Origin: Streptomyces sp. BV286
GTDB taxonomy: Bacteria; Actinomycetota; Actinomycetes; Streptomycetales; Streptomycetaceae
DNA: 64,000 nt
Assembly (NCBI RefSeq): GCF_019090165.1
Contig: NZ_JAHRIB010000206.1
Span: 1 to 64,000, forward strand
Direction: 5' to 3'
Positions 1 to 64,000 of this stretch are shown in pieces. A program made the position numbers and the translations under genes. The notes beneath the pieces are model-generated. The model was not told the origin of the DNA. It ran no database searches and was given only the letters and a program-made list of their open reading frames with translations. The first letter of the stretch is position 1, and every line of letters begins with the position of its first letter.

Positions 1-56
1 GTGTAGGCGGGGTAGTCGTCGTCATCGAGACGGCCGAATGAATCGTCTGCTGTCAT
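1..56 (-). CDS. MerR-type transcriptional regulator, N-terminus only (runs off left edge)
   Basis: The minus strand starts with ATG at 54-56 and reads MTADDSFGRLDDDDYPAYT before the window ends. This acidic leader is what I know from a common Streptomyces family of short MerR-like DNA-binding proteins, in which a winged-helix MerR domain follows. Only about 18 residues are visible, so the assignment rests on the leader alone. The gene would read away from the repetitive region at 330-760. Confidence 0.6.
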   Translation of the reverse strand, partial: MTADDSFGRLDDDDYPAY

Positions 57-81
57 CTCACCTCTCTGTACAACAGGCTGA

Positions 82-113
82 GGGGCCCTGGTGCCGTATG
101 GCACCAAGGCCCC
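82..113. terminator. Strong inverted repeat next to the MerR-type start
   Basis: GGGGCC, one unpaired base, TGGTGCC, loop GTAT, GGCACCA, one unpaired base, GGCCCC. The core GGTGCCGTATGGCACC is perfect. It lies upstream of the leftward gene, so it may be the terminator of something lost, or an operator. There is no run of T on either side. Confidence 0.45.
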
Positions 114-329
114 GAAGGAACTGCTTCACCATCTGCCGGCCTCAGTGCTGCGCCGGCCTTCTGTTTCCGCAGACCCGACTGTGATGCGGCCGGGCATGCG
201 GGGATCGCGGTTGCTGGACCGGAGACCACCTCACTATCGATGTCCTGCGGTACCCGGGCTCACATCCTCCGCCCGGGCGATCCTGATGGCCGAAGCTCCT
301 CCGTTCATCCCTCCTGAACAACCGTTCCC

Positions 330-760
330 AACGGGGACTGCGAACTGCTGGCACTGCGAACTGCCGGCACTGCGTACTGCTGTTACTGCCGGTGATGCTG
401 GTACTGCTGGTGATGCGAACTGCTGGCGGCCTGTGACAGCGCCGCGCTCCGGCAGCCAGCCCCGTCGCCCGTCCTGCGTCTGCTCTGGCTTAGAACCCCA
501 CTGCCGAACTTCCCGGTGCGCGCGCCCGCAGCCGGCGCCTTCACCGAGGTGCTGCTCTCCTACTGCACTGCTGGATCCTGCGAACTGCACTGACAGGTAC
601 TGCTCCTGCGGTCCTGCTCATGGCGGCCCCTGATCACTGCGGGCCGCCCGGTCCGGCCGTCAGTCCCGTCGCCGTCCTGCAACCGCTCTGGCTTCGGAAC
701 TCCACCACCGCACCGTCCTGCGAACTACGTACTGCTGACCGGCAGTTCATCTCTGCCAGA
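330..760. repeat. Non-coding low-complexity region rich in ACTGC/TGCTG, with a diverged duplication
   Basis: Positions 345-430 are built from reiterated ACTGC, GCTGG and GATGC words. Positions 449-500 and 653-706 are recognisable diverged copies of one another (both contain CCCGTCG, GTCCTGC and CTCTGGCTT in the same order). Open frames here have no protein-like composition. I see no gene between 57 and 1111. Confidence 0.5.
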
Positions 761-1030
761 CTTGCCCGACCTCGGCTACGAGAGAAACCATACCCACACA
801 GCCACCCAATGTCTACTCTGGCCAACATAGATTTTCGTGCATCCGACAGTGGGTTTACCACCCCCGGACAGGCAACACAGGAGCAGGCCCCCCGGCCACC
901 GCAACCAGGACACAGACACCAGGCCGGTACGACCGGACGCAGGCGAAAAGGCAGGGGTCATCGCGAACCAGGCCCGAAGGGCCGCCTCTCCAGGGAGCCG
1001 GGGCGGCCGGCTGCACCCCCGCGTCCCGCA

Positions 1031-1081
1031 TTACTTGGCCAGCCACACGATTACTGCTACCTTAATTATGTGGCCAGCCAC
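1031..1081. promoter_or_regulatory. Duplicated palindromic operator upstream of the oxidoreductase/MarR operon
   Basis: TGGCCAGCCAC occurs at 1036-1046 and 1071-1081, inside a longer imperfect direct repeat with a 35-bp period (TTACT and TTATG precede the two copies). The right copy reads GTGGCCAGCCAC, a 12-bp palindrome broken only at the centre. An AT-rich TTAATTAT lies between the copies, where a -10 element could sit. The likely ligand is the MarR protein encoded at 3174; that is inference. Confidence 0.55.
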
Positions 1082-1111
1082 TCTTTTGGCGGCCGAAGGG
1101 ATGGAGTCATG

Positions 1112-2017
1112 ATGAAAGCAATCGTTTTCGACCGTTTCGGTGGCACGGACGTGCTGCACGAGGCGGACATCGAGGTCCCGCAGCCCGGCCCCGGCCAGGT
1201 CCGGGTCCGGGTGAAGGCCGCCGGGCTGAACGCGCTGGACGGCAAGATCCGCGCCGGGATGCTGGAGGCCGTCCGCCCGACGGTCTTCCCCGCCGTCCCC
1301 GGTGGTGAGCTCGCCGGCGTGGTGGACGCCCTAGGTGAGGGCGTGCGGAATGTGCAGGTCGGTGATGAGGTGCTGGGCTGGTCGGACACCGGCTCGTACG
1401 CCCAGTACGCGCTGGCCACCACCGTGGCACCCAAGCCCGCCGGCCTCGACTGGCAGCACGCGGCGGCGCTGCCGGTGGCCGGGGAGACGGCCGAGCGGGT
1501 CCTGGACCTGCTGGGGGTCGCCGCCGGGGAGACCGTGCTGATGCACGGCGCGTCCGGAGCGGTGGGCACCGTGGCGGTGCAGCTCGCCGCGGCCCGCGGA
1601 GCACGCGTGATCGCCACCGCGGGCCCCTCCAACCAGGACTACCTCACCTCGCTCGGCGCCACCGCGACCGTGTACGGCGAGGGCCTGGTCGAGCGGGTGC
1701 GGGCGCTGGCCCCCGACGGCGTGGACGCGGTGTTCGACCTGGCCGGCAAGGGCGCCCTGGAGGACTCCGTCACCCTGCGGGGCGGCACCGGGCGCATCGT
1801 CACCATCGCCGACTTCGGAGCACGGCAGCTGGGCATCACCTTCTCCCAGGGTTCCCCGGAGCGCTCGGCCGCCCGCCTGGCCGCCCTGGCCCAGGACGCC
1901 GCAACCGGCAAGCTCCTCACCACCGTCACCGCCTACCCGCTCGACCAGGCGGCCAAGGCCCAGCAGGTCAGCGACGCCGGGCACGTGCGGGGCAAGCTCG
2001 TCCTGAGCATCGGCTGA
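1112..2017 (+). CDS. NADPH:quinone oxidoreductase / zinc-independent alcohol dehydrogenase-like (MDR family)
   Basis: A 301-residue medium-chain reductase. The N-terminal GroES-like domain (MKAIVFDRFGG, then PGPGQVRVRVKAAGLN near residues 26-40) is followed by a Rossmann domain with the nucleotide loop HGASGAVGTVAVQLA at about 145-159. No zinc-binding cysteines are present, as in the QOR subfamily that reduces quinones or enones with NADPH. ATG codons at 1109 and 1112 are adjacent; GGAG at 1103 fits the second better. It is the first gene of a probable operon with an old-yellow-enzyme reductase and a MarR regulator, which suggests an electrophile or quinone stress response. Confidence 0.88.
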   Translation: MKAIVFDRFGGTDVLHEADIEVPQPGPGQVRVRVKAAGLNALDGKIRAGMLEAVRPTVFPAVPGGELAGVVDALGEGVRNVQVGDEVLGWSDTGSYAQYALATTVAPKPAGLDWQHAAALPVAGETAERVLDLLGVAAGETVLMHGASGAVGTVAVQLAAARGARVIATAGPSNQDYLTSLGATATVYGEGLVERVRALAPDGVDAVFDLAGKGALEDSVTLRGGTGRIVTIADFGARQLGITFSQGSPERSAARLAALAQDAATGKLLTTVTAYPLDQAAKAQQVSDAGHVRGKLVLSIG

Positions 2018-2100
2018 ACACGCCCGCCCGCCTCCTCCCCACGACCACCCCCTGCCCTTTACGGTGACCAGCCGGTCACCGCCCTATCGAAGGACCCCTC

Positions 2101-3162
2101 ATGCTGGATTCCCTGTGGACGCCGACCGCTCTTGGCAGCATCTCTTTGCCGCACCGCCTGGTCATGGCCCCCATGACCCGTGACCGCTCCACACCAGAAG
2201 GCATACCGACCGAACTGAACGCCGAGTACTACGCCCAGCGGGCCTCGCACGCGCTCGTCATCACCGAGGGAACCCAGCCCTCCGCCGACGGCCAGGGCTA
2301 CCTCCTGACCCCCGGCATCCACAACGACGAGCAGATCGCCGGGTGGCGCAAGGTCACCGACGCCGTGCACGCGGCCGACGGCCGGATCGTCATCCAGCTG
2401 ATGCACACCGGCCGCATCGCCCACCCCGACAACACCCCCCACGGGCGCCAGCCGGTCGCCCCCTCCGCGATCCGGCCAGCGGGCGTGATGTTCACCGCGT
2501 CGGGGCCCCAGGAGATGCCGATCCCCCGTGCGCTGTCGGCGCAGGAGGTCGCGGCGACCGTCGACGACTTCCGGCGCGCCGCAGCGGCTGCCATCGCGGC
2601 AGGCGCCTACGGTGTGGAGATCCACGGCGCCAACGGCTACCTGGTGCACCAGTTCCTGTCCGACAACACCAACCGGCGCACCGATGGCTACGGCGGCTCG
2701 ATCGAGGGCCGTATCCGCTTCGCCGTCGAGGTCGCAGCCGCGGTGGCCGACGAGATCGGCGCCGAGCGCGCCGGTATCCGTATCTCCCCCGCGAACCCCT
2801 ACAACGACATCGCCGAGTCCGACACCGCCGAGCTGTATCCGGCGCTCCTGGAGGCCCTGCGCCCCCTGGACCTGGCCTACCTCCACGTGATGCACGCCGG
2901 CGACGAGGCCCTCCTCGACGCCCTGCGCGCGCAGTGGCCGGCCACGCTGATCCTCAACCGGGGCGGCACCGACCTGCCCGCCCGCGCCCAGGACATCACC
3001 AACGGCACGGCCGACCTCGTCTCCGTCGGCGCCCTCGCGCTCGCCAACCCCGACCTGGTCGAGCGGCTCCGCGCCGGCGCACCCCTCAACACCCCCGACC
3101 CGGCCACCTTCTACGGCGGCGGAGCGGCCGGCTACACCGACTACCCCACCCACACACGCTGA
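2101..3162 (+). CDS. Alkene reductase, old yellow enzyme family (FMN-dependent)
   Basis: A 353-residue single-domain TIM-barrel flavoprotein of normal family length. Diagnostic features: APMTR at about 23-27 (FMN contact), HTGR near 102-105, the substrate-activating pair in HGANGY (His175, Asn178), and the FMN-phosphate region NRRTDGYGGS at 191-200. Such enzymes use NAD(P)H to reduce electron-poor C=C bonds and some nitro compounds. It follows the quinone oxidoreductase by 83 bp and is followed 11 bp later by the MarR gene, so the three are probably co-transcribed. The true substrate cannot be read from sequence. Confidence 0.92.
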   Translation: MLDSLWTPTALGSISLPHRLVMAPMTRDRSTPEGIPTELNAEYYAQRASHALVITEGTQPSADGQGYLLTPGIHNDEQIAGWRKVTDAVHAADGRIVIQLMHTGRIAHPDNTPHGRQPVAPSAIRPAGVMFTASGPQEMPIPRALSAQEVAATVDDFRRAAAAAIAAGAYGVEIHGANGYLVHQFLSDNTNRRTDGYGGSIEGRIRFAVEVAAAVADEIGAERAGIRISPANPYNDIAESDTAELYPALLEALRPLDLAYLHVMHAGDEALLDALRAQWPATLILNRGGTDLPARAQDITNGTADLVSVGALALANPDLVERLRAGAPLNTPDPATFYGGGAAGYTDYPTHTR

Positions 3163-3173
3163 GGAACCGGACC

Positions 3174-3653
3174 ATGCCCACGCCCGAACCCCGCATCCCC
3201 ACGACCGCCGGCGGCGGACCGATGAGCTACGCGATCTTCCAGCTCGCCCGCACCCACCGCGCCTACGCCGCCACCCTGCTGCGGGAGATGGACCTGCATC
3301 CCGGACAGGAACTGCTGCTGATGCACCTTCTCGACCGGGACGGCCAGTCCCAGTCCGAGCTGCTCGAATGCCTGGGCGTGGACCACTCCACCATCTCCAA
3401 GGCGCTGCGCCGCATGCAGGACGCCGGCCTGGTCGTCCGCGAGCCCGCCGCACATGACCGGCGCGTCATGGTGGTCCACCTCACCGACAAGGGGCGTGCC
3501 ATGCGCGAGCCCATCGCGGCCCTGTGGCAGGCCCTGGAGGAGACCTCCGCGCGGAATCTGTCGGACCAGCAGGCCGAGTCCTTCGTCACGACCGCGTACG
3601 CCATCACCGAGGCGATCAGCGGCCGCGCGCTGCCGGAAGAAGAGTCCGGGTGA
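3174..3653 (+). CDS. MarR-family transcriptional regulator
   Basis: 159 residues with the MarR winged helix: GVDHSTISKALRRMQDAGLV is the recognition-helix region, and the following REPAAHDRRVMVVHLTDKG is the typical wing with its DxR motif. The ATG at 3174 has GAGG at 3161-3164. An open frame extends far upstream, but it only shadows the reductase gene. Its place at the end of the oxidoreductase operon suggests autorepression through the palindromes at 1031-1081. Confidence 0.9.
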   Translation: MPTPEPRIPTTAGGGPMSYAIFQLARTHRAYAATLLREMDLHPGQELLLMHLLDRDGQSQSELLECLGVDHSTISKALRRMQDAGLVVREPAAHDRRVMVVHLTDKGRAMREPIAALWQALEETSARNLSDQQAESFVTTAYAITEAISGRALPEEESG

Positions 3654-3939
3654 CTTGCCGGTGCCGGTGTGCACCCCCAGGCCGCGTACGCCGCACCGCA
3701 GGCGGAAAGGGGCACGCGGACCGGGGTCCCCGGACGCCCCGTCGTGAGCCTCAAAGCAGACCCGGGCAAGGCCCACGCTCTCCGGGAACACAACAGCCAC
3801 ATCACCCGACCACCACACGAACAAGAAGCACTGGATCACGCCGGAGGGCGGGACGTCGGCAAGGAGCTCACCAGGGAACTCGTCACCGACTCCTGCCTGC
3901 TCGTCGCCGCCCGCCTGCCCAAGATTCGACGTGCTGCGG

Positions 3940-4743
3940 TCAGCGGGTGATGAACGGCTCTGTCAGGTGCGGGGTCGCGAGGTGGAGGGTACCGGCGGGC
4001 CGGCTGTGGAGCACCTGCTGTCTTGCGGTCCTTGCCTGCTCGGGGTCCATCTCGTGGGAGTAGGCGAGTTCGGGGTGGAGCAACTGGATCGCGTGCACGA
4101 GCAGGTCACCGGTGACGGCGACCAGCTCGTGCCCGGACGTGACGAGCACGCTCTGGTGCCCGGGAGTGTGACCGGGCGTGGCGACCGCGCGCTCGCCTCT
4201 GCGCAGGGAGGTGTCGCCGTCGAGCAGACGTAGCTGATCGGTCTTTTGGAGCGGGGCGATCACCGTGGAACGCAACTGCGGGTTGACCTCCTCGATCACG
4301 TCGAGTTCGGCCTGCTGCAACAGGTATTCGGCGTTCGGGAAGAACGGCCGCGCGTGCTCGCCGCCGACGACGGCCCAGCCCACGTGGTCGGTGTGGAGGT
4401 GTGTGAGCACCACGGTGTCCACGTCGGACGGCTCGATACCTGCGGCGGCCAGCGAAGCCGGGAGAGCCCCGGGCACGGGCGCCCACGAGGCTGCCGGGCT
4501 GTCAGCCGGGCCGATCCCCGCGTCGACCAGCGTCACACCCTGGTCGCTGCGGATCGCGAACGCGCGGAACTGGAGCCGCCAGCGCCCGTCTGCGTCGAGT
4601 GCGCCGGGATCGAACTGGTCGGCCGCCGCCCACTGCTCGGCGGTGGCATCGGGAAACGCCTCCGGCCTGGGGGAGAAGAAAGGGCCCGCGCCGTCGGCGA
4701 GTGCGATGACGGTGTACGGGCCGACTTTGATCGAAGGGGGCAT
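3940..4743 (-). CDS. Metallo-beta-lactamase-fold hydrolase (lactonase-like)
   Basis: 267 residues. The metal site is clear: THLHTDH with His115, His117, Asp119 and His120, then PGHTPGH (third metal His), GDLLVHAIQL, and a C-terminal His in ATPHL. The layout resembles the AttM/AiiA-type N-acyl-homoserine lactonase branch, but many members have other ester or lactone substrates, so only the fold and dinuclear zinc chemistry are safe. The start is the only in-frame ATG before the conserved MPPSIKVGPY; upstream in the same frame lies IS701 debris. It converges with the MarR gene; the 286 bp between them holds no recognisable gene. Confidence 0.87.
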   Translation of the reverse strand: MPPSIKVGPYTVIALADGAGPFFSPRPEAFPDATAEQWAAADQFDPGALDADGRWRLQFRAFAIRSDQGVTLVDAGIGPADSPAASWAPVPGALPASLAAAGIEPSDVDTVVLTHLHTDHVGWAVVGGEHARPFFPNAEYLLQQAELDVIEEVNPQLRSTVIAPLQKTDQLRLLDGDTSLRRGERAVATPGHTPGHQSVLVTSGHELVAVTGDLLVHAIQLLHPELAYSHEMDPEQARTARQQVLHSRPAGTLHLATPHLTEPFITR

Positions 4744-4880
4744 CTCCCAGATGGTGCCACCGGCGGGCGGCCCACGACCAGGCAAGCCGCCCGGAGTTCG
4801 CTCCAGGTCGGGAGCGGAAGTTGCAGCGTAGGAAGCCCGCACCCTTCCGATGATCGCAAAGCGGCCCCTCAATCGTGTTG

Positions 4881-5046
4881 CCGGGGGATGCTCGGCAAGC
4901 GTCCAGCAGTTCCTGCGCGGCAGGTCCGACACCAACCCGAGCACGAACGCCCCTGCCCGGCGCCGTGGTTCCACCCGTGCGAACCGTCCCGCAATACGGC
5001 CCATCAGGACCTCGAACGCTTCCTGCCAGCGGGCAGGATCCAGGCT
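4881..5046 (-). pseudogene. IS701-family transposase, N-terminal fragment
   Basis: The minus strand encodes DPARWQEAFEVLMGRIAGRF, then ARVEPRRR, then DLPRRNCWTLAEH, which is the N-terminal signature of the Streptomyces IS701 transposases (expected RFARVEPR...LPRKNCWTIAEH). The homology stops abruptly, and the frame fuses into unrelated sequence in front of the hydrolase. No DDE part remains. A second fragment of the same family lies at 17230-17510 on the other strand. Confidence 0.6.
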
Positions 5047-5088
5047 GTGGCCTGCGGCCACCGACTGATCTTCTGCCTTCACACACCG

Positions 5089-5250
5089 ATGACCACCGGT
5101 GGCCTCATTGTCACTGGCCCGCACCGGGGCTCGATGTGGTTCGACGCCCGGGCCGCCTGCGTCCAGGTCCTGCCACCGAACCTGGACGGCCGAGTTGTGT
5201 CGTTCGCGGACTGGCTCGGCCGGAGGTCCATGGATCTGCTGGGCCGGTGA
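5089..5250 (+). pseudogene. Possible SMI1/KNR4-family C-terminal fragment
   Basis: The plus strand reads TGGLIVTGPHRGSMWFDAR followed about 20 residues later by SFADWLGRR, a pattern I associate with the C-terminus of SMI1/KNR4 immunity-type proteins (a G-hydrophobic-VxGPxRG strand followed by a FxxWY/L helix). There is no N-terminal half and no convincing start. The fragment is short and the family call is tentative. Confidence 0.3.
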
Positions 5251-5584
5251 ACGCTGGCGAAGTCCCGCTGGGTCGTGCACAAGGCTTCGGCGTAGTCGCG
5301 TGACGCCTGGTTCGTGAGGATCTGTCAGCTCGACGGTGCCACCGGAACGTGACAGGCACGCGGCTTCCAAGATCATGGAGTCCTACCTTTCTTGATGTGG
5401 GTCTGAGCTGGTCATTCGTAAGATCGGCGGGGCCCAGGGGTTCCGGATATGGCTGTCATGGAGTCGCCGCTGGATGGCTCAGAGAACTTGGCCGCCCGGA
5501 ACCCCGCGACGACTCGACCGCTAATTGGGAGACGCGACGCGATCGCTTTGTAGGACAACGTCGGCGAGGTCGTCTGCTGGGTTC

Positions 5585-6802
5585 ATGTACGACGAGCTGA
5601 CGGAGGTGGCCGTGCCCGAGATCTGGGCCGGAGTGGACATCGGCAAGGAACATCACCACTGCGTGGTGATCGACGCCCAGGGCAAGCGGCTGCTGTCGCG
5701 TCGGATCCTGAACGACGAGGCTGAGCTGCTCCAGCTCATCGCTGACGTACTGGAGCTGTCGCGGGATGTGCTGTGGGCGGTGGACATCAACCACGGCGGG
5801 GCCGCGCTCCTGCTCGGTCTGCTGGTCAGTCACGACCAACATGTCACCTACATCACAGGCCTGGCCGTCCACCGCGCCTCGGCCGGCTACCGGAGCCAGG
5901 CCAAGACCGACGCGAAGGACGCGTTCGTCATCGCCGACCAGGCCCACATGCGCACCGACCTCGGCGTGCTGCGGCCCGGCGACGAGATATCGGTCGACCT
6001 GCGCACGCTGGTCACCCGCCGCACCGATCTGGTCTGCGACCGGACCCGGCAGATCAACCGCCTGCGCGCCCAACTCCTGGAAATCTTCCCTGCGTTGGAA
6101 CGCTCGCTGGACCTGACGAAGAAGGGGCCGGTCCTGTTGCTGACCGGCTATCAGACCCCGGCCGCGATCCGTCGCGCCGGCGCCTCCCGGATCGCGACGT
6201 GGCTGAAGAACCGCAAGGTCCGCAACAGCGCGGCCCTGGCCCGGACCGTTGTGGAGGCCGCCGAGGCCCAGTTCACCGCACTGCCCGGCGAGAAACTCGC
6301 GGCCACCATGGTGGCCCGCCTGGCAAAGGGGGTGATGGCCCTCGATGAGGAGATCACCGAGCTCGAAGCCCTGATCGAGACCCGGTTTCGCGAGCACCCG
6401 CACGCCGAGGTGATTCAGAGCCTGCCTGGCATGGGCACCATGCTGAGCGCGGAGTTCCTCGCGGCGACCGGCGGCGACATGGACACCTTCGGCACAGCCG
6501 ACCGCCTGGCCGGCTACGCCGGCCTCGCACCCGTCCCCCGCGACTCCGGACGCGTCAGCGGCAACCTCCGCCGCCCACGCCGCTACCACCGCGGCCTGCT
6601 CCGCGCCTTCTTCCTCTCGGCCTTCGCCAGCCTGCGGAACTGTCCCGCCTCGAAACAGTTCTATGAGCGCAAGCGGACCGAGGGCAAGGGGCACAAACAG
6701 GCGCTGCTGGCACTCGCCCGCCGCCGGGCCAACGTCCTGTGGGCCATGATCCGCGACGGAGCGTGCTACCAAGCCACACCACCAGTCACGGCAACGGCTT
6801 GA
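5585..6802 (+). CDS. IS110-family transposase, apparently intact
   Basis: 405 residues. The N-terminal DEDD nuclease domain starts with WAGVDIGKEHHHCVV (first catalytic Asp) and continues to KTDAKDAFVIADQAH (later acidic residues). The C-terminal half has the IS110 serine domain region SLPGMGTMLSAEFLAATGG and YAGLAPVPRDSGR. No frameshift is visible. ATG at 5585 gives a normal length; GTG at 5612 is an alternative. IS110 elements lack terminal inverted repeats and carry a bridge RNA in a flanking non-coding end, so the element ends cannot be placed from this sequence. The ISAs1 element begins only 48 bp downstream. Confidence 0.9.
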   Translation: MYDELTEVAVPEIWAGVDIGKEHHHCVVIDAQGKRLLSRRILNDEAELLQLIADVLELSRDVLWAVDINHGGAALLLGLLVSHDQHVTYITGLAVHRASAGYRSQAKTDAKDAFVIADQAHMRTDLGVLRPGDEISVDLRTLVTRRTDLVCDRTRQINRLRAQLLEIFPALERSLDLTKKGPVLLLTGYQTPAAIRRAGASRIATWLKNRKVRNSAALARTVVEAAEAQFTALPGEKLAATMVARLAKGVMALDEEITELEALIETRFREHPHAEVIQSLPGMGTMLSAEFLAATGGDMDTFGTADRLAGYAGLAPVPRDSGRVSGNLRRPRRYHRGLLRAFFLSAFASLRNCPASKQFYERKRTEGKGHKQALLALARRRANVLWAMIRDGACYQATPPVTATA

Positions 6803-6850
6803 CAACGTCATTGGGAAGTTCTCTACGCCCCGTGATCCGAGTGGAAGACC

Positions 6851-8197
6851 GTGCCTGCCGACGCATCATCCCTGATCCCGCCTGCCCTTGACCAGCTACG
6901 CGAGCATCCCGAGGTCGTATTGGCCGAGGTGCCGCGCCTGCTGGAGCGGCTGGCCGAGGTGCCCGACCCACGAGACCCACGCGGCGTACGGCACGCTCTG
7001 GTTGCCGTGCTCGCGCTGACCGCGTGCGCAGTTCTGGCGGGGGCGACTTCTGTGCTGGCAGTCAGCGAGTGGATCGCCGATGCCCCGCCGCACATCCTTC
7101 AACGCCTCGGCATACGCCTCGATCCACTATTCCCGAAGCGGTTCCTGCCTGCGGAAACGACGATCCGGCGGCTACTGGCCCGCCTCGATGGCGACGCGCT
7201 GGACCGGGCGGTCGGACGCTGGCTCGCCCACCGCCGCCCGAAGGCGACCGGGCTGCGCGGCCTCGCGGTGGACGGCAAAAGCCTGCGTGGCGCGGCAAAA
7301 GCGAACGGCCGCAAGGTCCACCTGCTTGCCGCACTGGAGCACACCACCGGCCTGGTCCTGGCCCAGATGGACGTCGGCGAGAAGACGAACGAGATCACCT
7401 GCTTCAACCCGCTGCTGGACACCGTCGCCGACCTGGCAGGAACCGTCGTCACCAGCGACGCCATGCACACCCAGCGCGAACACGCTGACTACCTCCTCGG
7501 CCGGGGCGCCCACTACATCGTGATAGTCAAAGGCAACCACAAGAAGCTGCGCCGACAGCTCAAGTCCCTTCCCTGGAAGGTCATCCCGCTTCAAGGACGC
7601 ACCAAGGGCGTCGGCCACGACCGCTCGGAAATCCGCCGGATCAAGGCCGCCACTGTCAACAGCCTCCTCTTCCCCGGAGCCCGACAGGCCGCCCAGATCA
7701 AGCGCCGGCGCACCGACCGCAAGACCGGCAAGACCACCGTCAAGACCGTCTACGCCGTCACCAGCCTGACCGCCGAGCAGACCAGCCCGTCCCAGCCCGC
7801 CCAACTCGTCCGCGACCACTGGAAGATCGAGGCCCTGCACCACGTCCGCGACACCACCTTCGCCGAGGACGCCTCCCAGCTGCGGACCGGCAACGCACCC
7901 CGCGCGATGGCCACCTGGCGCAACCTCGCCATCGGAGCCCTACGCACGGCCGGAGTGAAGAACATCGCGGCCGGCCTCCGCCGCTACGCCCGCGACCCTC
8001 GCCGCCCCCCTCGCACTCCTCGGCCTCGGGTGATCACGAACCGAATGTCATGCAACTGCGCCGAAGCCCCCTGGGGCTTACGTGACCACGGCACGGCATC
8101 CCACCGGGGACTCTGCCCACCGGCCTACTCGCCTGGCGGAACTCGAACGAAGCCCTCGGTCCAATCGTCCTCATCGAGCTCGCAGGCGTCGAAGTAG
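6851..8197 (+). CDS. ISAs1-family transposase with a frameshifted C-terminus
   Basis: The DDE transposase of the ISAs1 (H-repeat) family: [16 protein letters not shown] near the start, then [31 protein letters not shown], and [18 protein letters not shown] carrying the final Glu. The protein matches the family up to [10 protein letters not shown] at about 8003. There a run of six C shifts the frame; one C fewer would give LALLGLG and a stop at 8031-8033, the normal end. As given, translation continues about 55 residues into unrelated sequence to 8197, overlapping the next gene on the other strand. Starts at GTG 6851. Confidence 0.82.
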
Positions 8198-8409
8198 AAG
8201 CACTCAGGTTCATCGCGGAAGCCCGGTAGCAGTCGAGCCTGACGCACACGCTCTTCAACCCGTTCAAGGGTTGAGTAGATACCGAGCAGCTTTACGTCGT
8301 CGCCGTCCGACTCGTCGCAGAACACACCGCTCTCCTCGACGTGCACTGTCGAGCCGTCGTTGCCAGCTTCGTTCTGGTGGCCGACATGCCACAGCGGATA
8401 CACGATCAC
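8125..8409 (-). CDS. Small DUF7336-type conserved protein
   Basis: 94 residues: [14 protein letters not shown], then [20 protein letters not shown], a LPGFRDEP turn and an acidic end with [13 protein letters not shown]. This matches a small family in Streptomyces (YVLWH...KLLGVYST...A..RI....LPGF...P..F....Y.....WTEGF) of unknown function. The gene is intact. Its 3' end overlaps the artefactual tail of the frameshifted ISAs1 transposase, which supports 8031 as that gene's original stop. Confidence 0.7.
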
Positions 8410-8803
8410 GGACGAGAAGCTATCAGCACGCGAGTTCGTGGGGCCTGCGACGTTCAGCGCCCCGCACCTCCCGGGACCTCACGAACACAACCCGGGCATC
8501 ACGCGACTACGCCGAGGCCCTGGGGTCGTGCATGGTCAGGGGAATCCGGTGCATGGCACGGCGCTCGAACTCAACCGCCACGGGAATGCTTGACCACATC
8601 AATCGCGGGTCAGGGCGTAAGGAAATCCGTGGACGGGCCCGCGGTAGATCACTTAGTGTGTGGCTCCACGCCCTGAGATGGATGGAAGGAGGCGAGTGCC
8701 GTGCGGTTCACACCTTTCCAGCGCTCCCTCTTTCCGCTGTCCCGGCGTGGTTTGTGAGTTCTGACCGGGAGCGCTCCAAGCAGCCTGTATCCCGGAGGAA
8801 TTC

Positions 8804-9703
8804 ATGACCGATGTGGTCATCTGCGCGCTCTCCGCGAGCGACGCCCATCTCTTCGACGCACTCCCCGACCCCCTGGGCGCCCGTGAAGGCCATCGGCGTA
8901 CCCAGTTCCGCCCCGAGTGGAAGCGCGTCGCCCTTCGCGACGGCGAGGTCGTCGCACGCGGCGCGTGGTGGGGCGGCCCCGACGACTCGGAACCCGTCAA
9001 CATCAACTGGTTCGACGTGGCCGAGGGTGAGGAGGAGGCCGGGGCCGAGCTCCTGCGCTCCGCTCCCTGGCAGGTCGAACTCGAGATCAACCTGCCCGGC
9101 GGCTGGCGGGAAAAGACCGACCTGCGCGCCGCCGCCGAGGCGCGCTTCGCCGCCGCACGAGCCGCAGGGTACGAACTCCTCGTGGAACGCTTCCTGTACC
9201 GCTGGACCCCGGAGCGAGGTCTGCCCGAGCGGCCCGGACGCCTGCGCTTCAGCGCCGAACCCGACGACACCGTGTTCTTCGACGCGTTGCGCCGCATCCA
9301 CTCCGTCACCCTGGACGCCCACGCGCTCAGGGCCGTCGAGGAGGGCGGCCTCGACCAGGCCGCCCAGGAGGAACTCGACTTCTTCCACTGGTGCCCCTCC
9401 CCACGGGAGTGGTGGCAGATCGCGCACACGCCGGAGGGCGACCTGGCCGGCATCCACATCCCCGCCCACAACCCCTCCGGCCCGACCATCGGCTTCATCG
9501 GAGTCGTCCCGGAACAGCGCGGTCGCGGCTACGCCTACGACCTCCTCGCGGAGTGCACCCACCTCCTCGTCGAGCAGGGCGCGGAGTTCGTCAGCGGAGC
9601 CACGGACCGCGGCAACTTCCCCATGGCCGCGAACTTCACCAGGGCCGGCTTCCCTGTCATCAGTGAACGCATCAACTTCCACCCGGCGGGCCAAGCGGCC
9701 TAG
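8804..9703 (+). CDS. GNAT-family N-acetyltransferase
   Basis: 299 residues with a GNAT fold in the C-terminal half: GFIGVVPEQRGRGYAYDLLA is motif A, the acetyl-CoA pyrophosphate loop (Q/R-x-x-G-x-G), followed by GATDRGNFPMAANFTRAGF, the typical N-x-x-M/A-x-x-x-x-x-x-GF motif B. The N-terminal half looks like a second, degenerate GNAT unit. A perfect GGAGG lies at 8793-8797 before the ATG. Substrate unknown. The 394 bp upstream (8410-8803) contains no recognisable gene. Confidence 0.85.
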   Translation: MTDVVICALSASDAHLFDALPDPLGAREGHRRTQFRPEWKRVALRDGEVVARGAWWGGPDDSEPVNINWFDVAEGEEEAGAELLRSAPWQVELEINLPGGWREKTDLRAAAEARFAAARAAGYELLVERFLYRWTPERGLPERPGRLRFSAEPDDTVFFDALRRIHSVTLDAHALRAVEEGGLDQAAQEELDFFHWCPSPREWWQIAHTPEGDLAGIHIPAHNPSGPTIGFIGVVPEQRGRGYAYDLLAECTHLLVEQGAEFVSGATDRGNFPMAANFTRAGFPVISERINFHPAGQAA

Positions 9704-9723
9704 CGAGGAGTAGCACGCGCTGA

Positions 9724-10113
9724 GGGGTCCGGTCAGAGGGCAGGTCCAGCCTGCTGCTCGCCTCCAACGGCGCAGTCCTCGCCGGGCTCACCTCGCTCAC
9801 CGACCGCCAACTGCCCGCCGTCACGCAGGCCTTCGGCGCAGCCGGCGTCCTCGCCCTGGCCGCCGCTTCCGTGCTGCTGCTCCTGGTCGTCCGGCCCCGT
9901 ATCGGCGGCAGTGACCGGGCCTCGTTCCCGTACTGGGCACGCCTGACCGAAGCCGAGATCCGCGCGTGCATGCACGGCGACACCCGTGCCGCCCGTATCC
10001 GGGTCCTGTCCCAGATCGCCCTCGGCAAGTACCGCTACCTCCGGCGTGCGGTGGATCTGATCCTGGCGGCCCTGGTTCTGCTACTTCTGGCCGCGATCGG
10101 CGCCCTGGCCTGA
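9724..10113 (+). pseudogene. Pycsar effector (DUF5706 membrane protein) lacking its N-terminus
   Basis: The frame reads SLLLASNGAVLAGLTSL, a hydrophobic helix ALAAASVLLLLVVRPRIGG, a loop containing FPYWARLTEAEIRACMH, and a closing helix LILAALVLLLLAAIGALA before TGA. That is the body of the PycTM-like effector family (anti-phage membrane effectors gated by cyclic UMP or CMP), which normally begins with a helix ending in DxKAS followed by LLLAFNGA. Here the DxKA stretch and any start codon are missing: the frame opens directly after TGA at 9721-9723 and the first usable GTG is at 9871. No nucleotide-cyclase gene is nearby. Confidence 0.68.
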
Positions 10114-10215
10114 CGGTCCTGCGTCCCGCCCCGCACCCCGCCCACTCCGGCGGCCGGTGCGGGACGGGACGCAGGACCGGACAGCCCGGCCCCGCACACC
10201 CGGAGGGAGCTCCAC

Positions 10216-10725
10216 ATGCCCAACACCCTGACTTCGCCCGCACGCCGTTACGCGGCGGACTCCCCCGCTGGCGCACCTGCTCGACATGGCGCAGGCCATC
10301 GGCGCACCCGACGCAGACAAGCAGTGCGAGGACGCCGTCACCACCGCGGCCCACCATGTCTACACGGCTCCTACACGGACACCCTCGCCGCGGTGGTCAA
10401 CGCGCTGGACTGGCAGGGCCACCCGGCCCTCCGGGACACCAGCGCCGATTCGTTCGAGCCGAGCGCGGCGGCGTGGCTGGACGGCGGCCTGTGGCTGCAC
10501 CACACGCTGCGCACCACGGAGGCCGACGGCGCGAGCGACGTGCTGACGCTGGTCCTGCCGTGCACCTGCGGCCACGGCTACACCGACATCGTCCTCGACA
10601 CGGAAGAAGACCTCATGGAGGTCCTCGCGGAGCTCCGGCCCACTCACGGCCGCTCCGTGCACGACGATGAAGCGCCGGACTGCCGAAGCGTCCAGCCGGC
10701 TCCTCTGCTGAACGGCCGCCGCTGA
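10216..10725 (+). pseudogene. DUF6195-like protein broken by two compensating frameshifts
   Basis: ATG at 10216 with GGAGGGAGC upstream opens MPNTLTSPARRYAAD. The natural continuation PLAHLLDMAQAIGAP...CEDAVTTAAHHVYTA is in the +1 frame (about 10262-10365), and the reading then returns to the first frame for YTDTLAAVVNALDWQG, LTLVLPCTCGHGYTDI and EVLAELRPTHGRS. The last block is typical of a Streptomyces family I recall as DUF6195. The first shift is at a run of five C near 10263. Confidence 0.55.
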
Positions 10726-10739
10726 CCACCTCGACGGAA

Positions 10740-10770
10740 GGGCCCGCCAGCGAGACGAGCTGACGGGCCC
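10740..10770. terminator. Bidirectional hairpin between convergent genes
   Basis: GGGCCCGCCAGC at 10740-10751 pairs with GCTGACGGGCCC at 10759-10770 with a single mismatch and a 7-nt loop. It sits exactly between the end of the plus-strand gene (10725) and the end of the minus-strand peptide gene (10795), the expected place for a shared terminator. Confidence 0.7.
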
Positions 10771-10794
10771 CGACGCAATCGATCTAGCGGTCCA

Positions 10795-10911
10795 CTACTT
10801 CGGTACGTGGCCGCAGCAGGCGACTGTTTCGGTGTGGTCGGCGCTGGCAAGCGGTACTACCGCGAGTACCGCTGCGAGTGCTACGAACAAGCCGAGTACG
10901 GCTTTGCGCAT
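10795..10911 (-). CDS. Small secreted Cys-Cys peptide precursor, copy B
   Basis: A 38-residue open frame: MRKAVLGLFVALAAVL, then AVVPLASA, then DHTETVACCGHVPK. It has the three parts of a Sec signal peptide (Arg-Lys, 16-residue hydrophobic core, Ala-Ser-Ala cleavage site), predicting a 14-residue mature peptide with adjacent cysteines and two histidines. GGAGG precedes the ATG by 8 nt. It is 33 of 38 residues identical to copy A, 74 bp upstream in the same direction. Within the predicted mature part only one residue differs, while two codons differ silently, which argues for a translated, conserved product. Function unknown. Confidence 0.68.
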   Translation of the reverse strand: MRKAVLGLFVALAAVLAVVPLASADHTETVACCGHVPK

Positions 10912-10985
10912 TGCTTGTCCTCCGGTGTTTGACGGAATCCTGTGCGCGCAGTGGCGGTCTGGTTGCACAGGAGTGTGGGATCCCG

Positions 10986-11102
10986 CTACTTCGGGTTATG
11001 GCCGCAGCAGGCGACGGTTTCGGTGTGGTCGGCGCTGGTGAGCGGTGCTGCTGCGAGTACTGCCGCGAGTGCTACGAACAAGCCGAGCAGGGCTTTGCGC
11101 AT
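10986..11102 (-). CDS. Small secreted Cys-Cys peptide precursor, copy A
   Basis: A 38-residue open frame: MRKALLGLFVALAAVL, AAAPLTSA, then DHTETVACCGHNPK. AGGAGG lies 7 nt upstream of the ATG, an ideal spacing. The architecture is that of a signal peptide followed by a very short mature peptide with a Cys-Cys-Gly-His core. Another ATG 5 nt upstream is out of frame and gives only 10 codons. It is transcriptionally upstream of copy B, and the pair ends at the hairpin at 10740. I recognise no family. Alternatives are a peptide signal, a metal-binding peptide, or a bacteriocin-like precursor; nothing nearby decides between them. Confidence 0.68.
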   Translation of the reverse strand: MRKALLGLFVALAAVLAAAPLTSADHTETVACCGHNPK

Positions 11103-11193
11103 TGCATGTCCTCCTGCGTTTGCCGGAAATTCGGTGCCGCTTGAGCGGTCACTGGTTCATACGCGCGAGATAGCGGCCCGGTTGCACAGGAGT

Positions 11194-12010
11194 TGTGTCT
11201 CTTACGTGAGGCCTGTCAGCCAGCGGCTGGTGGGCCACCCGCGGAATCTTCAGCGCCGCATCGGCCTCAGCGGCCCGGCGAGGCGATGACCGTTTAAGGG
11301 GCCCCGGGGCGGCCGCAGCATCGGCTAGGAGGCGGGCCGGGCGCCCCGGGGATGCTCCCGTCCCCGTCACAAGACGGACGCATCATCCAGCATGCCCGAC
11401 CGCAGGTCAGAGCAGGGATCAATGATCAAAGACAAGAGGCGCACCCCCCTACGCATGGGCAGCTCGAGGTGCGCTTCTCTCAGGCACGGTGGGTAGGGAG
11501 CGGTCGGCCTTCACCGCCCGAAGTACGGTTCGCAGCCGACTCCGTCACCGTCGCGGTCCGGGTGCGGCCCATAGCCGCGGTCTCCGCGGTACACCGGTGC
11601 TTACAGCATCAGCTGCCTGCACCGTGCCCTCACCGGAGAACTGGACGCCCCGGAGACAGGGTCCGGTTCTGGGCTTTCGTTCTGTCAATCCAGTTCACGG
11701 CTACCGTCCTACCCGGGATCGCGGACCGATCCCCGCAGCGCGCACGCGCGTCCGTCGGACGGGGGCGGCCAGGGGTGGGGCGGTCTTGTGGGGCGCGGGA
11801 GATTGGGAAGTGGCCCGGGTGTTCGGGCCTGTGTTTGCGATCGCGGCGGCCCAGCTCGCTGACCCTGGCCGGTTTGACCGGCTCACGGACGAGGCGATCG
11901 CGCGGAGCTGGCGAAGGGACGCCGGACATTCTGCGGGGTCGCTGGGAACATCGGGCGGTTGGCGCTGAGAACGGCCATGGTCACTGGTGCCACGGTTCTT
12001 ACCGGCGCCC
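11194..12010. other. Gene-poor stretch with one decayed excalibur fragment
   Basis: About 800 bp without a credible intact gene on either strand. The open frames have the composition of non-coding high-GC DNA. The only recognisable piece is the excalibur-domain remnant at 11511-11626. Confidence 0.5.
11511..11626 (-). pseudogene. Excalibur calcium-binding domain fragment
   Basis: On the minus strand 11511-11600 encodes APVYRGDRGYGPHPDRDGDG followed by VGCEPYFGR and a stop. DxDxDGxxCE is the hallmark of the excalibur domain found at the C-terminus of secreted actinobacterial proteins. A TAA sits directly in front of it in frame; the preceding VQAADA, resembling the usual CxxVRAAGAAP, is in another frame, so a frameshift and loss of the N-terminus have occurred. 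Confidence 0.55.
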
Positions 12011-12232
12011 CTACATGTAGATGGGGGACAGAATCCAGGCGAGGAAGCCGAGCACGCCGACTGCGACGACGAGCATGAAGTAGAAGTCGCTGTCTGGGTG
12101 CTTGGGGCGGATGGTGATGCGGTGGGTGCTGTCGCGGGTGGCTTCTCCGCCGGACCAGCCCCAGCCGCTGTCGCCGTCGTGGCCGCAGTCTGCGCTGCCG
12201 TTGTCCGGGCCGTGGCCGCATCCGTGTGGCAT
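12011..12232 (-). CDS. Small membrane protein with a Cys/His-rich N-terminus
   Basis: 73 residues from ATG at 12230-12232, with GGAGGGGG a few bases upstream. The N-terminus MPHGCGHGPDNGSADCGHDG is rich in His, Cys and Asp. The middle THRITIRPKHPDSDFYF is followed by one transmembrane helix MLVVAVGVLGFLAWIL ending just before the stop. It has the look of a conserved single-pass protein with a metal-binding-like cytoplasmic or extracellular tail. No family name is certain. Upstream lies the RHS fragment; downstream is gene-poor. Confidence 0.6.
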   Translation of the reverse strand: MPHGCGHGPDNGSADCGHDGDSGWGWSGGEATRDSTHRITIRPKHPDSDFYFMLVVAVGVLGFLAWILSPIYM

Positions 12233-12298
12233 GAAGTCCCCCTCCATCAAGTCCGACGTCCTGACGGTAGCGGGCTTTGCAGGAGTGGAAGAGGCATT

Positions 12299-12840
12299 GC
12301 GGCCGATTCACAGTCGGTCTCGTTGCCCGGCGTGGTGCCCGAGCCCATGGCGTCGGTGGCGGTGTCGATGTTGTGGTTCGCGTCGAACTTCGTGGACCGC
12401 TTGTGGGTCAGCGCGTCCGTCACCTCGGACACCCCGCCGTCGGCGTTGTGCTTGTACGAGGTGCTGTGGGACTCGGGGTCGGTTGCCTTCGTCGTGCCCG
12501 CGGCGGAAGGCGCGGTGGTGTCGTAGTGGTAGGTCCAGGTGGGGCCGGTGTGGACGGAGCCGTTGAACTCGGTGGCGCGCAGCATGGAGGTGACGCGGTT
12601 GGCGTCGTCGTAGGTGAAGGCGGTGACGCGCCCTTCGGCGGTGGTGATCTTGTTGATCCGGCCGGAGGAGTCGTGGCCGAAGGCGGTGGGCTTGCCCTCG
12701 GTGTCGGTGGTCTTGGCCAGGTTGCCGGACGGGTCGAGGTCGAAGACGGCGGTGCGGCCGGTGTGGTCCTTGGCCTGCCACTGCGAGGCGTCGGTCTTCA
12801 GCAGGTCGACCGACCGGCCGGAGCGGGTCTCGCCGGGGCA
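12299..12840 (-). pseudogene. RHS/YD-repeat protein fragment
   Basis: The minus strand encodes successive YD-type repeats: GRTAVFDLDPSGNLAKTTD, EGKPTAFGHDSSGRINKITT, AEGRVTAFTYDDANRVTSM, and a later KRSTKFDANHNIDTATDAMG. These belong to the repeat barrel of RHS proteins, which carry polymorphic toxins. The fragment has neither the N-terminal domains nor a toxin tip: it opens immediately after the tap stop codon and ends in unrelated sequence after NETDC. Confidence 0.72.
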
Positions 12841-12851
12841 GCCAGCCGGCG

Positions 12852-14447
12852 CTAGGAGGTGCCCTCGGAGGGCTCCGCGCAGGTGCTGGGACCGGTGCCG
12901 ACGGTGTAGACGTCCTTGACCTTCACTTCGGTGACGCCGCGGCCTTCGGAGAACACCGCGCGCCAGTCGCCGGTGACGTGGAGTTCGTCGGTGCCCATCG
13001 CACGGACCACCATCAGGCCGTCGTCGTAGGCGCGGTGGGCCTTCCACCACAGGTTCGCGAAGGCCTGGGAGCGGATCAGGTGCATCCAGTCGGTGCGGTA
13101 GAGCTCCCGGTTGTAGTTCGACTCCCCCAGCGTGGAGACGAACTTGGAGTACATCGCCTTCACGTACTCCAGTGTCACCTCGTCGCCCTCGGCGATCGCC
13201 CGGTCCCGGGCGTCCTTCAACGCGATGCGGAACTTCTCCAGCAGGCCCTCCGTGGCACCCGACGTCCACGACTCGTGGATCTCAGGCGGGTCGCACAGCC
13301 CGTACTTCGGGCCGGACAGGCGCAGCAGCAGGCGCAGGGTGGGTTCGGTGACCCACAGGGGGCCCGGCTCGTCGCGGTTGCCGACCGGGTTCGGCAGCAC
13401 CGCCTCGTGCTCCCACACGGGCGGGGTGATCAGGTGTAGGCCGGCGCGGCGCCGGTCGTGATGGTTGCCGGTGGTGTGTTCGAGCTGGCCGAGCGGCAGG
13501 TGGGTCTTGAGGGCGGACAGGTAGGCGCCGTTGATGTCGAGGGCGGTCACCTCGTGCCGGCCCGTGGGCAGGTGGGGGCGCGTCCATTTCGGGCGGGCCT
13601 CCCAGACGTGGTCAGCGCCGCGGGCACTTTGCTTGCGCAGGATGTCGGGCAGCCACGGGTGGGCGACGACGTCGTAGCGGCCGCCCCTGCGGGTGTGGTC
13701 CAGCAGTGCCATCGCGTCCGGGATCGCCCGCTTCACCAACGCGGCGGTCGCTGCTTCGACGTCACCGGTGTGGCCGGCGAGTGCGGCCGTGACTGCCGCG
13801 CCGATCAGATCCGGGGTCTCGGAGGCCGTCTGCGCCCGGCGGCCCACCGGCATCACCTTCACGCCAGGCACCCTGCCCGGCTGCACGGCAGGCAGCGGCT
13901 TCCCGACGGACGGCGGCTGCTCGGCGGGCGGCGGCTGCTGTGGTCCGGCCGGTGGTACGGGCTGCGGTGGCTGCGCGGGGCCGGCCGTGCCGCACTCGGC
14001 CAGGTCCAGGTGCTGCGGGAATCCCTCCACCTGGTGCCGGGCGGGCTGTCCGCACAGCACGCACGGCTGCGGGTCGGCCAGGACGTCGTCCTCACCGTCG
14101 GCGGCGTGGGGAGCGGCGCTCTGTCCGGCTTCCGCCGGCTCGCCGTCCCCTGGCTCGCCGCCTCCGAGCTCACTGCCGGCGGTCGCGTCGGCGGCCTCGG
14201 CCTCGGCGGCGAGTTTCGTGCGGGCTCCCTCAAGGAAGTAGGCGTATTTCTCCCGTACTTCACCGCCGGGGTCCCGCCCTGTCTCCCAGCCCCCGATGGT
14301 GGACGGGCCCACCCCCAGAGCCTGCGCGAGCTGGGCCCGCGACAGATGCAGCCCTTCACGCAGGGAGCGCCGCTCGGCGGCGGGCGGCAGCGGGACTTCC
14401 TGCCTGGCTGCGGCGAGCAGGGCGTCGATCGCGCCGAAGTCGGTCAT
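12852..14447 (-). CDS. tap: Telomere-associated protein Tap-like, with polymerase-B-like motifs
   Basis: 531 residues. Residues 34-58 are an XRE helix-turn-helix (LSRAQLAQALGVGPSTIGGW). Residues 129-152 carry a Cys-x2-Cys...His...Cys finger. After a Pro/Gln-rich linker, the C-terminal half has DINGAYLSAL (304 on), KAMYSKFVSTLGE (430 on) and MGTDELHVTG (484 on). The HTH and C-terminal sequence are what I know as Streptomyces Tap, which binds the telomeric 3' overhang and recruits terminal protein. I recall Tap as roughly 740 residues, so this copy may be shortened; its stop abuts the RHS scar and no tpg follows. It shares an ATGA overlap with the XRE gene upstream. Confidence 0.72.
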   Translation of the reverse strand: MTDFGAIDALLAAARQEVPLPPAAERRSLREGLHLSRAQLAQALGVGPSTIGGWETGRDPGGEVREKYAYFLEGARTKLAAEAEAADATAGSELGGGEPGDGEPAEAGQSAAPHAADGEDDVLADPQPCVLCGQPARHQVEGFPQHLDLAECGTAGPAQPPQPVPPAGPQQPPPAEQPPSVGKPLPAVQPGRVPGVKVMPVGRRAQTASETPDLIGAAVTAALAGHTGDVEAATAALVKRAIPDAMALLDHTRRGGRYDVVAHPWLPDILRKQSARGADHVWEARPKWTRPHLPTGRHEVTALDINGAYLSALKTHLPLGQLEHTTGNHHDRRRAGLHLITPPVWEHEAVLPNPVGNRDEPGPLWVTEPTLRLLLRLSGPKYGLCDPPEIHESWTSGATEGLLEKFRIALKDARDRAIAEGDEVTLEYVKAMYSKFVSTLGESNYNRELYRTDWMHLIRSQAFANLWWKAHRAYDDGLMVVRAMGTDELHVTGDWRAVFSEGRGVTEVKVKDVYTVGTGPSTCAEPSEGTS

Positions 14448-14755
14448 CGCGCTCCCCCGTCCGCGCCCGCGGAGCGGCCACCGGTGGCCGGGCGGCCGGG
14501 CACGCGGCGGCGTGGGGCGGGGAGGGCTTCGGCGGCCCGGGTCGGGCCGGCCACCAGATCGTGCACGGAGATGCCGTAGTGCGCGGCGACCGCGTCACAG
14601 TCGGCCAGGCTCCATGCGGCGGTCCCGGACTGACGCCGACTCACCTGTGCCTGGCTCACCCCCAATGCGGCGGCGAGGTCGGTCTGCGACTCGCCACTCG
14701 CGTGCAGGAGGGCGGCGACAGCTGACCGCACCAGCCCTTCAAGAGCCATACTCAT
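14444..14755 (-). CDS. Small XRE-family DNA-binding protein
   Basis: 103 residues. ALLHASGESQTDLAAALGVS then QAQVSRRQSG is a compact helix-turn-helix; LADCDAVAAHYGISVHDLVAG completes the XRE fold. The C-terminus is Pro/Arg-rich and low complexity. ATG at 14755 is chosen (a second ATG lies two codons later); the stop overlaps the Tap start by ATGA, so the two are translationally coupled. The role may be to regulate the tap operon. Confidence 0.7.
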   Translation of the reverse strand: MSMALEGLVRSAVAALLHASGESQTDLAAALGVSQAQVSRRQSGTAAWSLADCDAVAAHYGISVHDLVAGPTRAAEALPAPRRRVPGRPATGGRSAGADGGAR

Positions 14756-14961
14756 GACGGGCATTCTGTCACGCTTGGCGCATGGTGAATGTGTAAGACG
14801 CATACTTCTGGTGCGGTGGGTGTGCGGGCCGTGCGGTTGCTGCCGGAGTGGTCCTCGAGCCCGGTTCGAGGCCGGAGCGTTCAACTGGGGGCAAGGCCTG
14901 GAATCGGCTCCACACAGTCGTTCGACGACTCAACCGGGGCCTGATCTGTTCTCGGATTCGC

Positions 14962-15146
14962 ATGTCGAGCAACTTCCCGGCCTTCGCCGAACTGATCGCG
15001 CAGTCCAAGCACTCCGCCGTGCACCTGGAGATGCGTGACCTCTACACCCCAAGGGCCCGGTCTTCGTCGACTGGCAAAAGGGCCTCCCGATCGACTACGA
15101 CCGGCACAGCGACTGGGTCGACCTGGTGCAGGAAGCGGTCACGCGC
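14962..15146 (+). pseudogene. DUF6879-family protein, frameshifted and truncated
   Basis: ATG at 14962 starts FPAFAELIAQSKHSAVHLEM then RDLYTP. The matching continuation GPVFVDWQKGLPIDYDRHSD and WVDLVQEAV is in another frame, implying loss of a few codons near 15048. Homology ends about 15146. Proteins with SAVHLEMRD...Y...W...WxxLV are the DUF6879 family, usually encoded next to an XRE/DUF5753 regulator. Confidence 0.55.
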
Positions 15147-15262
15147 CGACCCTGTCCCGGTGGCGCCCAGTCCACCGGGAGGGCGCGCTTTGACGCCAAT
15201 GTTCGCGGGGTGACACGGAAACACAAAAGCGACACCCTTGAGAACAAGCTCGGACCCAATTC

Positions 15263-15380
15263 CATTGCTTTTAGCCCACCTCTCTGCTCCCGGAACGGCA
15301 AAACCTTGCGCCCAGCTGAGACACCAACTCTCCGTCGCCGCAGGGACCGGACGACGCTGGTTGCAGGCAGGGCGAGTTGG
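15263..15380. repeat. 118-bp interspersed repeat, copy 1
   Basis: Aligns without gaps to 50916-51033 with 14 mismatches by hand count (about 88 percent identity), in the same orientation. It contains the inverted pair CCAACTC (15324-15330) and GAGTTGG (15374-15380); the right end of the homology coincides with GAGTTGG. On the minus strand both copies are open (LALPATS.VRSLRRRRVG...KVLPFR). Confidence 0.7.
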
Positions 15381-15384
15381 CCGC

Positions 15385-16029
15385 GTTGCGGGCTCGCGGG
15401 CAGCAGCGTCCATACGCCTTGGGGGGTGTTGGGGGCGAGGACAGGGTGCGGGCAGCGGGGGCACTGGCGGGTCTGGGCTACGCATCGGATGTCCTCGATG
15501 GCTGTCTCGGCGAGGCAGGGGCCCAGTAGCAGTGGCACGACGGGCGGGACGGCCCGTCGTGCCGACGGGTTCTCGCAGGCGGGGGTGAAGGCGCCTGTGT
15601 CGGTCAAGCGGCGGGTACGGACGGCAAGTTGGCGGTGCATCGCCTCGAGGTGCAGGCCGGAGGGGCGGCCGGAGGGGCGGACGGCGTGCCGTCGGGGCAG
15701 AGCATCGTGTGCGGGATGCGGCACCAGGCGCTGCCGTCGCCGTACGGGTGGGCGATGCCGCAGCTCAGGTGCCAGCGCCAGGCAGCGGGCACGTGGGCGA
15801 TGGCCAGTTCGGCGGGGTGCACGGCGAAGGGCCGCTGGTCGGCACGCGGATAGAAGTCGATGCGGTTGCCACACCGGCGGCAGCGGCCGCTCGGGCCCAC
15901 ACGCAGCAGGCTGCGAGGGCTGCAGTCCCGCAGAACCGTGTGGTGTTTCGGGATCGTCCGTGTCGGAGTGTTCGAACTTCTCGGCGCGCCAACTGCAACC
16001 ACAGCAGACACGGATGCGTGCTCTACCAC
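15385..16029 (-). pseudogene. DUF6083-family protein with a frameshift in a GC direct repeat
   Basis: The first part, in one frame, has GRCRRCGNRIDFYPRADQRP, then HPAELAIAHVPAAWRWHLS and GSAWCRIPHTMLCP: zinc-ribbon-like CRxCGNRI and WHxS...WC are typical of DUF6083. The second part, in another frame, has LAVRTRRLTDTGAFTPA and IEDIRCVAQTRQCPRCPHPV, the expected C-terminal half. The switch occurs at 15656-15680, where GGAGGGGCGG is directly repeated, a site prone to slippage. GTG at 16029 is a possible start. Confidence 0.6.
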
Positions 16030-16063
16030 GACGATGTCTGTGCCTTCTTGAAGGGCTGTCCGC

Positions 16064-16756
16064 TTGTCATCTCTGTCCCCGATTCCCCCTCTTCCCCCGG
16101 CTCTCACCTCGCCGCGTGGTCAGTCCCTCGCCGCGAAGATTCGGCGCGCCTTCCGTTCCCGCAAGGCGCTCTCCGGTGTCATGCAATTCTTCATCGACTG
16201 GGGGATCCCTATCGGTGCGGGCGTGCTCCTCGTCTGGACCTACTCCGCCGTGCGCAGCGGTCTGGGCGGCCGGAAGGTCTATGAGGTCTTCACCCTCATT
16301 GATGAACCGCCGAATCACCTGACGGCTTGGATCGCTTCCCTAATCGGATGGCTGCTCGTGCCCGCGCTCATCGGTGGTGTCGCCGGTCACGTCATTGCCA
16401 CTCGGATTCAACGGGTCAAAGACATTGCGACCAACAATCTTTTCACGGTAAGGCCTATGAGCCAACGGTTGCGGCCCCCCAGGCTCATCACCCTTCTTGG
16501 GGACTTGTTCAATAAGTCTCTGGAAGACCAGCAAGTGCTGGACACGTATGTGCGAATCCTCCACAGAGGGAACTGGAAGACCGCGCAAGAGCACTGGGAG
16601 GTTCTGGTCCGGGACATCATGTGCACAGCCGAGTTGGCAGACCTGCACCGTGCCGATGCCCTGGAAGCGGCCGAGAGCATCTCTCGACAGCTTGTGTTGC
16701 TGCCCGCATTCAAAGACATCTGCCTGGTCTGCGCCGTCCGTGGCCAGGGAACGTGA
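16064..16756 (+). CDS. DUF6313-type membrane protein
   Basis: 230 residues if TTG at 16064 is used (AAGGG at 16051-16055); ATG at 16181 is an alternative that removes a Pro-rich basic leader. Two transmembrane segments are evident: FIDWGIPIGAGVLLVWTYSA (about 43-62) and IASLIGWLLVPALIGGVAG (about 90-108). The remaining 120 residues are soluble and helical with two cysteines near the end. It resembles the Streptomyces DUF6313 family, function unknown. A second small gene follows 15 bp later. Confidence 0.68.
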   Translation: MSSLSPIPPLPPALTSPRGQSLAAKIRRAFRSRKALSGVMQFFIDWGIPIGAGVLLVWTYSAVRSGLGGRKVYEVFTLIDEPPNHLTAWIASLIGWLLVPALIGGVAGHVIATRIQRVKDIATNNLFTVRPMSQRLRPPRLITLLGDLFNKSLEDQQVLDTYVRILHRGNWKTAQEHWEVLVRDIMCTAELADLHRADALEAAESISRQLVLLPAFKDICLVCAVRGQGT

Positions 16757-16771
16757 GGGAAAAGATCTCTT

Positions 16772-17056
16772 ATGCAGACACGAAGCGCCGTAGAAATCGC
16801 CCGAGCAGCGCTGCGGCACACCTTCACTACCGCCACGGAGGAAGGCCTGGACAACGCAGCGCGGCAACTTGTCCGCTGGGGCTTGGAAGGACACGGCCGC
16901 CATCTGGGCACGGACCTGGCGGCCCTGATGTACCTCGATTTGGCAGAAGTCGCCGACGAAAACCGTCAAATGATCCCCGAACAGGTCTACGCCACCGCTG
17001 AACTCTCCGACGCTCAACGCACCTGGCGCAATCCCTTCCCCCGGCGCCGCGGTTGA
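16772..17056 (+). CDS. Small conserved helical protein paired with the DUF6313 gene
   Basis: 94 residues, predicted almost entirely helical (VEIARAALRHTFTTATEEGL, ARQLVRWGLEGHGRHLGTDL). It starts 15 bp after the membrane-protein gene, in the same direction, so the two are probably co-transcribed. I recognise no domain. IS701 debris starts about 170 bp downstream. Confidence 0.5.
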   Translation: MQTRSAVEIARAALRHTFTTATEEGLDNAARQLVRWGLEGHGRHLGTDLAALMYLDLAEVADENRQMIPEQVYATAELSDAQRTWRNPFPRRRG

Positions 17057-17229
17057 TGCCGACCTTGCGTGCTCGTCACCCCTGTTCCAGACAGTCATCA
17101 CCCCGAAAGCAAGGCCAGGCAAATCGTCCTTCGCGAACAGGGCGCGCCAGCTGTCATGCGGCAGCTGCTGCGCCGGCCGATCCGAAGACGTCGTCGGAGC
17201 GGTGTGCTTGCTCTGTGCGTACGGACCGC

Positions 17230-17510
17230 GTAGCAGACAGGTTCGCCCGGGTCGAACCTCGTCGCCGCATACGGCACCAGGAACCGGGACTGTTCGCGGA
17301 CCTGCCGCGGAAGAACTGCTGGACCATCGCCGAACGGGCCGGGGACGCGGCCCCCGACGCCATGCAGCACCGGCTGAACCGTGCCAGGTGGGACGCCGAT
17401 GCCGTCCGTGACGACCTACGCGTATACGTGGTCGAGCATCTGCACGACGACCAGGCAGTACTCGTGGTCGACGAGACCCGCGGCGTGAAGAAGGGCAGCG
17501 CTCCGCGGAC
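17230..17510 (+). pseudogene. IS701-family transposase, internal fragment
   Basis: VADRFARVEPRRR, FADLPRKNCWTIAERAGDAA, ALVVDE-type motif VLVVDETRGVKKGSA: the N-terminal region through the first catalytic Asp of the IS701 DDE domain. Homology begins without a start and ends just before the stop of the ABC transporter gene at 17542. This marks an IS scar at the downstream edge of the siderophore operon. Same family as the fragment at 4881-5046. Confidence 0.68.
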
Positions 17511-17541
17511 CACGGCGAGTCCTGGCCTGGTCATGCTGTTG

Positions 17542-19284
17542 TCACCGAGCGGCCTCCCAGGCCGTCCACAGTCCGGCGTACACACCACCGGCATCAAGCA
17601 GCTCTCCGTGGGTGCCGGTTTCGATGATCCGGCCGCGCTCCATCACCATGATCCGGTCGCAGGTTGCTGCTTGGGAGAGACGGTGCGCGACTACAACTGC
17701 GGTGCGCCCGGCGAGGACAGCATCAGCAGCGCGGTCGAGCTGTCCGGCGTAGGTGGAGCCCGCCTCGGCGGTCGCTTCGTCGAGGATCACCAGATCAGCG
17801 TCGGTGAGCAGCAGGCGGGCCAGGGCGAGTTGCTGCGCCTGTGCGTCCGTGAGCGGGTGTCCGCCGACACCTAGCAGGGTGTCCAACCGATCGGGGAGGA
17901 CATCGAGGATCGATGCAGCGCCGGTGGCTTCCAGCGCTGTATGGAGGTCGCGGTCGGTGGCCCCGGGCGCGGCGAGGGTGAGATTGTCGCGCAGGGTGCC
18001 CGCGAAGATGTGGACCTCCTGGGTGATCATCGCGCTACGGCTGGGGCGAGTCACCCTCCCGGCCTCAGGCAGGTGGGTACCGGCGACCACGCCGGCGAGC
18101 GTGGTCTTGCCTGCCCCGGACACGCCGACAATGGCGACGCGCTGACCGGGCGGGATGTCGAGGGTGATGTCGTCGAGCACCCGTGGCCCCTCGCCGTAAC
18201 GGAATGAGACCTCGTCGAGCTGTACTGCTGTGTTCGCGGCCTGCGCTGGGACATCCGGCCAGCTGAACGGAATCGTGACGACCCCGATCATGCGGCTCAG
18301 CGATGCGAGGGCGGACTGGAGGGTGTCGATGACCAGCAGCAGCTGGTTGACCGGTCCGAGCAGGCGTAGCACGAGCAGCATGGCGGTGGTGGCGCCGCCG
18401 ACGGTCGATGCGTTGTGGTCGATGAGGACGAAGCCGACGACGAGTACGGCGGCCAGGCTCAGGCACTCCCCGAGGTTGAGCCGGGCATTGAGCATGCTCA
18501 GCACGGTGCGTGCGCGTAGCGACTGCCCCGCGACGCGCCAGGAGTCGGTCATCACAGCCCGGTGTCGTTGCTCGGCGAGCCCGAAGCCGAGCACGGTGGC
18601 GTAGCCGCGCTGGGACTCGAGGATCTGCTGGGCGCGCGCGCTCATCGCCGTGCGCTCGGCGCGGTAGACCCCTAGTCCGATGCGCAGGTACCACCGCACA
18701 GCCAGCACGTAGACCGGCAGCACGACGGCGAAGGCGGCCGCGTAGGGCCATTCCAGAGCCGCGAGCCCGCCCAGCGACACGACGATGGTGAACGCGGTGA
18801 CGGTGAGCGCGGGGATTACTGCGGGTGCTGCGTCGGCGACGGCGGTGACGTCGTCGCTGGACCGAGATATCAGGTCCCCGGTCCCGGCGCGCTCGACAAG
18901 GTGCTGTGGGAGGGCCATCGCGTGACCCACGAGCTGTTCGCGCAGCGCGGCGAGGATGGAGTGGTAGACGCGGGTGGCGAGCACGATCGTCAGCGCGGTG
19001 CCCGCGGCACCGAGGACTGCCGACAGCGCCATGACGGCCGTGACCGTCAGCACGGTGGCGAGGTCCGCGGTGTCGGCCTGCACGCGGTCGACGAGGAATC
19101 CGATCGCCACGGGAACGATCAGGTCGACGCCGGTGCTGACGATCCCCAGCACCCCGGTCGCGGCGAGCCGGAGCCGGTACCCGTGGCTGAGCCGCCACAC
19201 CTCCCTGACCGTCTCGCGGCCGCTCGCGACCGGCAGCCCGGCATCGGGAGCCTCGGTCTCGGGCGCGCCGGAGGTGCCGCTCAC
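17542..19284 (-). CDS. Exporter-fold ABC transporter subunit (second of a heterodimer)
   Basis: 580 residues: six-helix transmembrane domain (about 25-320), then a nucleotide-binding domain. Walker A is intact (GVSGAGKTT), Walker B is intact with catalytic Glu (ADLVILDEAT), and the H-loop is VVAHRLS; the signature is degenerate (LTDAQAQQLALAR instead of LSGGQ). GTG start overlaps the stop of the partner gene (GTGA). Last gene of the siderophore operon. IrtAB and YbtPQ are known exporter-fold heterodimers that import ferric siderophores; that role, or siderophore export, is inferred from context. Confidence 0.87.
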   Translation of the reverse strand: MSGTSGAPETEAPDAGLPVASGRETVREVWRLSHGYRLRLAATGVLGIVSTGVDLIVPVAIGFLVDRVQADTADLATVLTVTAVMALSAVLGAAGTALTIVLATRVYHSILAALREQLVGHAMALPQHLVERAGTGDLISRSSDDVTAVADAAPAVIPALTVTAFTIVVSLGGLAALEWPYAAAFAVVLPVYVLAVRWYLRIGLGVYRAERTAMSARAQQILESQRGYATVLGFGLAEQRHRAVMTDSWRVAGQSLRARTVLSMLNARLNLGECLSLAAVLVVGFVLIDHNASTVGGATTAMLLVLRLLGPVNQLLLVIDTLQSALASLSRMIGVVTIPFSWPDVPAQAANTAVQLDEVSFRYGEGPRVLDDITLDIPPGQRVAIVGVSGAGKTTLAGVVAGTHLPEAGRVTRPSRSAMITQEVHIFAGTLRDNLTLAAPGATDRDLHTALEATGAASILDVLPDRLDTLLGVGGHPLTDAQAQQLALARLLLTDADLVILDEATAEAGSTYAGQLDRAADAVLAGRTAVVVAHRLSQAATCDRIMVMERGRIIETGTHGELLDAGGVYAGLWTAWEAAR

Positions 19285-21041
19285 TGCGCCGTCCTTGAGG
19301 GCGTGGGTACGTCGTCAGGTAGTTCGACGACGCGGTCGCAGGCAGCGAGCAGCGCCTGGGTCGAGGCGATCAGCAGCGTCGAGCGGCCTGCCCGCGCACT
19401 ACGCAGCCGGCCCGCGATCGTGTGCTCTGTGACGGAGTCGACCGCGGTGGTCGGGTCGTGCAGCACGAGTACCGGCGCGTCGCTCGCCAGGGCGCGGGCA
19501 AGCGCGACCCGCTGGCGTTGGCCGCCCGAGAGCCGGTTGCCGCCCTCGCCGACCGGGACGTCTAGGTCGGCCGCGAAGTCGTCGCAAGCGGCGGCTCGCA
19601 CCGCGGCGTCCACCCGCTCCGGTGCGCCCGCGATCACGGCGACGTTGTCGCGGAGGGTGCCGCTGAACAGCGTTGCGCGGTGCGGCGCGACGGTGACCTG
19701 GGAGCGGTACTCGACCGGGGACAGCTCCCGCGCCGGGATCCCGTCGAGCCGTGCCTCGACCTCCCCTTCGGCCTGCGGGTCCAGCAGCGCCTCGACGACG
19801 CGGGCGGCGGTCCGGTCGTCGGCGCGCATGCCCACGAGCTCGCCGGGCTCGACCCGGATCGACACGCCGGGCCCTGAGATGCTCGGCACGACCACGTCCA
19901 GCTCCGGCAGCGCGGTGACCTCCCGGCGGATCGCGTCATCGGGCCCAGCCGTCGACGTGGCGTTGTCCCGCAGCACGTCGAGGACACGCACGGACGAGGC
20001 GCGGGCGCCGGCGAGGTTGGGGATGGACGTGCTCGCGATCGCCTGGATCTGCGGCAGCAGTGCCTGGGCGAGGCCGACGGCGGTGATCAGCTCGCCGATG
20101 CTGAGCTGTCCGTCCACGGTGAACCAGCCCGCCAGCCCCACCACAGCGGCGACGAACGTGCCGCTGACCACGCCCGAGCTCGCAAGGAACCTTCCCAGCA
20201 GGCCCGCGTTGCGCCTGGCGCCGGCAAGGGTCTCCTGGCTTGCCTGCCGGTACCGGCTGGTCGCCTCGGCCTCGGCACGCATCCCCTTGACCACCCGGTA
20301 GCCGGCGACCAGGTCCGTGGCCTGTCCGACCGTGGAGGCCAGCAGTTCCTGGTACTCGCGGGTGTCCCGGGAGAGCCGCTCGCTGAGCACGCCCATCGAC
20401 CAGACCGCGACCGGCGCCCCGAAGAGCACCACGAGTCCGAGCAGCCAGTGCGTCGCCAGCAGTGATACCGCGATGAATGCGATGGCCGTGACCCTGGAGA
20501 CCGGGATGATCGTCAGGATCACCGCGTTGGACAGGCGCGCGACGTCGCTGGTCATCACCGAGACCACGTTGCCGCCCGGCGCACGGCCGGTGCCACCGAC
20601 CGGGTGCAGCACGCCCGCGGAGAGGGTGCCGCGGAGTCGGTGCTGCAGTACCTGCACCGCGTGGGCGGTCAGCCGCAGCGAGAGCCTCGCCGCCGATGTC
20701 AGCGCGACGTAGAGGGCCACCAGCACGCCGAGCCACAGGGCCAGTTGTCCCGCGTCCCCGGTCGCGACGGCCCGGTCGATCGCGAGTCCCATCACCACCG
20801 GGACCGCGGACTCGCCCACCTGCCACACGATCGCCAGCAGCATCGCGGGAACGCTGACCCGCCTCGCCGAGAAGATCACGCGCAGCAGGAACCGGCCCGG
20901 CGTGGTACCCGGCCCGGACTCGAACGGCGGTGCATCGAGCGGCTCGGCGGGATCCAGCAGGAGCACGGGCAGCCGGCGGGTCAGCGGTCCTCGCCCCAGT
21001 CCCGCAGTGTCGGCGCCGGAGGAACGCGGGGAGTTCCTCAT
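19281..21041 (-). CDS. Exporter-fold ABC transporter subunit with a degenerate Walker A (first of a heterodimer)
   Basis: 586 residues. Transmembrane domain with six hydrophobic segments (for example VPAMLLAIVWQVGESAVPVV). In the ATPase domain the Walker A loop is lost (GMRADDRTA in place of GxxGxGKS/T) and Walker B lacks the catalytic Glu (VLVLHDPTTAVD), but the signature is perfect (LSGGQRQRVALARAL). Its sites therefore complement those of the partner. ATG at 21041 overlaps the esterase stop by ATGA; a longer frame upstream shadows the esterase. Confidence 0.86.
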   Translation of the reverse strand: MRNSPRSSGADTAGLGRGPLTRRLPVLLLDPAEPLDAPPFESGPGTTPGRFLLRVIFSARRVSVPAMLLAIVWQVGESAVPVVMGLAIDRAVATGDAGQLALWLGVLVALYVALTSAARLSLRLTAHAVQVLQHRLRGTLSAGVLHPVGGTGRAPGGNVVSVMTSDVARLSNAVILTIIPVSRVTAIAFIAVSLLATHWLLGLVVLFGAPVAVWSMGVLSERLSRDTREYQELLASTVGQATDLVAGYRVVKGMRAEAEATSRYRQASQETLAGARRNAGLLGRFLASSGVVSGTFVAAVVGLAGWFTVDGQLSIGELITAVGLAQALLPQIQAIASTSIPNLAGARASSVRVLDVLRDNATSTAGPDDAIRREVTALPELDVVVPSISGPGVSIRVEPGELVGMRADDRTAARVVEALLDPQAEGEVEARLDGIPARELSPVEYRSQVTVAPHRATLFSGTLRDNVAVIAGAPERVDAAVRAAACDDFAADLDVPVGEGGNRLSGGQRQRVALARALASDAPVLVLHDPTTAVDSVTEHTIAGRLRSARAGRSTLLIASTQALLAACDRVVELPDDVPTPSRTAQ

Positions 21042-22234
21042 GCCTGGCTCCGATCCGGGCTCCTGAGCGGGAAGCACCAGAGCAGGGCATCGGCGAAGAT
21101 TCCGCGCCACCACGCGTAGTCGTGTCCGCCGGCGAACTCCTGGTAGCGGGTGTCGTAGCCCTTCCGGGTGAGTACGTGGTCCAGCCAGCGGCTGTGGGTG
21201 TTCGAGCTCTCCAGCTCACCGACGTCGTGGAAGATGCGGACCGGTGCCGCTTCGGCGGCCAGGTAGTCGGCGATCAGTGTCGGTACGGGGGTGCGGCGCA
21301 GCAGTTCGCCCGACCCGGTGCCCCACGTGAGGTCAGGGTGGTATCCGCACGACGGGGACTGGAGGATGGCGTGGCCGAACGTCGTCGGGTGGTGGAGCGC
21401 TGTCCAGCCGGCGCACAGACCGCCGAAGCTCTCGCCGGCCAGCGCGACGTCACCGGGGTTCCGCGAGAGCGGATACCGGTGGTGGAGCCACGGCAGCAGT
21501 TCCTGGACCAGCATGTGCGAGAACGCCGGGTTGCAGAGCAGCTCCTTGTCGCGCCGCGGTGCGGGCTGATCGACGAGGACCACCACGCAGGGCCGGATCA
21601 GTCCCGCCCGGACCAGTGCGTCACGAACGCTCGGCGCGCTGTGGTCCGGTGTCCCGTCCAGGTGGATCACGAAGGGCAGCGCGCTCTCGTCCGAGAACCC
21701 TGAAGGGGGCATCGAGACCCAGATGCGGCGTTCGTCTCCCAGTAGCTCGCTCGCCAGCACGGCAGTTTCCACTGCCGGGGCCGGCCGCGCTTCGGCCTGA
21801 TCGAGCCAGGGCAACGGCACCGCGTCGGGCAGCACTGCCACCGAGGCTCCGGAGAACCGCTGCACCGAGCACTTCGAGAACCGCGGCGGGGGGTTGAACG
21901 GGTCCGGGACCCGTTCGTCCTCACCTGTCGCCGAACGTCGTACGAACACGTACGAGAAGCGCAGGTCGGAACGCATCCGCAGGGTACGAACGCGGAACGC
22001 CGTCCCCGCGACCGGGGTGAACTCCCCCTCGATCGGGTTGAAGCCGATTCTGGGGCCGATCACCACCGCGAGGGTGACCGTCGTGCCGTCTTTGGGCTCG
22101 TCGACGAACGTCACCTCCACCTCGTCCGCGGAGACCCGTTCGACCAGCGGTGCGCCCGTCTCCTTGAGATGTCGTCGGAACCTTTCCGGGCTCCACTCAC
22201 CGGTCGCCAGCTTCTCGACCAACGGATCAGCCAT
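21038..22234 (-). CDS. Enterochelin-esterase-like ferric-siderophore hydrolase (Fes family)
   Basis: 398 residues. N-terminal Fes domain with WSPERFRRHL and the strand-rich RMRSDLRFSYVFVRR; C-terminal alpha/beta hydrolase (esterase D/Fes) with ALPFVIHLDGT, nucleophile Ser269 in AGESFGGLC, and the catalytic His in GGHDYAWWR near the end. Fes enzymes cleave ester backbones of ferric catecholate trilactones in the cytoplasm to release iron. No signal peptide is seen, consistent with that site. Starts 8 nt inside the preceding ATPase gene, so coupled translation is likely. It suggests that the imported siderophore has hydrolysable esters. Confidence 0.86.
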   Translation of the reverse strand: MADPLVEKLATGEWSPERFRRHLKETGAPLVERVSADEVEVTFVDEPKDGTTVTLAVVIGPRIGFNPIEGEFTPVAGTAFRVRTLRMRSDLRFSYVFVRRSATGEDERVPDPFNPPPRFSKCSVQRFSGASVAVLPDAVPLPWLDQAEARPAPAVETAVLASELLGDERRIWVSMPPSGFSDESALPFVIHLDGTPDHSAPSVRDALVRAGLIRPCVVVLVDQPAPRRDKELLCNPAFSHMLVQELLPWLHHRYPLSRNPGDVALAGESFGGLCAGWTALHHPTTFGHAILQSPSCGYHPDLTWGTGSGELLRRTPVPTLIADYLAAEAAPVRIFHDVGELESSNTHSRWLDHVLTRKGYDTRYQEFAGGHDYAWWRGIFADALLWCFPLRSPDRSQA

Positions 22235-23081
22235 TTTTCGCGCTCTCCATGTCGGTGTTGTCAGCCGGCCTTCGTCGGGTTCGCTCGCGGCCGAGCGGTA
22301 CCACCTGGGGGCTGCCGGCCACCGGATCGGGCACCACCAGGCAGCGCAGACCGAACACCTCCTCGACCAGCTCGGCCGTGACGACCTCGTCCGGAGGACC
22401 CTCGGCGACCACGCCGCCGTCCTTCATGGCGATCAGGTGGGTGCCGTAGCGGGCAGCCTGGTTCAGGTCGTGCAGGACGGCGACCAGGGTGTGGCCGACA
22501 TCGTGCAGGTCGGTGAACAGCTCCATCAGCTCGATCTGGTGGGTGATGTCGAGGAAGGTGGTCGGTTCGTCGAGCAGCATGATGTCGGTGCGCTGCGCAA
22601 GCGCCATCGCCACCCACACGCGCTGGCGCTGCCCGCCCGACAGCTCGTCCACCGGGCGCCCGGACAGGTCGGCGACCGAGGTCTGGTGCATCGCCCTCAG
22701 CACGGCCCGCTCGTCGTCCTCGGTCCACTGCCGGATGAACCCCTGATGGGGGTACCGTCCCCGGGCCACGAGGTCGGCGACGGTGATCCCCTCCGGGGCG
22801 ATCGAGGCCTGCGGCAGCAGTCCGACCCGCCGCGCCACCTCTTTGGTCCGGTAGGAGTTGATGTCGGCACCGTCGAGGACGACCTGCCCGGCCGACGGCT
22901 TCAGCAGTCGGGACAGGCTGCGCAGCAGGGTGGACTTGCCGCACGCGTTCGGGCCGACGATGACCGTGAACGACTCGTCGGGGATCACCACCGAGAGGTG
23001 CTCGGAGATGATCCGCCCGTCGTAGCCGATCGTCGCCGACTCCACACGGAGGCGCGCGGTGTCGGGCGGGGTCGCGCTCAC
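22227..23081 (-). CDS. Ferric-siderophore ABC transporter ATP-binding protein (FepC/FecE type)
   Basis: 284 residues: Walker A GPNACGKST at about 43-51, Q-loop in VGLLPQAS, signature LSGGQRQR, Walker B IMLLDEPTTFLD, H-loop VLHDLNQA. All motifs are intact and typical of the FecE subfamily. GTG start (23079-23081) overlaps the upstream permease stop in GTGA; an upstream extension of the frame has no coding character. It energises the two FecCD-like permeases encoded next to it. Confidence 0.92.
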   Translation of the reverse strand: MSATPPDTARLRVESATIGYDGRIISEHLSVVIPDESFTVIVGPNACGKSTLLRSLSRLLKPSAGQVVLDGADINSYRTKEVARRVGLLPQASIAPEGITVADLVARGRYPHQGFIRQWTEDDERAVLRAMHQTSVADLSGRPVDELSGGQRQRVWVAMALAQRTDIMLLDEPTTFLDITHQIELMELFTDLHDVGHTLVAVLHDLNQAARYGTHLIAMKDGGVVAEGPPDEVVTAELVEEVFGLRCLVVPDPVAGSPQVVPLGRERTRRRPADNTDMESAKNG

Positions 23082-24136
23082 AGGCGTCTCCTGGCTTCGG
23101 TGAACAGCAGGTATCCGAGATAGCCGCCGCCGAGCACGACGGTGATGATGCCGACCGGCATCGGGGTGGGGGCGACGTGCTGGGCGAGATAGTCCGACAC
23201 CAGACACAACAGCGCGCCGACGAAGGCGGCGGGGGCGAGGGTGATCCCGGCCGTGCGGGCGAGCCGTCGTCCGATCTGCGGGGCGACCAGGGAGATGAAC
23301 ACGATCGGCCCCGACGCGGCCGTGACCGTCGCCGTCAACGCCACTCCCACCAGGATCAGGCCGAGGCGTACGGGCGCGACCCGTACCCCTTGCGAGGCGG
23401 CCGCGTCGTCACCCAGCTCCATCTGCCGCATCGGCCGGCTCAACATCCCGGCCAGCAGCAGGAGTACGGCGACGCAGGCGCCGCCGACGACGACCTGGCC
23501 CCAGGACACGCCGTTGAGCGACCCGGCACGCCACGCGGCCGCGGACATCGCCTGGTTCAGGTCGGCCTTGAGGATCAGCCAGGTGTTGAGCGACCCGAGC
23601 ATCGCCGAGACGCCGATACCGACGACGATCAGCCGGAACCCCTGCACCCCTCGCCGGTGGGCGAGCACGTACACGGCCACCGCGGTGGCCATGCCGCCCA
23701 GCAGCGCCCCGCCGACCAGCTGCACGTAGGTGCCGTTGACGACCAGGATCACGATCAGTGCGCCGGTGTAGGAGCCTTCGGAGAGCCCGATGATGCCGGG
23801 GTCGGCGAGAGGGTTGCGCAGCAGCGACTGGAAGAGCGCCCCGCTCACCCCCAGGGCCGCGCCGAACACCACCGCCGCGGCCACTCGGGGCAGCCGCCAC
23901 TCGACCACGATGTCGTGGACGATGCCGGTCTCCCGACCGGTCAGCGCGGAGAGCACCTGCCCGGGGCTCAGCGCGTACGAGCCGGTCATCAGCGCGAGCA
24001 CCGCCGTACCGGTGATCGCGACCGCAAGCACCGCGCAGACGACGACCGAGCGCCACCGCAGCAGTATCGCGATCCGCCGGTGCCGCAGCACCAGCACCCG
24101 CCGGCCGAAATCCACCGGCGGAACGTGCGTGTTCAT
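23078..24136 (-). CDS. FecCD-family siderophore permease 2
   Basis: 352 residues with about ten transmembrane helices. Family landmarks: LPRVAAAVVFGAALGVSGAL followed by FQSLLRNPLADPGIIGLSEG, then GDDAAASQGV and GPIVFISLVAPQIGRRLA. The ATG overlaps the stop of the other permease (ATGA). A basic, hydrophilic leader of about 30 residues precedes the first helix. FecCD permeases form a heterodimeric inner-membrane channel. Confidence 0.92.
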   Translation of the reverse strand: MNTHVPPVDFGRRVLVLRHRRIAILLRWRSVVVCAVLAVAITGTAVLALMTGSYALSPGQVLSALTGRETGIVHDIVVEWRLPRVAAAVVFGAALGVSGALFQSLLRNPLADPGIIGLSEGSYTGALIVILVVNGTYVQLVGGALLGGMATAVAVYVLAHRRGVQGFRLIVVGIGVSAMLGSLNTWLILKADLNQAMSAAAWRAGSLNGVSWGQVVVGGACVAVLLLLAGMLSRPMRQMELGDDAAASQGVRVAPVRLGLILVGVALTATVTAASGPIVFISLVAPQIGRRLARTAGITLAPAAFVGALLCLVSDYLAQHVAPTPMPVGIITVVLGGGYLGYLLFTEARRRL

Positions 24137-25176
24137 AGTCCGCTCGATTTCTTCCGCCGCGCCAGCGCGACGAGAACGGGGGCGCCGACGAAGGCGGTGA
24201 CGATACCCACGGGGATCTCGCCGGGTCTCATCACGACGCGGCCGAGGATGTCGGAGACCAGCAGCAGGCTCGGGGCCAGGAGGATGCTGTAAGCGAAGAT
24301 CCAGCGCTGGTCCGGGCCAACCATCCAACGGGCCACGTGCGGCACCATGAGGCCGACGAATGCGATGGGTCCGGCGATCGCGGTGGCGCCGCCGGCGAGG
24401 AGGGTCAGTGCGATCACCGCGAGCACCCGGGTGCGTGCCAGCCGGACCCCTTGGGCGATCGCCAGCTCGTCGCCCAGGGCCAGAGCGTTGAGCGGGCCCG
24501 ACACCGCGAAGGCCAGGACGAGTGCCACCGCGAAGAACGGCACGACCGGCCACACGACCTCGAGCGGGCGGCCCGCGATCGACCCGGCGTTCCAGTTCCG
24601 CATCGCGTCGAAGGCGTCCGGGTCGGTCAACTGGAGCGCCTCTCTGGCGCCGCCGAGCACGGCGCCGACGCAGACTCCGGCGAGCACCATGACCACCGGC
24701 GAGGAGCCTTGTCGTGTCGACCCGAGGGTGAGCACCAGGAGTGTGACGATCAGTGCCCCCGCGAACGCGAACCACATGTAGCCCTGGACGTCGCGGACGC
24801 CGAGCAGGCCCACGGCGACCGTCACCGCGAAGGAGGCGCCGGCATGGACGCCGAGGACACCCGGATCGGCCAGGGGGTTGCGGGTGAGCGCCTGGATCAA
24901 CGCGCCCGACAGACCGAGGGCGACGCCGACGACCAGGCCCACGATCGTGTGCGGCAGACGGAAGTCGCGGATCGCGAACTGGTCGGTGTCGGCCGAGGGG
25001 TGGAACAGCGCGTCCCACACCACTGACGGCGCGATCGCCGTCGAACCGATCATGACACTGAGCACCAGCAGGACCACCAGCACCACCAGCGCGACGACCA
25101 GGCCGAGCAGACGACGACGCGGTCCGGGCACCGTTTCGGTGCCCGGACCGTCCTGCCGCAGGGCGAGGGCTGTCAC
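24133..25176 (-). CDS. FecCD-family siderophore permease 1
   Basis: 347 residues, about ten hydrophobic helices. LPHTIVGLVVGVALGLSGAL then IQALTRNPLADPGVLGVHAG, GDELAIAQGVRLARTR and GPIAFVGLMVPHVARWMVG are the conserved FecCD blocks. GTG start at 25174-25176 overlaps the lipoprotein stop. Partner of the permease at 23078-24136. Confidence 0.92.
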   Translation of the reverse strand: MTALALRQDGPGTETVPGPRRRLLGLVVALVVLVVLLVLSVMIGSTAIAPSVVWDALFHPSADTDQFAIRDFRLPHTIVGLVVGVALGLSGALIQALTRNPLADPGVLGVHAGASFAVTVAVGLLGVRDVQGYMWFAFAGALIVTLLVLTLGSTRQGSSPVVMVLAGVCVGAVLGGAREALQLTDPDAFDAMRNWNAGSIAGRPLEVVWPVVPFFAVALVLAFAVSGPLNALALGDELAIAQGVRLARTRVLAVIALTLLAGGATAIAGPIAFVGLMVPHVARWMVGPDQRWIFAYSILLAPSLLLVSDILGRVVMRPGEIPVGIVTAFVGAPVLVALARRKKSSGL

Positions 25177-26183
25177 TGCTTGCCGGGGAGGGTCGCCAGT
25201 GCGCTGTCGAGCGAGTCCAGGTACCGGTTGACGGGCCCGTAGGAGTTGTTGCCGGGGCAGAAGACTCCCAGCGCCCGACCGGAGCTCACTGCGGGCAGCG
25301 CCTTCCAGGTGTTGGTCTCGACCACCGGTTTGAAGGGTTCTGTCGGCTTGCTGTCGGCGTCGACGGGGTAGGTGATCACGTCGTACTCGGACAGCTCGCT
25401 GATCTGCTCGAACGGCAGGGACTCGTAGGCCAGGGGGTCCTTGCCCTCGGCCGCCTCGGGGAGGTCCAGGCCGATGTCGTCACGGGCGATCTCGGAGCAG
25501 CCGATGTCCGCGATGTAGAACGTTCCGGGATCGCTCCAGTCTCCGCGGGAGACGTCGACGAACGAGGTGTCCTTGATGATCTTGCCGTAGGTCTTCTGGA
25601 TCTTGGCGACCTTCTCCTTGAACTCCGCCTTCTGCTGCTTGAGCGCATCCGCGACGTTGCCGGCCCCCGCGATCGCGTCGGCGAAGGCCTTCCACTCGGT
25701 GTCGAGCCCCCAGGACACGGTCGGGGCGATGGCCTCAAGCTGCTTGCCGACCTTGTCCCAGTCGTCCGAGGAGAACTGGACCAGGATGAGGTCCGGCTTG
25801 AGGGCGGCGAGCTTCTCGAGGTCCACCTCACCACCGCTGGTGCCGATGATCTCGGCTGCCTCATAGACAGTCCTGTGTTCCTCCGGCAGCACGTCGAGCT
25901 CGGACCCGGACGCCTCGGTGACACCCACCGGTTTGCCGCCCAGATCGATGAAGGGGAGGTTCGTGTTGCCGATCGTGACGATGCGCCGGGGGGCGACGGG
26001 GATCTCGACGGTGCCGTTCTCGGCCTTGACGCTGCGGGTTTCGGCGGCGTTGGTGCTGCGGGTCGCGGCGGCCTTGTCGCCGGTGTCGTCGCCGTCACCG
26101 CCGCAGGCGGTGAGGACGAGCGACGCGCTCATGAGCGAGGCGGCAAGGGCTGCGCCGCGTCTCATCCGGGGCGTGTTGCGCAT
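25173..26183 (-). CDS. Ferric-siderophore-binding lipoprotein (FepB/TroA-like)
   Basis: 336 residues. Signal peptide with twin basic residues and a lipobox LTAC (Cys27), so the mature protein is membrane-anchored outside the cell. The periplasmic-binding-protein type III fold is shown by PRRIVTIGNTNLPFIDLGG, KLAALKPDLILV and the long helix region of ALKQQKAEFKEKVAKIQKTY. ATG at 26181-26183 gives a proper signal peptide. It lies 31 bp after the fusion gene. The ligand is probably a ferric siderophore by context; its chemical type is not readable. Confidence 0.9.
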   Translation of the reverse strand: MRNTPRMRRGAALAASLMSASLVLTACGGDGDDTGDKAAATRSTNAAETRSVKAENGTVEIPVAPRRIVTIGNTNLPFIDLGGKPVGVTEASGSELDVLPEEHRTVYEAAEIIGTSGGEVDLEKLAALKPDLILVQFSSDDWDKVGKQLEAIAPTVSWGLDTEWKAFADAIAGAGNVADALKQQKAEFKEKVAKIQKTYGKIIKDTSFVDVSRGDWSDPGTFYIADIGCSEIARDDIGLDLPEAAEGKDPLAYESLPFEQISELSEYDVITYPVDADSKPTEPFKPVVETNTWKALPAVSSGRALGVFCPGNNSYGPVNRYLDSLDSALATLPGKQ

Positions 26184-26214
26184 GGGCGTTCTCTTCTTCT
26201 CGGAGTGGAGGGGG

Positions 26215-28080
26215 TCAGTCAGCGGTGGAGCGGAGGAGCTCATGGACGGTGGCGCCCAGGCCGACGGTGTGCGCCGCCCTGCGCGTGAGGCCGGCCCGGG
26301 CGATGACGGCGTCCAGCTCCGCTGCGGTGCGAAGGCCGGATCCGTGGCAGACCAGGCCGATCAGGTCTTCCTCGCCGTCGTGCTCGTCGAGCCCGTCGGT
26401 GTCGAAGACCTCCTCGATCAGGAGCACCCGTCCGCCGGGGAGGAGGTTCTCTGCTGCCCGGCGCAGTGCGTGAGCGGCGTCGGCGTCGGCCAGGGTCTTG
26501 AAGGCGCGGCTGATGAGCACGGCGTCGGCTGCTGGGCTGGGCTCGAAGACGGACTGCTCCAGCACGCCGACCCGCGTGCGTTGCTGCTCGTCGGGAATCG
26601 TGGCGGGCAGGTCGCGGCGCAGCCAGTCGGCCTGGGCGGGCAGGGCGCAGATCGTCACGCGCAGGCTTTCGTGGGCTGCGACGTACTCACGGGCGTGGGC
26701 GCCGGCACCACCGGAGTGGATCACCAGGTGCTGGACTCCGGCGAGCAGGTCGGACGTGGAGATCGGTTCGGCCAGTGCGGGCTGGAACTTCGCCAGGCGC
26801 TCCAGGTGACGGTCCTCGTAGTCCTGCTCGGCTCGCACGTCGGTGAAGGTCTGGCCGGTGACCGAGGCATAGGCGGGCCGGCCGGTGCGAACCGACTCCG
26901 TGAGGCCGTGGATCCCGAGCATCTCGCGGCCTACCACCCCGGCGGAGTGCAGCCGGTCGGCGATGAACTCGAGAGTGAGGACGTCACCGACCGGCGTGAG
27001 GGCGTAGTGGCACGGTTCCGTCTCGGCCACCACGCCCAGGGTGTGCAGGTATCGCAGCAGCTTGCCCAGAGCGCGCTCGTCGGCGCCGGCCTTGGCGGCC
27101 AGCTCGGTCACGTCGGTCACGCCTCGGGAGAGCAGGTCGGGAACACCCAGCTCGACGGCGGTGCGGATCGCGATCGGCGCGACAAGCTCGGTCAGGTCGT
27201 GGAGCTTCTGGAACGGGGTGACCGTCCTGTCCGGGTCGGGTACCGCCCCGTCGGACTCCAGAGCGACGACCTCGGAGCGACGCCAGTAGCCCGCGAAGTC
27301 GATGTCCTCCTTGGGCACGCCACGGTCCTCGACCAGGTGCTGGCGGATGTCCCGGACGGCCTTGTGCTCGCCGGCCAGCCACACGAACGCCTGGCCGGAC
27401 CACCACTTCGCACTGCGGACGGCCTCGGTGAGCAGCGACACGGTCCCGGCCGTCGCCTCGCTGCGGACCAGCCACGTCACGTCGACCCCGGGCGGCTCGC
27501 GCAGCTTCTGGCGGTGGGCGTCCTCGGCGATCTCGATGAACACCTGCGCGCGGGCGTCGGGCGGGAGCTCGTCGAGCAGCCGGCCGATCGCGGGGAGTGC
27601 GGTGTCGTCGCCTGCCACGAGCAACCAGTCGGCGCCCGTCGGGAACGCCTTGGACGTGCTCGGGCCGCTGAGGTGGATCCGGTCTCCCGGCCGGGTGCGA
27701 CAAGCCCACGTCGTTCCCGCGCCCACCCCGTGCCGGACGAAGTCCACATCCAGCTCGCCGGTCTCGGGGTCCCACCGGCGGACCGTGTAGGCCCTCGACA
27801 GCGGTCGAGGATCCTTGGGCACGATCAACTTGGTCGCGCCCTGGACCGGGAGCACCGGACCCTGCTGACCTGGGTACGGGAAGTAGAGCACGAGGTCGTC
27901 GTCGAAGCCCGGGGACTCGAAGGCCCGCCGCACGAAGCCGTCCGCGGTGGTGAACGCACGCAACTGCTCGCCGCCCAGCGTGACCCGCCGCATTCCCGGG
28001 GTGATGTCGGCGGTCCGGACCACCTCGACTTCACGCAGGGTCGGCGGGCGCACGGTGAGTCGGCGCGAGGTCTTGGGCAT
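26215..28080 (-). CDS. Siderophore-interacting protein fused to an O-methyltransferase-like domain
   Basis: 621 residues. Residues 1-280 are a siderophore-interacting FAD reductase: RRVTLGGEQL, the FAD motif RPLSRAYTVR (92-101), LVAGDDTALPAIGRLL (about 154-169) and the C-terminal GYWRR (264-268). From about 288 a methyltransferase-type unit follows: a winged-helix dimerisation domain (VAPIAIRTAVELGVPDLLSR ... ALGKLLRYLHTLGVV) and a Rossmann part with a weakened SAM loop HSGGAGAHA (455-463). Where small-molecule O-methyltransferases have the catalytic His of LHDW, this protein has FKTLADADA, so activity is doubtful. First gene of the leftward operon, 3' of the iron box. Confidence 0.85.
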   Translation of the reverse strand: MPKTSRRLTVRPPTLREVEVVRTADITPGMRRVTLGGEQLRAFTTADGFVRRAFESPGFDDDLVLYFPYPGQQGPVLPVQGATKLIVPKDPRPLSRAYTVRRWDPETGELDVDFVRHGVGAGTTWACRTRPGDRIHLSGPSTSKAFPTGADWLLVAGDDTALPAIGRLLDELPPDARAQVFIEIAEDAHRQKLREPPGVDVTWLVRSEATAGTVSLLTEAVRSAKWWSGQAFVWLAGEHKAVRDIRQHLVEDRGVPKEDIDFAGYWRRSEVVALESDGAVPDPDRTVTPFQKLHDLTELVAPIAIRTAVELGVPDLLSRGVTDVTELAAKAGADERALGKLLRYLHTLGVVAETEPCHYALTPVGDVLTLEFIADRLHSAGVVGREMLGIHGLTESVRTGRPAYASVTGQTFTDVRAEQDYEDRHLERLAKFQPALAEPISTSDLLAGVQHLVIHSGGAGAHAREYVAAHESLRVTICALPAQADWLRRDLPATIPDEQQRTRVGVLEQSVFEPSPAADAVLISRAFKTLADADAAHALRRAAENLLPGGRVLLIEEVFDTDGLDEHDGEEDLIGLVCHGSGLRTAAELDAVIARAGLTRRAAHTVGLGATVHELLRSTAD

Positions 28081-28155
28081 GCGGGAGCCGACCTTTCCGG
28101 TCGCTTCGAGGGCAGGAGTCGCGCTCCGGCATCGGGAGGGCGCGCACTGCTAAAG

Positions 28156-28174
28156 TTAGGCAGACCTTACCTTC
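28156..28174. promoter_or_regulatory. Iron box (DmdR/IdeR-type operator) between divergent siderophore genes
   Basis: TTAGGCAGACCTTACCTTC. The half-sites TTAGG and CT-ACCT agree with the known DtxR-family consensus TTAGGTTAGGCTAACCTAA at about 11 of 19 positions, including the outer left half and the ACCT block. It lies 76 bp before the leftward fusion gene and 34 bp before the AraC gene, so one bound repressor could close both promoters when iron is plentiful. Confidence 0.75.
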
Positions 28175-28207
28175 AATGGTGTGCGCAGACTGCCGCATGG
28201 TTAGGAC

Positions 28208-29815
28208 ATGGTGGTTCCCTCATCGTTCGCCGCGGGCGTCGGCGACCCGCCGCCGATTCCGACCGCGCGGCTGGGTTCGGAAGATGCGCCCGTCCGACCG
28301 CTGTTGCTCTGGGTTCGCACCGGCGCGGCGCAGGTGCGCCTCGACAGCGGACCGGTGCTCCGCCTCAGGGCCGGCGAAGGCGCCTGGATTCCCGCGGATG
28401 GCTGGACAGAGCGGGCGATCATCACTGAGCCAGGCACTGTCGCCTTCCCGCTGTGGCCCCACGCCGGCATCGGCGCTCGGGGGCTGTCGGAACTGACGCG
28501 ATTCGACGTTCCCCGCGGCTGGCAGGACTGGTTGATCCAGCTCTTCAACCTGCAGGTCACCCCGTTCAGCGGCCGCGGCTACTCCCCCGAGACGATCGAG
28601 GAGCTCCTACGGCGTCCTGGCTCACGCCCGCCGGCACCCGTCGCGGCCGGGCGAAATCCGCACCCGGAAGGGCTCACCCCGCCGGCGATGCCGCGAGCGC
28701 TCGGCGCCAGAGCAGTCGCCGAGGAACTGATGCGCGACCCCGCGCTTGACCTCACGGTCGAGCAATGGGCTGCGCGGGTGCTCTCCAGCGCACGCACCCT
28801 CCGCCGCGACTTCCTCGCCGACACCGGGCTCACGTTCGAGCAGTGGCGGCTGCTCTGCCGACTCAGCGCCGCCGTGGAGTTCCTCGCCGCCGGTTACGAC
28901 GTGGACCAGGTGGCCGCCCGAGTGGGCTTCGCCAGCCGCAACGGCCTCACGCGGGCCTTCAAAGGACGGTTCGGACTGACCCCCCACGAGTTCGGCCGGA
29001 AGTTCTCCGCCCGACCCGCCGCCGGCGGGCTGACACAACGGGCAGCGGCGGCACGGCAGACCGACGACCTGATCCGGATGATGCGCAGGACGGACACTCC
29101 GGCCGCGCCCGAGATGCTGCCCGCGGCCAGCACGCCGTCGCACACCAACGACATCCACGTCCTCAGCTGGATGTACCGGGGCAGCGGGTACCTGGACATC
29201 GGCGACCGCCGCTACGAGCGGGAGCGAGGGGTGGCGACCTGGATCCCCGCCGACATGGAGCATGTCACCGGCCTCCGCGAGAACTCCGTCTCCCTGCCCC
29301 TGGGCAACGTGAGCACCGGCGACCTCCAACTGACAGAGCCGATGCAGGTGCGGTTCTCGCCTGCGTGGGACGACTACTTGATGTTCTGCTCGATCAGCGC
29401 CCGGTCCGGACTGCGTCCTGACGACCACAACCCCCGCCACATCCTCGACTTGTTCGCGGAACAGGTTGCCGCGCAGCGAGCGTTGTCGGTGCCGATGCCC
29501 ACGAACCCGCGCGCGCGTGCTGTCGCGATGGAGTGCTTGCGTCGCATCGGCGAGCCTGGCGGGACGCACAATGTCGATGTCGGTGCTGAGATCCACCGTG
29601 CCTTCCGTGACGAGACAGGTATGACACTGGGTCGTTGGCGCTATGCCGCCCGCATGCGCATCGCTCGTGACCTGCTCGCCGGGGGCGCGCCGCCCAGCGC
29701 CGTCGCGCGCCGGATCGGGTACGCCCACCTCCCCACATTCAGCGCCGCCTTCTCCCGCTTCCACGGACTGTCTCCGCGCGACTACCAGCAGCGCGAGCCT
29801 GAGCGGAACCAGTAG
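28208..29815 (+). CDS. Double-length AraC-family regulator (two sensor-HTH units in one chain)
   Basis: 535 residues. The first unit has a cupin-like part (AAQVRLDSGPVLRLRAGEGA, WIPADGW) and an AraC HTH (LTVEQWAARVLSSARTLRRD, FASRNGLTRAFKGRFGLTP). From about 300 the pattern repeats: GYLDIGDRRYERERGVATW then IPADMEH, and a second HTH (VDVGAEIHRAFRDETGMTLG, IGYAHLPTFSAAFSRFHGLS). A normal AraC protein is near 300 residues, so this is a tandem fusion. ATG 28208 or GTG 28211 could start; AGGA at 28204 fits the latter. Divergent from the siderophore operon across the iron box; probably its activator. Confidence 0.83.
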   Translation: MVVPSSFAAGVGDPPPIPTARLGSEDAPVRPLLLWVRTGAAQVRLDSGPVLRLRAGEGAWIPADGWTERAIITEPGTVAFPLWPHAGIGARGLSELTRFDVPRGWQDWLIQLFNLQVTPFSGRGYSPETIEELLRRPGSRPPAPVAAGRNPHPEGLTPPAMPRALGARAVAEELMRDPALDLTVEQWAARVLSSARTLRRDFLADTGLTFEQWRLLCRLSAAVEFLAAGYDVDQVAARVGFASRNGLTRAFKGRFGLTPHEFGRKFSARPAAGGLTQRAAAARQTDDLIRMMRRTDTPAAPEMLPAASTPSHTNDIHVLSWMYRGSGYLDIGDRRYERERGVATWIPADMEHVTGLRENSVSLPLGNVSTGDLQLTEPMQVRFSPAWDDYLMFCSISARSGLRPDDHNPRHILDLFAEQVAAQRALSVPMPTNPRARAVAMECLRRIGEPGGTHNVDVGAEIHRAFRDETGMTLGRWRYAARMRIARDLLAGGAPPSAVARRIGYAHLPTFSAAFSRFHGLSPRDYQQREPERNQ

Positions 29816-29944
29816 CACCGCTACTGTCCTGCAAAAGCGGCCCTCGCCGGGCAATGTAGGATGTTCGGCTCTGTTCCGTAGTGGGTGTGTCAATTTAACG
29901 GCAGCCTGGTAGCAGGGCGGTGACGCGCTTTCGGGGGCTGGGGT

Positions 29945-30238
29945 GTGCGGGCTGCGTACCCGTGCCATGGCCATCCGCAACCGTGCGCCGTCGCCGCGCA
30001 CGGCAACCTCTTCGCTCTGTCGGCGCTGCTCGACCAACTGGCGACGGCAGGCGTGCTCGCGTCCTGGCACTCGTGTCCGCACTCCGGAGATCTGCGATGG
30101 ACGCAGGCACTACGCTCAACTTCCGGGATCTGGCAGGTCGGCGTGGGCGAGCCCACTGCGGAACGCTGGCGATCCTCGCTGGTCGGGTCGCACGAGTCGT
30201 GTCAGGGGCGGGCAACCACGCCGAGGGCGTGCTGGTAG
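29945..30238 (+). CDS. Uncertain small open frame
   Basis: 97 codons from GTG. The middle NLFALSALLDQLATAGVLAS, SGDLRWTQALRS and VGVGEPTAERWRSSL has protein-like composition and could be a fragment of a real protein, but I recognise no family. The 3' end overlaps the macro-domain fragment on the opposite strand, so at least one of them is not intact. Confidence 0.3.
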   Translation: MRAAYPCHGHPQPCAVAAHGNLFALSALLDQLATAGVLASWHSCPHSGDLRWTQALRSTSGIWQVGVGEPTAERWRSSLVGSHESCQGRATTPRACW

Positions 30239-30750
30239 GCCAGTTCGTCGTCGTCCTCGAACACGGTGAAGACGACGCGGTCGAACCGGCCGGGATGCGC
30301 CGCGATCCAGGCATCGACAGTGCGCAGCGCGACCGGTGCGGCCTCCTCCTTGGGATGGCCGAAGACGCCGGTGCTCACGGCACAGAAGGCGAGAGTGCGG
30401 ATGGTCTCCACCTCGGCGGCGAGGTCCAGGCACGCCCGGTAGGAGGAGGCGAGCGCCTGTGCGTCGTGCGCGTGCGGGCGGCCCTGGACGACAGGGCCGA
30501 CGGTGTGCAGGACGTGCCGGGCCGGCAGGTGGTAGCCCCGGGTGATCTTGGCCGTACCGGTGGGTTCGGGGGCTCCCTGTGTCGTGAAGATCGTGTGGCA
30601 GTCTTCGCGCAGGTGGGGTCCGGCAACGCTGTGGAGGGCGTTGTCGATACAGAGATGCTGAGGGCGGAAGCAGCCGAGCAGATGACTGTTGGCGGCGTTG
30701 ACCACGGCGTCCGCAGCCAGGGTGGTGATGTCTCCCCGCCACAGCGTGGC
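30202..30750 (-). pseudogene. Zinc-type macro-domain ADP-ribose hydrolase lacking its N-terminus
   Basis: The frame carries TLWRGDITTLAADAVVNAAN, then HLLGCFRPQHLCIDNALHS, AKITRGYHLPARHVLHTVGP and AFCAVSTGVFGHPKEEAA: the ADP-ribose loop and the Cys/His zinc site of the macrodomain family linked to class M sirtuins. The family normally has about 80-100 further N-terminal residues. Here they are replaced at about 30750 by sequence from a LamG-domain gene, so the fragment has no start of its own except an internal ATG at 30705. Confidence 0.68.
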
Positions 30751-31316
30751 CTTGGCCGCGGACCGGAAGGCAGTGCCGTGGAACTCCTTTTCGACGGTGG
30801 GCAGTTCGAGCGCCGAGACGGCGGGCGTCCGGGTGTTCTGCTCGGTGGACGAGTTCCCGACGCGATCGCGGTCCGGAACGAGTCGCCGGTGGTGAACAGG
30901 TACCCGTTGCCGGTGCCGCTGGTGGCCGTGTTGCCGAAGCCGTAGAGGAAGTACGGCGTGGCCTGGGTGGCGTCGATCTGCACGTCCATCGAGACGGTGA
31001 TCGAGTTCATGCCGCTCATGATGTTGTCCGGCACCTTGACGCAGGTGCTGGACCCGTTGAACGTGAGCCCCTCACCGTTGCCCGACCAGCTCGCGGTGCC
31101 GTTGACGGTGCCGTTGCGTCCGTTGCCGGAGGCGTCCACCGCCACGGTGCCCGAGGTGGCGTCGAGTTTGTACCAGAGAGCCAGGCCGTCGGTGATCTCC
31201 GCCGCATGGGCGGGGGCCACCGGGCCGGCAAGGCCCATGAGGAGTGAGGCGACGGCCACGGCGGCCAGAGCGCCCGGCCGGAATCTCCGGAGGCCCTGAG
31301 TTCTCACGCTGTGCAT
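30751..31316 (-). pseudogene. Secreted LamG-domain protein, truncated and frameshifted
   Basis: ATG at 31316 starts a signal peptide (MHSVRTQGLRRFRPGALAAV, core VASLLMGLAGPVAPAHA). A LamG/concanavalin fold follows: GLALWYKLDATSGTVAVDAS, GNGRNGTVNGTASW, FLYGFGNTATSGTGNGYLFT. At SFRTAIASG the normal continuation NSSTEQNTR is in another frame (one base missing near 30855), and the sequence then joins the macro-domain fragment. It reads in the same direction as the GH43 gene 183 bp upstream and probably was its operon partner. Confidence 0.65.
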
Positions 31317-31351
31317 GGTTCACATCCCGTGAAGAAGACACGCCTGAGGAG

Positions 31352-31385
31352 GGGACGCGGCGCCTCGGCCGAGGCGCCGCGTCCC
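31352..31385. terminator. Perfect 34-bp palindrome downstream of the GH43 gene
   Basis: GGGACGCGGCGCCTCGG is followed directly by its reverse complement, 17 bp on each side with no mismatch. It lies between the GH43 stop (31499) and the LamG start (31316). As RNA it would be a very stable hairpin, so an (attenuating) terminator is likely; no T-run is present. Confidence 0.6.
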
Positions 31386-31498
31386 GCCGGAACAGATCTG
31401 GTGTCGCGTTGGGCTCGCAGGTGGGCTGCCGGCGGATTTCCCGCTCGGGGGCGGGCGGTGGGTGGGGCGTCGCCCGAGGGCGCCGGCAGCCCGTCGGA

Positions 31499-32929
31499 TC
31501 AGCTCGTCAGGCGGAAGGTGGCGTCGCCGCGTGCCGTGCTGGTGGTGATCGTTTCGAGCTTCAGCTGGAAGGCGTAGTGGCGGATGTAGCGGTCGGGGTG
31601 GTTGTACGACTGGAACGACGACCAGGTCGAGTCGGCGAGTCCGGCGACCTGCCGGAAGGTGGCGTCCTCGGCGAAGGCGGTGGTGCCGTCGTTGTGCACG
31701 AGCTGGAAGTCGGCTCCGTCGCTGCGCAGGTAGTAGTTGGGGAAGTTGACCGACTCGAAGGAGACGGTGCCGGTGCCCGTGAGGCCGGGGCGGGGCCTGA
31801 ACTGGGCGTCCTGGCTGGTGACGTTCTGGTCGATGCGTACGTCGAAGTTGGTGTGCCGCACGTAACGGTCCTGGAAGTTGAACGACTGCAGCCGCTTGGC
31901 CGGGGTGTTCGCCCAGCGGGCCTGGATGCGGGTGTCCTCGGCGGCCGTCAGGTTCAGGATCGAGCCGTGGCGCTTCTTGGTGCCGCCCATGGAGTAGGTG
32001 CCCGACGTCGGGAGGTGGTAGGTGCCGACGGTGGACGGGTTGGTCGTCGCGACCGGCATGTATCCCTTTCCGGCGGCGTACTGGTCGAGGTAGAGGGTCC
32101 ACTCGTTGCGGTCGCGGAACTTCATCCACATCGGGCCCTCGACCTGGGAGCCGGTGAGGCCGATGCCGGAGAGGTTGCCGATGGTGGTCCAGGTGCCGAG
32201 GATCGAGTTGCTGCCTTCGAGGGTGATCTGGCCGTCGCCGGAGGCCCGTACGTAGCGGTAGTTGCCGGTGCCGGAGGGGACCTCGACGATCTGGGTGTCG
32301 ATGATGCCCTGGGTGCCGGGGCGGTCGATGTAGACCTGCGGGGTCGTGATGGTGTGGAAGTCGGAGGTGCGGGCGTAATAGATGCGATGCTTCTGTACGC
32401 CGTTGAGGGTGGCGTTGGTCGCCCAGTACATGACGTAGTCGTCGGTGGCCGGGTCCCAGATCGCCTCCGGGGCCCAGGCGTTGCGCCCGTCAGGAATGGC
32501 GCCGGCGACATTGAGCAGCCACGGCTGGGACCAGGTGACCAGGTCGCTCGACTCCCACACCACGAGGTTGCGGCTGCCGTTGGACGTGGAGTCCGACCAC
32601 GACTGTCCGCAGCCGATGCACAGGTCGGTCGCGATGATCCAGTACTTGCTCCCGTCGGGAGAGCGGACCAGGGCGGGGTCACGCACACCTCGGGTGCCCA
32701 CCGTGGAACGCAGGGTCATCCCGCCGCCGTTGAGGTCGGACCAGTTCAGGCCGTCCGCGCTGTACGAGAAGTACATCTGCTGACCGGCCGCTCCCTCGCC
32801 GATGAAGTGCGTCATCAGATACCCCGGATCGGCGGCGGCGGCCCGCTGGGGTGTGGTCACGACCTGGGCGGTGAAGAGCAGGCAGGCGGCGACGAATACC
32901 GCCGCCAGCCGGGAGAGAACTGCGGGCAT
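31499..32929 (-). CDS. Secreted GH43 alpha-L-arabinofuranosidase with C-terminal AbfB (CBM42) domain
   Basis: 476 residues. Signal peptide MPAVLSRLAAVFVAACLLF ending near QRAAAA. A five-bladed beta-propeller follows: GTRGVRDPALVRSPDGSKYW (catalytic base region, R-D-P), NAWAPEAIWDPATDDYVMYW, and GSQVEGPMWMKFRD (probable acid Glu region, V-E-G-P). From about 330 the AbfB fold appears: RLQSFNFQDRYVRHTNFDVR, SFESVNFPNYYLRSDGADF and SFQSYNHPDRYIRHYAFQLK, three beta-trefoil repeats binding arabinofuranose chains. It acts outside the cell on arabinan or arabinoxylan. Transcribed away from the GH78 gene. Confidence 0.9.
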   Translation of the reverse strand: MPAVLSRLAAVFVAACLLFTAQVVTTPQRAAAADPGYLMTHFIGEGAAGQQMYFSYSADGLNWSDLNGGGMTLRSTVGTRGVRDPALVRSPDGSKYWIIATDLCIGCGQSWSDSTSNGSRNLVVWESSDLVTWSQPWLLNVAGAIPDGRNAWAPEAIWDPATDDYVMYWATNATLNGVQKHRIYYARTSDFHTITTPQVYIDRPGTQGIIDTQIVEVPSGTGNYRYVRASGDGQITLEGSNSILGTWTTIGNLSGIGLTGSQVEGPMWMKFRDRNEWTLYLDQYAAGKGYMPVATTNPSTVGTYHLPTSGTYSMGGTKKRHGSILNLTAAEDTRIQARWANTPAKRLQSFNFQDRYVRHTNFDVRIDQNVTSQDAQFRPRPGLTGTGTVSFESVNFPNYYLRSDGADFQLVHNDGTTAFAEDATFRQVAGLADSTWSSFQSYNHPDRYIRHYAFQLKLETITTSTARGDATFRLTS

Positions 32930-33219
32930 ATGCGTTCCTGTTCTTGGAGGAGGGCAGGGCAGAGCCGTGATCAGGTGCAGGTGAGGTGGAGGGTGAGGCC
33001 CGGCGTCCGTGCTGTTGAGGAGATATCGGCTCCGTGGGGTGGAACCTCGCGCGGTGCGCGGTCAGCGCCGAGGCGTCGCGGTTTTCGCGTGGGCGCGGCA
33101 GCGACCGGAACCCGTGATGGCGGGCCGGGTGACGAGACAGCGGTGGGGGCCGGCAGGGCTGTCACAGGAGTGCGACGGCGACGGATGCACAACATGGGCT
33201 GCCCTTCCTGACAGCCATG

Positions 33220-33235
33220 GTTCGAGAAATCGAAC
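33220..33235. promoter_or_regulatory. Inverted repeat upstream of GH43
   Basis: GTTCGA, spacer GAAA, TCGAAC: a perfect 6-bp inverted repeat about 290 bp before the GH43 start. Further GTTCG words at 33239 and 33251 extend the pattern. It could be an operator for a sugar-responsive regulator; none is encoded next to it. Confidence 0.35.
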
Positions 33236-33472
33236 GCCGTTCGCAAGTTCGTGCAGACATAAATGTCAGCTGAGAGTTCGTCAATGGAACCGGCCGGTAC
33301 GGTCTCCGATCTCCGGGACCTGACCGCTCGCCGCGGTGGAACCCTCGGCGCTCCACCCCCTTGAACTGCGCAGACCTCCCAACGCGACTTGGGCCGCTCG
33401 CGGGAATTCCGGCTGCACAGCCATTGACACGGAACCTGCACCGGGCTCAGGATCACGTCTGCAAACCATGAA

Positions 33473-33484
33473 TGAAACGATTCA
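33473..33484. promoter_or_regulatory. LacI-type operator candidate upstream of GH78
   Basis: TGAAACGATTCA differs by one base from the symmetric TGAAACGTTTCA typical of LacI-family operators with a central CG. It lies 98 bp before the rhamnosidase start. The regulator is not local; the only LacI gene in the window is 30 kb away at the right edge. Confidence 0.45.
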
Positions 33485-33581
33485 AAATTCTCGGAAGTGA
33501 CCATTCAGCCCTTCTCGCCCCCGGGCTGCCACCGCGTTTGCCGCCTTCTCCGCTCTCCGCACATCTCCTAGGAGTCCCGCG

Positions 33582-36500
33582 ATGCACGATGTAACGCGCC
33601 GGTCCGCTCTGCGCTCGGCCATAGCCGTGGCCCTCGCCCCCACCCTGGGTTCCTTGATCCTTCCGGGGCTCGCGCCGATGGCGTCCGCGGCGGTCTCGTG
33701 GACCGCGAAGTGGATCTGGGCGCCCGCCAGTTCGACGAACCAGTGGGTGGCGTTCCGCAGATCGTTCACCCTGGGCTCCGCGCCCTCGAAGGCCGTGACG
33801 CAGATCGCGGCGGACTCGAAGTACTGGCTGTGGGTCAACGGCACCCTCGTGGTCTTCGAGGGCGGCCTCAAGCGCGGCCCGAACCGTACGGACACCTACT
33901 ACGACGAGATCGACCTGGCCCCGTACCTGACCAGCGGCACCAACACGGTGGCACTGCTGGTCACCTACTTCGGCAAGCAGGGCTTCTCGCACAGCAGCAG
34001 CGGCAAGGGCGGCCTGCTGTTCCAGTCCGACATCGAGACCGGTTCGACCACCACCCGGCTGGTCAGCAACACCGAATGGAAGCACAGGGTCCACCCGGGC
34101 TACGCGAACAACACCAGCGGCACCCAGGTCAACTTCCGGCTGCCGGAGTCGAACGTCTACTACGACGCCCGCAACGCCACCGCCATGGCCGACTGGCAGT
34201 CCGCCGGCTTCGACGACAGCGCCTGGAGCGCCCCCACCGACTTCGGCGCCGCCGGCGCCGCCCCCTGGAACGGCCTCGTCGAGCGCCCGATCCCGCAGTT
34301 CCGCTACTCCGGCCTGAAGAGCTACACCAACAACGCCTCGCTCCCGGCCACCGGCCAGGGTTCCACCGCGATCTGGGCCACTTTGCCGTCCAACATCCAG
34401 GTCACCCCGTACCTGAAGGTCGACGCCCCGGCCGGCGCGGTGATCGGTATCCAGACCGACCACTACGACGACGGCAAGGGCCTGGTCGGTATCGACCAGA
34501 AGACCATCTTCAACGTCCGCGCCACCTACGTCTGCACCGGCGGTGTCCAGGAGTTCGAGGCGCTGTCCTGGGTGAGTGGCACCGCCGTGCGCTACACCAT
34601 CCCGGCGGGCGTGACCATCGTCGAGCTCAAGTACCGGGAGTCCGGCTACGACACCGACTTCGACGGGTCGTTCACCAGCAGCGACGCCTTCCTCGACACC
34701 GTGTGGACCAAGGCCGCCCGCACCATGTACGTCAACATGCGGGACAACTACATGGACTGCCCGACCCGCGAGCGTGCCCAGTGGTGGGGGGATGTGGTCA
34801 ACCAGTTGAAGGAAGGTTTCTACACCTTCGACACCAACTCCCACGCCCTCGGCAAGAAGGCCATCGCGCAGCTGGCCTCCTGGCAGAAGGACAACGGGGC
34901 GCTCTACTCCCCGATGCCCTCGACCATCTGGACCGCCGAGCTGCCCAACCAGATGCTCGCCTCGGTGTGGTCGTTCTGGACGTTCCACCTCTACACCGGC
35001 GACACGAGCACGGTCACCGGCGCCTACCCGGCGGTGAAGAAGTACCTGGACCTGTGGAGCCTGGGCAGCGACGGCCTGGTGGCCCACCGCGCCGGGGACT
35101 GGGACTGGCAGGACTGGGGCAGCAACATCGACACCCGGATCCTGAACAACTGCTGGTACTACCTGGCCTTGGACACCGCGGCGAAGCTGGCGGCCCTCAG
35201 CGGCAACACCGGCGACGTGGCCGGCTGGCAGGCTCAGCGCACCAGCATCAAGGCCAACTTTGACTCCCTGCTGTGGAACTCCACGAAGAACGAGTACCGC
35301 TCTCCCTCCTACACCGGCGACACCGACGACCGGGCGAACGCCCTTGCCGTGGTCGCGGGACTGTCCGCCCCCGCCCACTACCCGGCGATCACCAGCGTGC
35401 TGCGCACCCACCTCAACGCCAGCCCTTACATGGAGTTCTACGTCCTGGAGGCGCTGTATCTGATGGGCGCGGCCACGGTCGCCGAGGAGCGGATGCGCAA
35501 CCGTTTCGCCGCCCAGGTCGCCGACCCCGCCTGCCACACCCTGTGGGAGGTGTGGGTCAAGTCGCAGGGCACCGACAACCATGCCTGGAACGGCGGTCCG
35601 CTGTACGCCCTGTCCGCCTACGCCGCAGGGGTGCGCCCCACCACGGCGGGCTGGGAGTCGTACGAGGTGATCCCTCAGACCGGCACCCTCACAAAGATCA
35701 ACACCGTCGTGCCCACCGTCGAGGGTGACATCCGCTTCGGCATCACCCGCGACGGCGCCCAGGTGACCCTGACGCTCACCTCGCCGAGCGGGACGACCGC
35801 CCGGGTGGGCGTACCCACCTATGGCGGCTCCCAGCCCGTGGTCAAGGCGAACGGCACCACCGTCTTCACCGGCGGCTCCTCGACGGGCAGCGTCAGCGGT
35901 CTGAGCTACGACGGCAAGGACTCCTCGTACGCCTACTTCAAGGTCCAGCCGGGCACGTGGACGTTCGCGGCGACGGGCACCGGCCGCCTCGACAACCTCG
36001 CCCTGGGCCGGACGGTGACCAGCAACAACAGCCTGGAAAACAGCAGTTGGGGCAGGAACCGGCTCACCGACGGCAAACTCACCAGCGTCAGCGGCGCCCG
36101 GGGCTACACCAGCAACGAGTTCACCTCCGCCGACGTCAGCGCGAACCCCGTCTGGGTGGAGATCGACCTCGGCGCCGACACCGACCTGGACGCCGTACGC
36201 CTCTTCCCCCGCACCGACACCGCGGGAGCGGGCGGCGGTACGGCGGGCTTCCCCGTCGACTTCACGATCCAGACGCGCCCCGACGGATCCAGCACCTACA
36301 CCACCGCCCGTACCGTCACCGGCCAGGCCAACCCCGACGGTAAGGTCCAGACGTACGGCTTCAAGACCACCACCGCCCGCCACGTCCGGCTGCAGGCCAC
36401 CAAACTCGGCACCCCCGCGTCCGACGAGTCCGCCAAGTTCCGCCTCCAGCTCGCCGAACTCACCGTGCCGACCGCCGCGACGGCCGTGAAGGCCAACTAC

Positions 36501-36944
36501 ACGCTGGAGAACAGCGACTGGGGCAAGACCCGGCTCCTGGACGGCACCACCACCAGCGTCACCGGCGCCAAGGGCTTCACCAGCATCGACTTCCCCGCCG
36601 CCGACGTCAGCGACACCCCCGTATGGATCGAGGTCGACCTCGGCGCCGACCGGTCCATCGGCTCCGTCACCCTCCACCCGCGCACCGACGCCACCGGAGC
36701 CGGCGGCGGCTCGGCAAACTTCCCCGTCGACTTCGCGATCCAGACGCGCCCCGACGGATCCAGCACCTACACCACCGCCCGCACCGTCACCGGCCAGGCC
36801 AACCCGAGCGGAGCCGCCCAGACCTACACCCTCACCTCCACCACCGGCCGCTACCTGCGCCTGACGGCAACCAAACTCGGTACCCCGGCCTCCGACGAGA
36901 CCACCAAGTTCCGGTTGCAGCTCGCCGAGATCGGCATCAAGTAA
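33582..36944 (+). CDS. Secreted GH78 alpha-L-rhamnosidase with two C-terminal discoidin-type domains
   Basis: 1120 residues. A Tat-type leader (RRSALRSAIAVALAPTLGSL, cleavage near MASA) directs export. N-terminal beta-domains (WTAKWIWAP..., residues 38-370) precede the (alpha/alpha)6 barrel with NMRDNYMDCPTRERAQWWGD at about 386-405, the GH78 motif with the general acid Asp, and NHAWNGGPLYALSAY near 665. Residues about 806-960 and 961-1120 are two homologous carbohydrate-binding modules, each with LENS.WG...L.DG and WVEIDLGAD or WIEVDLGAD. It removes terminal rhamnose from pectic or other plant glycans. AGGAG precedes the ATG. Confidence 0.92.
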   Translation: MHDVTRRSALRSAIAVALAPTLGSLILPGLAPMASAAVSWTAKWIWAPASSTNQWVAFRRSFTLGSAPSKAVTQIAADSKYWLWVNGTLVVFEGGLKRGPNRTDTYYDEIDLAPYLTSGTNTVALLVTYFGKQGFSHSSSGKGGLLFQSDIETGSTTTRLVSNTEWKHRVHPGYANNTSGTQVNFRLPESNVYYDARNATAMADWQSAGFDDSAWSAPTDFGAAGAAPWNGLVERPIPQFRYSGLKSYTNNASLPATGQGSTAIWATLPSNIQVTPYLKVDAPAGAVIGIQTDHYDDGKGLVGIDQKTIFNVRATYVCTGGVQEFEALSWVSGTAVRYTIPAGVTIVELKYRESGYDTDFDGSFTSSDAFLDTVWTKAARTMYVNMRDNYMDCPTRERAQWWGDVVNQLKEGFYTFDTNSHALGKKAIAQLASWQKDNGALYSPMPSTIWTAELPNQMLASVWSFWTFHLYTGDTSTVTGAYPAVKKYLDLWSLGSDGLVAHRAGDWDWQDWGSNIDTRILNNCWYYLALDTAAKLAALSGNTGDVAGWQAQRTSIKANFDSLLWNSTKNEYRSPSYTGDTDDRANALAVVAGLSAPAHYPAITSVLRTHLNASPYMEFYVLEALYLMGAATVAEERMRNRFAAQVADPACHTLWEVWVKSQGTDNHAWNGGPLYALSAYAAGVRPTTAGWESYEVIPQTGTLTKINTVVPTVEGDIRFGITRDGAQVTLTLTSPSGTTARVGVPTYGGSQPVVKANGTTVFTGGSSTGSVSGLSYDGKDSSYAYFKVQPGTWTFAATGTGRLDNLALGRTVTSNNSLENSSWGRNRLTDGKLTSVSGARGYTSNEFTSADVSANPVWVEIDLGADTDLDAVRLFPRTDTAGAGGGTAGFPVDFTIQTRPDGSSTYTTARTVTGQANPDGKVQTYGFKTTTARHVRLQATKLGTPASDESAKFRLQLAELTVPTAATAVKANYTLENSDWGKTRLLDGTTTSVTGAKGFTSIDFPAADVSDTPVWIEVDLGADRSIGSVTLHPRTDATGAGGGSANFPVDFAIQTRPDGSSTYTTARTVTGQANPSGAAQTYTLTSTTGRYLRLTATKLGTPASDETTKFRLQLAEIGIK
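36250..36810 (+). repeat. Near-identical DNA segments in the two discoidin-type modules
   Basis: The stretch beginning TCCCCGTCGACTTC at 36250 recurs at 36721, 471 bp later, with only a couple of mismatches over about 85 bp, whereas the rest of the two modules has diverged more. This suggests recent gene conversion between the modules. Confidence 0.6.
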
Positions 36945-36966
36945 CACGCCACAGTCCGGACAGCGG

Positions 36967-37005
36967 CCCGCCCGCCTCGGCACACACCCCTGTGCCGGGG
37001 CGGGC
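36967..37005. terminator. Hairpin terminator after GH78
   Basis: GCCCGCC with a following CTCGGCACA pairs with TGTGCCGGGGCGGGC across a 6-nt loop, with one or two bulges. It begins 23 bp after the rhamnosidase stop codon. Confidence 0.6.
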
Positions 37006-37146
37006 AGCCCTTGCGAACGGCAGCCCCCTATACGGGCTCATCGCCTTGTTGAGGATGACCGCCGAGAGCGCGGTGAACCCGAACAGGCCCCGCAAGGGCA
37101 AGCGATCACGGCGGATACATGAGCGGATATGTGCTGCAATGGGTGA

Positions 37147-37671
37147 GTGAAGTTTGAGCATGACAACATGGCCGGTGTCCGCCTGGCTGTTTCGCTGGTG
37201 AACCTTGAGGCGGGTGGTTCGTGGCGGGCCGAGGCGTTGGAGCAGGTGCTTGAGCGTCATGCGATTCGGCGTGCCCGGGTGACCGGTTCGGCCGGCGAGG
37301 AGATCCGGGTGTGGTCGCGGCGATTGCGGCCCGTTTTCGAGGCTGTCTCGCAGGACGAACGGTGCGAGACGGTCAACGCCCTGCTCGCCGACGGTGCCGG
37401 AAGGGTCTTTCTGACCACGCACGACGGGTTGCGGCCGCATCTGCACTTCGCGCCGGACGGCAAGGACGTGCAGAGCCGTGTGCGGGCCGTGACCGCGGGC
37501 GGGCTGGCCATCTTCGCCCTGGAGGCGGAGGGCCGGCGGCTGGGGGTGTGCGCGTTGGATTCATGCCGGACGGCTTTCGCCGACACCAGCCGCAATGGTC
37601 GCCGCGCCTACTGCAGTGCTCGCTGCGCCAACACGGATGCGGTCCGCCGCCATCGTACGAAGCAGGGCTGA
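37147..37671 (+). CDS. CGNR zinc-finger / ABATE-domain transcriptional regulator
   Basis: 174 residues. The N-terminal ABATE part has LAVSLVNL near the start and RRLRPVFEAVS; the C-terminal finger is CALDSCRTAFADTSRNGRRA then YCSARCANTDAVRRHR, with four cysteines in C-x4-C...C-x3-C and the CxN core (usually CGNR, here CANT). GTG at 37147 gives the usual VKFEHD leader; GTG at 37143 is out of frame. Function: presumed stress-related DNA-binding protein. Stand-alone gene. Confidence 0.85.
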   Translation: MKFEHDNMAGVRLAVSLVNLEAGGSWRAEALEQVLERHAIRRARVTGSAGEEIRVWSRRLRPVFEAVSQDERCETVNALLADGAGRVFLTTHDGLRPHLHFAPDGKDVQSRVRAVTAGGLAIFALEAEGRRLGVCALDSCRTAFADTSRNGRRAYCSARCANTDAVRRHRTKQG

Positions 37672-37692
37672 CGGTGGCCGCGGGCCCGGTGG

Positions 37693-38610
37693 TCAGGTGG
37701 GGATGAGGGCCGCGACGAGCGGGACGGCGGCGATGCCCATGAGGGTCTGTGCCGCGGTGATGCCGGCCATCATCGGCGCGTCCCCGCCGAGCTGGCGGGC
37801 CATGATGTACGACGACGATGCCGTGGGCAGGGCCTGGAAGAGCACGGCGACGAGCAGTGCCGACGCCCCGAGGCCGAGAGGCAGGGCCAGCAGGTAGGTC
37901 ACGGTCGGCATGAGGACGAACTTCATGGCCGAGGACGTGAGGATCGGGCCCGTCCATGCGCGCGCACGGCCGAAGCGCAGCGCGGCGCCGATGCACAGCA
38001 GTCCCAGCGGCATCGAAGCGGCTCCCAGCGACTGCAGGGCGGGTTCGATGCCCGGTGGCAGACCCAGGTTCAGGGTCCGAAGGAGGCCGCCTGCCGCGCA
38101 GGCGAGGATGAGCGGGTTGGCCGCCAGTTGCCGGGCGACGCCCGTCAGGCTCAGGCGGGCGCCGCCGAACCGGGCGAAGACCAGCACGCACAGCACGTTG
38201 GCCGTGGGCACGATCGCCGCGTTGCAGACCGCGGCCATGGCCACACCCTGTGTGCCGTACAGGCCGGAGGCGATGGTCACGCCGATGTAGTTGTTGAACC
38301 GGATGCTGCCCTGGAAGACCGAGGTGAAGCCGTCGCCGGGCAGCCGCATCAGGGGCCTCAGAGCGATGACCAGCGCGGCGACCACCACGGTGGAAGCGAC
38401 CAGGACGGCTGTCAGGGCTCTCACCGGAAGCTCATGGGTGTCGGCCGTCGCGAGACTGTGCAGGAACAACGCCGGCAACAGCACCCGGTAACCGAGGCTC
38501 TCGGCCCCGGACCAGAAGCTCTCGCCACGGATCATCCACCGCTTGACCACGAAGCCGAGCCCGGTCAGCAGGACGACCGGTATCAGGGCCTTGAGTGTCA
38601 GCGTGATCAT
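37693..38610 (-). CDS. AEC-family (auxin efflux carrier-like) transporter
   Basis: 305 residues, about ten transmembrane helices in two repeats of five (for example ITLTLKALIPVVLLTGLGF and GVAMAAVCNAAIVPTANVLC). NAAIVPTANV and FQALPTASSSYIMARQLGGD are conserved AEC blocks. AEC carriers export or exchange small carboxylates such as malate or amino-acid derivatives. ATG at 38608-38610 overlaps the stop of the aminotransferase gene, so the transporter is translationally coupled to it and probably handles its substrate or product. Confidence 0.87.
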   Translation of the reverse strand: MITLTLKALIPVVLLTGLGFVVKRWMIRGESFWSGAESLGYRVLLPALFLHSLATADTHELPVRALTAVLVASTVVVAALVIALRPLMRLPGDGFTSVFQGSIRFNNYIGVTIASGLYGTQGVAMAAVCNAAIVPTANVLCVLVFARFGGARLSLTGVARQLAANPLILACAAGGLLRTLNLGLPPGIEPALQSLGAASMPLGLLCIGAALRFGRARAWTGPILTSSAMKFVLMPTVTYLLALPLGLGASALLVAVLFQALPTASSSYIMARQLGGDAPMMAGITAAQTLMGIAAVPLVAALIPT

Positions 38611-39662
38611 GAGGCGACCTCGTCGAGGACGCCCAGGCCGTCCAGGACGTCGACGACGGTGCGGCAGCCCGCTTCCAGCGTGGTGATGTCGGTGGCGAAG
38701 GAGAGCCGCAGATGACCTGGCGCGCCGAACGCGCTGCCCGGCACCGTTGCGCATCCCGCCTCCGGGAGTGCGTCCGCCACCGCGAGATCGTCACCAGTCG
38801 CATGGCGCGGGAAGAGGTAGAACGCGCCGTCGAGAGCCATCGTGTCCAGGTGTGGGCTCCGGCGCAGGATCGCCAGCGCGGCGTCCCGGCGGCGGTGGTA
38901 GACCGCCCGCCGCTCCGCCAGGATTCCCTGAGGCCCCTCCAGCGCGGCGACGGCCGCCAACTGGCTCACGGCCGCCGTCTGCGTGCAGTTCTGCGTCTGC
39001 ACGGCGGTGATGGCGCGCACGAGGCCGGGCGGGCCCAGACCCCAGCCGACGCGCCAGCCGGTCATCGCGTACGTCTTGGAGACGCCGTCGACGAGCAGGA
39101 TCCGCTCCCGCAGATCCGGTGCGACCTGCGCGAGGCCGGCGTACTCCCGGTCGTCGTAGCGGATGTGGGCGTAGATCTCGTCGGACAGGACCGTGACGGT
39201 GGGGTGGCGCCGCAACACCTCGGCGACGGCCGCCAGTTCGTCATGGCTGAACGTGGCGCCGGAAGGATTACCGGGAGCGTTGAGCACGACCCAGCGCGTC
39301 CGTCCGGTGGTGGCCTCCCGCAGCGCTTCCGGGGTAAGCCTGAAGCCCGACTCGGCGGGGCAGTCGACGACCACCGGCAGCCCGCCGCACATGCGGATCA
39401 TGGCGGACCAGCTCGCCCGGTACGGCGCCGGGACGATCACCTCGTTCCCCGGGAGCAGGGTGGCGAGGAACGCGTTGAAGATGACCTGCTTCGCGCCGCA
39501 CCCCACCGCCACCTGGGCGCACTCCAGTCCGGGATCCCGGTCCGCCGCGTGCCGCACGGCCCGGCGCAGTTCGGGCAGGCCGCCTACGGGGCTGTAGCCC
39601 AGCACGCGGCGGGCCATCTCGAGGATGGGCGATCCTGCAGGCGTCCCCGGACGACCGGTCAC
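38607..39662 (-). CDS. PLP-dependent class I/II aminotransferase with a short N-terminus
   Basis: 351 residues. LNAPGNPSGATFS (Asn binding PLP), SDEIYAHIRYDD (Asp161 to the pyridine nitrogen) and VSKTYAMTGWRVGW (Schiff-base Lys196) define an aspartate/aromatic-type fold-type I enzyme. GTG at 39660-39662 has GGGAGGG 8 nt upstream and is the best start, but the protein then lacks the 30-40 residues normally before LEMARRVLGYSPVGGLPELR, including the GEPDF motif. Either the enzyme is naturally short or the 5' end was replaced. It is coupled to an AEC transporter. Confidence 0.82.
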   Translation of the reverse strand: MTGRPGTPAGSPILEMARRVLGYSPVGGLPELRRAVRHAADRDPGLECAQVAVGCGAKQVIFNAFLATLLPGNEVIVPAPYRASWSAMIRMCGGLPVVVDCPAESGFRLTPEALREATTGRTRWVVLNAPGNPSGATFSHDELAAVAEVLRRHPTVTVLSDEIYAHIRYDDREYAGLAQVAPDLRERILLVDGVSKTYAMTGWRVGWGLGPPGLVRAITAVQTQNCTQTAAVSQLAAVAALEGPQGILAERRAVYHRRRDAALAILRRSPHLDTMALDGAFYLFPRHATGDDLAVADALPEAGCATVPGSAFGAPGHLRLSFATDITTLEAGCRTVVDVLDGLGVLDEVAS

Positions 39663-39920
39663 CGCGCATCCCTCCCACGGGGGAGCAACAGCTGCGCACG
39701 GCCGGAGGGCAAGGGCATTCTGTGCCACAGAGGCAGACGCCCGCGGGAACCGAGTATCGAAACAGGCATGCGGACAGACTGATGTAACTGTGCTGGGCAC
39801 TACAACCATTACGCGGCGGGCTCGAGGGCGACGTCTCCACGCTCCGAAAGGGCTGGGAGGGAGGGCATCCGGCTGTTGACCGGCGGCTCGGCACTCGGTC
39901 GGCCATCTTCGGGACAGGCT

Positions 39921-41120
39921 TCAGAGAAAGGAGGAGAGACCGTCGAGGAGCCTGTCCACGTCGTCGGCGGTGTTGTACGGGGCCAGGCCCACCCGCAGGG
40001 CGGGGTCCTCCAGCTTCAAGGTGGCGAAGGTCTCGTACGCGTAGAACGACCCGGCGGGGGCCAGGACGCCGCGTGCGGCCAGGTGCGCCTGGGCCTCGCG
40101 GGCGTCGCGGCCTTCGAGAGTCATCAGCAGGGTCGGGGTGCGGTCGGCCGCCTTCGAGTGCAGTGTGACGAGATCGCTGAGAGCGCGCAGACCGTCCTGC
40201 AGCCTCGTACGCAGCGCCTGCTCGTGGTCGTGCAGAGAACCCAGCGAATGTGCGAGCCGCTCCCTGCGCGTGCCTCCTGCGCCCGGGTCGATCGCAGCGA
40301 GGAACTCCACGGAGGCCGTGGCGCCCGCCAGGATCTCGTAAGGGAGCGTGCCGAACTCGAAGCGTTCCGGCACGGTGTCGGGAGACGGCAGGAGCTTGTC
40401 CGGCTGGAGGCTTTCGAGGAGTTCGGGCGCCCCCGCGAGCACGCCGCAGTGCGGTCCGAGGAGCTTGTACGGCGAGCAGACGAACAAGTCCGCACCCAGC
40501 GCGGGCACGTCCACCAAGTGGTGGGCGGCGTAGTGCACCCCGTCCACGTACACCAGGGCGCCGACCTCGTACGCCCGGTCGGCGATCCGGCGTACGGGCG
40601 GCTTGGTGCCCAGCACGTTCGAGGCCGCCGTGACCGCGACCAGCCGCGTCCGGGGCGACAGCGCCCGCTCGAACGAATCGAGGTCCAGCTCCGTCGTCCC
40701 GGCGTCGATCTCGATCCAGCGGACCGCCACTCCGGCGCGCTCGGCCGCCTGGACCCAGGGGCGGACGTTGCAGTCGTGGTCCAGGCGGCTGAGGACGATC
40801 TCGTCGCCCGCCTTCCAGCCCTCGGCCAGGTGACGGGAGAAGTCGTACGTGAGCTGGGTGGCACTGCGCCCGTGGACGATGCCGTCGGCGGGCATGCTGA
40901 GCAGGTCGGCGTAGGCAGCGCGGAACTCCGCGACGGCACGCTCGGCGTTCAGCTCGGACGGGCTGACAACACCCCGGTTGGAGAGGGGGCCGGTCAGCGT
41001 CGCGATAATGGCGTCGGCAACGGGGCGGGGGGTCTGGGTCCCGCCCGGGCCGTCGAAGAAGGCGAGGCCGTGGTCGAGGGAGGGGAAGTGGGCCCGGAGC
41101 GCGGTCAGGTCGATGGCCAT
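39921..41120 (-). CDS. Cysteine-desulfurase-like PLP enzyme (aminotransferase class V)
   Basis: 399 residues. The N-terminal FPSLDHGLAFFDGPGGTQTP is typical of the desulfurase-like branch; DHDCNVRPW, AVTAASNVLGT, VYVDGVHYAAH and SPYKLLGPHCG follow, with PLP Lys219. These differ from IscS/SufS: no Cys loop with catalytic cysteine is seen after FGTLPYEILAG. The reaction is probably C-S or C-N lyase or aminotransferase chemistry on an unknown amino acid. Divergent from a LysR gene, which is the likely regulator. Confidence 0.85.
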   Translation of the reverse strand: MAIDLTALRAHFPSLDHGLAFFDGPGGTQTPRPVADAIIATLTGPLSNRGVVSPSELNAERAVAEFRAAYADLLSMPADGIVHGRSATQLTYDFSRHLAEGWKAGDEIVLSRLDHDCNVRPWVQAAERAGVAVRWIEIDAGTTELDLDSFERALSPRTRLVAVTAASNVLGTKPPVRRIADRAYEVGALVYVDGVHYAAHHLVDVPALGADLFVCSPYKLLGPHCGVLAGAPELLESLQPDKLLPSPDTVPERFEFGTLPYEILAGATASVEFLAAIDPGAGGTRRERLAHSLGSLHDHEQALRTRLQDGLRALSDLVTLHSKAADRTPTLLMTLEGRDAREAQAHLAARGVLAPAGSFYAYETFATLKLEDPALRVGLAPYNTADDVDRLLDGLSSFL

Positions 41121-41300
41121 GGCCTCGGCTTTCTACAGAAGTGGGGGACCGACCCGGCGAACGGCGAACGGCTGCTGCGGTCGGCGGTCGGCGAGGACGA
41201 CAGGGCGGGCGGGGCGCGCCCTTCCGGCCCGTTGCCTAGACTCTGGCACCGGTGGATGAACACGTAAAGCGATGGATCGAGAAGGGAGAGTTCACGATTC

Positions 41301-42224
41301 GTGAAGTCTCAGCCGGATCTGAAGCTCCTGTCCACCTTCATGGCCGTGGTGAACCGTGGCTCCATGGCCGAGGCCGCGGCAGCCCTCGGCTACGTACCCT
41401 CCGCGGTGTCCCAGCACATCGCCGCGCTGGAGCGCGACATGGGCATCGAGCTGGTCATCCGCCGCCCGGGCAGCCGGCTGATCCTCACAGCGGCCGGCCG
41501 CTCCCTCGCGCAAGCGGCCGAGACACTCTTCGACGCGACTGCCCGTTTCCAGGACGCCGCCAACGGCATCTCGAACCGTGAAATCGCCGAACTGCGCGTC
41601 GGCGCCTATCCCAGCGCGATGAGCCACCTGCTCCCCGGGATCCTGTCCGTTCTCAAGTCCCGCGACCGCGGCCCCCGCATCCGCCTCGTCATCGTGGAGA
41701 CGGACAAAGGGTTGCCCATGATCAGATCGGGCGATCTGGACCTGCTCATCGCCTACCGGTACCTGCCCGAGGACCCACCGACCGCCTCCGGTGAGTGGAC
41801 CGTCACTTCTGTGGGGCACGAGCCGCTGGTCCTCGTCACGGGCACACGGCCGGAACGTCGCCCGATGGAACTGGCGGAATGCCTTGAGATGGAATGGACC
41901 TCGGGCCATACGCACAGCCCCGACCGGCGGCTCCTGCATCGCTGGGCCGGAGAACTGGGTGTCTCTCCTGACGTCACGCTGGAAACAGAGGACCTGCACA
42001 GCATGCTGGCCATGATCAGATCCGGTTTGGCGGTGGGTCTGATGCCGGCCACTCTCATCAGCGGAGAGAGCGACCGGTCCGGAGTCGAACGGGTTGTCCT
42101 TCCGTCCGGAGCCGTGCCCCTCCACCGCGAGGTCCTCGCCGTGAGCAGACCAGGAACCCGCCTCCCCGTCATCAACGAGTTGGTCACGCTGCTGAACGAG
42201 GCTTTGGAGAGAGTCCGGTCGTAG
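41301..42224 (+). CDS. LysR-family transcriptional regulator
   Basis: 307 residues. N-terminal HTH: LLSTFMAVVNRGSMAEAAAA then LGYVPSAVSQHIAALERDMG; the linker helix leads to a periplasmic-binding-like effector domain starting at LRVGAYPSAMSHLLPGIL. GTG start. It is divergent from the cysteine-desulfurase-like gene across 180 bp, a classic LysR arrangement. Confidence 0.92.
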   Translation: MKSQPDLKLLSTFMAVVNRGSMAEAAAALGYVPSAVSQHIAALERDMGIELVIRRPGSRLILTAAGRSLAQAAETLFDATARFQDAANGISNREIAELRVGAYPSAMSHLLPGILSVLKSRDRGPRIRLVIVETDKGLPMIRSGDLDLLIAYRYLPEDPPTASGEWTVTSVGHEPLVLVTGTRPERRPMELAECLEMEWTSGHTHSPDRRLLHRWAGELGVSPDVTLETEDLHSMLAMIRSGLAVGLMPATLISGESDRSGVERVVLPSGAVPLHREVLAVSRPGTRLPVINELVTLLNEALERVRS

Positions 42225-42259
42225 GGGGCCGAAGGGGAGCCGCACGGAGAGCGCAGTTG

Positions 42260-42808
42260 TATGAGATCGCTCCGGAGGAGTTCTACGCACACGAGCTGTC
42301 CATCGCCCCCGGTTGGAAGGTCGGTGGCTGGCCCCTGTAGGGCATCACCGATCCCACCGCCCGGTTCTGCGTCGCCTGCGGCTCCACGATGAGCCCGCTG
42401 CCGACCATCGCCTCGGACGAATGGCACGCCGGCAACAAGAGTGGGGTCCCGTACGAGGATGCAGCCCTATCCGACCATCAGTGGGACAACGCTGTCCGGG
42501 CCGCGGACTTCTGGGCCAACCACCAGACCGACCGGCACGACGTGATCCGGACCGGCGCGACCAGCAGCGTCCCCAGCCTTATCCACCACGGCGGCGCCGG
42601 CTGGCCGCCCGCGTCAGAGGGCGACCAGTGGTACGGGTACTGGGACAGCCATCAGCACGCCAATGAGTTCGTGTACACCGGCGGGCGCTACGACGACAGC
42701 GAGGAGCTGCTCACCTTCGCGGAGCAGGCTCGGGGAGCCTCGTCATCGCGTGCCTACTCCAGCCACCCCGGCCGAACACGGCGGGGAGTTACGGCGAGCG
42801 GGCGATGA
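42260..42808 (+). pseudogene. DUF1963/YwqG-like protein with an in-frame amber codon and no start
   Basis: One frame reads YEIAPEEFYAHELS, APGWKVGGWPL, TAG (42338-42340), GITDPTARFCVACGSTMSPL, ASDEWHAGN, and later GDQWYGYWDSHQHANEFVYT. Related proteins have Trp in W-G-x-T-D-P where the TAG stands (TGG to TAG). The N-terminal half is missing. CVACG is a small Cys pair seen in this group. Family name is my best recollection. Confidence 0.5.
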
Positions 42809-43934
42809 GTTCCTTCATGATCTCGTTCGAGCCGCCGTAGATCCGCTGTCCGCGTGCGTCGGCGTACAGCCGTGCGATGGGGTATTCGCGCATGTAGCCA
42901 TAGCCGCCGAACAGTTGCAGGCAGTGGTCGATGACCTGGCTCTGTGTCTCGGTGAGCCACCATTTGGCCATCGACGCGGTGGCGGCGTCGAGCTGTCCTC
43001 TCAGGTGTTTGTCGATCGAGTCGTCGAGGAAGACCCGGGCCACGCGCAGGAGTGTCGCGCATTCGGCCAGTCGCAGGCGCACGCTCTGCAGGTCGAAGAG
43101 GACTCCGTCGAACGCCTTGCGTGTCTTGGTGTGGCGGACTGCTTCGTCCAGGGCGCGTTCCATGGCCGCGACGGCGAGGACTCCGATCAGCAGGCGTTCC
43201 TGTGGCAGCTGCTCCATGAGCATGGCGAAGCCCTGGCCTTCGGCGCCGAGCAGGTTCGCCGTGGAGACCGGTACGTCGTCGAAGAAGAGTTCGCTGGTGT
43301 CCTGGGCGTGCATACCGAGTTTCTGCAGGATGCGCCCGCGGCGGAATCCTGGCGCCTGGTCGGTCTCCACGACGAGAAGGGAGATGCCTCGGGCCTTCGC
43401 CGCGGGGTCGGTCTTGCAGGCGACGATGATCAGGTCGGCGGTGCCTCCGTTGCTGATGAACGTCTTGGCGCCGCTGAGGACATAGTGGTCGCCGTCGCGG
43501 GTGGCGCGGGTGGCGAGGTTCTTCAGGTCCGATCCGGCGTCCGGCTCGGTCATGGCGATGGCCCCGACCAGGCGGCCGGCGGCCATGTCCGGCAGCCACC
43601 GCCGTTTCTGTTCGTCGGTGCCGTAGGCGAGCAGGTAGTGGGCCACCATGCCGCTGTGGACGATCAGGCCGAGGCCGGTGTCCAAGGACCGGATCTGTTC
43701 CTGGAGGGTGGCTATGTCATGCGCGATCGTGCCGCCACCGCCTCCGTACTCGGCCGGGACCGAGCAGCACAGCAGCCCTTGCCGCCCGGCCTTCAGCCAG
43801 ACGTCGCGGTCGACGTGCTGCTGAGCTTCGAACCGTTCCTGGTGCGGCAGGACCTCCTTGGCGAAGAAGGTCGCGGCGAGGGCTGCGACGTCCTGGCATT
43901 CCTGGTCGTACCAGGGTGCGGGAGTGCTCTGCAT
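42789..43934 (-). CDS. Acyl-CoA dehydrogenase
   Basis: 381 residues, full length. AIAMTEPDAGSDLKNLATRA is the FAD/substrate signature, SGAKTFISNGGTADLIIV the middle beta-domain, RKAFDGVLFDLQSVRLRLAE and QLFGGYGYMREYPIARLYAD the C-terminal helical signature; the catalytic Glu is in YGGSNEIMKELIARS. ATG at 43934 is chosen; GTG at 43943, overlapping the preceding stop, is possible. It oxidises an acyl-CoA at C2-C3 and passes electrons to ETF. Last gene of the leftward fatty/carboxylic-acid operon. Confidence 0.9.
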   Translation of the reverse strand: MQSTPAPWYDQECQDVAALAATFFAKEVLPHQERFEAQQHVDRDVWLKAGRQGLLCCSVPAEYGGGGGTIAHDIATLQEQIRSLDTGLGLIVHSGMVAHYLLAYGTDEQKRRWLPDMAAGRLVGAIAMTEPDAGSDLKNLATRATRDGDHYVLSGAKTFISNGGTADLIIVACKTDPAAKARGISLLVVETDQAPGFRRGRILQKLGMHAQDTSELFFDDVPVSTANLLGAEGQGFAMLMEQLPQERLLIGVLAVAAMERALDEAVRHTKTRKAFDGVLFDLQSVRLRLAECATLLRVARVFLDDSIDKHLRGQLDAATASMAKWWLTETQSQVIDHCLQLFGGYGYMREYPIARLYADARGQRIYGGSNEIMKELIARSP

Positions 43935-43939
43935 GGTTG

Positions 43940-44760
43940 TCACCCGGCCAGTCCGCCGGAGCAGACGAGGACCTGCCCGGTGATGTAGTCGGACTCGGGA
44001 GCGCACATCAGGTAGACGGCGCCTGCCGCTTCCTCGGGCGTGCCGATGCGGCCGAGCGGGATCATGTGGGTGGCGGCGTCGAGCAGCTGGGGGTTGGCCC
44101 CGAGAGGGATCTGCCTGCCTTCGATGTCGGCGATGGCACCGGCGCCGGCGGGTTCGATCAGGCGGGTGCGGATCAGGCCGAAGGCGACGGCGTTGACCGT
44201 GGTGTTGTAGCGGCCCCATCCTTGGCGATCGTCCGGGTGAGGCCGAGGATGCCCGCCTTCCCGGCGGAGTAGCCCGCCTGGCCGGGGTTGCCGCTCAGGC
44301 CGGCGATGGAGGACACGTTGACGACCTTGCGGCAGACGGGTGTTCCCTGCTCCCGCTCGCGCTTCGCGGCAGCGCTGATGTGGGGCTGGGCGGCCCTGAG
44401 GAGACGGAAGGGCGCGGTGAGGTGGATGTCGAGCATCGCCTCCCACTGGTCGTCGGTGGTCTTCTGGACGACGTTGTCCCAGGTGTAGCCGGCGTTGTTG
44501 ACGATGATGTGGAGGCCACCGAAGCCGTCCAGCCCGTGGGTGACGAGCCGCTCCGGGAAGGCGGGATCGGTCACCGACCCCGCGGCTCCCACCGCGCGGC
44601 CGCCTGCCCGCGTGATGGCATCGACGGTTTCCTTCACGAGGGTGTCGTCGAGGTCGTTGACGACGACGGCCGCCCCTTCGGCGGCGAGCTTGGTCGCGAT
44701 GCCGCGCCCGATGCCGCGGCCGGCCCCCGTGACGAGGGCGACCTTCGAGTCCAGTGCCAT
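43940..44760 (-). pseudogene. Short-chain dehydrogenase/reductase (FabG-like), single-base frameshift
   Basis: MALDSKVALVTGAGRGIGRG is the NAD(P) loop; NNAG, NVSSIAGLSGNPGQAGYSAG and KAGILGLTRT (Ser, Tyr, Lys catalytic residues) are present in the first frame up to 44222. There AAGGATGGGG replaces the expected AAGGAATGGGG, and the rest (RYNTTVNAVAFGLIRTRL, PEEAAGAVYLMCAPESDYIT) continues in another frame to TGA at 43940. One inserted A would restore a normal 273-residue enzyme. Confidence 0.85.
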
Positions 44761-45018
44761 GGTGCTGCCGTGCCTTTCGGTGAGGTGTGTCCTGCGGGAT
44801 GCATGCGGAGGCGGTGAACAAGGCCGGCCTCGCCGCGCATGACCTCGGTACGGTCGGGAGGGTGACGGCCGGGTCGAGTCGCGCCACGGGTCCTCGGCCG
44901 TGTCCTCCCCCGCGGCTGTCCGCGGCCGCGGTCCGACCGTTCTCCCGGATTTCCGTGGAGCGTGGAGCATGGCGCGGCAGGACGGTGGAGGCTCCTGCCC
45001 GTTGCGCCGTGCGACGGC

Positions 45019-45807
45019 TCAGTCGGCGGAGGAGCCGTGTCGTCCGGCCCCGTTGGAGAACCGGGCGGACCCGGAGATGCCGTCGACCCGCAGGGATGTC
45101 AGGCCGACTCCGATTTCGAAACGGAGGGCGTCCGCCTCCGACAGACCGCTCTGTTCGTACACCGAGCTTCTGTCGTTGCGCAGGCAGGTCTGGGGAGAAC
45201 CGGAGATCTGGCGGGCGAGCGCTTCGGCTTCGGCCCTGGCGGTGCCAGGGCCGACGACCCGGTTCGCCAGCCCGAAGGAGGCAGCCTCCTGGGCATCGAC
45301 GGCTCGGCCTGTGAGGATCATGTCCATGGCCCGGCTCATGCCGATCAGCCGGGGCAGACGGAGCGTACCCCCGTCGATGAGGGGGACGCCCCAGCGCCGG
45401 CAGAAGACACCGAAAGTGGCGTCGGTGGCCGCGACTCGCAGGTCGCACCAGATGGCGAGTTCCAGGCCGCCCGCGACCGCGTACCCCTCCACTGCCGCGA
45501 TCACGGGTTTAGCCAGCCGCAGCCGCGTCGGCCCCATGGGGCCGTCGCCCGACACCGCGACGGTGTTTCCGCGTTCGGTGCCCACGGCTTTGAGGTCGGC
45601 GCCGGCGCAGAAGTGCCCGCCATCGCCCCACAGGACGGCCACGTCGGCGTCCGTGTCCTCGTCGAAGGCCCTGAAGGCATCGGCGAGTTCCGCCGCCATC
45701 GGCCCGTCCACAGCGTTGCGCCGTTCGGGACGGTCCAGGATGACCGTCGTAACACGGTCGACGGTCTCCACCCGGATCGACTCGTACTTCGCTTCGGTGT
45801 TCGTCAC
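45019..45807 (-). CDS. Enoyl-CoA hydratase/isomerase
   Basis: 262 residues. RVTTVILDRPERRNAVDGPM is the N-terminal crotonase strand; HFCAGADLKAVG is the CoA-adenine/oxyanion region; KPVIAAVEGYAVAGGLELAI forms the second oxyanion hole; Glu-type positions follow in GVFCRRWGVPLIDGGTLRLP. GTG at 45805-45807 with GGGGGAGC upstream; it overlaps the end of the broken ligase gene. Substrate chain length unknown. The 258 bp to the SDR gene holds nothing recognisable. Confidence 0.9.
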   Translation of the reverse strand: MTNTEAKYESIRVETVDRVTTVILDRPERRNAVDGPMAAELADAFRAFDEDTDADVAVLWGDGGHFCAGADLKAVGTERGNTVAVSGDGPMGPTRLRLAKPVIAAVEGYAVAGGLELAIWCDLRVAATDATFGVFCRRWGVPLIDGGTLRLPRLIGMSRAMDMILTGRAVDAQEAASFGLANRVVGPGTARAEAEALARQISGSPQTCLRNDRSSVYEQSGLSEADALRFEIGVGLTSLRVDGISGSARFSNGAGRHGSSAD

Positions 45808-47058
45808 GTCTGCTCCCCCTTCCACAAGGGTTCCCGCAGCGCTCTGCGCAGGATCTTGCCGACCGGCGACTTCGGCAGTGCCGGGATGAACTCGATGCGC
45901 TTGGGCACCTTGTAGCCGGCCAGCCGGGAGCGCACGAGATGCCTCAGCTCCTCCGGCGTGACCGTGTGTCCGTCCTTCAGACTTCACCTGCACCTCGCCG
46001 ATCTCGCCGCGGCCGACCGGCCGTCCGTGCTCGTCGGCCAGCCGCACGTCCATGTCGACCGACGGCCTGCCGCAGGAACCGGTGAGCGGGGTCGAGGTGA
46101 TCCTTCTCGTCGAGCATCGTGATGGCCAGGGCACCTCGGTCTGCCCGTGGTACTGCTTGACGATCGGACCCAACCGGCTCACGGCACGCTCAAGCAGCGG
46201 GCGCGGCATGGGGCTCGCCCTGTAGACGACCGTGCGCAGCGAGGAGAGGTCGGCGTCCTCGATGCCGTCGCCGGCAAAGAGCATGCCGAGCATCGTAGGC
46301 ACCAGGTTGACCTCGGTCACCCGGTGGCGTGGGATCGCTTCGAGAAACCGCCGCGGGTCGAATCCGGGCAGGACGACGGAGGTGGCACCCCGGATCCAGT
46401 AGGGAAGCACGAAGGTGCCGCTGGCATGGATCAGCGACGCGGCGTGCAGCATCACGGAATCCGGACCGGGTGACAGCAAGTTCGCGAGGATGTTCGTGGT
46501 GATCGCGGCATAGGAGCCCTGGGTGTGGGTGGCGGCCTTCAGCACCCCGGTGGTACCGGACGTGTGCAGCAGCAGCGTCGGGTCGGACTCGCGCAGCGGC
46601 ACATGGGGATCAGCGGGGCTCGCCCCGTCGGCCCGGGCGAGCAGGTCGATCCCGCCCGCCGCCCCCGGCCCGCCCAGCCCCACGGTGCGCAGCCCCTTCA
46701 CACCCGCGGCCAGTTCGCCGGCCGCCTCGGCCAGCTCGCGCTGGTGCAGGAGCCAGGACGTCCCGGTCCCTTCCAGCATCCGCCGGTGCTCGGCGACCGA
46801 GAGCCGGGGGTTCATCGGCACACGGACGATTCCCGACTTGAGGTACGCGAAGCCGAGCGGCAGGGATCACAGGCCGTTGTCGACCAGCATGCCCAGGTGG
46901 TCGCCCTTCACCATCCCGGCACCGAGCAGAACATTGGCGAAGCGGTTGGCCGCTTCGTCCACTTCGGCGAACGTCAGGGAGCGATCTCCGAAGACCACAG
47001 CTGTTCGTGCCGCGTGATGTCCCGCACCACGCCGCACAAGGTCAGCAGCTACAACCAC
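45804..47058 (-). pseudogene. AMP-dependent acyl-CoA synthetase, heavily degraded
   Basis: GTG at 47058 starts VVVAADLVRRGAGHH; TAVVFGDRSLTFAEVDEAAN is the usual N-terminus. A TGA at 46867-46869 stands where Trp is expected (NGL-stop-SLPLGFAYLKSG). The P-loop LLHTSGTTGVLKAAT is intact. A frameshift follows GQTEVP near 46125 and reverses at RPSVDMDVRLADEHG. After GEIGEVQVKS the next recognisable block is GHTVTPEELRHLVRSRLAGY then PKSPVGKILRRALRE in another frame, so about 80 residues with the adenylate-binding core are deleted. Confidence 0.82.
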
Positions 47059-47072
47059 AGCACCCCCAAAAC

Positions 47073-47090
47073 AGACCGCCTGATCGGTCT
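47073..47090. promoter_or_regulatory. TetR-type operator between the ligase remnant and the TetR gene
   Basis: AGACCG, spacer CCTGAT, CGGTCT: a perfect 6-6 inverted repeat with a third half-site AGAC at 47095. It lies between the two divergent starts (47058 and 47107), right where a TetR regulator would repress both. Confidence 0.6.
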
Positions 47091-47106
47091 TATTAGACTG
47101 TGGAAT

Positions 47107-47697
47107 GTGCAGACACACAAGAAGCAGGACCGATGGCTGGTGACGCGGGCCGCTCTACTCGACGCGACCGTGAAGACACTCGTCACAGACGGTTACGCCG
47201 GCACGACGATGCAGCGGGTACAGGCCCGGGCCGGCGTCTCCCGTGGCACGCTCACCCATCACTTCGCCTCTATGCAGGAACTGATCGTCGCCGCCGTGCA
47301 CCACGTCGCCGAGGGCCAGCTACGCGAGCTCACCAAGATGGTCAGTGCCGACGAGGCCCCCGTCGATATCGAGAGCCTGGTCAGCACGCTCTACCGGTTC
47401 ATGTCCGGGTCCTTGTTCGCCGCGGGGCTCGAACTGTGGATGGCCGCACGCACCGACCCAGTCCTGCGCGACCAGCTCGTCCCCGCCGAACGCAAACTCG
47501 GCCAGCACCTGCGTGCGGTCCTCAGCGAAGCGACTGACGAACCGGCCGCCCTCCGACTCGAACGCGACGACCTGGAGACACTCCTCGCGCTGCTGCGAGG
47601 CATGGCCATCACAGGTGTTCTCCGCGAGGACGAGGAAGCCCAACGGGCACTCCTCGCACGCTGGGTGACACAGGCGCAGGAGGCCGGCCGCGCGTAG
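47107..47697 (+). CDS. TetR-family transcriptional regulator
   Basis: 196 residues. HTH: LLDATVKTLVTDGYAGTTMQ then RVQARAGVSRGTLTHHFASM. The helical C-terminal domain carries ELWMAARTDPVLRDQLVPAE, a ligand-domain pattern seen in acyl-CoA-responsive TetR proteins of catabolic operons. GTG at 47107 is chosen; no ribosome site is obvious, so translation may be leaderless or start elsewhere. Divergent from the acyl-CoA operon and probably its repressor. Confidence 0.85.
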   Translation: MQTHKKQDRWLVTRAALLDATVKTLVTDGYAGTTMQRVQARAGVSRGTLTHHFASMQELIVAAVHHVAEGQLRELTKMVSADEAPVDIESLVSTLYRFMSGSLFAAGLELWMAARTDPVLRDQLVPAERKLGQHLRAVLSEATDEPAALRLERDDLETLLALLRGMAITGVLREDEEAQRALLARWVTQAQEAGRA

Positions 47698-47794
47698 ACG
47701 ACCACCAACGCCAGCCGGTGTCCAGGGACCCACCGACACTCCCGGGCCAGTTGAGGATGGGAGCCGCCTCGGGACCGAGCAGGGCCGGGGCACC

Positions 47795-48653
47795 GCGGAT
47801 CGCCGACCTCTACCCCGGCGAGGCGAAAACCGACGCGAAGGACGCCGCGGTGATCGCGGACGCGGCCCACACCATGCCTCACACCCTGCGGTCGCTAAAG
47901 CTGACCGACGAGATCACCGCCGAGTTGACCGTGCTCGTCGCCTTCGACCAGGACCTGGCGGCCGAGGCCACCCACACCTCCAACCGGATCCGCGGCCTGC
48001 TCACCCAGTTCCACCCGTCGCTGGAACACTACGGATCCCCGGACGCGCTGCGAAAGGCCGGACGCCGCAGGCTGGTTGAGGTGATCCGCCCGAAGGCCCC
48101 GCGCGTGGCGAAGCGGCTGATCGACGATGTCTTTGACCGCGCTCGACGAGCAGACCGTCGTCGTTCCGGGAACCGGCACGCTCGACATCGTGATCCCGAC
48201 GCCGTCCACGAACAACGCAGGGCGACAGAAGCCCAGATCAGTGCTCTGCTGGAGGACCACTTTCTTGCCAAGGTCCTGACCTCGATGCCTGGGGTCGCGG
48301 TCAGGACCGCCGCAACACTGCTGGTCAGCGTCGGCGACGGCACCAGCTTCCCCACCGCCGCCCACCTCGCCTCCTATGCCGGCCTCGCCCCGACCACGAA
48401 GTCCTCGGGAACCTCCATCCACGGCGAACACGCACCCAGAGACGGCAACCGGCAACTCAAACGCGCGATGTTCCTGTCCGCGTTCGCCGCCCTGCACGAT
48501 CCCGCCTCCCGCACCTACTACGACAAATGCCGGGCCCGAGGGAGGACCCACACCCAGGCGCTTCTCCGCCTGGCCCGACAACGGATCAACGTGCTGTTCG
48601 CGATGCTCCGCGTCGGCACCCTCTACGAACCCCGAACCCCACGCCTCGCTTGA
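47795..48653 (+). pseudogene. IS110-family transposase lacking its N-terminus, with two frameshifts
   Basis: Homology begins at GEAKTDAKDAAVIADAAHTM, so the first catalytic Asp (VDxGK) is missing. An extra T near 48132 shifts ALDEQTVVVPGTGTLDIVIP out of frame; the frame returns before TEAQISALLEDHFLAKVLTS. The C-terminal domain is well kept: MPGVAVRTAATLLVSVGDG, LASYAGLAPTTKSSG and RLARQRINVLFAML. Different lineage from the intact IS110 at 5585. Confidence 0.8.
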
Positions 48654-48659
48654 CGAAAG

Positions 48660-49060
48660 ACGTAGAGGCCCCCCCCAGCGGGGTCCGGCTCATACGCACC
48701 GGCACGGATCTTCCGCCACACACTCCAGCAAACCGTCCCCTTCGAGATCACCCTTGAACTCAACAAACTCGCTCCCGGGCAACCGGACTCACATCATCAT
48801 TGAACCGTTCCGAATTTGAGCGAGACTCGGGAGTGCTCCGAGCAGAGCGGAGCCGAGTCACCTGGTTTCACGCTACCGGTGGCGTGCGGCCCGGTTCCGG
48901 AAGTGATGGGCTGGCACGGCTACCCGGCTCCGCAGACCGCGGCCGGCCCTATTGGGCCCCTGCTGGGCCTGGTAGAACGCCACATCGTTCCGGCTGGATC
49001 GACCGGCGCTCGCTGACGACCCGGAACCCTGACACGGCACGGTGGGAAGAGCCTGCTGGA
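48660..49060. other. Intergenic region, no gene recognised
   Basis: A G/C homopolymer hairpin (eight C, AG, four G) follows the IS110 remnant at 48670-48686. A stretch around 48726-48800 has protein-like codons (LQQTVPFEITLELNKLAPGQ) but no start or family. Confidence 0.4.
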
Positions 49061-49426
49061 TCAGCTCGTCCAGGTCTTGATCTGAGCGGCGACCTCCCGC
49101 ACCGGGAGCCCATCCCGGGCCGCGCGCGCCAAGGGAAGAACGGTGTCCAAACCGGGGCTCACCGCGAGGCCGCACGCCGAGAGGTAGGCCGCAGCCACCG
49201 TGGCCGCGAACAGCAGATTCCTCACCTCCAGACTGGGGTTCCTCGCCAGCTCGCACAACAGCGCCGCGGCCTTGTGATGCGGTTCGGGATACACCTCATG
49301 GTCCAGGACCTCCGCGCGATGACGCGCTTCCGCAGCGACCGGTACGCCGTAGTCGACGACCTGGGGATCGCCCGGGATCTGCTGCGCCACCGCCAGGATC
49401 CAGGCGAGATCGACACGGAGATTCAC
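49061..49426 (-). CDS. Fic/Doc-like toxin of a toxin-antitoxin pair
   Basis: 121 residues from GTG. LRVDLAWILAVAQQIPGDPQ, VDYGVPVAAEARHRAEVLD, then YPEPHHKAAALLCELARNP and NLLFAATVAAAYLSACGL match a Streptomyces group annotated as Fic-family toxin components. The canonical Fic motif HPFxxGNxRxxR is not visible, so any enzymatic activity is uncertain. The GTG overlaps the antitoxin stop in GTGA, the usual TA coupling. Confidence 0.72.
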   Translation of the reverse strand: MNLRVDLAWILAVAQQIPGDPQVVDYGVPVAAEARHRAEVLDHEVYPEPHHKAAALLCELARNPSLEVRNLLFAATVAAAYLSACGLAVSPGLDTVLPLARAARDGLPVREVAAQIKTWTS

Positions 49427-49686
49427 GCGGCGTCCCTCGGCTCGCTCTCCGCCAGTCCCTCCGGAAGACCGGGGTACCTGTCCTCACCGACCTCCGCCTC
49501 GAACGCGTCCGCGTACCCGGCAAGGAACGTCGTGGCGCCGGCCATGAAGGCGGCACGTGTCTGGTCCACATCGGCCTTGATCAAGTCGGCAACGTATCCC
49601 TGCAAGCTCAGACCCCGACGCTTGGCCCGGTCCTCGGCAGCCGCCTTGACAGCGTCGTCCAGTCTGATGTTCGTCTGCTTCGCCAT
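49423..49686 (-). CDS. Ribbon-helix-helix antitoxin
   Basis: 87 residues. MAKQTNIRLDDAVKAAAEDR then AKRRGLSLQGYVADLIKADV is a CopG/Arc-type beta-strand and two helices. The C-terminus is acidic and would wrap the toxin. ATG at 49686 is chosen over upstream in-frame codons because MAKQTNIRL is the conserved start. Autoregulation through the inverted repeat next to its start is likely. Confidence 0.75.
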   Translation of the reverse strand: MAKQTNIRLDDAVKAAAEDRAKRRGLSLQGYVADLIKADVDQTRAAFMAGATTFLAGYADAFEAEVGEDRYPGLPEGLAESEPRDAA

Positions 49687-49688
49687 AC

Positions 49689-49708
49689 CTACCACCATAG
49701 CTAGGTAG
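49689..49708. promoter_or_regulatory. Inverted repeat at the TA promoter
   Basis: CTACC, ten bases, GGTAG, starting 3 bp upstream of the antitoxin ATG. Short inverted repeats of this type are bound by RHH antitoxins. Confidence 0.45.
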
Positions 49709-49923
49709 CGGTATCAGTGACTAGCAAACGGACGGACGGGTGCCTACCCGCCGCAGCGGCAGTCCTGACGGCGTACCGCCCCCTCCCCGCCGACGTCACT
49801 CTCCTCAACAGCCCCGGACAACCGCCGGCCCCACCCTGCGCGGGCGGCCATAATGCGGGCATGGCAGTCAGCCGGCAGTCCCCTTTGCCCGGCTCGGACG
49901 TGGCAAAGGATCTAGCGCTCTAG

Positions 49924-50175
49924 GGCTACGCCTCCGATGCCCACCGCAACGAGCTGCGACAACGGCGGATCCTGCCTGCCATCTCGCGCAAGGGATCACC
50001 GAACATCAAAGGCATGGGCAAGCTCCGCTACGTCGTGCAGCAGACTTTCGCCCTGTTCCATAAGTTCGCCGGCTCGCCGTTCGCTGGGGACGCCGCATCG
50101 AACTCCACGCCACCTTTCGTTTCCCTGGCCTGCAGCCGCATCTGCTGGACACGCCTCAAGAAGACCCACTCCTGA
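49924..50175 (+). pseudogene. IS5-family transposase, C-terminal fragment
   Basis: GYASDAHRNELRQRRILPAI, SRKGSPNIKGMGKLRYVVQQ, TFALFHKF, then after a shift RLAVRWGRRIELHA and finally FVSLACSRICWTRLKKTHS with stop at 50173-50175. These are the last two DDE blocks (GYD...R.RGI.P.I.RKG and Y.VE.TFA) of Streptomyces IS5 transposases; the essential Glu of VVEQTF is Gln here. The 5' two thirds are absent. Confidence 0.68.
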
Positions 50176-50226
50176 TCCCGCCCCCAATCGATCACGGGCA
50201 GTGCAGCACCTCGCAAGGCCCTGGGA

Positions 50227-50553
50227 CTACCGGTGCGGTGCGTTCCTGGTTCCGGTTGGCTCTGCAGCGTCTGCCTCGGCCGCGGTGAAGATGAGCCGTC
50301 CCCCGACTCCTGTTTCGACGACCTTGACCAGCAGCGTGCTCGCGTCGTCAAAACGCAGGGTGAAGTGCGGATCGAGCTGCATCAGGAAGTCCAAGCTCTC
50401 CCTGTGCTCCGCGGCCAGGGTGGATTCAAAGGTCGCCTCGGACATCCAGTTGTCTCTGGCGACACAGAATGCGACCTCCACACGAAGCCTGCCCAGACAC
50501 GTCGATCAGTTGGCCCACCACTCAAGCGTCGCGGTGCCCTCGCAACTGTCCAT
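50227..50553 (-). pseudogene. Conserved protein of unknown function with an early stop codon
   Basis: ATG at 50551-50553 opens MDSCEGTATLEWWAN, then TGA (50506-50508), and the same frame continues to VEVAFCVARDNWMSEATFES and DPHFTLRFDDASTLLVKVVE. I recall similar intact Streptomyces proteins with both parts joined. Translation from GTG at 50481 would still yield 84 residues, so a shortened product is possible. Confidence 0.45.
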
Positions 50554-50609
50554 AGTTCAAGTATCGCGAGCGAGTAGGCAGCCGTGTGTCGGCGATGCAG
50601 CATCTGACG

Positions 50610-50870
50610 TCACCAGATCGTGTTACGCGCCCTTACGGGCTGCGCGAGGTGACGTTGCAGGTCGATATGCCGGAACTGATACACCGATCCGACTTGTCGC
50701 AGCACACCGCGGTTCTCGTGCGCGTCTCGGAGGAATCCGATTAACTCTCTTGGCAGTTTGCGGCGTAGTGCCAGATGGGTCCTTGTCGTGAAGTGCAAAA
50801 TGTCCAACTACTGGCTCAAACGGGCCGAGCACCACGCGTGGCCGCAGCCCACCCGCACCGGCACCCGAGC
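50610..50870 (-). pseudogene. C-terminal tail of a NACHT/NTPase-like protein
   Basis: The minus strand reads LALRRKLPRELIGFLRDAHE, NRGVLRQVGSVYQFRHIDLQ and RHLAQP. This matches the C-terminal end of large Streptomyces NACHT-domain proteins (LPxxLxxFLxDAHxxGVLRQxGxxYQFRHxxLQ). The upstream sequence is out of frame and the NTPase core is absent. Confidence 0.45.
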
Positions 50871-50915
50871 CATCCGCATCAAACGACCCCAACCCGCAGA
50901 CCCGTAATGCAACGG

Positions 50916-51033
50916 CATTGCCTGCAGCCCGCTTCTCTCGTCACGGAACGGCAAAACCTTGTGCTCAGCTGAGGCACCAACTCTCCGTCGCCGCAGGGAC
51001 CGGACGAAGCTGGTGGCGGGCAGGGCGAGTTGG
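50916..51033. repeat. 118-bp interspersed repeat, copy 2
   Basis: The partner of 15263-15380, same strand, ungapped, about 88 percent identical. The homology ends at GAGTTGG in both places while the flanks are unrelated. Here it lies upstream of the NACHT-like tail. Confidence 0.7.
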
Positions 51034-51212
51034 TCGTGTTTCGGTCTTGCGAGGCACGCAGATGCGGGTCGGCTCGACGGTGCACTGACCTGCATGGTCC
51101 GGGGGGATGCGGCACGTGGTCGGGCCTGCGGTCAGGGTGTACACCCACCACGCAGGTGGCGGCCGACGTGCTCGCGATGCTCCGTGACGGAACCTTTTAC
51201 AAACCGCAGCCG

Positions 51213-51776
51213 TCAGCCCTCGTCACCTGACCTGCGGGGGTCTGCGAGTCTGCGAGTCTGCGAGTCTGCGAGTCTGCGAGTCTGCGAGTCTGCGAGTCTG
51301 CGAGTCTGCGAGTCTGCGAAGAGAACGACTCGGTCGGCCTCGACGTCGAAGCCAAGCACCGGACGGCCATAGTCGCCTTCCGGATCCATCAGCACCGGCT
51401 TGCCCAGCCGCCGCCCGATCTCCCGAAGGAAGCCGCAGAACACATCAAGTCGCTCCTGACCCTGCAACTCCCGCAGGTCGACGTCGACTTCATCGTGGGT
51501 ATGGAAGCGGAAGATCGCCACTACATCGGCAGGCAGCCAGACCTGCAGGTCCGAGCACTCGGCATCCGCCGGACGAGACAGCACAGCCTCAGCCCGGGGC
51601 ACCGGAAACACCGTCTCTCCCTCGGAGTACTGGCTCTTCCAGCCCTTCTCCGCGACAAGATCGAGGACCAACTGCCAGTCCGCCACCGATGTATTCGGGA
51701 CACGCACGTCCGGCGGCGCCCCCATCAAGTCCGGGTCGAAGAAGCCGCGCACGTCAGCCCACAGCAGATCAGCCAC
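51213..51776 (-). CDS. Conserved protein of unknown function ending in an octanucleotide repeat
   Basis: 187 residues from GTG at 51776 (TTG at 51806 is an alternative). LLWADVRGFFDPDLMGAPPD, SVADWQLVLDLVAEKGWKSQ, ADAECSDLQVWLPADVVAIF, DVDLRELQGQERLDVFCGFL and GRRLGKPVLMDPEG are conserved-looking blocks of a Streptomyces family without a name I can give; the fold looks like a small immunity or stress protein. The C-terminus is four tandem copies of the octapeptide DSQTRRLA from the repeat at 51241, then ADPRRSGDEG. Confidence 0.7.
   Translation of the reverse strand: MADLLWADVRGFFDPDLMGAPPDVRVPNTSVADWQLVLDLVAEKGWKSQYSEGETVFPVPRAEAVLSRPADAECSDLQVWLPADVVAIFRFHTHDEVDVDLRELQGQERLDVFCGFLREIGRRLGKPVLMDPEGDYGRPVLGFDVEADRVVLFADSQTRRLADSQTRRLADSQTRRLADPRRSGDEG
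51241..51320. repeat. Octanucleotide tandem repeat, (TCTGCGAG)9 plus one variant unit
   Basis: Nine perfect TCTGCGAG units (51241-51312) followed by TCTGCGAA. Three units make 24 bp, so the minus-strand gene reads them as an eight-residue repeat. Gain or loss of one unit would change the frame of the last codons. Confidence 0.95.
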
Positions 51777-51900
51777 CCCGCCATGCTGCCCGGCCCCCAG
51801 CGGCAACGCACCCCCGTTTATCTGACCAAAGACCTAGGGGCACCCCCCGTCGTAGTCTGCGGCCCCCTGGAAGTGCCACGACTGAGAGACAGCCGGCGTG

Positions 51901-52743
51901 TCAGGCCGGTTCTGGAGCGAAGGGATGCAGTTCGTCGGCCGCTCCGCCTGCATGTACGACGCCATAGCTGCTCTCGGGTACCTCGTTCCAGGCACCAGGC
52001 AGATCACCGAGAGGTTCGGACACGATGAGGCGGGTCTCGTCGGACACTTCCTGCAGGAATGCCATGTCGGGGTGCAGCTTGCGCAGCGCGTCCACGCGAG
52101 TGCTGTAGAACAATGACCGGGAAGCGCCCTGGCTCGAGTAGCGGAAGGCCCATACGCGTTCGCCGTCAGTGACGGCGATCGTCATCTGGAGCGGGAACTC
52201 CACACCGTGGTCGCGGCCGCTGCGCTCCACCACTCCCACCATCCGGGCCACGGCCCCCGGCGGATCCTGGTCCAGGCCGAAGGTGAGCGCCAGGTAGAAC
52301 ATCACCTCCGAGTCCGTCGTTCCTTCGATGTCGGGGTACATCTCAGGGTCGACAAGCAGCGACAGCTCGCGTCGCATGACGTGGAAACCTGTGATGGCAC
52401 CGTTGTGCATCCACATCCAGCGGCCGTGCCGAAACGGGTGGCAATTCGTCTGCTGCACCGCCGTGCCGGTCGACGCCCGTATGTGGGCGAAGAACAACGG
52501 GGAGCGGACATGATCCGCGATCTCCCGCAGGTTGCGGTTGTTCCAGGCGGGGCCGAGGTCCCTGAGCAGGGCCGGGGTGTCGATGCTTCCCGCCGGGTAC
52601 CAACCGATGCCGAAACCGTCGCCGTTCGTCGTCTCGACACCCAGTCTTGAGTGGAGGCTCTGATCGATCAGCGAGTGGGCCGGTTTGTACAGGATGGTGT
52701 CGAGCAGCAAGGGCGTTCCCGAGTATGCAAGCCATCGGCACAT
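51901..52743 (-). CDS. Class II glutamine amidotransferase (EgtC/YafJ-like)
   Basis: 280 residues. MCRWLAYSG exposes the N-terminal nucleophile Cys2 after Met removal. NGDGFGIGWYP, FFAHIRASTGTAVQQTNCHP and MWMHNGAITGF are the glutaminase motifs, and GTTDSEVMFYLAL completes the site. No synthase domain is attached. This stand-alone type includes EgtC of ergothioneine synthesis and YafJ-like enzymes with unknown partners; no ergothioneine genes are near, so the specific role is open. Confidence 0.88.
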   Translation of the reverse strand: MCRWLAYSGTPLLLDTILYKPAHSLIDQSLHSRLGVETTNGDGFGIGWYPAGSIDTPALLRDLGPAWNNRNLREIADHVRSPLFFAHIRASTGTAVQQTNCHPFRHGRWMWMHNGAITGFHVMRRELSLLVDPEMYPDIEGTTDSEVMFYLALTFGLDQDPPGAVARMVGVVERSGRDHGVEFPLQMTIAVTDGERVWAFRYSSQGASRSLFYSTRVDALRKLHPDMAFLQEVSDETRLIVSEPLGDLPGAWNEVPESSYGVVHAGGAADELHPFAPEPA

Positions 52744-53227
52744 GAGCGACCACCTGTCCTACCTGTACCTGCCACACGCGGAAATACGTTGACGGCCCGC
52801 ACCCGGTTTCCGGAGTTTTCATCGAGTCGCCGGTCACTGTCTGCTACGCCAACGCTCCCTGCCGGGACTGCTTCAACGGCGCTGGGGATGGGTTGGCGCT
52901 ATCCCCGCGCTGAGAGCGAGTGCCGTGCCCGCTGGTCGGGCATCTCCTGTCCGGCCATCCCATTTTCGCCTTCCTCGCCACGCTCCGCCATGCGGGCACG
53001 GATCGGACGGCCATCGCAGAAAGCTCAGATTGCAATGACGCCCGCTCGCAGTGCAGGTACTCGGGTGTCTGCCCAGTACAGCCGTGCAACGCGGGCCTCA
53101 GTCGCAGTTCCGTGTGGCAACCTGCGCGCCCGCGTATCTGGCGGGCGGGCAGCATGGAACGCTCTCCCTCATGCCGCAGCGCAGCAGCCGGCGCGCAGCG
53201 GGCCCCGCGTTCCTCGCCTGTCGCCGG
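52744..53227. other. Intergenic region, no gene recognised
   Basis: About 480 bp. The longest minus-strand frame (52844-53155) is Arg/Ser/Pro-rich with scattered Cys and His and has no ribosome site. I see no repeat or hairpin of note. Confidence 0.4.
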
Positions 53228-54124
53228 TCAGGGTGACGTGTGCGGAATATCCGTGCTGGGTGCGGCCACGGGCGCAGTCATGTCGAGCAGCAGCATGGCG
53301 TCGTGGTCAGGTGTGCCGGGTTCGGCGGTGTAGACGCCGATGCGTTGGCCGGGGGTGCCTTCCAGGTGCATGGACTGGGAGGTGAGCGTGACCGTGCCGA
53401 CGCGGGGGTGCTGGAAGGTTTTCTGCGCGGGCTTGCGGCCGGTCACTTCGTAACGCTCCCACAGCCGGGCGAAGTCGGAGCTCTTGAGAAGGAGCTCGCC
53501 AACAAGGTTGGTCAGGTCAGGAGCGTCAGGGGCGGTGCCGGCGACAGCGCGCAGCCGGGCGACGCAGCCGGTGATCTGGCGGTCCCAGTCACCGAAGAGA
53601 TCTCGCGCGGCCGGGTGGAGGAAGATGTAGCGGGCCAGGTTGCGGTGCTTGGCCGGCCAGTCCTCCAGGCCCGCGTACAGGGCGAGACCGCCCGGGTTCC
53701 AGGCGAGCATGTCCATGCTGCGGCTGATGACGTAGGCCGGGTTCGGCCGCAGTGACTCCAGCAGCAGTTTCAGGTGGGGGCGCACAGTGCGGCTCGGGGC
53801 CGAAGGCGGCTCGGGCGCGTAGCGGGCGGCACGTGCGGCGAGCTCACGCAGATGCTGGTGCTCCTGGTCGTCCATGTGCAGAGCGCGGGCGAGTGAGTCG
53901 AGCACTGCGGGACTGGGGCGGGTCTCCTTGCCGCGTTCCAGGCGTACGTAGTAGTCGATGCTGATCCCGGCGAGGGTGGCCAGCTCCTCGCGGCGCAGGC
54001 CGGGGGTGCGGCGGATGCCGGCGCCGACGGTGAGGCCGACGTGTTCGGGATTGGTCTGGGTGCGGCGGGCACGCAGGAAACGTCCCAGCTCGGCGCCCTC
54101 GCTGCGCGCGCTCGTCGATGCCAT
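53228..54124 (-). CDS. XRE regulator with MmyB-like ligand-binding domain
   Basis: 298 residues. The N-terminal HTH has RRTPGLRREELATLAGISID then YYVRLERGKETRPS, the signature of this group. The C-terminal PAS-like MmyB domain has NPAYVISRSMDMLAWNPGGL and ALYAGLEDWPAKHRNLARYI. ATG at 54124 is chosen; an upstream extension is out of character. Divergent from the aldo/keto reductase operon, and proteins of this family typically control such neighbouring oxidoreductase genes. Confidence 0.9.
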   Translation of the reverse strand: MASTSARSEGAELGRFLRARRTQTNPEHVGLTVGAGIRRTPGLRREELATLAGISIDYYVRLERGKETRPSPAVLDSLARALHMDDQEHQHLRELAARAARYAPEPPSAPSRTVRPHLKLLLESLRPNPAYVISRSMDMLAWNPGGLALYAGLEDWPAKHRNLARYIFLHPAARDLFGDWDRQITGCVARLRAVAGTAPDAPDLTNLVGELLLKSSDFARLWERYEVTGRKPAQKTFQHPRVGTVTLTSQSMHLEGTPGQRIGVYTAEPGTPDHDAMLLLDMTAPVAAPSTDIPHTSP

Positions 54125-54340
54125 GACTCCAGTCTCACCCGCCGGGCACCTGTTTCGCGGGCGGGAGAGGGGCCCTGTCATTACCCCCGAAGAGCCCGCC
54201 CTGCCACACCGGAGCAATCAAGGCGAAGGTGAAAGAGGAAGACGCCGGACCCTCTCGTCGCCCGAACTGCGACGGGCACGACCTGCTGGGCCGGGCGAGA
54301 GTGAGAGACCAGGCGAGACCCATGATCGGAAGAGGGCGAG

Positions 54341-55318
54341 ATGCGGTACATCAAGCTGCGTGACCTGGAGGTTTCCCGGATCGGGCTGGGCGCGATGGGC
54401 ATGTCCCACGGCTACACCGGCTCGGGCGCCGATGACGAGGAGTCGATCAGGACCGTGCACCGGGCGCTGGAGCTGGGCGTCACGCTCATCGACACCGCCG
54501 AGATCTACGGCCCCTACACCAACGAGGAATTGCTCGGGCGGGCACTGAAGGGTCGCCGGGACAAGGTGGTGCTCGCCACCAAGTTCGGCCTGGTCTCGCA
54601 CGCCGGCGACGGTGCCTGGAACCTGGACTCCGGCCCGGCCAACATCCGCACCGCGGTCGAGGGCTCCCTCAAGCGGCTGGGCACCGACCACATCGACCTG
54701 TACTACCAGCACCGGGTGGACCCGAACACACCGATCGAGGAGGCCGCCGGCGCGGTGGGCGAGCTGATCACCGAGGGCAAGATACGGGCTTTTGGCCTCT
54801 CCGAGGCGGGCCCGGACACAATCCGCCGCGCCCACACAGTGCAGCCGGTCACCGCGGTGCAGTCCGAGTACTCCCTGTTCACTCGCGGGATCGAGGGGCA
54901 CGTGCTGCCCGTCCTGCGGGAGCTGAACATCGGCCTCGTGCCGTTCTCCCCACTCGGACGCGGCTTCCTGACCGGCACCATCCGCTCCACCGACCAGTTC
55001 GACGAAGGCGACTTCCGGCGCGACAACCCGCGCTTCACGGGCGAGAACTTCCAGCGCAACCTGGCGCTCGCTGACGAGGTCAAGGCCCTGGCCACCGAGG
55101 TCGGCGCCACGCCCGCCCAGGTGGCGCTGGCCTGGCTGCTCGCCCAGGGCGACAACATCGCTCCGATCCCCGGCACCAAGCGCGTGACCCGGGTCGAGGA
55201 GAACACCGCCGCCGACGCCGTCACGCTGACCGCCAAGCAGCTCGACAGGCTGAGCAGTCTGCCGCCTGCCTACGGCGACACCCACACCGAGGCCCAGGCC
55301 CGCATGCTCGAACGCTGA
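54341..55318 (+). CDS. Aldo/keto reductase (YakC/AKR13-like)
   Basis: 325 residues. MRYIKLRDLEVSRIGLGAMG, LIDTAEIYGPYTNEELLGRA (catalytic Asp, Tyr), VVLATKFGL (catalytic Lys), IDLYYQHRVDPNTPIEEAAG (His) and APIPGTKRVTRVEENTA (NADPH binding) are all present. The TIM-barrel enzyme reduces aldehydes or ketones with NADPH. First gene of a four-gene run of oxidoreductases; the regulator is divergent. Confidence 0.92.
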   Translation: MRYIKLRDLEVSRIGLGAMGMSHGYTGSGADDEESIRTVHRALELGVTLIDTAEIYGPYTNEELLGRALKGRRDKVVLATKFGLVSHAGDGAWNLDSGPANIRTAVEGSLKRLGTDHIDLYYQHRVDPNTPIEEAAGAVGELITEGKIRAFGLSEAGPDTIRRAHTVQPVTAVQSEYSLFTRGIEGHVLPVLRELNIGLVPFSPLGRGFLTGTIRSTDQFDEGDFRRDNPRFTGENFQRNLALADEVKALATEVGATPAQVALAWLLAQGDNIAPIPGTKRVTRVEENTAADAVTLTAKQLDRLSSLPPAYGDTHTEAQARMLER

Positions 55319-55366
55319 ACCCGTCGTACCGACCCCAGCACGATCCTCGCTTGGAGTAGCACCCTC

Positions 55367-56396
55367 ATGCGTGCAGCAGTGATGTACGGAGCCGGCGACG
55401 TCCGCGTCGCGAACCGGCCTGCCCCGAAGATCGCCCAACCGGACGACGCGGTCGTGCGCACGCTCGCCGCGTGCGTGTGCGGCAGCGACCTGTGGCCCCT
55501 ACGCGTCCATGCCCGCCACCGACGCCGGTCGCCCCATGGGCCACGAGTTCCTCGGCGTCATCAAGGAGACCGGCGCGCACGTGACCGGCCTGAAGGCCGG
55601 TGATCTGGTCGTCGCCCCGTTCACCTACAGCGACAACACCTGCGACTACTGTGCCAAGGGCCTGCACATCTCGTGCCGCAACGGCGGCCGGTACGGCTTC
55701 GACGGTGTCGACGGTGGCCAGGGCGAAGCTGTTCGCGTCCCTTACGCGGACGGCACCTTGGTGAAACTGCCGGTGGCCGCCGACTCGGCGCTGCTGCCGT
55801 CGCTGCTGGCCCTCTCTGACGTGATGACCACCGGCCACCACGGCGCCGTCACCGCAGGCGTCGGCACCGGCGATGCGGTACTGGTCGTCGGGGACGGCGC
55901 GGTCGGCCTGTGCGCGGTCATCGCCGCCAAGCGGCTCGGCGCCGAGCGGATCGTGCTCGCCGGCCGCCACGTAGCCCGCACCGGCCTGGGCCGCGAGTTC
56001 GGCGCCACGGACGTGATCGCCGAGCGCGGCGAGGAGGGCATCGCCCGCATCCGCGAGCTGACCGGCGGAGTGGACAAGGTCATCGAGGCCGTCGGCACCC
56101 GCCAGGCCCTGGACACCGCACTCGGCGCGGTCCTGGACGGCGGCACCATCAGCCGCCTGGGCGTTCCCCAGTACGAGCAGGGTCCGATCGGCCCGGCGGA
56201 GTTCATGCGCAACGTCACCCTGACCGGCGGCGCCAGCCCCGCCCGCGCCTACATCCCGGAACTGCTCGCCGACGTCCTGGACGGCACCATCACCCCCGGC
56301 CGCGTCTTCGACCAGACCTTCCCCCTCGCCCAGACCTCGGACGCCTACCGGGCCATGGCCGACCGCCAGGTCCTCAAGGCCCTCATCCGCCCCTGA
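55367..56396 (+). pseudogene. Zinc-dependent alcohol dehydrogenase, frameshifted in a C run
   Basis: ATG at 55367 starts MRAAVMYGAGDVRVANRPAP and reaches ACVCGSDLWPL. There GGCCCCTACGCG stands for the expected GGCCCTACGCG; removing one C gives WPYASMPATDAGRPMGHEFL in continuous frame. The rest is intact: zinc ligands Cys and His-Glu, structural cysteines in NTCDYCAKGLHISCRNGG, and the Rossmann loop VVGDGAVGLCAV. All other features argue for a recently or only apparently inactivated gene. ATG at 55509 could start a 295-residue fragment without the catalytic Cys. Confidence 0.87.
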
Positions 56397-56424
56397 CCCC
56401 CGCGCAGCGAAGGACATCTCCCTC

Positions 56425-57276
56425 ATGCAGACCGTCACCCTCAACAACGGCGTCCAGATGCCGCTCCTCGGCTTCGGCGTCTACCAGATCCCCGCTGAGG
56501 ACACCGAGCGCGCCGTCTCCGAGGCCCTGGCCGCCGGCTACCGACTGCTGGACACCGCCGCCGCCTACGGCAACGAAGAAGCCGTAGGCCGCTCCATCAA
56601 GTCCAGCGGCATCGCGCGCGAGGAGCTCTTCGTCACCACCAAACTGTGGGTCCAGGACGCCCCCGCCGAGGGCAACACCCGCCGCGCGTTCGAGACGTCC
56701 CTGAACAAGCTGGGCCTGGACCACCTCGACCTGTACCTGATGCACCAGCCCTTCGGCGACGTCTACGGCCAGTGGCGCGCGATGGAGGCCCTCAACCGCG
56801 AAGGGCTGACGAAGGCGATCGGGGTCGCCAACTTCTACCCCGACCGCCTGATCGACCTGATCCTCAACAACGAGATCACCCCGCAGGTCAACCAGATCGA
56901 GACCCACCCCTTCTTCCAGCGCCTCGACTACCAGGCCCTCATGCGCGAGCACGGCGTGCAGATCCAGTCCTGGGGCGGCTTCGCCGAGGGCAAGGACGGC
57001 CTCTTCACCAACCCCCTGCTCGCCGAGATCGGCAAGGAGCAAGGCAAGTCCGTCGCACAGGTCGTGCTGCGCTGGCTCACCCAGCGCGGCGTCATCGCCA
57101 TCCCCAAGTCCGTGCGGGCCGAGCGCATGGCCGAGAACATCGACGTCTTCGACTTCCGGCTCACCGACGAGCAGATGGCCCAGATCGCCACCCTCGACAC
57201 CGGCAGCTCCCTCTTCTTCGACCACCACGACCCCGAGATGGTCACCTGGCTCGCAGGGCGCCGTCTCGACAACTGA
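56425..57276 (+). CDS. Aldo/keto reductase (AKR5-like, 2,5-diketo-gluconate reductase type)
   Basis: 283 residues. [40 protein letters not shown] (Asp, Tyr), [11 protein letters not shown] (Lys), [12 protein letters not shown] (His), [12 protein letters not shown] and [19 protein letters not shown] form a complete AKR barrel with the NADPH Lys-Ser-x-x-x-x-R-x-x-x-N motif. It follows the alcohol dehydrogenase by 28 bp. Confidence 0.93.
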
Positions 57277-57372
57277 ACGGCGCTCCTTGCTGGCCGAGTG
57301 CGCCCTGAAACCAACGTCCGGGGCGCACGCCCCGGCCTCCACTCCACAACGGTTCACCGGGAGCAGTCCATC

Positions 57373-58023
57373 GTGATCACGCACACCGCCGTGCCGAGCC
57401 GGCGCACCGTCCTGCGCAGCGCACTGGCGACCGCAACCGCCACCGCGAGTGCGACCCACTTGGCGGGCTGCTCACCGTCCTCACCTCGCTCCAGCGCATC
57501 CTCCGAGTCCACCGCGACGACCGGAGGCAGCGTGAAACGAGTACTGCTGGCCTACTTCTCCCGACCGGGCGTGAACTACCACAACGGCGGCCGTACCGAC
57601 CTGAAGGTCGGCAACACCGAGGTGCTCGCCCACAAGATCGGCAGCCGTATCAGCTGCGACACCTACCGCATCCAGGCCGCCAACCCCTACCCGCACGACT
57701 ACGACGCGACCGTAAAGCGCAACCTCCGCGAGCAGGACACCGACGCCCGCCCAGCCATCGAAGGCCGCCTGCCCTCACTCGACAACTACGACACCATCCT
57801 CCTGGCCAGCCCCATCTGGAACGTCCGAGCACCCATGATCATGACGACGTTCACCGAAGACCTCGACTTCCAAGGCAAGACCATCCACCCGGTCACCACT
57901 CACGCCATGAGCGGCCTGGGCACCACCGAACGCGACTACGCCGCCTCCTGCCCCGGCACGACCATCGCCGAGGGCCTCGCGGTACGCGGCGAAGAGGTCA
58001 AAGACGCCGACACCGAAGTCTAG
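57373..58023 (+). CDS. Exported flavodoxin-like lipoprotein
   Basis: 216 residues from GTG, with GGGAGCAG upstream. The leader has twin Arg (RRTVLRSALATAT) and a lipobox LAGC with Cys33, so Tat export as a lipoprotein is likely. The mature part is a flavodoxin: VLLAYFSRPG...NTEVLAHKIG is the FMN-phosphate loop region, YDTILLASPIWNVRAPMIMT the second FMN loop, and GLGTTERDYAASCPGTTIAE the last. Such proteins are found with aldo/keto reductase operons. A Tat lipoprotein flavodoxin facing outside is a notable location. Confidence 0.86.
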   Translation: MITHTAVPSRRTVLRSALATATATASATHLAGCSPSSPRSSASSESTATTGGSVKRVLLAYFSRPGVNYHNGGRTDLKVGNTEVLAHKIGSRISCDTYRIQAANPYPHDYDATVKRNLREQDTDARPAIEGRLPSLDNYDTILLASPIWNVRAPMIMTTFTEDLDFQGKTIHPVTTHAMSGLGTTERDYAASCPGTTIAEGLAVRGEEVKDADTEV

Positions 58024-58132
58024 GCATGGATACGACGTATCCGGCTGCCCAACCGGTAGACGCTCCTGCCGGGCCCGTCACAGCCCGTCCGGCCCCAGCA
58101 CTCACAGCTGTTCGTCGTCCTCGCACACGGTT

Positions 58133-58261
58133 GTGACCCGCGAGCACATGGAGCACTTGGAGCCCTTGGAGGAGGAGATGCGCCGTATCGCGAAGCGGCT
58201 GACCGCTGCCAACCGGACGGTTACCGCAGCGTCGGACCAAGCTGAGGCCGCAGCCAGGTGA
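58133..58261 (+). CDS. Short coiled-coil open frame, probably a gene fragment
   Basis: 42 codons from GTG: EHMEHLEPLEEEMRRIAKRL then TAANRTVTAASDQAEAAAR. The composition is that of an amphipathic helix and is clearly protein-like, but no ribosome site or family is evident. It may be the tail of a lost regulator or recombinase. Confidence 0.35.
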   Translation: MTREHMEHLEPLEEEMRRIAKRLTAANRTVTAASDQAEAAAR

Positions 58262-58325
58262 GAGTCGCAGGGGTCAGAAATCCTGACCGCCCGGTAGCGC
58301 CACCGACACCCGCCCTGATCTTCAT

Positions 58326-58373
58326 GCCTCGAGCCCTGTTCCCCCTACGCATCGGGGGAACAAGGCTCGAGGC
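58326..58373. terminator. Long near-perfect hairpin
   Basis: GCCTCGAGCC pairs with GGCTCGAGGC, and inside it TGTTCCCCC pairs with GGGGGAACA, with one C/A mismatch between the two arms and a 9-nt loop. It is 300 bp after the flavodoxin gene and 150 bp before the DUF4259 gene, so it can end transcription from either side. Confidence 0.65.
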
Positions 58374-58522
58374 GTCAACCGGATCAAAATGCTCAAGCGT
58401 CAGATGTTCGGCCGCGCAGGATTCGAACTTCTTCGCAAACGGGTCCTCCTGGCCATGTGAGCGTTTGTCAGTGTCTGCTGGCATGCTGGCTTCGTCCGCG
58501 AGAGCGATACCAGGAGCCGAGC

Positions 58523-59038
58523 ATGGGCACGTGGGGAACAGGCCCATTCGACAGCGATCTCGCTGCCGACTTCGTCGATGAACTCGAGGGACTGAATTCT
58601 CAGAAGGTCATCGAATTGCTCGAGCGAGCATTCCACCGAGTCACGGATTCCGGAGCACGCGTGGATGGCGGCGACGGCACCGAAGCGGTGGCCGCCGCGG
58701 CTCTCGTTGCCAGCACAGTCCCGGGCAGCGGGATTGTGATCGACCCTGATGACGGACCTGGAGAACCTCTGCCGCAGCTTCCGTTGGCTCTCCGCACGTC
58801 AGCAGTGCTCGCTCTGCAGTGTGTACTCCAAGACGGATCGGAACTGCTGACCGGCTGGGTGGACAGTGCCGACGCCGTTCAGTGGCGCCACGAAGTCCAA
58901 CGGATCGCGGAGGCCCTCAGACCGATCGGTCACGGAAAGTATCCGCGCCACAAGAATTGGACCAGAGCCGGTTCTCGTGAGCAGAGCTATGAGGACCTCT
59001 CCGAGCTCCACCAGACGTCCCGCCAGAATGCCAGGTAG
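58523..59038 (+). CDS. DUF4259-family protein
   Basis: 171 residues. MGTWGTGPFDSDLAADFVDE is the family hallmark, followed by VAAAALVASTVPGS and a helical C-terminus with WTRAGSREQSYEDLSELHQT. Function unknown. AGGAG lies 6 nt before ATG 58523. The 3' end is next to IS256 debris on the other strand. Confidence 0.85.
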   Translation: MGTWGTGPFDSDLAADFVDELEGLNSQKVIELLERAFHRVTDSGARVDGGDGTEAVAAAALVASTVPGSGIVIDPDDGPGEPLPQLPLALRTSAVLALQCVLQDGSELLTGWVDSADAVQWRHEVQRIAEALRPIGHGKYPRHKNWTRAGSREQSYEDLSELHQTSRQNAR

Positions 59039-59139
59039 GTTCGGCGTGGGGTCCGTGCCGCGGTGACGGACCCCACGCCAGCCGCCTCCCCTCCCCCGGG
59101 GCTGCCTATTTCGGCCTCGGGACTGGAGGGCTCGCATGG

Positions 59140-59466
59140 TGAGGTGTCGCGAATCTTCCGGCGGCCTCCGGCCTGGTCACCGTGGGTTGTTATCTCCACC
59201 GGGCCGACATCCGTCAGCACCGTCTTGGAGCGTTTGCCACTACGGGAGTTGCCGCCGTTCTTCCCGCCCGCATCGTATTCGTCATAGCCGAGGTGGCCGG
59301 TGATCTCGCCTTCCAGGGCGGATTCCAGCAGCCGCATGGTCAGCTGCAAGCCCTCGGCCTGGGCACGGCCAACCAGCTCGTCAATCAACTGGTCGTCCAC
59401 AGCCTCCGCCGACACAACCTTCGTGGGCTCGACAACCTCGGACTCGGACACGTTCTCACCGGTCAT
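59140..59466 (-). pseudogene. IS256-family transposase, N-terminal fragment with internal deletion
   Basis: MTGENVSESEVVEP, DDQLIDELVGRAQAEGLQLT, then MRLLESALEGEITGHLGYDE, KNGGNSRSGKRSKTVLTDVG and PVEITTHGDQ. Full-length relatives have about 12 residues (GEGGLLQQLT type) between LQLT and the LLESALEGE block; they are missing here, and homology ends before the DDE domain. Confidence 0.75.
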
Positions 59467-59712
59467 CGATGCATCCTCCATGATCGGGAGTTACACCGAA
59501 CGTCTTACAGTCCCCCGCCACCCACCCCCACAAGGCACCGCCCACAATCCGATGACCCGAGGAGGTCACAGCGCCGGCAGGAAGTGGGCAGGGAGGGCGT
59601 CCGAACTCGTGAGGCAGGCCTTGTTCGGCCGCAGCCCCCCGCCACCACGCCGGTAGCGCGGGCTGGCTCCACCAGTGGTACTGGCCGAGACATGCAGGTT
59701 CTCGGTTTTCGC

Positions 59713-60555
59713 TCAGCCCTTGACGGCGGAGCTGGCGACGCCTTGGACGAACCAGCGTTGGAAGAAGGCGAAGACCACCAGGACGGGCAGGATCAGGAGG
59801 ACGCCGAAGGCGAGGATCTGGCCCCAGTCCGGGGGCTGCTGGCCCTGGAAGACGCTCATCTCCAGCGGCAGTGGCCGCACCGACGGGTCGGAGACCATCA
59901 GTACCGGCCATAGGAAGGAGCCCCACTGGATGAGGAAGGTCAGGATCGCCACGGAGGCGAAGGCCGGCTTCGACATGGGGACGATGATGGCGAAGAAGGT
60001 ACGCCAGGGGCCAGCGCCGTCGATGCGGGCGGCTTCCTCGATGCTCGGTGGGATCGTGCGGAAGAACGTGTGGAACTGGTAGACGGAGAAGGCGTTGGCG
60101 ATGAAGGGGAGCGCCAGGATGTACAGGGTGTTGCGCTGGTCGTTGAACATGTAGAAGAGCGGGACGGCCACCGACTCGAACGGGACCAGCATCAGCAGCA
60201 GGACGAGTGTGAAGACGGCTTCCCGGCCGCGCCACTTGAGCCGGGAAAGGCCGTATGCCGCCATCGAGTTGACGAACAGGCCGCCGGTGACGACGACGAA
60301 CGCCAGCAGCAGCGAGATGCCCATGAAGCGCCAGAAGTAGCCGGTGCTGTCGGAGTTGAGGCTGCTCAGGACGGCGGAGTAGTTGTCGAGGGACAGGTTG
60401 GTGGGGAGGAAGCCGGACAGGCCGCCCAGGACCTCGTCGGACGGCTTGAGACTGCCCAGGAACAGGTAGATCACGGGCAGCACGAACACGAGGGCCAGCA
60501 CACTGAGTACGGCGTAGTCCATGAAACGGCGCAGGGGCGTAGGGGTGGTGCCCAT
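59713..60555 (-). CDS. Carbohydrate ABC transporter permease (MalG type)
   Basis: 280 residues, six transmembrane helices. The EAA loop is SIEEAARIDGAGPWRTFFAI with the downstream IVPMSKPAFASV. It pairs with the MalF-type permease whose stop is 3 bp upstream. No ATPase gene is present; many actinobacterial sugar importers share the MsiK ATPase encoded elsewhere. Confidence 0.93.
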   Translation of the reverse strand: MGTTPTPLRRFMDYAVLSVLALVFVLPVIYLFLGSLKPSDEVLGGLSGFLPTNLSLDNYSAVLSSLNSDSTGYFWRFMGISLLLAFVVVTGGLFVNSMAAYGLSRLKWRGREAVFTLVLLLMLVPFESVAVPLFYMFNDQRNTLYILALPFIANAFSVYQFHTFFRTIPPSIEEAARIDGAGPWRTFFAIIVPMSKPAFASVAILTFLIQWGSFLWPVLMVSDPSVRPLPLEMSVFQGQQPPDWGQILAFGVLLILPVLVVFAFFQRWFVQGVASSAVKG

Positions 60556-60558
60556 GGG

Positions 60559-61566
60559 TCAGTCCTCGATTCCGGGCCGGACGACGCGGCGCTGGATGAG
60601 CGTCAGGACGACGACGATCAGGAAGAAGACGACGGTGATCGCGGACGCCTGGCCGATGTTGTTCTGGTCGAAGGCTGTGGTGACGGCCTGGTACATCACG
60701 GTGCGGGTGGCGTCCTCGTCGAGCCCGCCGCCGCGGACAAGGACGTAGACCTGGTCGAAGACGCGAAAGGAGAGCACCGAGGTGAGCATGACGACGAAGA
60801 CGAGGGTGCCGTGGATGCCGGGCAGGGTGACGTGGCGGAACTGCTGCCAGCGGGTGGCGCGGTCGAGTTCGGCGGCCTCGTAGAGCTCGCCCGGGATCTG
60901 CTGGAGGCCGGCCAGGAGGATGACCATCTGGAAGCCGACGCCCTGCCAGATGGACAGGACGATGATCGAGGCCATCGCGGTGGCCGAGTCTCCGAGCCAG
61001 TCGAAGGCGCCCCAGTTGCCGAAACTCACCGCGTCCAGCGCGGAGTTGAGCATGCCCTCGTCGCTGCGGGCAAGGATGAGGCGCCAGATCACGGCGACGA
61101 GCGCCATGGGGAAGACGACCGGCATGAAGAACAGGGAGCGGAACAGGCCGATGGCCTTGAGCTTGCGGTTGAGCAGGATCGCGAGGCCGAGGGCGAGGGC
61201 GGTCTGGACGGGGACGACGACCACGGCGAAGGTCAGGTTGTTCCTCAGCGCCCGCAGGAAGGGGCCGGACAGGTCCGGATCCGTGAACAGGCGCCGGTAC
61301 TGCTCGATCCCGAACCAGGTCGGTTCCAGCGGGGAGCCGAGGCGGACGTTGTAGAAGGAGAGGACGACGGCGTAGCCGAACGGCACCCCGACGAAGACGA
61401 TGAGTCCGACGACGGCCGGGGCGGACATGAGCAGTCCGTGCAGCCAGTCTCGGTTCCTGTGGCCCGGCCGCGCTGATCGCGTAGTCCGCGCGGGCTTCAC
61501 GGGTGTCACGGACGGGGTCTGCTCCGGGCCGGGCGGCGCCGAGTGCGCGGGTTCCACGGATGTCAC
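60559..61566 (-). CDS. Carbohydrate ABC transporter permease (MalF type)
   Basis: 335 residues. A Pro/Arg-rich cytoplasmic N-terminus of about 45 residues precedes six helices. The EAA loop is ELYEAAELDRATRWQQFRHV followed by TLPGIHGTLVFVVM. GTG start. It lies 61 bp after the binding-protein gene. Confidence 0.93.
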   Translation of the reverse strand: MTSVEPAHSAPPGPEQTPSVTPVKPARTTRSARPGHRNRDWLHGLLMSAPAVVGLIVFVGVPFGYAVVLSFYNVRLGSPLEPTWFGIEQYRRLFTDPDLSGPFLRALRNNLTFAVVVVPVQTALALGLAILLNRKLKAIGLFRSLFFMPVVFPMALVAVIWRLILARSDEGMLNSALDAVSFGNWGAFDWLGDSATAMASIIVLSIWQGVGFQMVILLAGLQQIPGELYEAAELDRATRWQQFRHVTLPGIHGTLVFVVMLTSVLSFRVFDQVYVLVRGGGLDEDATRTVMYQAVTTAFDQNNIGQASAITVVFFLIVVVLTLIQRRVVRPGIED

Positions 61567-61627
61567 GGGAGGGTCCTGTTCCCGGCGGGGCGGGCGCGGC
61601 TGCCGCGCCCGCCCCGGCCGATGGGTC

Positions 61628-62968
61628 CTACGGGATCTTGTAGCCCGCGTTGTCGGAGAAGTCCTGGTCGATGGCGCGGGCGGCCTTTTCCAGGGCGCTC
61701 TTGGGGTCGGCGCCGCCGTAGACGGAGTTCAGGGCCTCGCTGAACTTCGTGGTGATCACGGGGTATCCGGCGGTCACCGGGCGGGTGACGGCGACGCAGG
61801 AGGAGGTGATGTCGCTGTCGCCGCAGGGCTTGGCGAGCTGGTCGGCGAAGAGCTGGAGCGGGCCGCCCTGCTGGTAGAGGCTGCTCTTGGCGAGTGCCGT
61901 CCTGGTGGCGGGGACCGCCCCGTTGGCGGTCGTCATGGCGGTGACGTTGGCGTCATCCAGGAGGGTGTCCAGGAAAGTGCCGGCGGCCTTGGCGTTCTTG
62001 GTGTCGGCGCCGATGCCCCAGGCCCAGGAGCCCTGGCCGGTCTTGGGTCCGTTGCCGAAGTCGGGCAGCGGCAGGACGACGAGGTCGTCACCGAGGGCCT
62101 TGCTGTAGGCGGGGTACATCCAGTGGCCGACCCAGCTCAGGGCGACGCGGCCCTTGGCGAAGGCGTTGCCGTCGGTGTTGGGGTCGACGTATGTCTTCCA
62201 GGACTGGAAGGTCTTCATGGCCGAGACCACGGCCGGGGTGTCGAGGGCGCCTTCCGCCTTGCCGTCCTTGATGAGGGAGCCGCCCGCGGACCAGACGATC
62301 GGGGCGAAGCCGTAGGTGCCCCACTCGTTGGCGTAGCCGCCGGTCTCCTGGAGGTCGAGGGGCTTGCCGTCGGAGTCCTTGGCCTTCAGGGTCTTGAGCG
62401 CGGCGGTGAACTGCTGCGCGGTCCAGGCGTCGGACAGGCTGGTCGGGTACTTCACCCCGGCCGCGTCCAGCAGCTTCTTGTTGCCGTACATGCCGAGCCC
62501 GGAGTCGAACATGCCCAGGCCGTAGTGCTTGCCGTCGACCTCGCCCTGCGCCTTGTTCGCGTCGGTGGCGTTGTCCATGGTCTTGGTGGAGACGTAGGTG
62601 TCGATCGGGGCGAGCTTCTTGTTGTAGACGAAGTTCGCCATGGTCGGGCCGTCGAACTCCATCACGTCCGGCAGCTTGGAGGCGTCGGTGGCGGTGATGG
62701 TCTTGGTGTAGTCGGCCTCGGGGATCAGTTTCAGGTCGACCTTGATCTTGTTCTGCGAGGAGTTGAAGGCCTTCACCGCGTTCTGCAGCGCACTGGCCTC
62801 GCTCTTCTGGCCCTGGTGGGCCCAGACACTGATGGTGCCCTTGCCGCTGCCCGCCTCGGCGGAGGCGTCGGTGCCGCCGCCCGAGCCGCAGGCGGCCAGG
62901 GCCACCAGGGGGGCCAGGGCCAGGGCTGTACATACGGTGCGGCGGTACTTTCTGCTGTTCGAGCTCAT
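61628..62968 (-). CDS. Sugar-binding lipoprotein of an ABC importer
   Basis: 446 residues. Signal peptide with lipobox LAAC (Cys27). Family 1 solute-binding fold: GTISVWAHQGQKSEASALQN, IKVDLKLIPEADYTKTITA, DVMEFDGPTMANFVYNKKLA, and a late NGAVPATRTA. The ligand is probably an oligosaccharide; plant-glycan enzymes elsewhere in the window (GH43, GH78) are compatible but do not prove a link. First structural gene after the LacI regulator. Confidence 0.92.
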   Translation of the reverse strand: MSSNSRKYRRTVCTALALAPLVALAACGSGGGTDASAEAGSGKGTISVWAHQGQKSEASALQNAVKAFNSSQNKIKVDLKLIPEADYTKTITATDASKLPDVMEFDGPTMANFVYNKKLAPIDTYVSTKTMDNATDANKAQGEVDGKHYGLGMFDSGLGMYGNKKLLDAAGVKYPTSLSDAWTAQQFTAALKTLKAKDSDGKPLDLQETGGYANEWGTYGFAPIVWSAGGSLIKDGKAEGALDTPAVVSAMKTFQSWKTYVDPNTDGNAFAKGRVALSWVGHWMYPAYSKALGDDLVVLPLPDFGNGPKTGQGSWAWGIGADTKNAKAAGTFLDTLLDDANVTAMTTANGAVPATRTALAKSSLYQQGGPLQLFADQLAKPCGDSDITSSCVAVTRPVTAGYPVITTKFSEALNSVYGGADPKSALEKAARAIDQDFSDNAGYKIP

Positions 62969-63044
62969 GGCTGTGCCTCCGTGCTGTGGCGAGGGTTCGA
63001 CGTGCTGATGTGCTTGCCGGGCATGGGGTGCAGTGCTCAGGCAG

Positions 63045-64000
63045 CTACTGCGGGCCGCGCGGGCGCGGCGGGGCGGTGGTCTCGCGCAGGACGAGGCGGA
63101 TGGGCATCTGCACCTGCTCGGCGGGCGGTTCGGCGTTGGGTTCGTCCAGCTGGCGCAGCAGCAGCCGGGCGGCCTGGGCGCCCTGCTCGGCGACCGGCTG
63201 GGCGACGGTGGTCAGGCCGACCACGTCGGCGAGTTCGTGGTCGTCGAAGCCGACGACCGACACGTCGTCGGGGACCCTGAGGCGGTGACGGCGCAGTGCG
63301 CGCAGGGCGCCCATCGCCATCTCGTCGGACTGCGCGAACACGGCGGTCGGCGGCCGGGAGGCGGCCAGCAGTTCGGTCATCGCCCGCTCGCCGCCCTCGA
63401 CGGTGTAGTCACCGTCGGCCTCCAGGGCCGGGTCGTGCTCGATCCCGGCCTCGGTCAGCACGTCCAGGTAGGCGTTGCGGCGTTCGACCGGGGTGGTCCA
63501 GTGCAGGGGTCCGCTGGAGCCGCTGATCATGCCGATGCGGCGGTGGCCGAGGTTGACCAGATGCCGTACGGCGCTCTCGGTGCCGGCCCGGTCGTCGATG
63601 CCGACGACGGTGAAACCGGGCCGGGGGCCGCCGACCGTGGTGGCCAGCGGCACCCCCAGTGAGCTCAGTGCGGCCGACTCCGCATCGTCGGGAATGAGGA
63701 GCGACAGCACCGCGTCCACGCGCTTGCGGACCGGCAGCTTGGTGAAGAAACGCTTGCGTGTCTCCGGCGAGCCCAGGTTGTACAGCAGCACGTCGTAGCC
63801 GGCGGCACTGAACTCGCGCTCGGCGGCGTCCAGAACGGTGCCGAAGAACCAGCGGCCCACGTACGGGACCACGACTCCGATGGTGTAGGTGCGCCCGCTC
63901 GCCAGGCTGGAGGCGGAACGTGAGGCGGTGTAGCCGAGCTGGGCGGCGACCTCCGCGATCTGCGCCCGTACCTCCTCCGACACCCCCGGTCGGCCGCGGA
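63045..64000 (-). CDS. LacI-family regulator, N-terminal HTH cut by the right edge
   Basis: The frame is open to the window end; the visible part starts within RGRPGVSEEVRAQIAEVAAQ then LGYTASRSASSLASGRTYTI, the end of the LacI HTH and the hinge helix. The sugar-binding domain follows (IGVVVPYVGRWFFGTVLDAA ... GIDDRAGTESAVRHLVNLGH ... VFAQSDEMAMGALRAL ... DVSVVGFDDHELA). It ends 76 bp before the binding-protein gene, in the same direction, and probably represses the importer. Confidence 0.92.
   Translation of the reverse strand, partial: RGRPGVSEEVRAQIAEVAAQLGYTASRSASSLASGRTYTIGVVVPYVGRWFFGTVLDAAEREFSAAGYDVLLYNLGSPETRKRFFTKLPVRKRVDAVLSLLIPDDAESAALSSLGVPLATTVGGPRPGFTVVGIDDRAGTESAVRHLVNLGHRRIGMISGSSGPLHWTTPVERRNAYLDVLTEAGIEHDPALEADGDYTVEGGERAMTELLAASRPPTAVFAQSDEMAMGALRALRRHRLRVPDDVSVVGFDDHELADVVGLTTVAQPVAEQGAQAARLLLRQLDEPNAEPPAEQVQMPIRLVLRETTAPPRPRGPQ

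Follow-up and report, generated by a model that had tools for sequence, protein, structure and literature searches.

A Streptomyces family of tandem micropeptide genes with an invariant Ala-Cys-Cys-Gly motif, predicted export, and a candidate sigma-E-type promoter before some members

Among the small proteins that Streptomyces secretes by the Sec pathway, the chaplins contain cysteine and occur in several copies per genome. Conotoxins keep a leader and a cysteine frame while the product changes, and upstream ORFs acting as cysteine attenuators are known from mycobacteria. The micropeptide family analyzed here resembles the chaplins in its predicted Sec signal, shortness, multiple copies, and cysteine content, while it differs from them in having no Pfam match, a much shorter mature part, and adjacent rather than spaced cysteines. 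As in conotoxins, the leader and cysteine frame are kept while the flanks vary and tandem copies arise and decay, and the presence of the leader on an SH3-like secreted protein may also be likened to conotoxin-type families. However, this family is bacterial, possesses one Cys pair, and carries a tail without clear positive selection. In S. coelicolor, the LCP (LytR-CpsA-Psr) gene sco5358 is among the sigma-E targets, with the predicted promoter TGCAACC...CGTCTG, and many targets in the rows of the promoter table used here are membrane or secreted proteins, as the peptide would be if exported (PMC6767563).

The window, a stretch of 64,000 nucleotides from Streptomyces sp. BV286, carries two tandem genes of 38 codons plus TAG on the minus strand, as the initial annotation had claimed, and both are delimited by sequence, ORF list, and family alignment. 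Copy A (10986..11102) encodes MRKALLGLFVALAAVLAAAPLTSADHTETVACCGHNPK, and copy B (10795..10911), read from the ATG at 10911, encodes MRKAVLGLFVALAAVLAVVPLASADHTETVACCGHVPK. The ORF tool gave a longer version of copy B (10795-10968) from a GTG; since this GTG precedes the ribosome site and the ATG fits the relatives, the ATG at 10911 is the preferred start. The good ribosome-binding sites described earlier are found as AGGAGG for copy A (11110..11115) and GGAGG for copy B (10919..10923), and a similar string lies within 16 bases of the start in all 45 intact family copies. Residues 1-24 constitute the putative signal peptide in copy A (11102-11031, with cleavage predicted from the A-x-A pattern) as well as in copy B (10911-10840), which would leave the mature peptides DHTETVACCGHNPK (11030-10989) and DHTETVACCGHVPK (10839-10798). 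The two products are nearly identical; their mature parts differ at one position (N/V), and the silent differences ACC/ACA and CAT/CAC between the copies are present, both as previously stated. The common upstream 14-mer ACTCCTGTGCAACC was also recovered, before copy A (11180..11193, containing the -35-like TGCAACC) and before copy B (10961..10974); these two exact occurrences are the only ones in the window with up to one mismatch allowed, against a chance expectation of 0.02. The tandem micropeptide genes are real and are members of an unnamed Streptomyces family.

The two-gene unit is followed by a terminator-type hairpin of 13 pairs (10739..10771, minus strand), which reached a z of -3.21 when 60 bases were folded, with none of 200 shuffles as stable, and which a scan for T-run terminators did not pick up. 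In 18 of 32 units, this motif also lies downstream of the last or single copy, and a consensus fold of 16 of these 18 sequences (leaving out L041 and L051, whose stem or loop is altered) retained 13 pairs, one of them with changes on both sides. Upstream, where 18 regions chosen by eye among the 32 first-copy units were aligned, a 5' UTR hairpin GTG-a-CCGC-tcaa-GCGG-CAC (11134..11152, minus strand) is weakly supported (z -0.31); its pairs are visible in several units, and among the folds of seven units only that of L050 was notable (z -2.49; others -0.79 to 0.27).

Homologues were found in other Streptomyces genomes, including one detected by a single-sequence search (E 1.2e-16), and the own genome possesses two further copies, also in tandem, on another contig. 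A 38-member profile (E <= 0.001) was positive in at least 14 of 392 sampled Streptomyces genomes, and the order-wide profile search in at least 17 of 391 genomes, all in one of ten genera; the two samples overlap, and the counts are lower bounds because the best 19 candidates per genome were scored. The best E-value was at most 1e-20 in 12 of the 14 positive genomes and 2.6e-20 and 5.8e-12 in the remaining two, values that are partly circular as several matched sequences had helped to build the profile. In a sample of relatives (61 genomes, 14 genera), only the own genome was positive. A second genome collection yielded 18 loci in 15 strains, all Streptomyces, comprising S. antibioticus (four loci, and at least 13 profile matches in the order-wide search), S. 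scabiei 87.22, S. stelliscabiei, S. turgidiscabies, S. tauricus, S. spinoverrucosus, S. phaeoluteigriseus, S. fructofermentans, S. resistomycificus, S. apricus, S. lacrimifluminis, S. graminilatus, and three other strains. To date, the family is known from a few percent of Streptomyces species only. Its loci are often near chromosome ends: on contigs over 8 Mb, some of which are perhaps not whole chromosomes, seven of the 12 loci are no farther than 2.5% from an end (binomial p 5e-7 for uniform placement), a cut-off set after the positions had been seen. This count took strong, intact matches only, leaving out G067, G499, the second places of G296 and G615, and one of G109.

The claim that no named family is concerned agrees with the database searches. 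Two sequences each gave no match in Pfam and NCBIfam up to E 10, two gave none in PADLOC up to E 1, and the matches in PHROGs (best E 0.081) and, by profile search, in PDB (best E 0.18) were weak only. Rfam gave one match near the peptide genes, far below the gathering score, and literature searches at title level returned no paper title pointing to the family. Genes of such shortness are easily overlooked by annotation, and no family model was found. A mobile-element origin was considered and rejected, as no peptide-family match occurred in plasmids and phages (E <= 1) or in viral contigs. A wider leader superfamily was rejected as well, because the 13 weak-match loci that were translated appeared by eye to be unrelated signal peptides or chance frames.

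Constraint was computed over 45 intact copies, every protein sequence of which is different. Truncated, frameshifted, or fused copies (L067/L072, L074, L079, L080, L091, L063 at 113 and 229, L090 at 1366, and the SH3 fusions L045/L063, L072/L067, and L078) were excluded, together with places of the order-wide search not fetched as loci. Pre-peptides are 38-44 residues long, with a mature part of 14-19 residues (mostly 16, in 29 of 45) that follows the consensus D-Q/H-T-x-T-V-A-C-C-G-x-x-P-tail, and each copy has exactly two cysteines. Ala-Cys-Cys-Gly is invariant in all 45 copies (pN 0), with silent variation at the codons for Cys, Cys, and Gly (pS 0.50, 0.38, and 0.52, respectively). This invariance is not an artefact of the search, since a whole-profile search would find copies lacking CCG and did find fused and broken ones. 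Pooled dN/dS was 0.17 in the signal peptide, 0.04 in TVACCG, and 0.99 in the tail; the pairwise comparisons are not independent, given the common ancestry of the copies and possible conversion between tandem ones. CCGxxP is found in 39 copies, and otherwise the tail residues drift at the silent rate. The selection on the product that had been suggested for the window is borne out by the pN of 0 in ACCG, the silent codon variation, and the dN/dS of 0.04 in TVACCG. DHTETVACCGH, which had been put forward as the core, is present in the window copies but is a local variant, the family core being TVACCGxxP. The proposed Cys-Cys-x-His site for copper or zinc fared worse and is unsupported, because His follows CCG in only four of the 45 copies; the second mature residue is His in six and usually Gln.

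Close tandem pairs agree in leader and head but not in the tail, where silent changes are frequent too, and some tail types recur in different species. These patterns suggest tail turnover, with diversifying selection not proven. Broken copies are common and coexist with intact ones, which indicates that the family is dispensable. The outcome that would have refuted the initial annotation, an absence of homologues or their breakage at a neutral rate, was not observed, as homologues exist and ACCG has a pN of 0 in the intact copies. A birth-and-death family amplified by tandem duplication is the best reading of these comparisons.

The copies show a positive N-terminus and a hydrophobic core (both by eye), followed by small residues at -3 and -1, as expected of a Sec signal cut by signal peptidase I. 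Across the 45 copies, position -3 is nearly fixed (pN 0.044), -1 is constrained (pN 0.108), and -2 is free (pN 0.377). A-x-A occurs in 38 copies, Val, Thr, or Ser stands at -1 in five, and the few insertions before the cleavage site preserve ASA|DQ or AGA|DK. This -3/-1 pattern is probably the footprint of signal peptidase I, which would place the mature N-terminus at D, G, or N, so the secreted peptide with a signal-peptidase site predicted by the initial annotation gains support from the wider family. Export of the peptide is strongly suggested, and an exported micropeptide is the reading that best accounts at once for the leader pattern, the invariance of the head, and the freedom of the tail. 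A lipoprotein was rejected, as neither of two lipobox patterns, [LVI][ASTVI][GAS]C and a PROSITE-like one, matched any of the 45 copies. Tat export was also rejected, since even a loose RRxhh pattern matches only six of them.

An ECF-type promoter candidate of the sigma-E form, TGCAACC-N16-CGTATG, precedes copy A (11158..11186, minus strand; PMC6767563). Among the 32 first-copy units, TRCAACC lies at -79 to -84 in 11, and the full TRCAACC-N16-CRTNTG was found in four. These four, the window unit and three others, fit the promoter form of sco5358, whereas the remaining 28 units lack the full motif and the sigma-E regulon rows used here name no such peptide (PMC6767563). We also scored the units with a matrix made from 57 rows of the published promoter table, almost every one of which has AAC in its -35 element; since the matrix omits rows with other -35 letters and a few more, it is stricter than the full table (PMC6767563). 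Eight of the 32 units, the window unit among them, fell in the top 5% of shuffles and the other 24 below; for the window unit, seven of 200 shuffles scored as well. Three of the eight top matches (L038 at 10001, L046, and L014) are away from the conserved TRCAACC position.

In the own genome, TRCAACC-N16-CRTNTG occurs at four places, of which two belong to the two peptide units, the third is 92 bases before the start of an LCP gene, and the fourth belongs to a protein whose signal peptide was recognized by eye and which has no Pfam match. In six other genomes, there were 13 places; five precede an LCP relative and two a peptide unit, and the remaining four of these six genomes had no peptide unit with the full motif. 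Over all seven genomes, the motif precedes an LCP gene in six and a peptide unit in three. The total of 17 sites stands against 18 for the reversed control, so the promoter argument rests on the positions of the sites, and those before peptide units are circular because the pattern was derived from these units. By family-level likeness, the LCP genes preceded by the motif would correspond to a published type of sigma-E target (PMC6767563). We infer an ECF (sigma-E-type) promoter class, for which a BldN-type promoter may be an alternative. The site positions lend weak to moderate support to sigma-E-type regulation of part of the family, and envelope-stress control appears to be the best lead to the function of this part.

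Given the homology, constraint, and unit anatomy shown by computation, the reading that we prefer, with a probability of about 0.45, is an exported Cys-Cys stress peptide that is ECF-driven in part of the family and whose dose is raised by tandem duplication. Each locus would be transcribed as a unit of its own, with one to three tandem genes that each give a Sec-exported pre-peptide from which signal peptidase I may cut off about 24 residues to release the 14-19-residue peptide. The neighbouring cysteines are presumed to be the working part, most likely through an extracellular vicinal or dimer-linking disulfide, or else as a thiol ligand, while the tail might serve as a spacer of nearly free sequence; the chemistry and target of the Cys-Cys head are conjecture. 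An ECF (sigma-E-type, envelope-stress) promoter would drive part of the family, including the window unit, which is why we read the product as an extracytoplasmic stress peptide. Its dose could be increased by tandem duplication, often in unstable chromosome arms. A narrower version is doubtful as a whole, namely that an unmodified, Sec-secreted peptide of 14-19 residues is induced by envelope stress and works by way of a vicinal Cys-Cys disulfide, either on the cell surface or on neighbours, its copy number being tuned in the arms. If true, the family would represent a new class of secreted peptides for stress or communication in Streptomyces, and induction by envelope stress would link sigma-E-type control to a secreted peptide. 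With its invariant CCG core, free tail, and own terminator, the peptide is directly synthesisable for assay.

Other readings were weighed against the neighbourhoods of 19 loci, which were compared over flanks of up to 10 kb (the first 25 kb in the case of the window) using proteins that have high GC3 and a length of 50 residues or more. No such protein is common to most of the 19, and a conserved operon partner of this size was rejected on these grounds; the largest common groups are LysR-type proteins (by eye) in four, ABC-like proteins in three, and a third group in three. A linked receptor is thereby made less likely and so, with less force, is a linked immunity gene, since such genes can be shorter than this. 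A secreted pheromone whose variable tail confers specificity towards a distant receptor would account for an exported, short, multicopy, and patchily distributed peptide, as well as for close tandem copies with the same head and different tails. It is nevertheless unlikely, as no candidate receptor of at least 50 residues is common to most neighbourhoods, the tail pN/pS near 1 and frequent silent tail changes show no clear diversifying selection, and some tail types recur across species. Similarly improbable is a small Sec-secreted antimicrobial (bacteriocin) active via its Cys-Cys disulfide. A secreted, Cys-containing peptide in accessory regions would suit it, as would the ABC-transporter-like proteins of three neighbourhoods, window included, and the secreted I36-type peptidase inhibitor that follows one relative; yet the ABC pair of the window is more than 6 kb from the peptide genes, the three ABC loci were grouped by general family similarity only, no neighbour of at least 50 residues recurs at most loci, and by eye the mature peptide has no clear cationic or amphipathic character.

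The lack of a common neighbour of at least 50 residues also bears on the remaining readings. Vicinal cysteines invariant in 45 of 45 copies could bind copper, zinc, or a soft metal, but a third conserved ligand is absent, His is not conserved, and no neighbour of this size is common to most of the 19 loci, so that we consider metal binding quite unlikely. A RiPP precursor with modification enzymes encoded elsewhere is more improbable still: conserved leader, conserved two-Cys core, and variable tail would fit, whereas the leader looks like a Sec signal carrying the signal-peptidase pattern and no candidate modification enzyme is common to most of the 19 neighbourhoods, distant enzymes being possible. 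A regulatory cysteine attenuator would likewise have neighbouring Cys codons towards the end of its short ORF, but no downstream gene of at least 50 residues is conserved, 18 of 32 units have the terminator motif close behind the ORF, and the signal-peptidase site is under strong selection; this reading was rejected as very unlikely.

Downstream genes were inspected in seven of the 14 units without the terminator motif. In three of them (L052, L070, and L015), a protein with a signal peptide (by eye) comes next on the same strand, being an I36 peptidase inhibitor in L070 and without a match in L015. In L052 (S. scabiei 87.22), where the peptide gene is single, a signal-peptide protein made of two similar halves and with a weak SH3_3 match begins 157 bases after the peptide start. 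No signal-peptide protein was seen downstream in the other four, of which L053 is followed by an apparent transposase. An SH3-like protein with the peptide-family leader occurs about 400-700 bases on in L045 and in L021/L067, the peptide copy of the latter being broken. As the downstream partners differ, no common function was drawn from them. The Pfam scan outside the window covered three downstream proteins and one SH3-like protein.

The secreted SH3-like proteins, which have about 153-157 residues, carry the leader and 5' region of the peptide family at L045 from 960 (plus strand; identical to L063), L072 from 1501 (plus strand), and L078 from 1593 (minus strand). They were recognized as SH3-like by eye, with no Pfam match above the cut-off, and what comes after the leader still looks like the peptide head, minus the Cys pair, as though these genes had captured the beginning of a peptide gene. 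SH3-like homologues were also found on four Streptomyces plasmids, one at full length and three without the leader part.

Finally, other genes were observed in the window. A DDE transposase is encoded at 6851-8197 (plus strand), and a short ORF at 9871-10113 (plus strand) matches PycTM (Pycsar effector) from profile position 26, apparently lacking its N-terminal part. A 79-residue protein at 12011-12250 (minus strand) has an N-terminal part rich in His, Cys, Gly, and Asp, a hydrophobic C-terminus, and no Pfam match, and an ORF with RHS repeats at 12247-14447 (minus strand) overlaps an HTH protein. The region with the RHS, HTH, and transposase genes looks rearranged.
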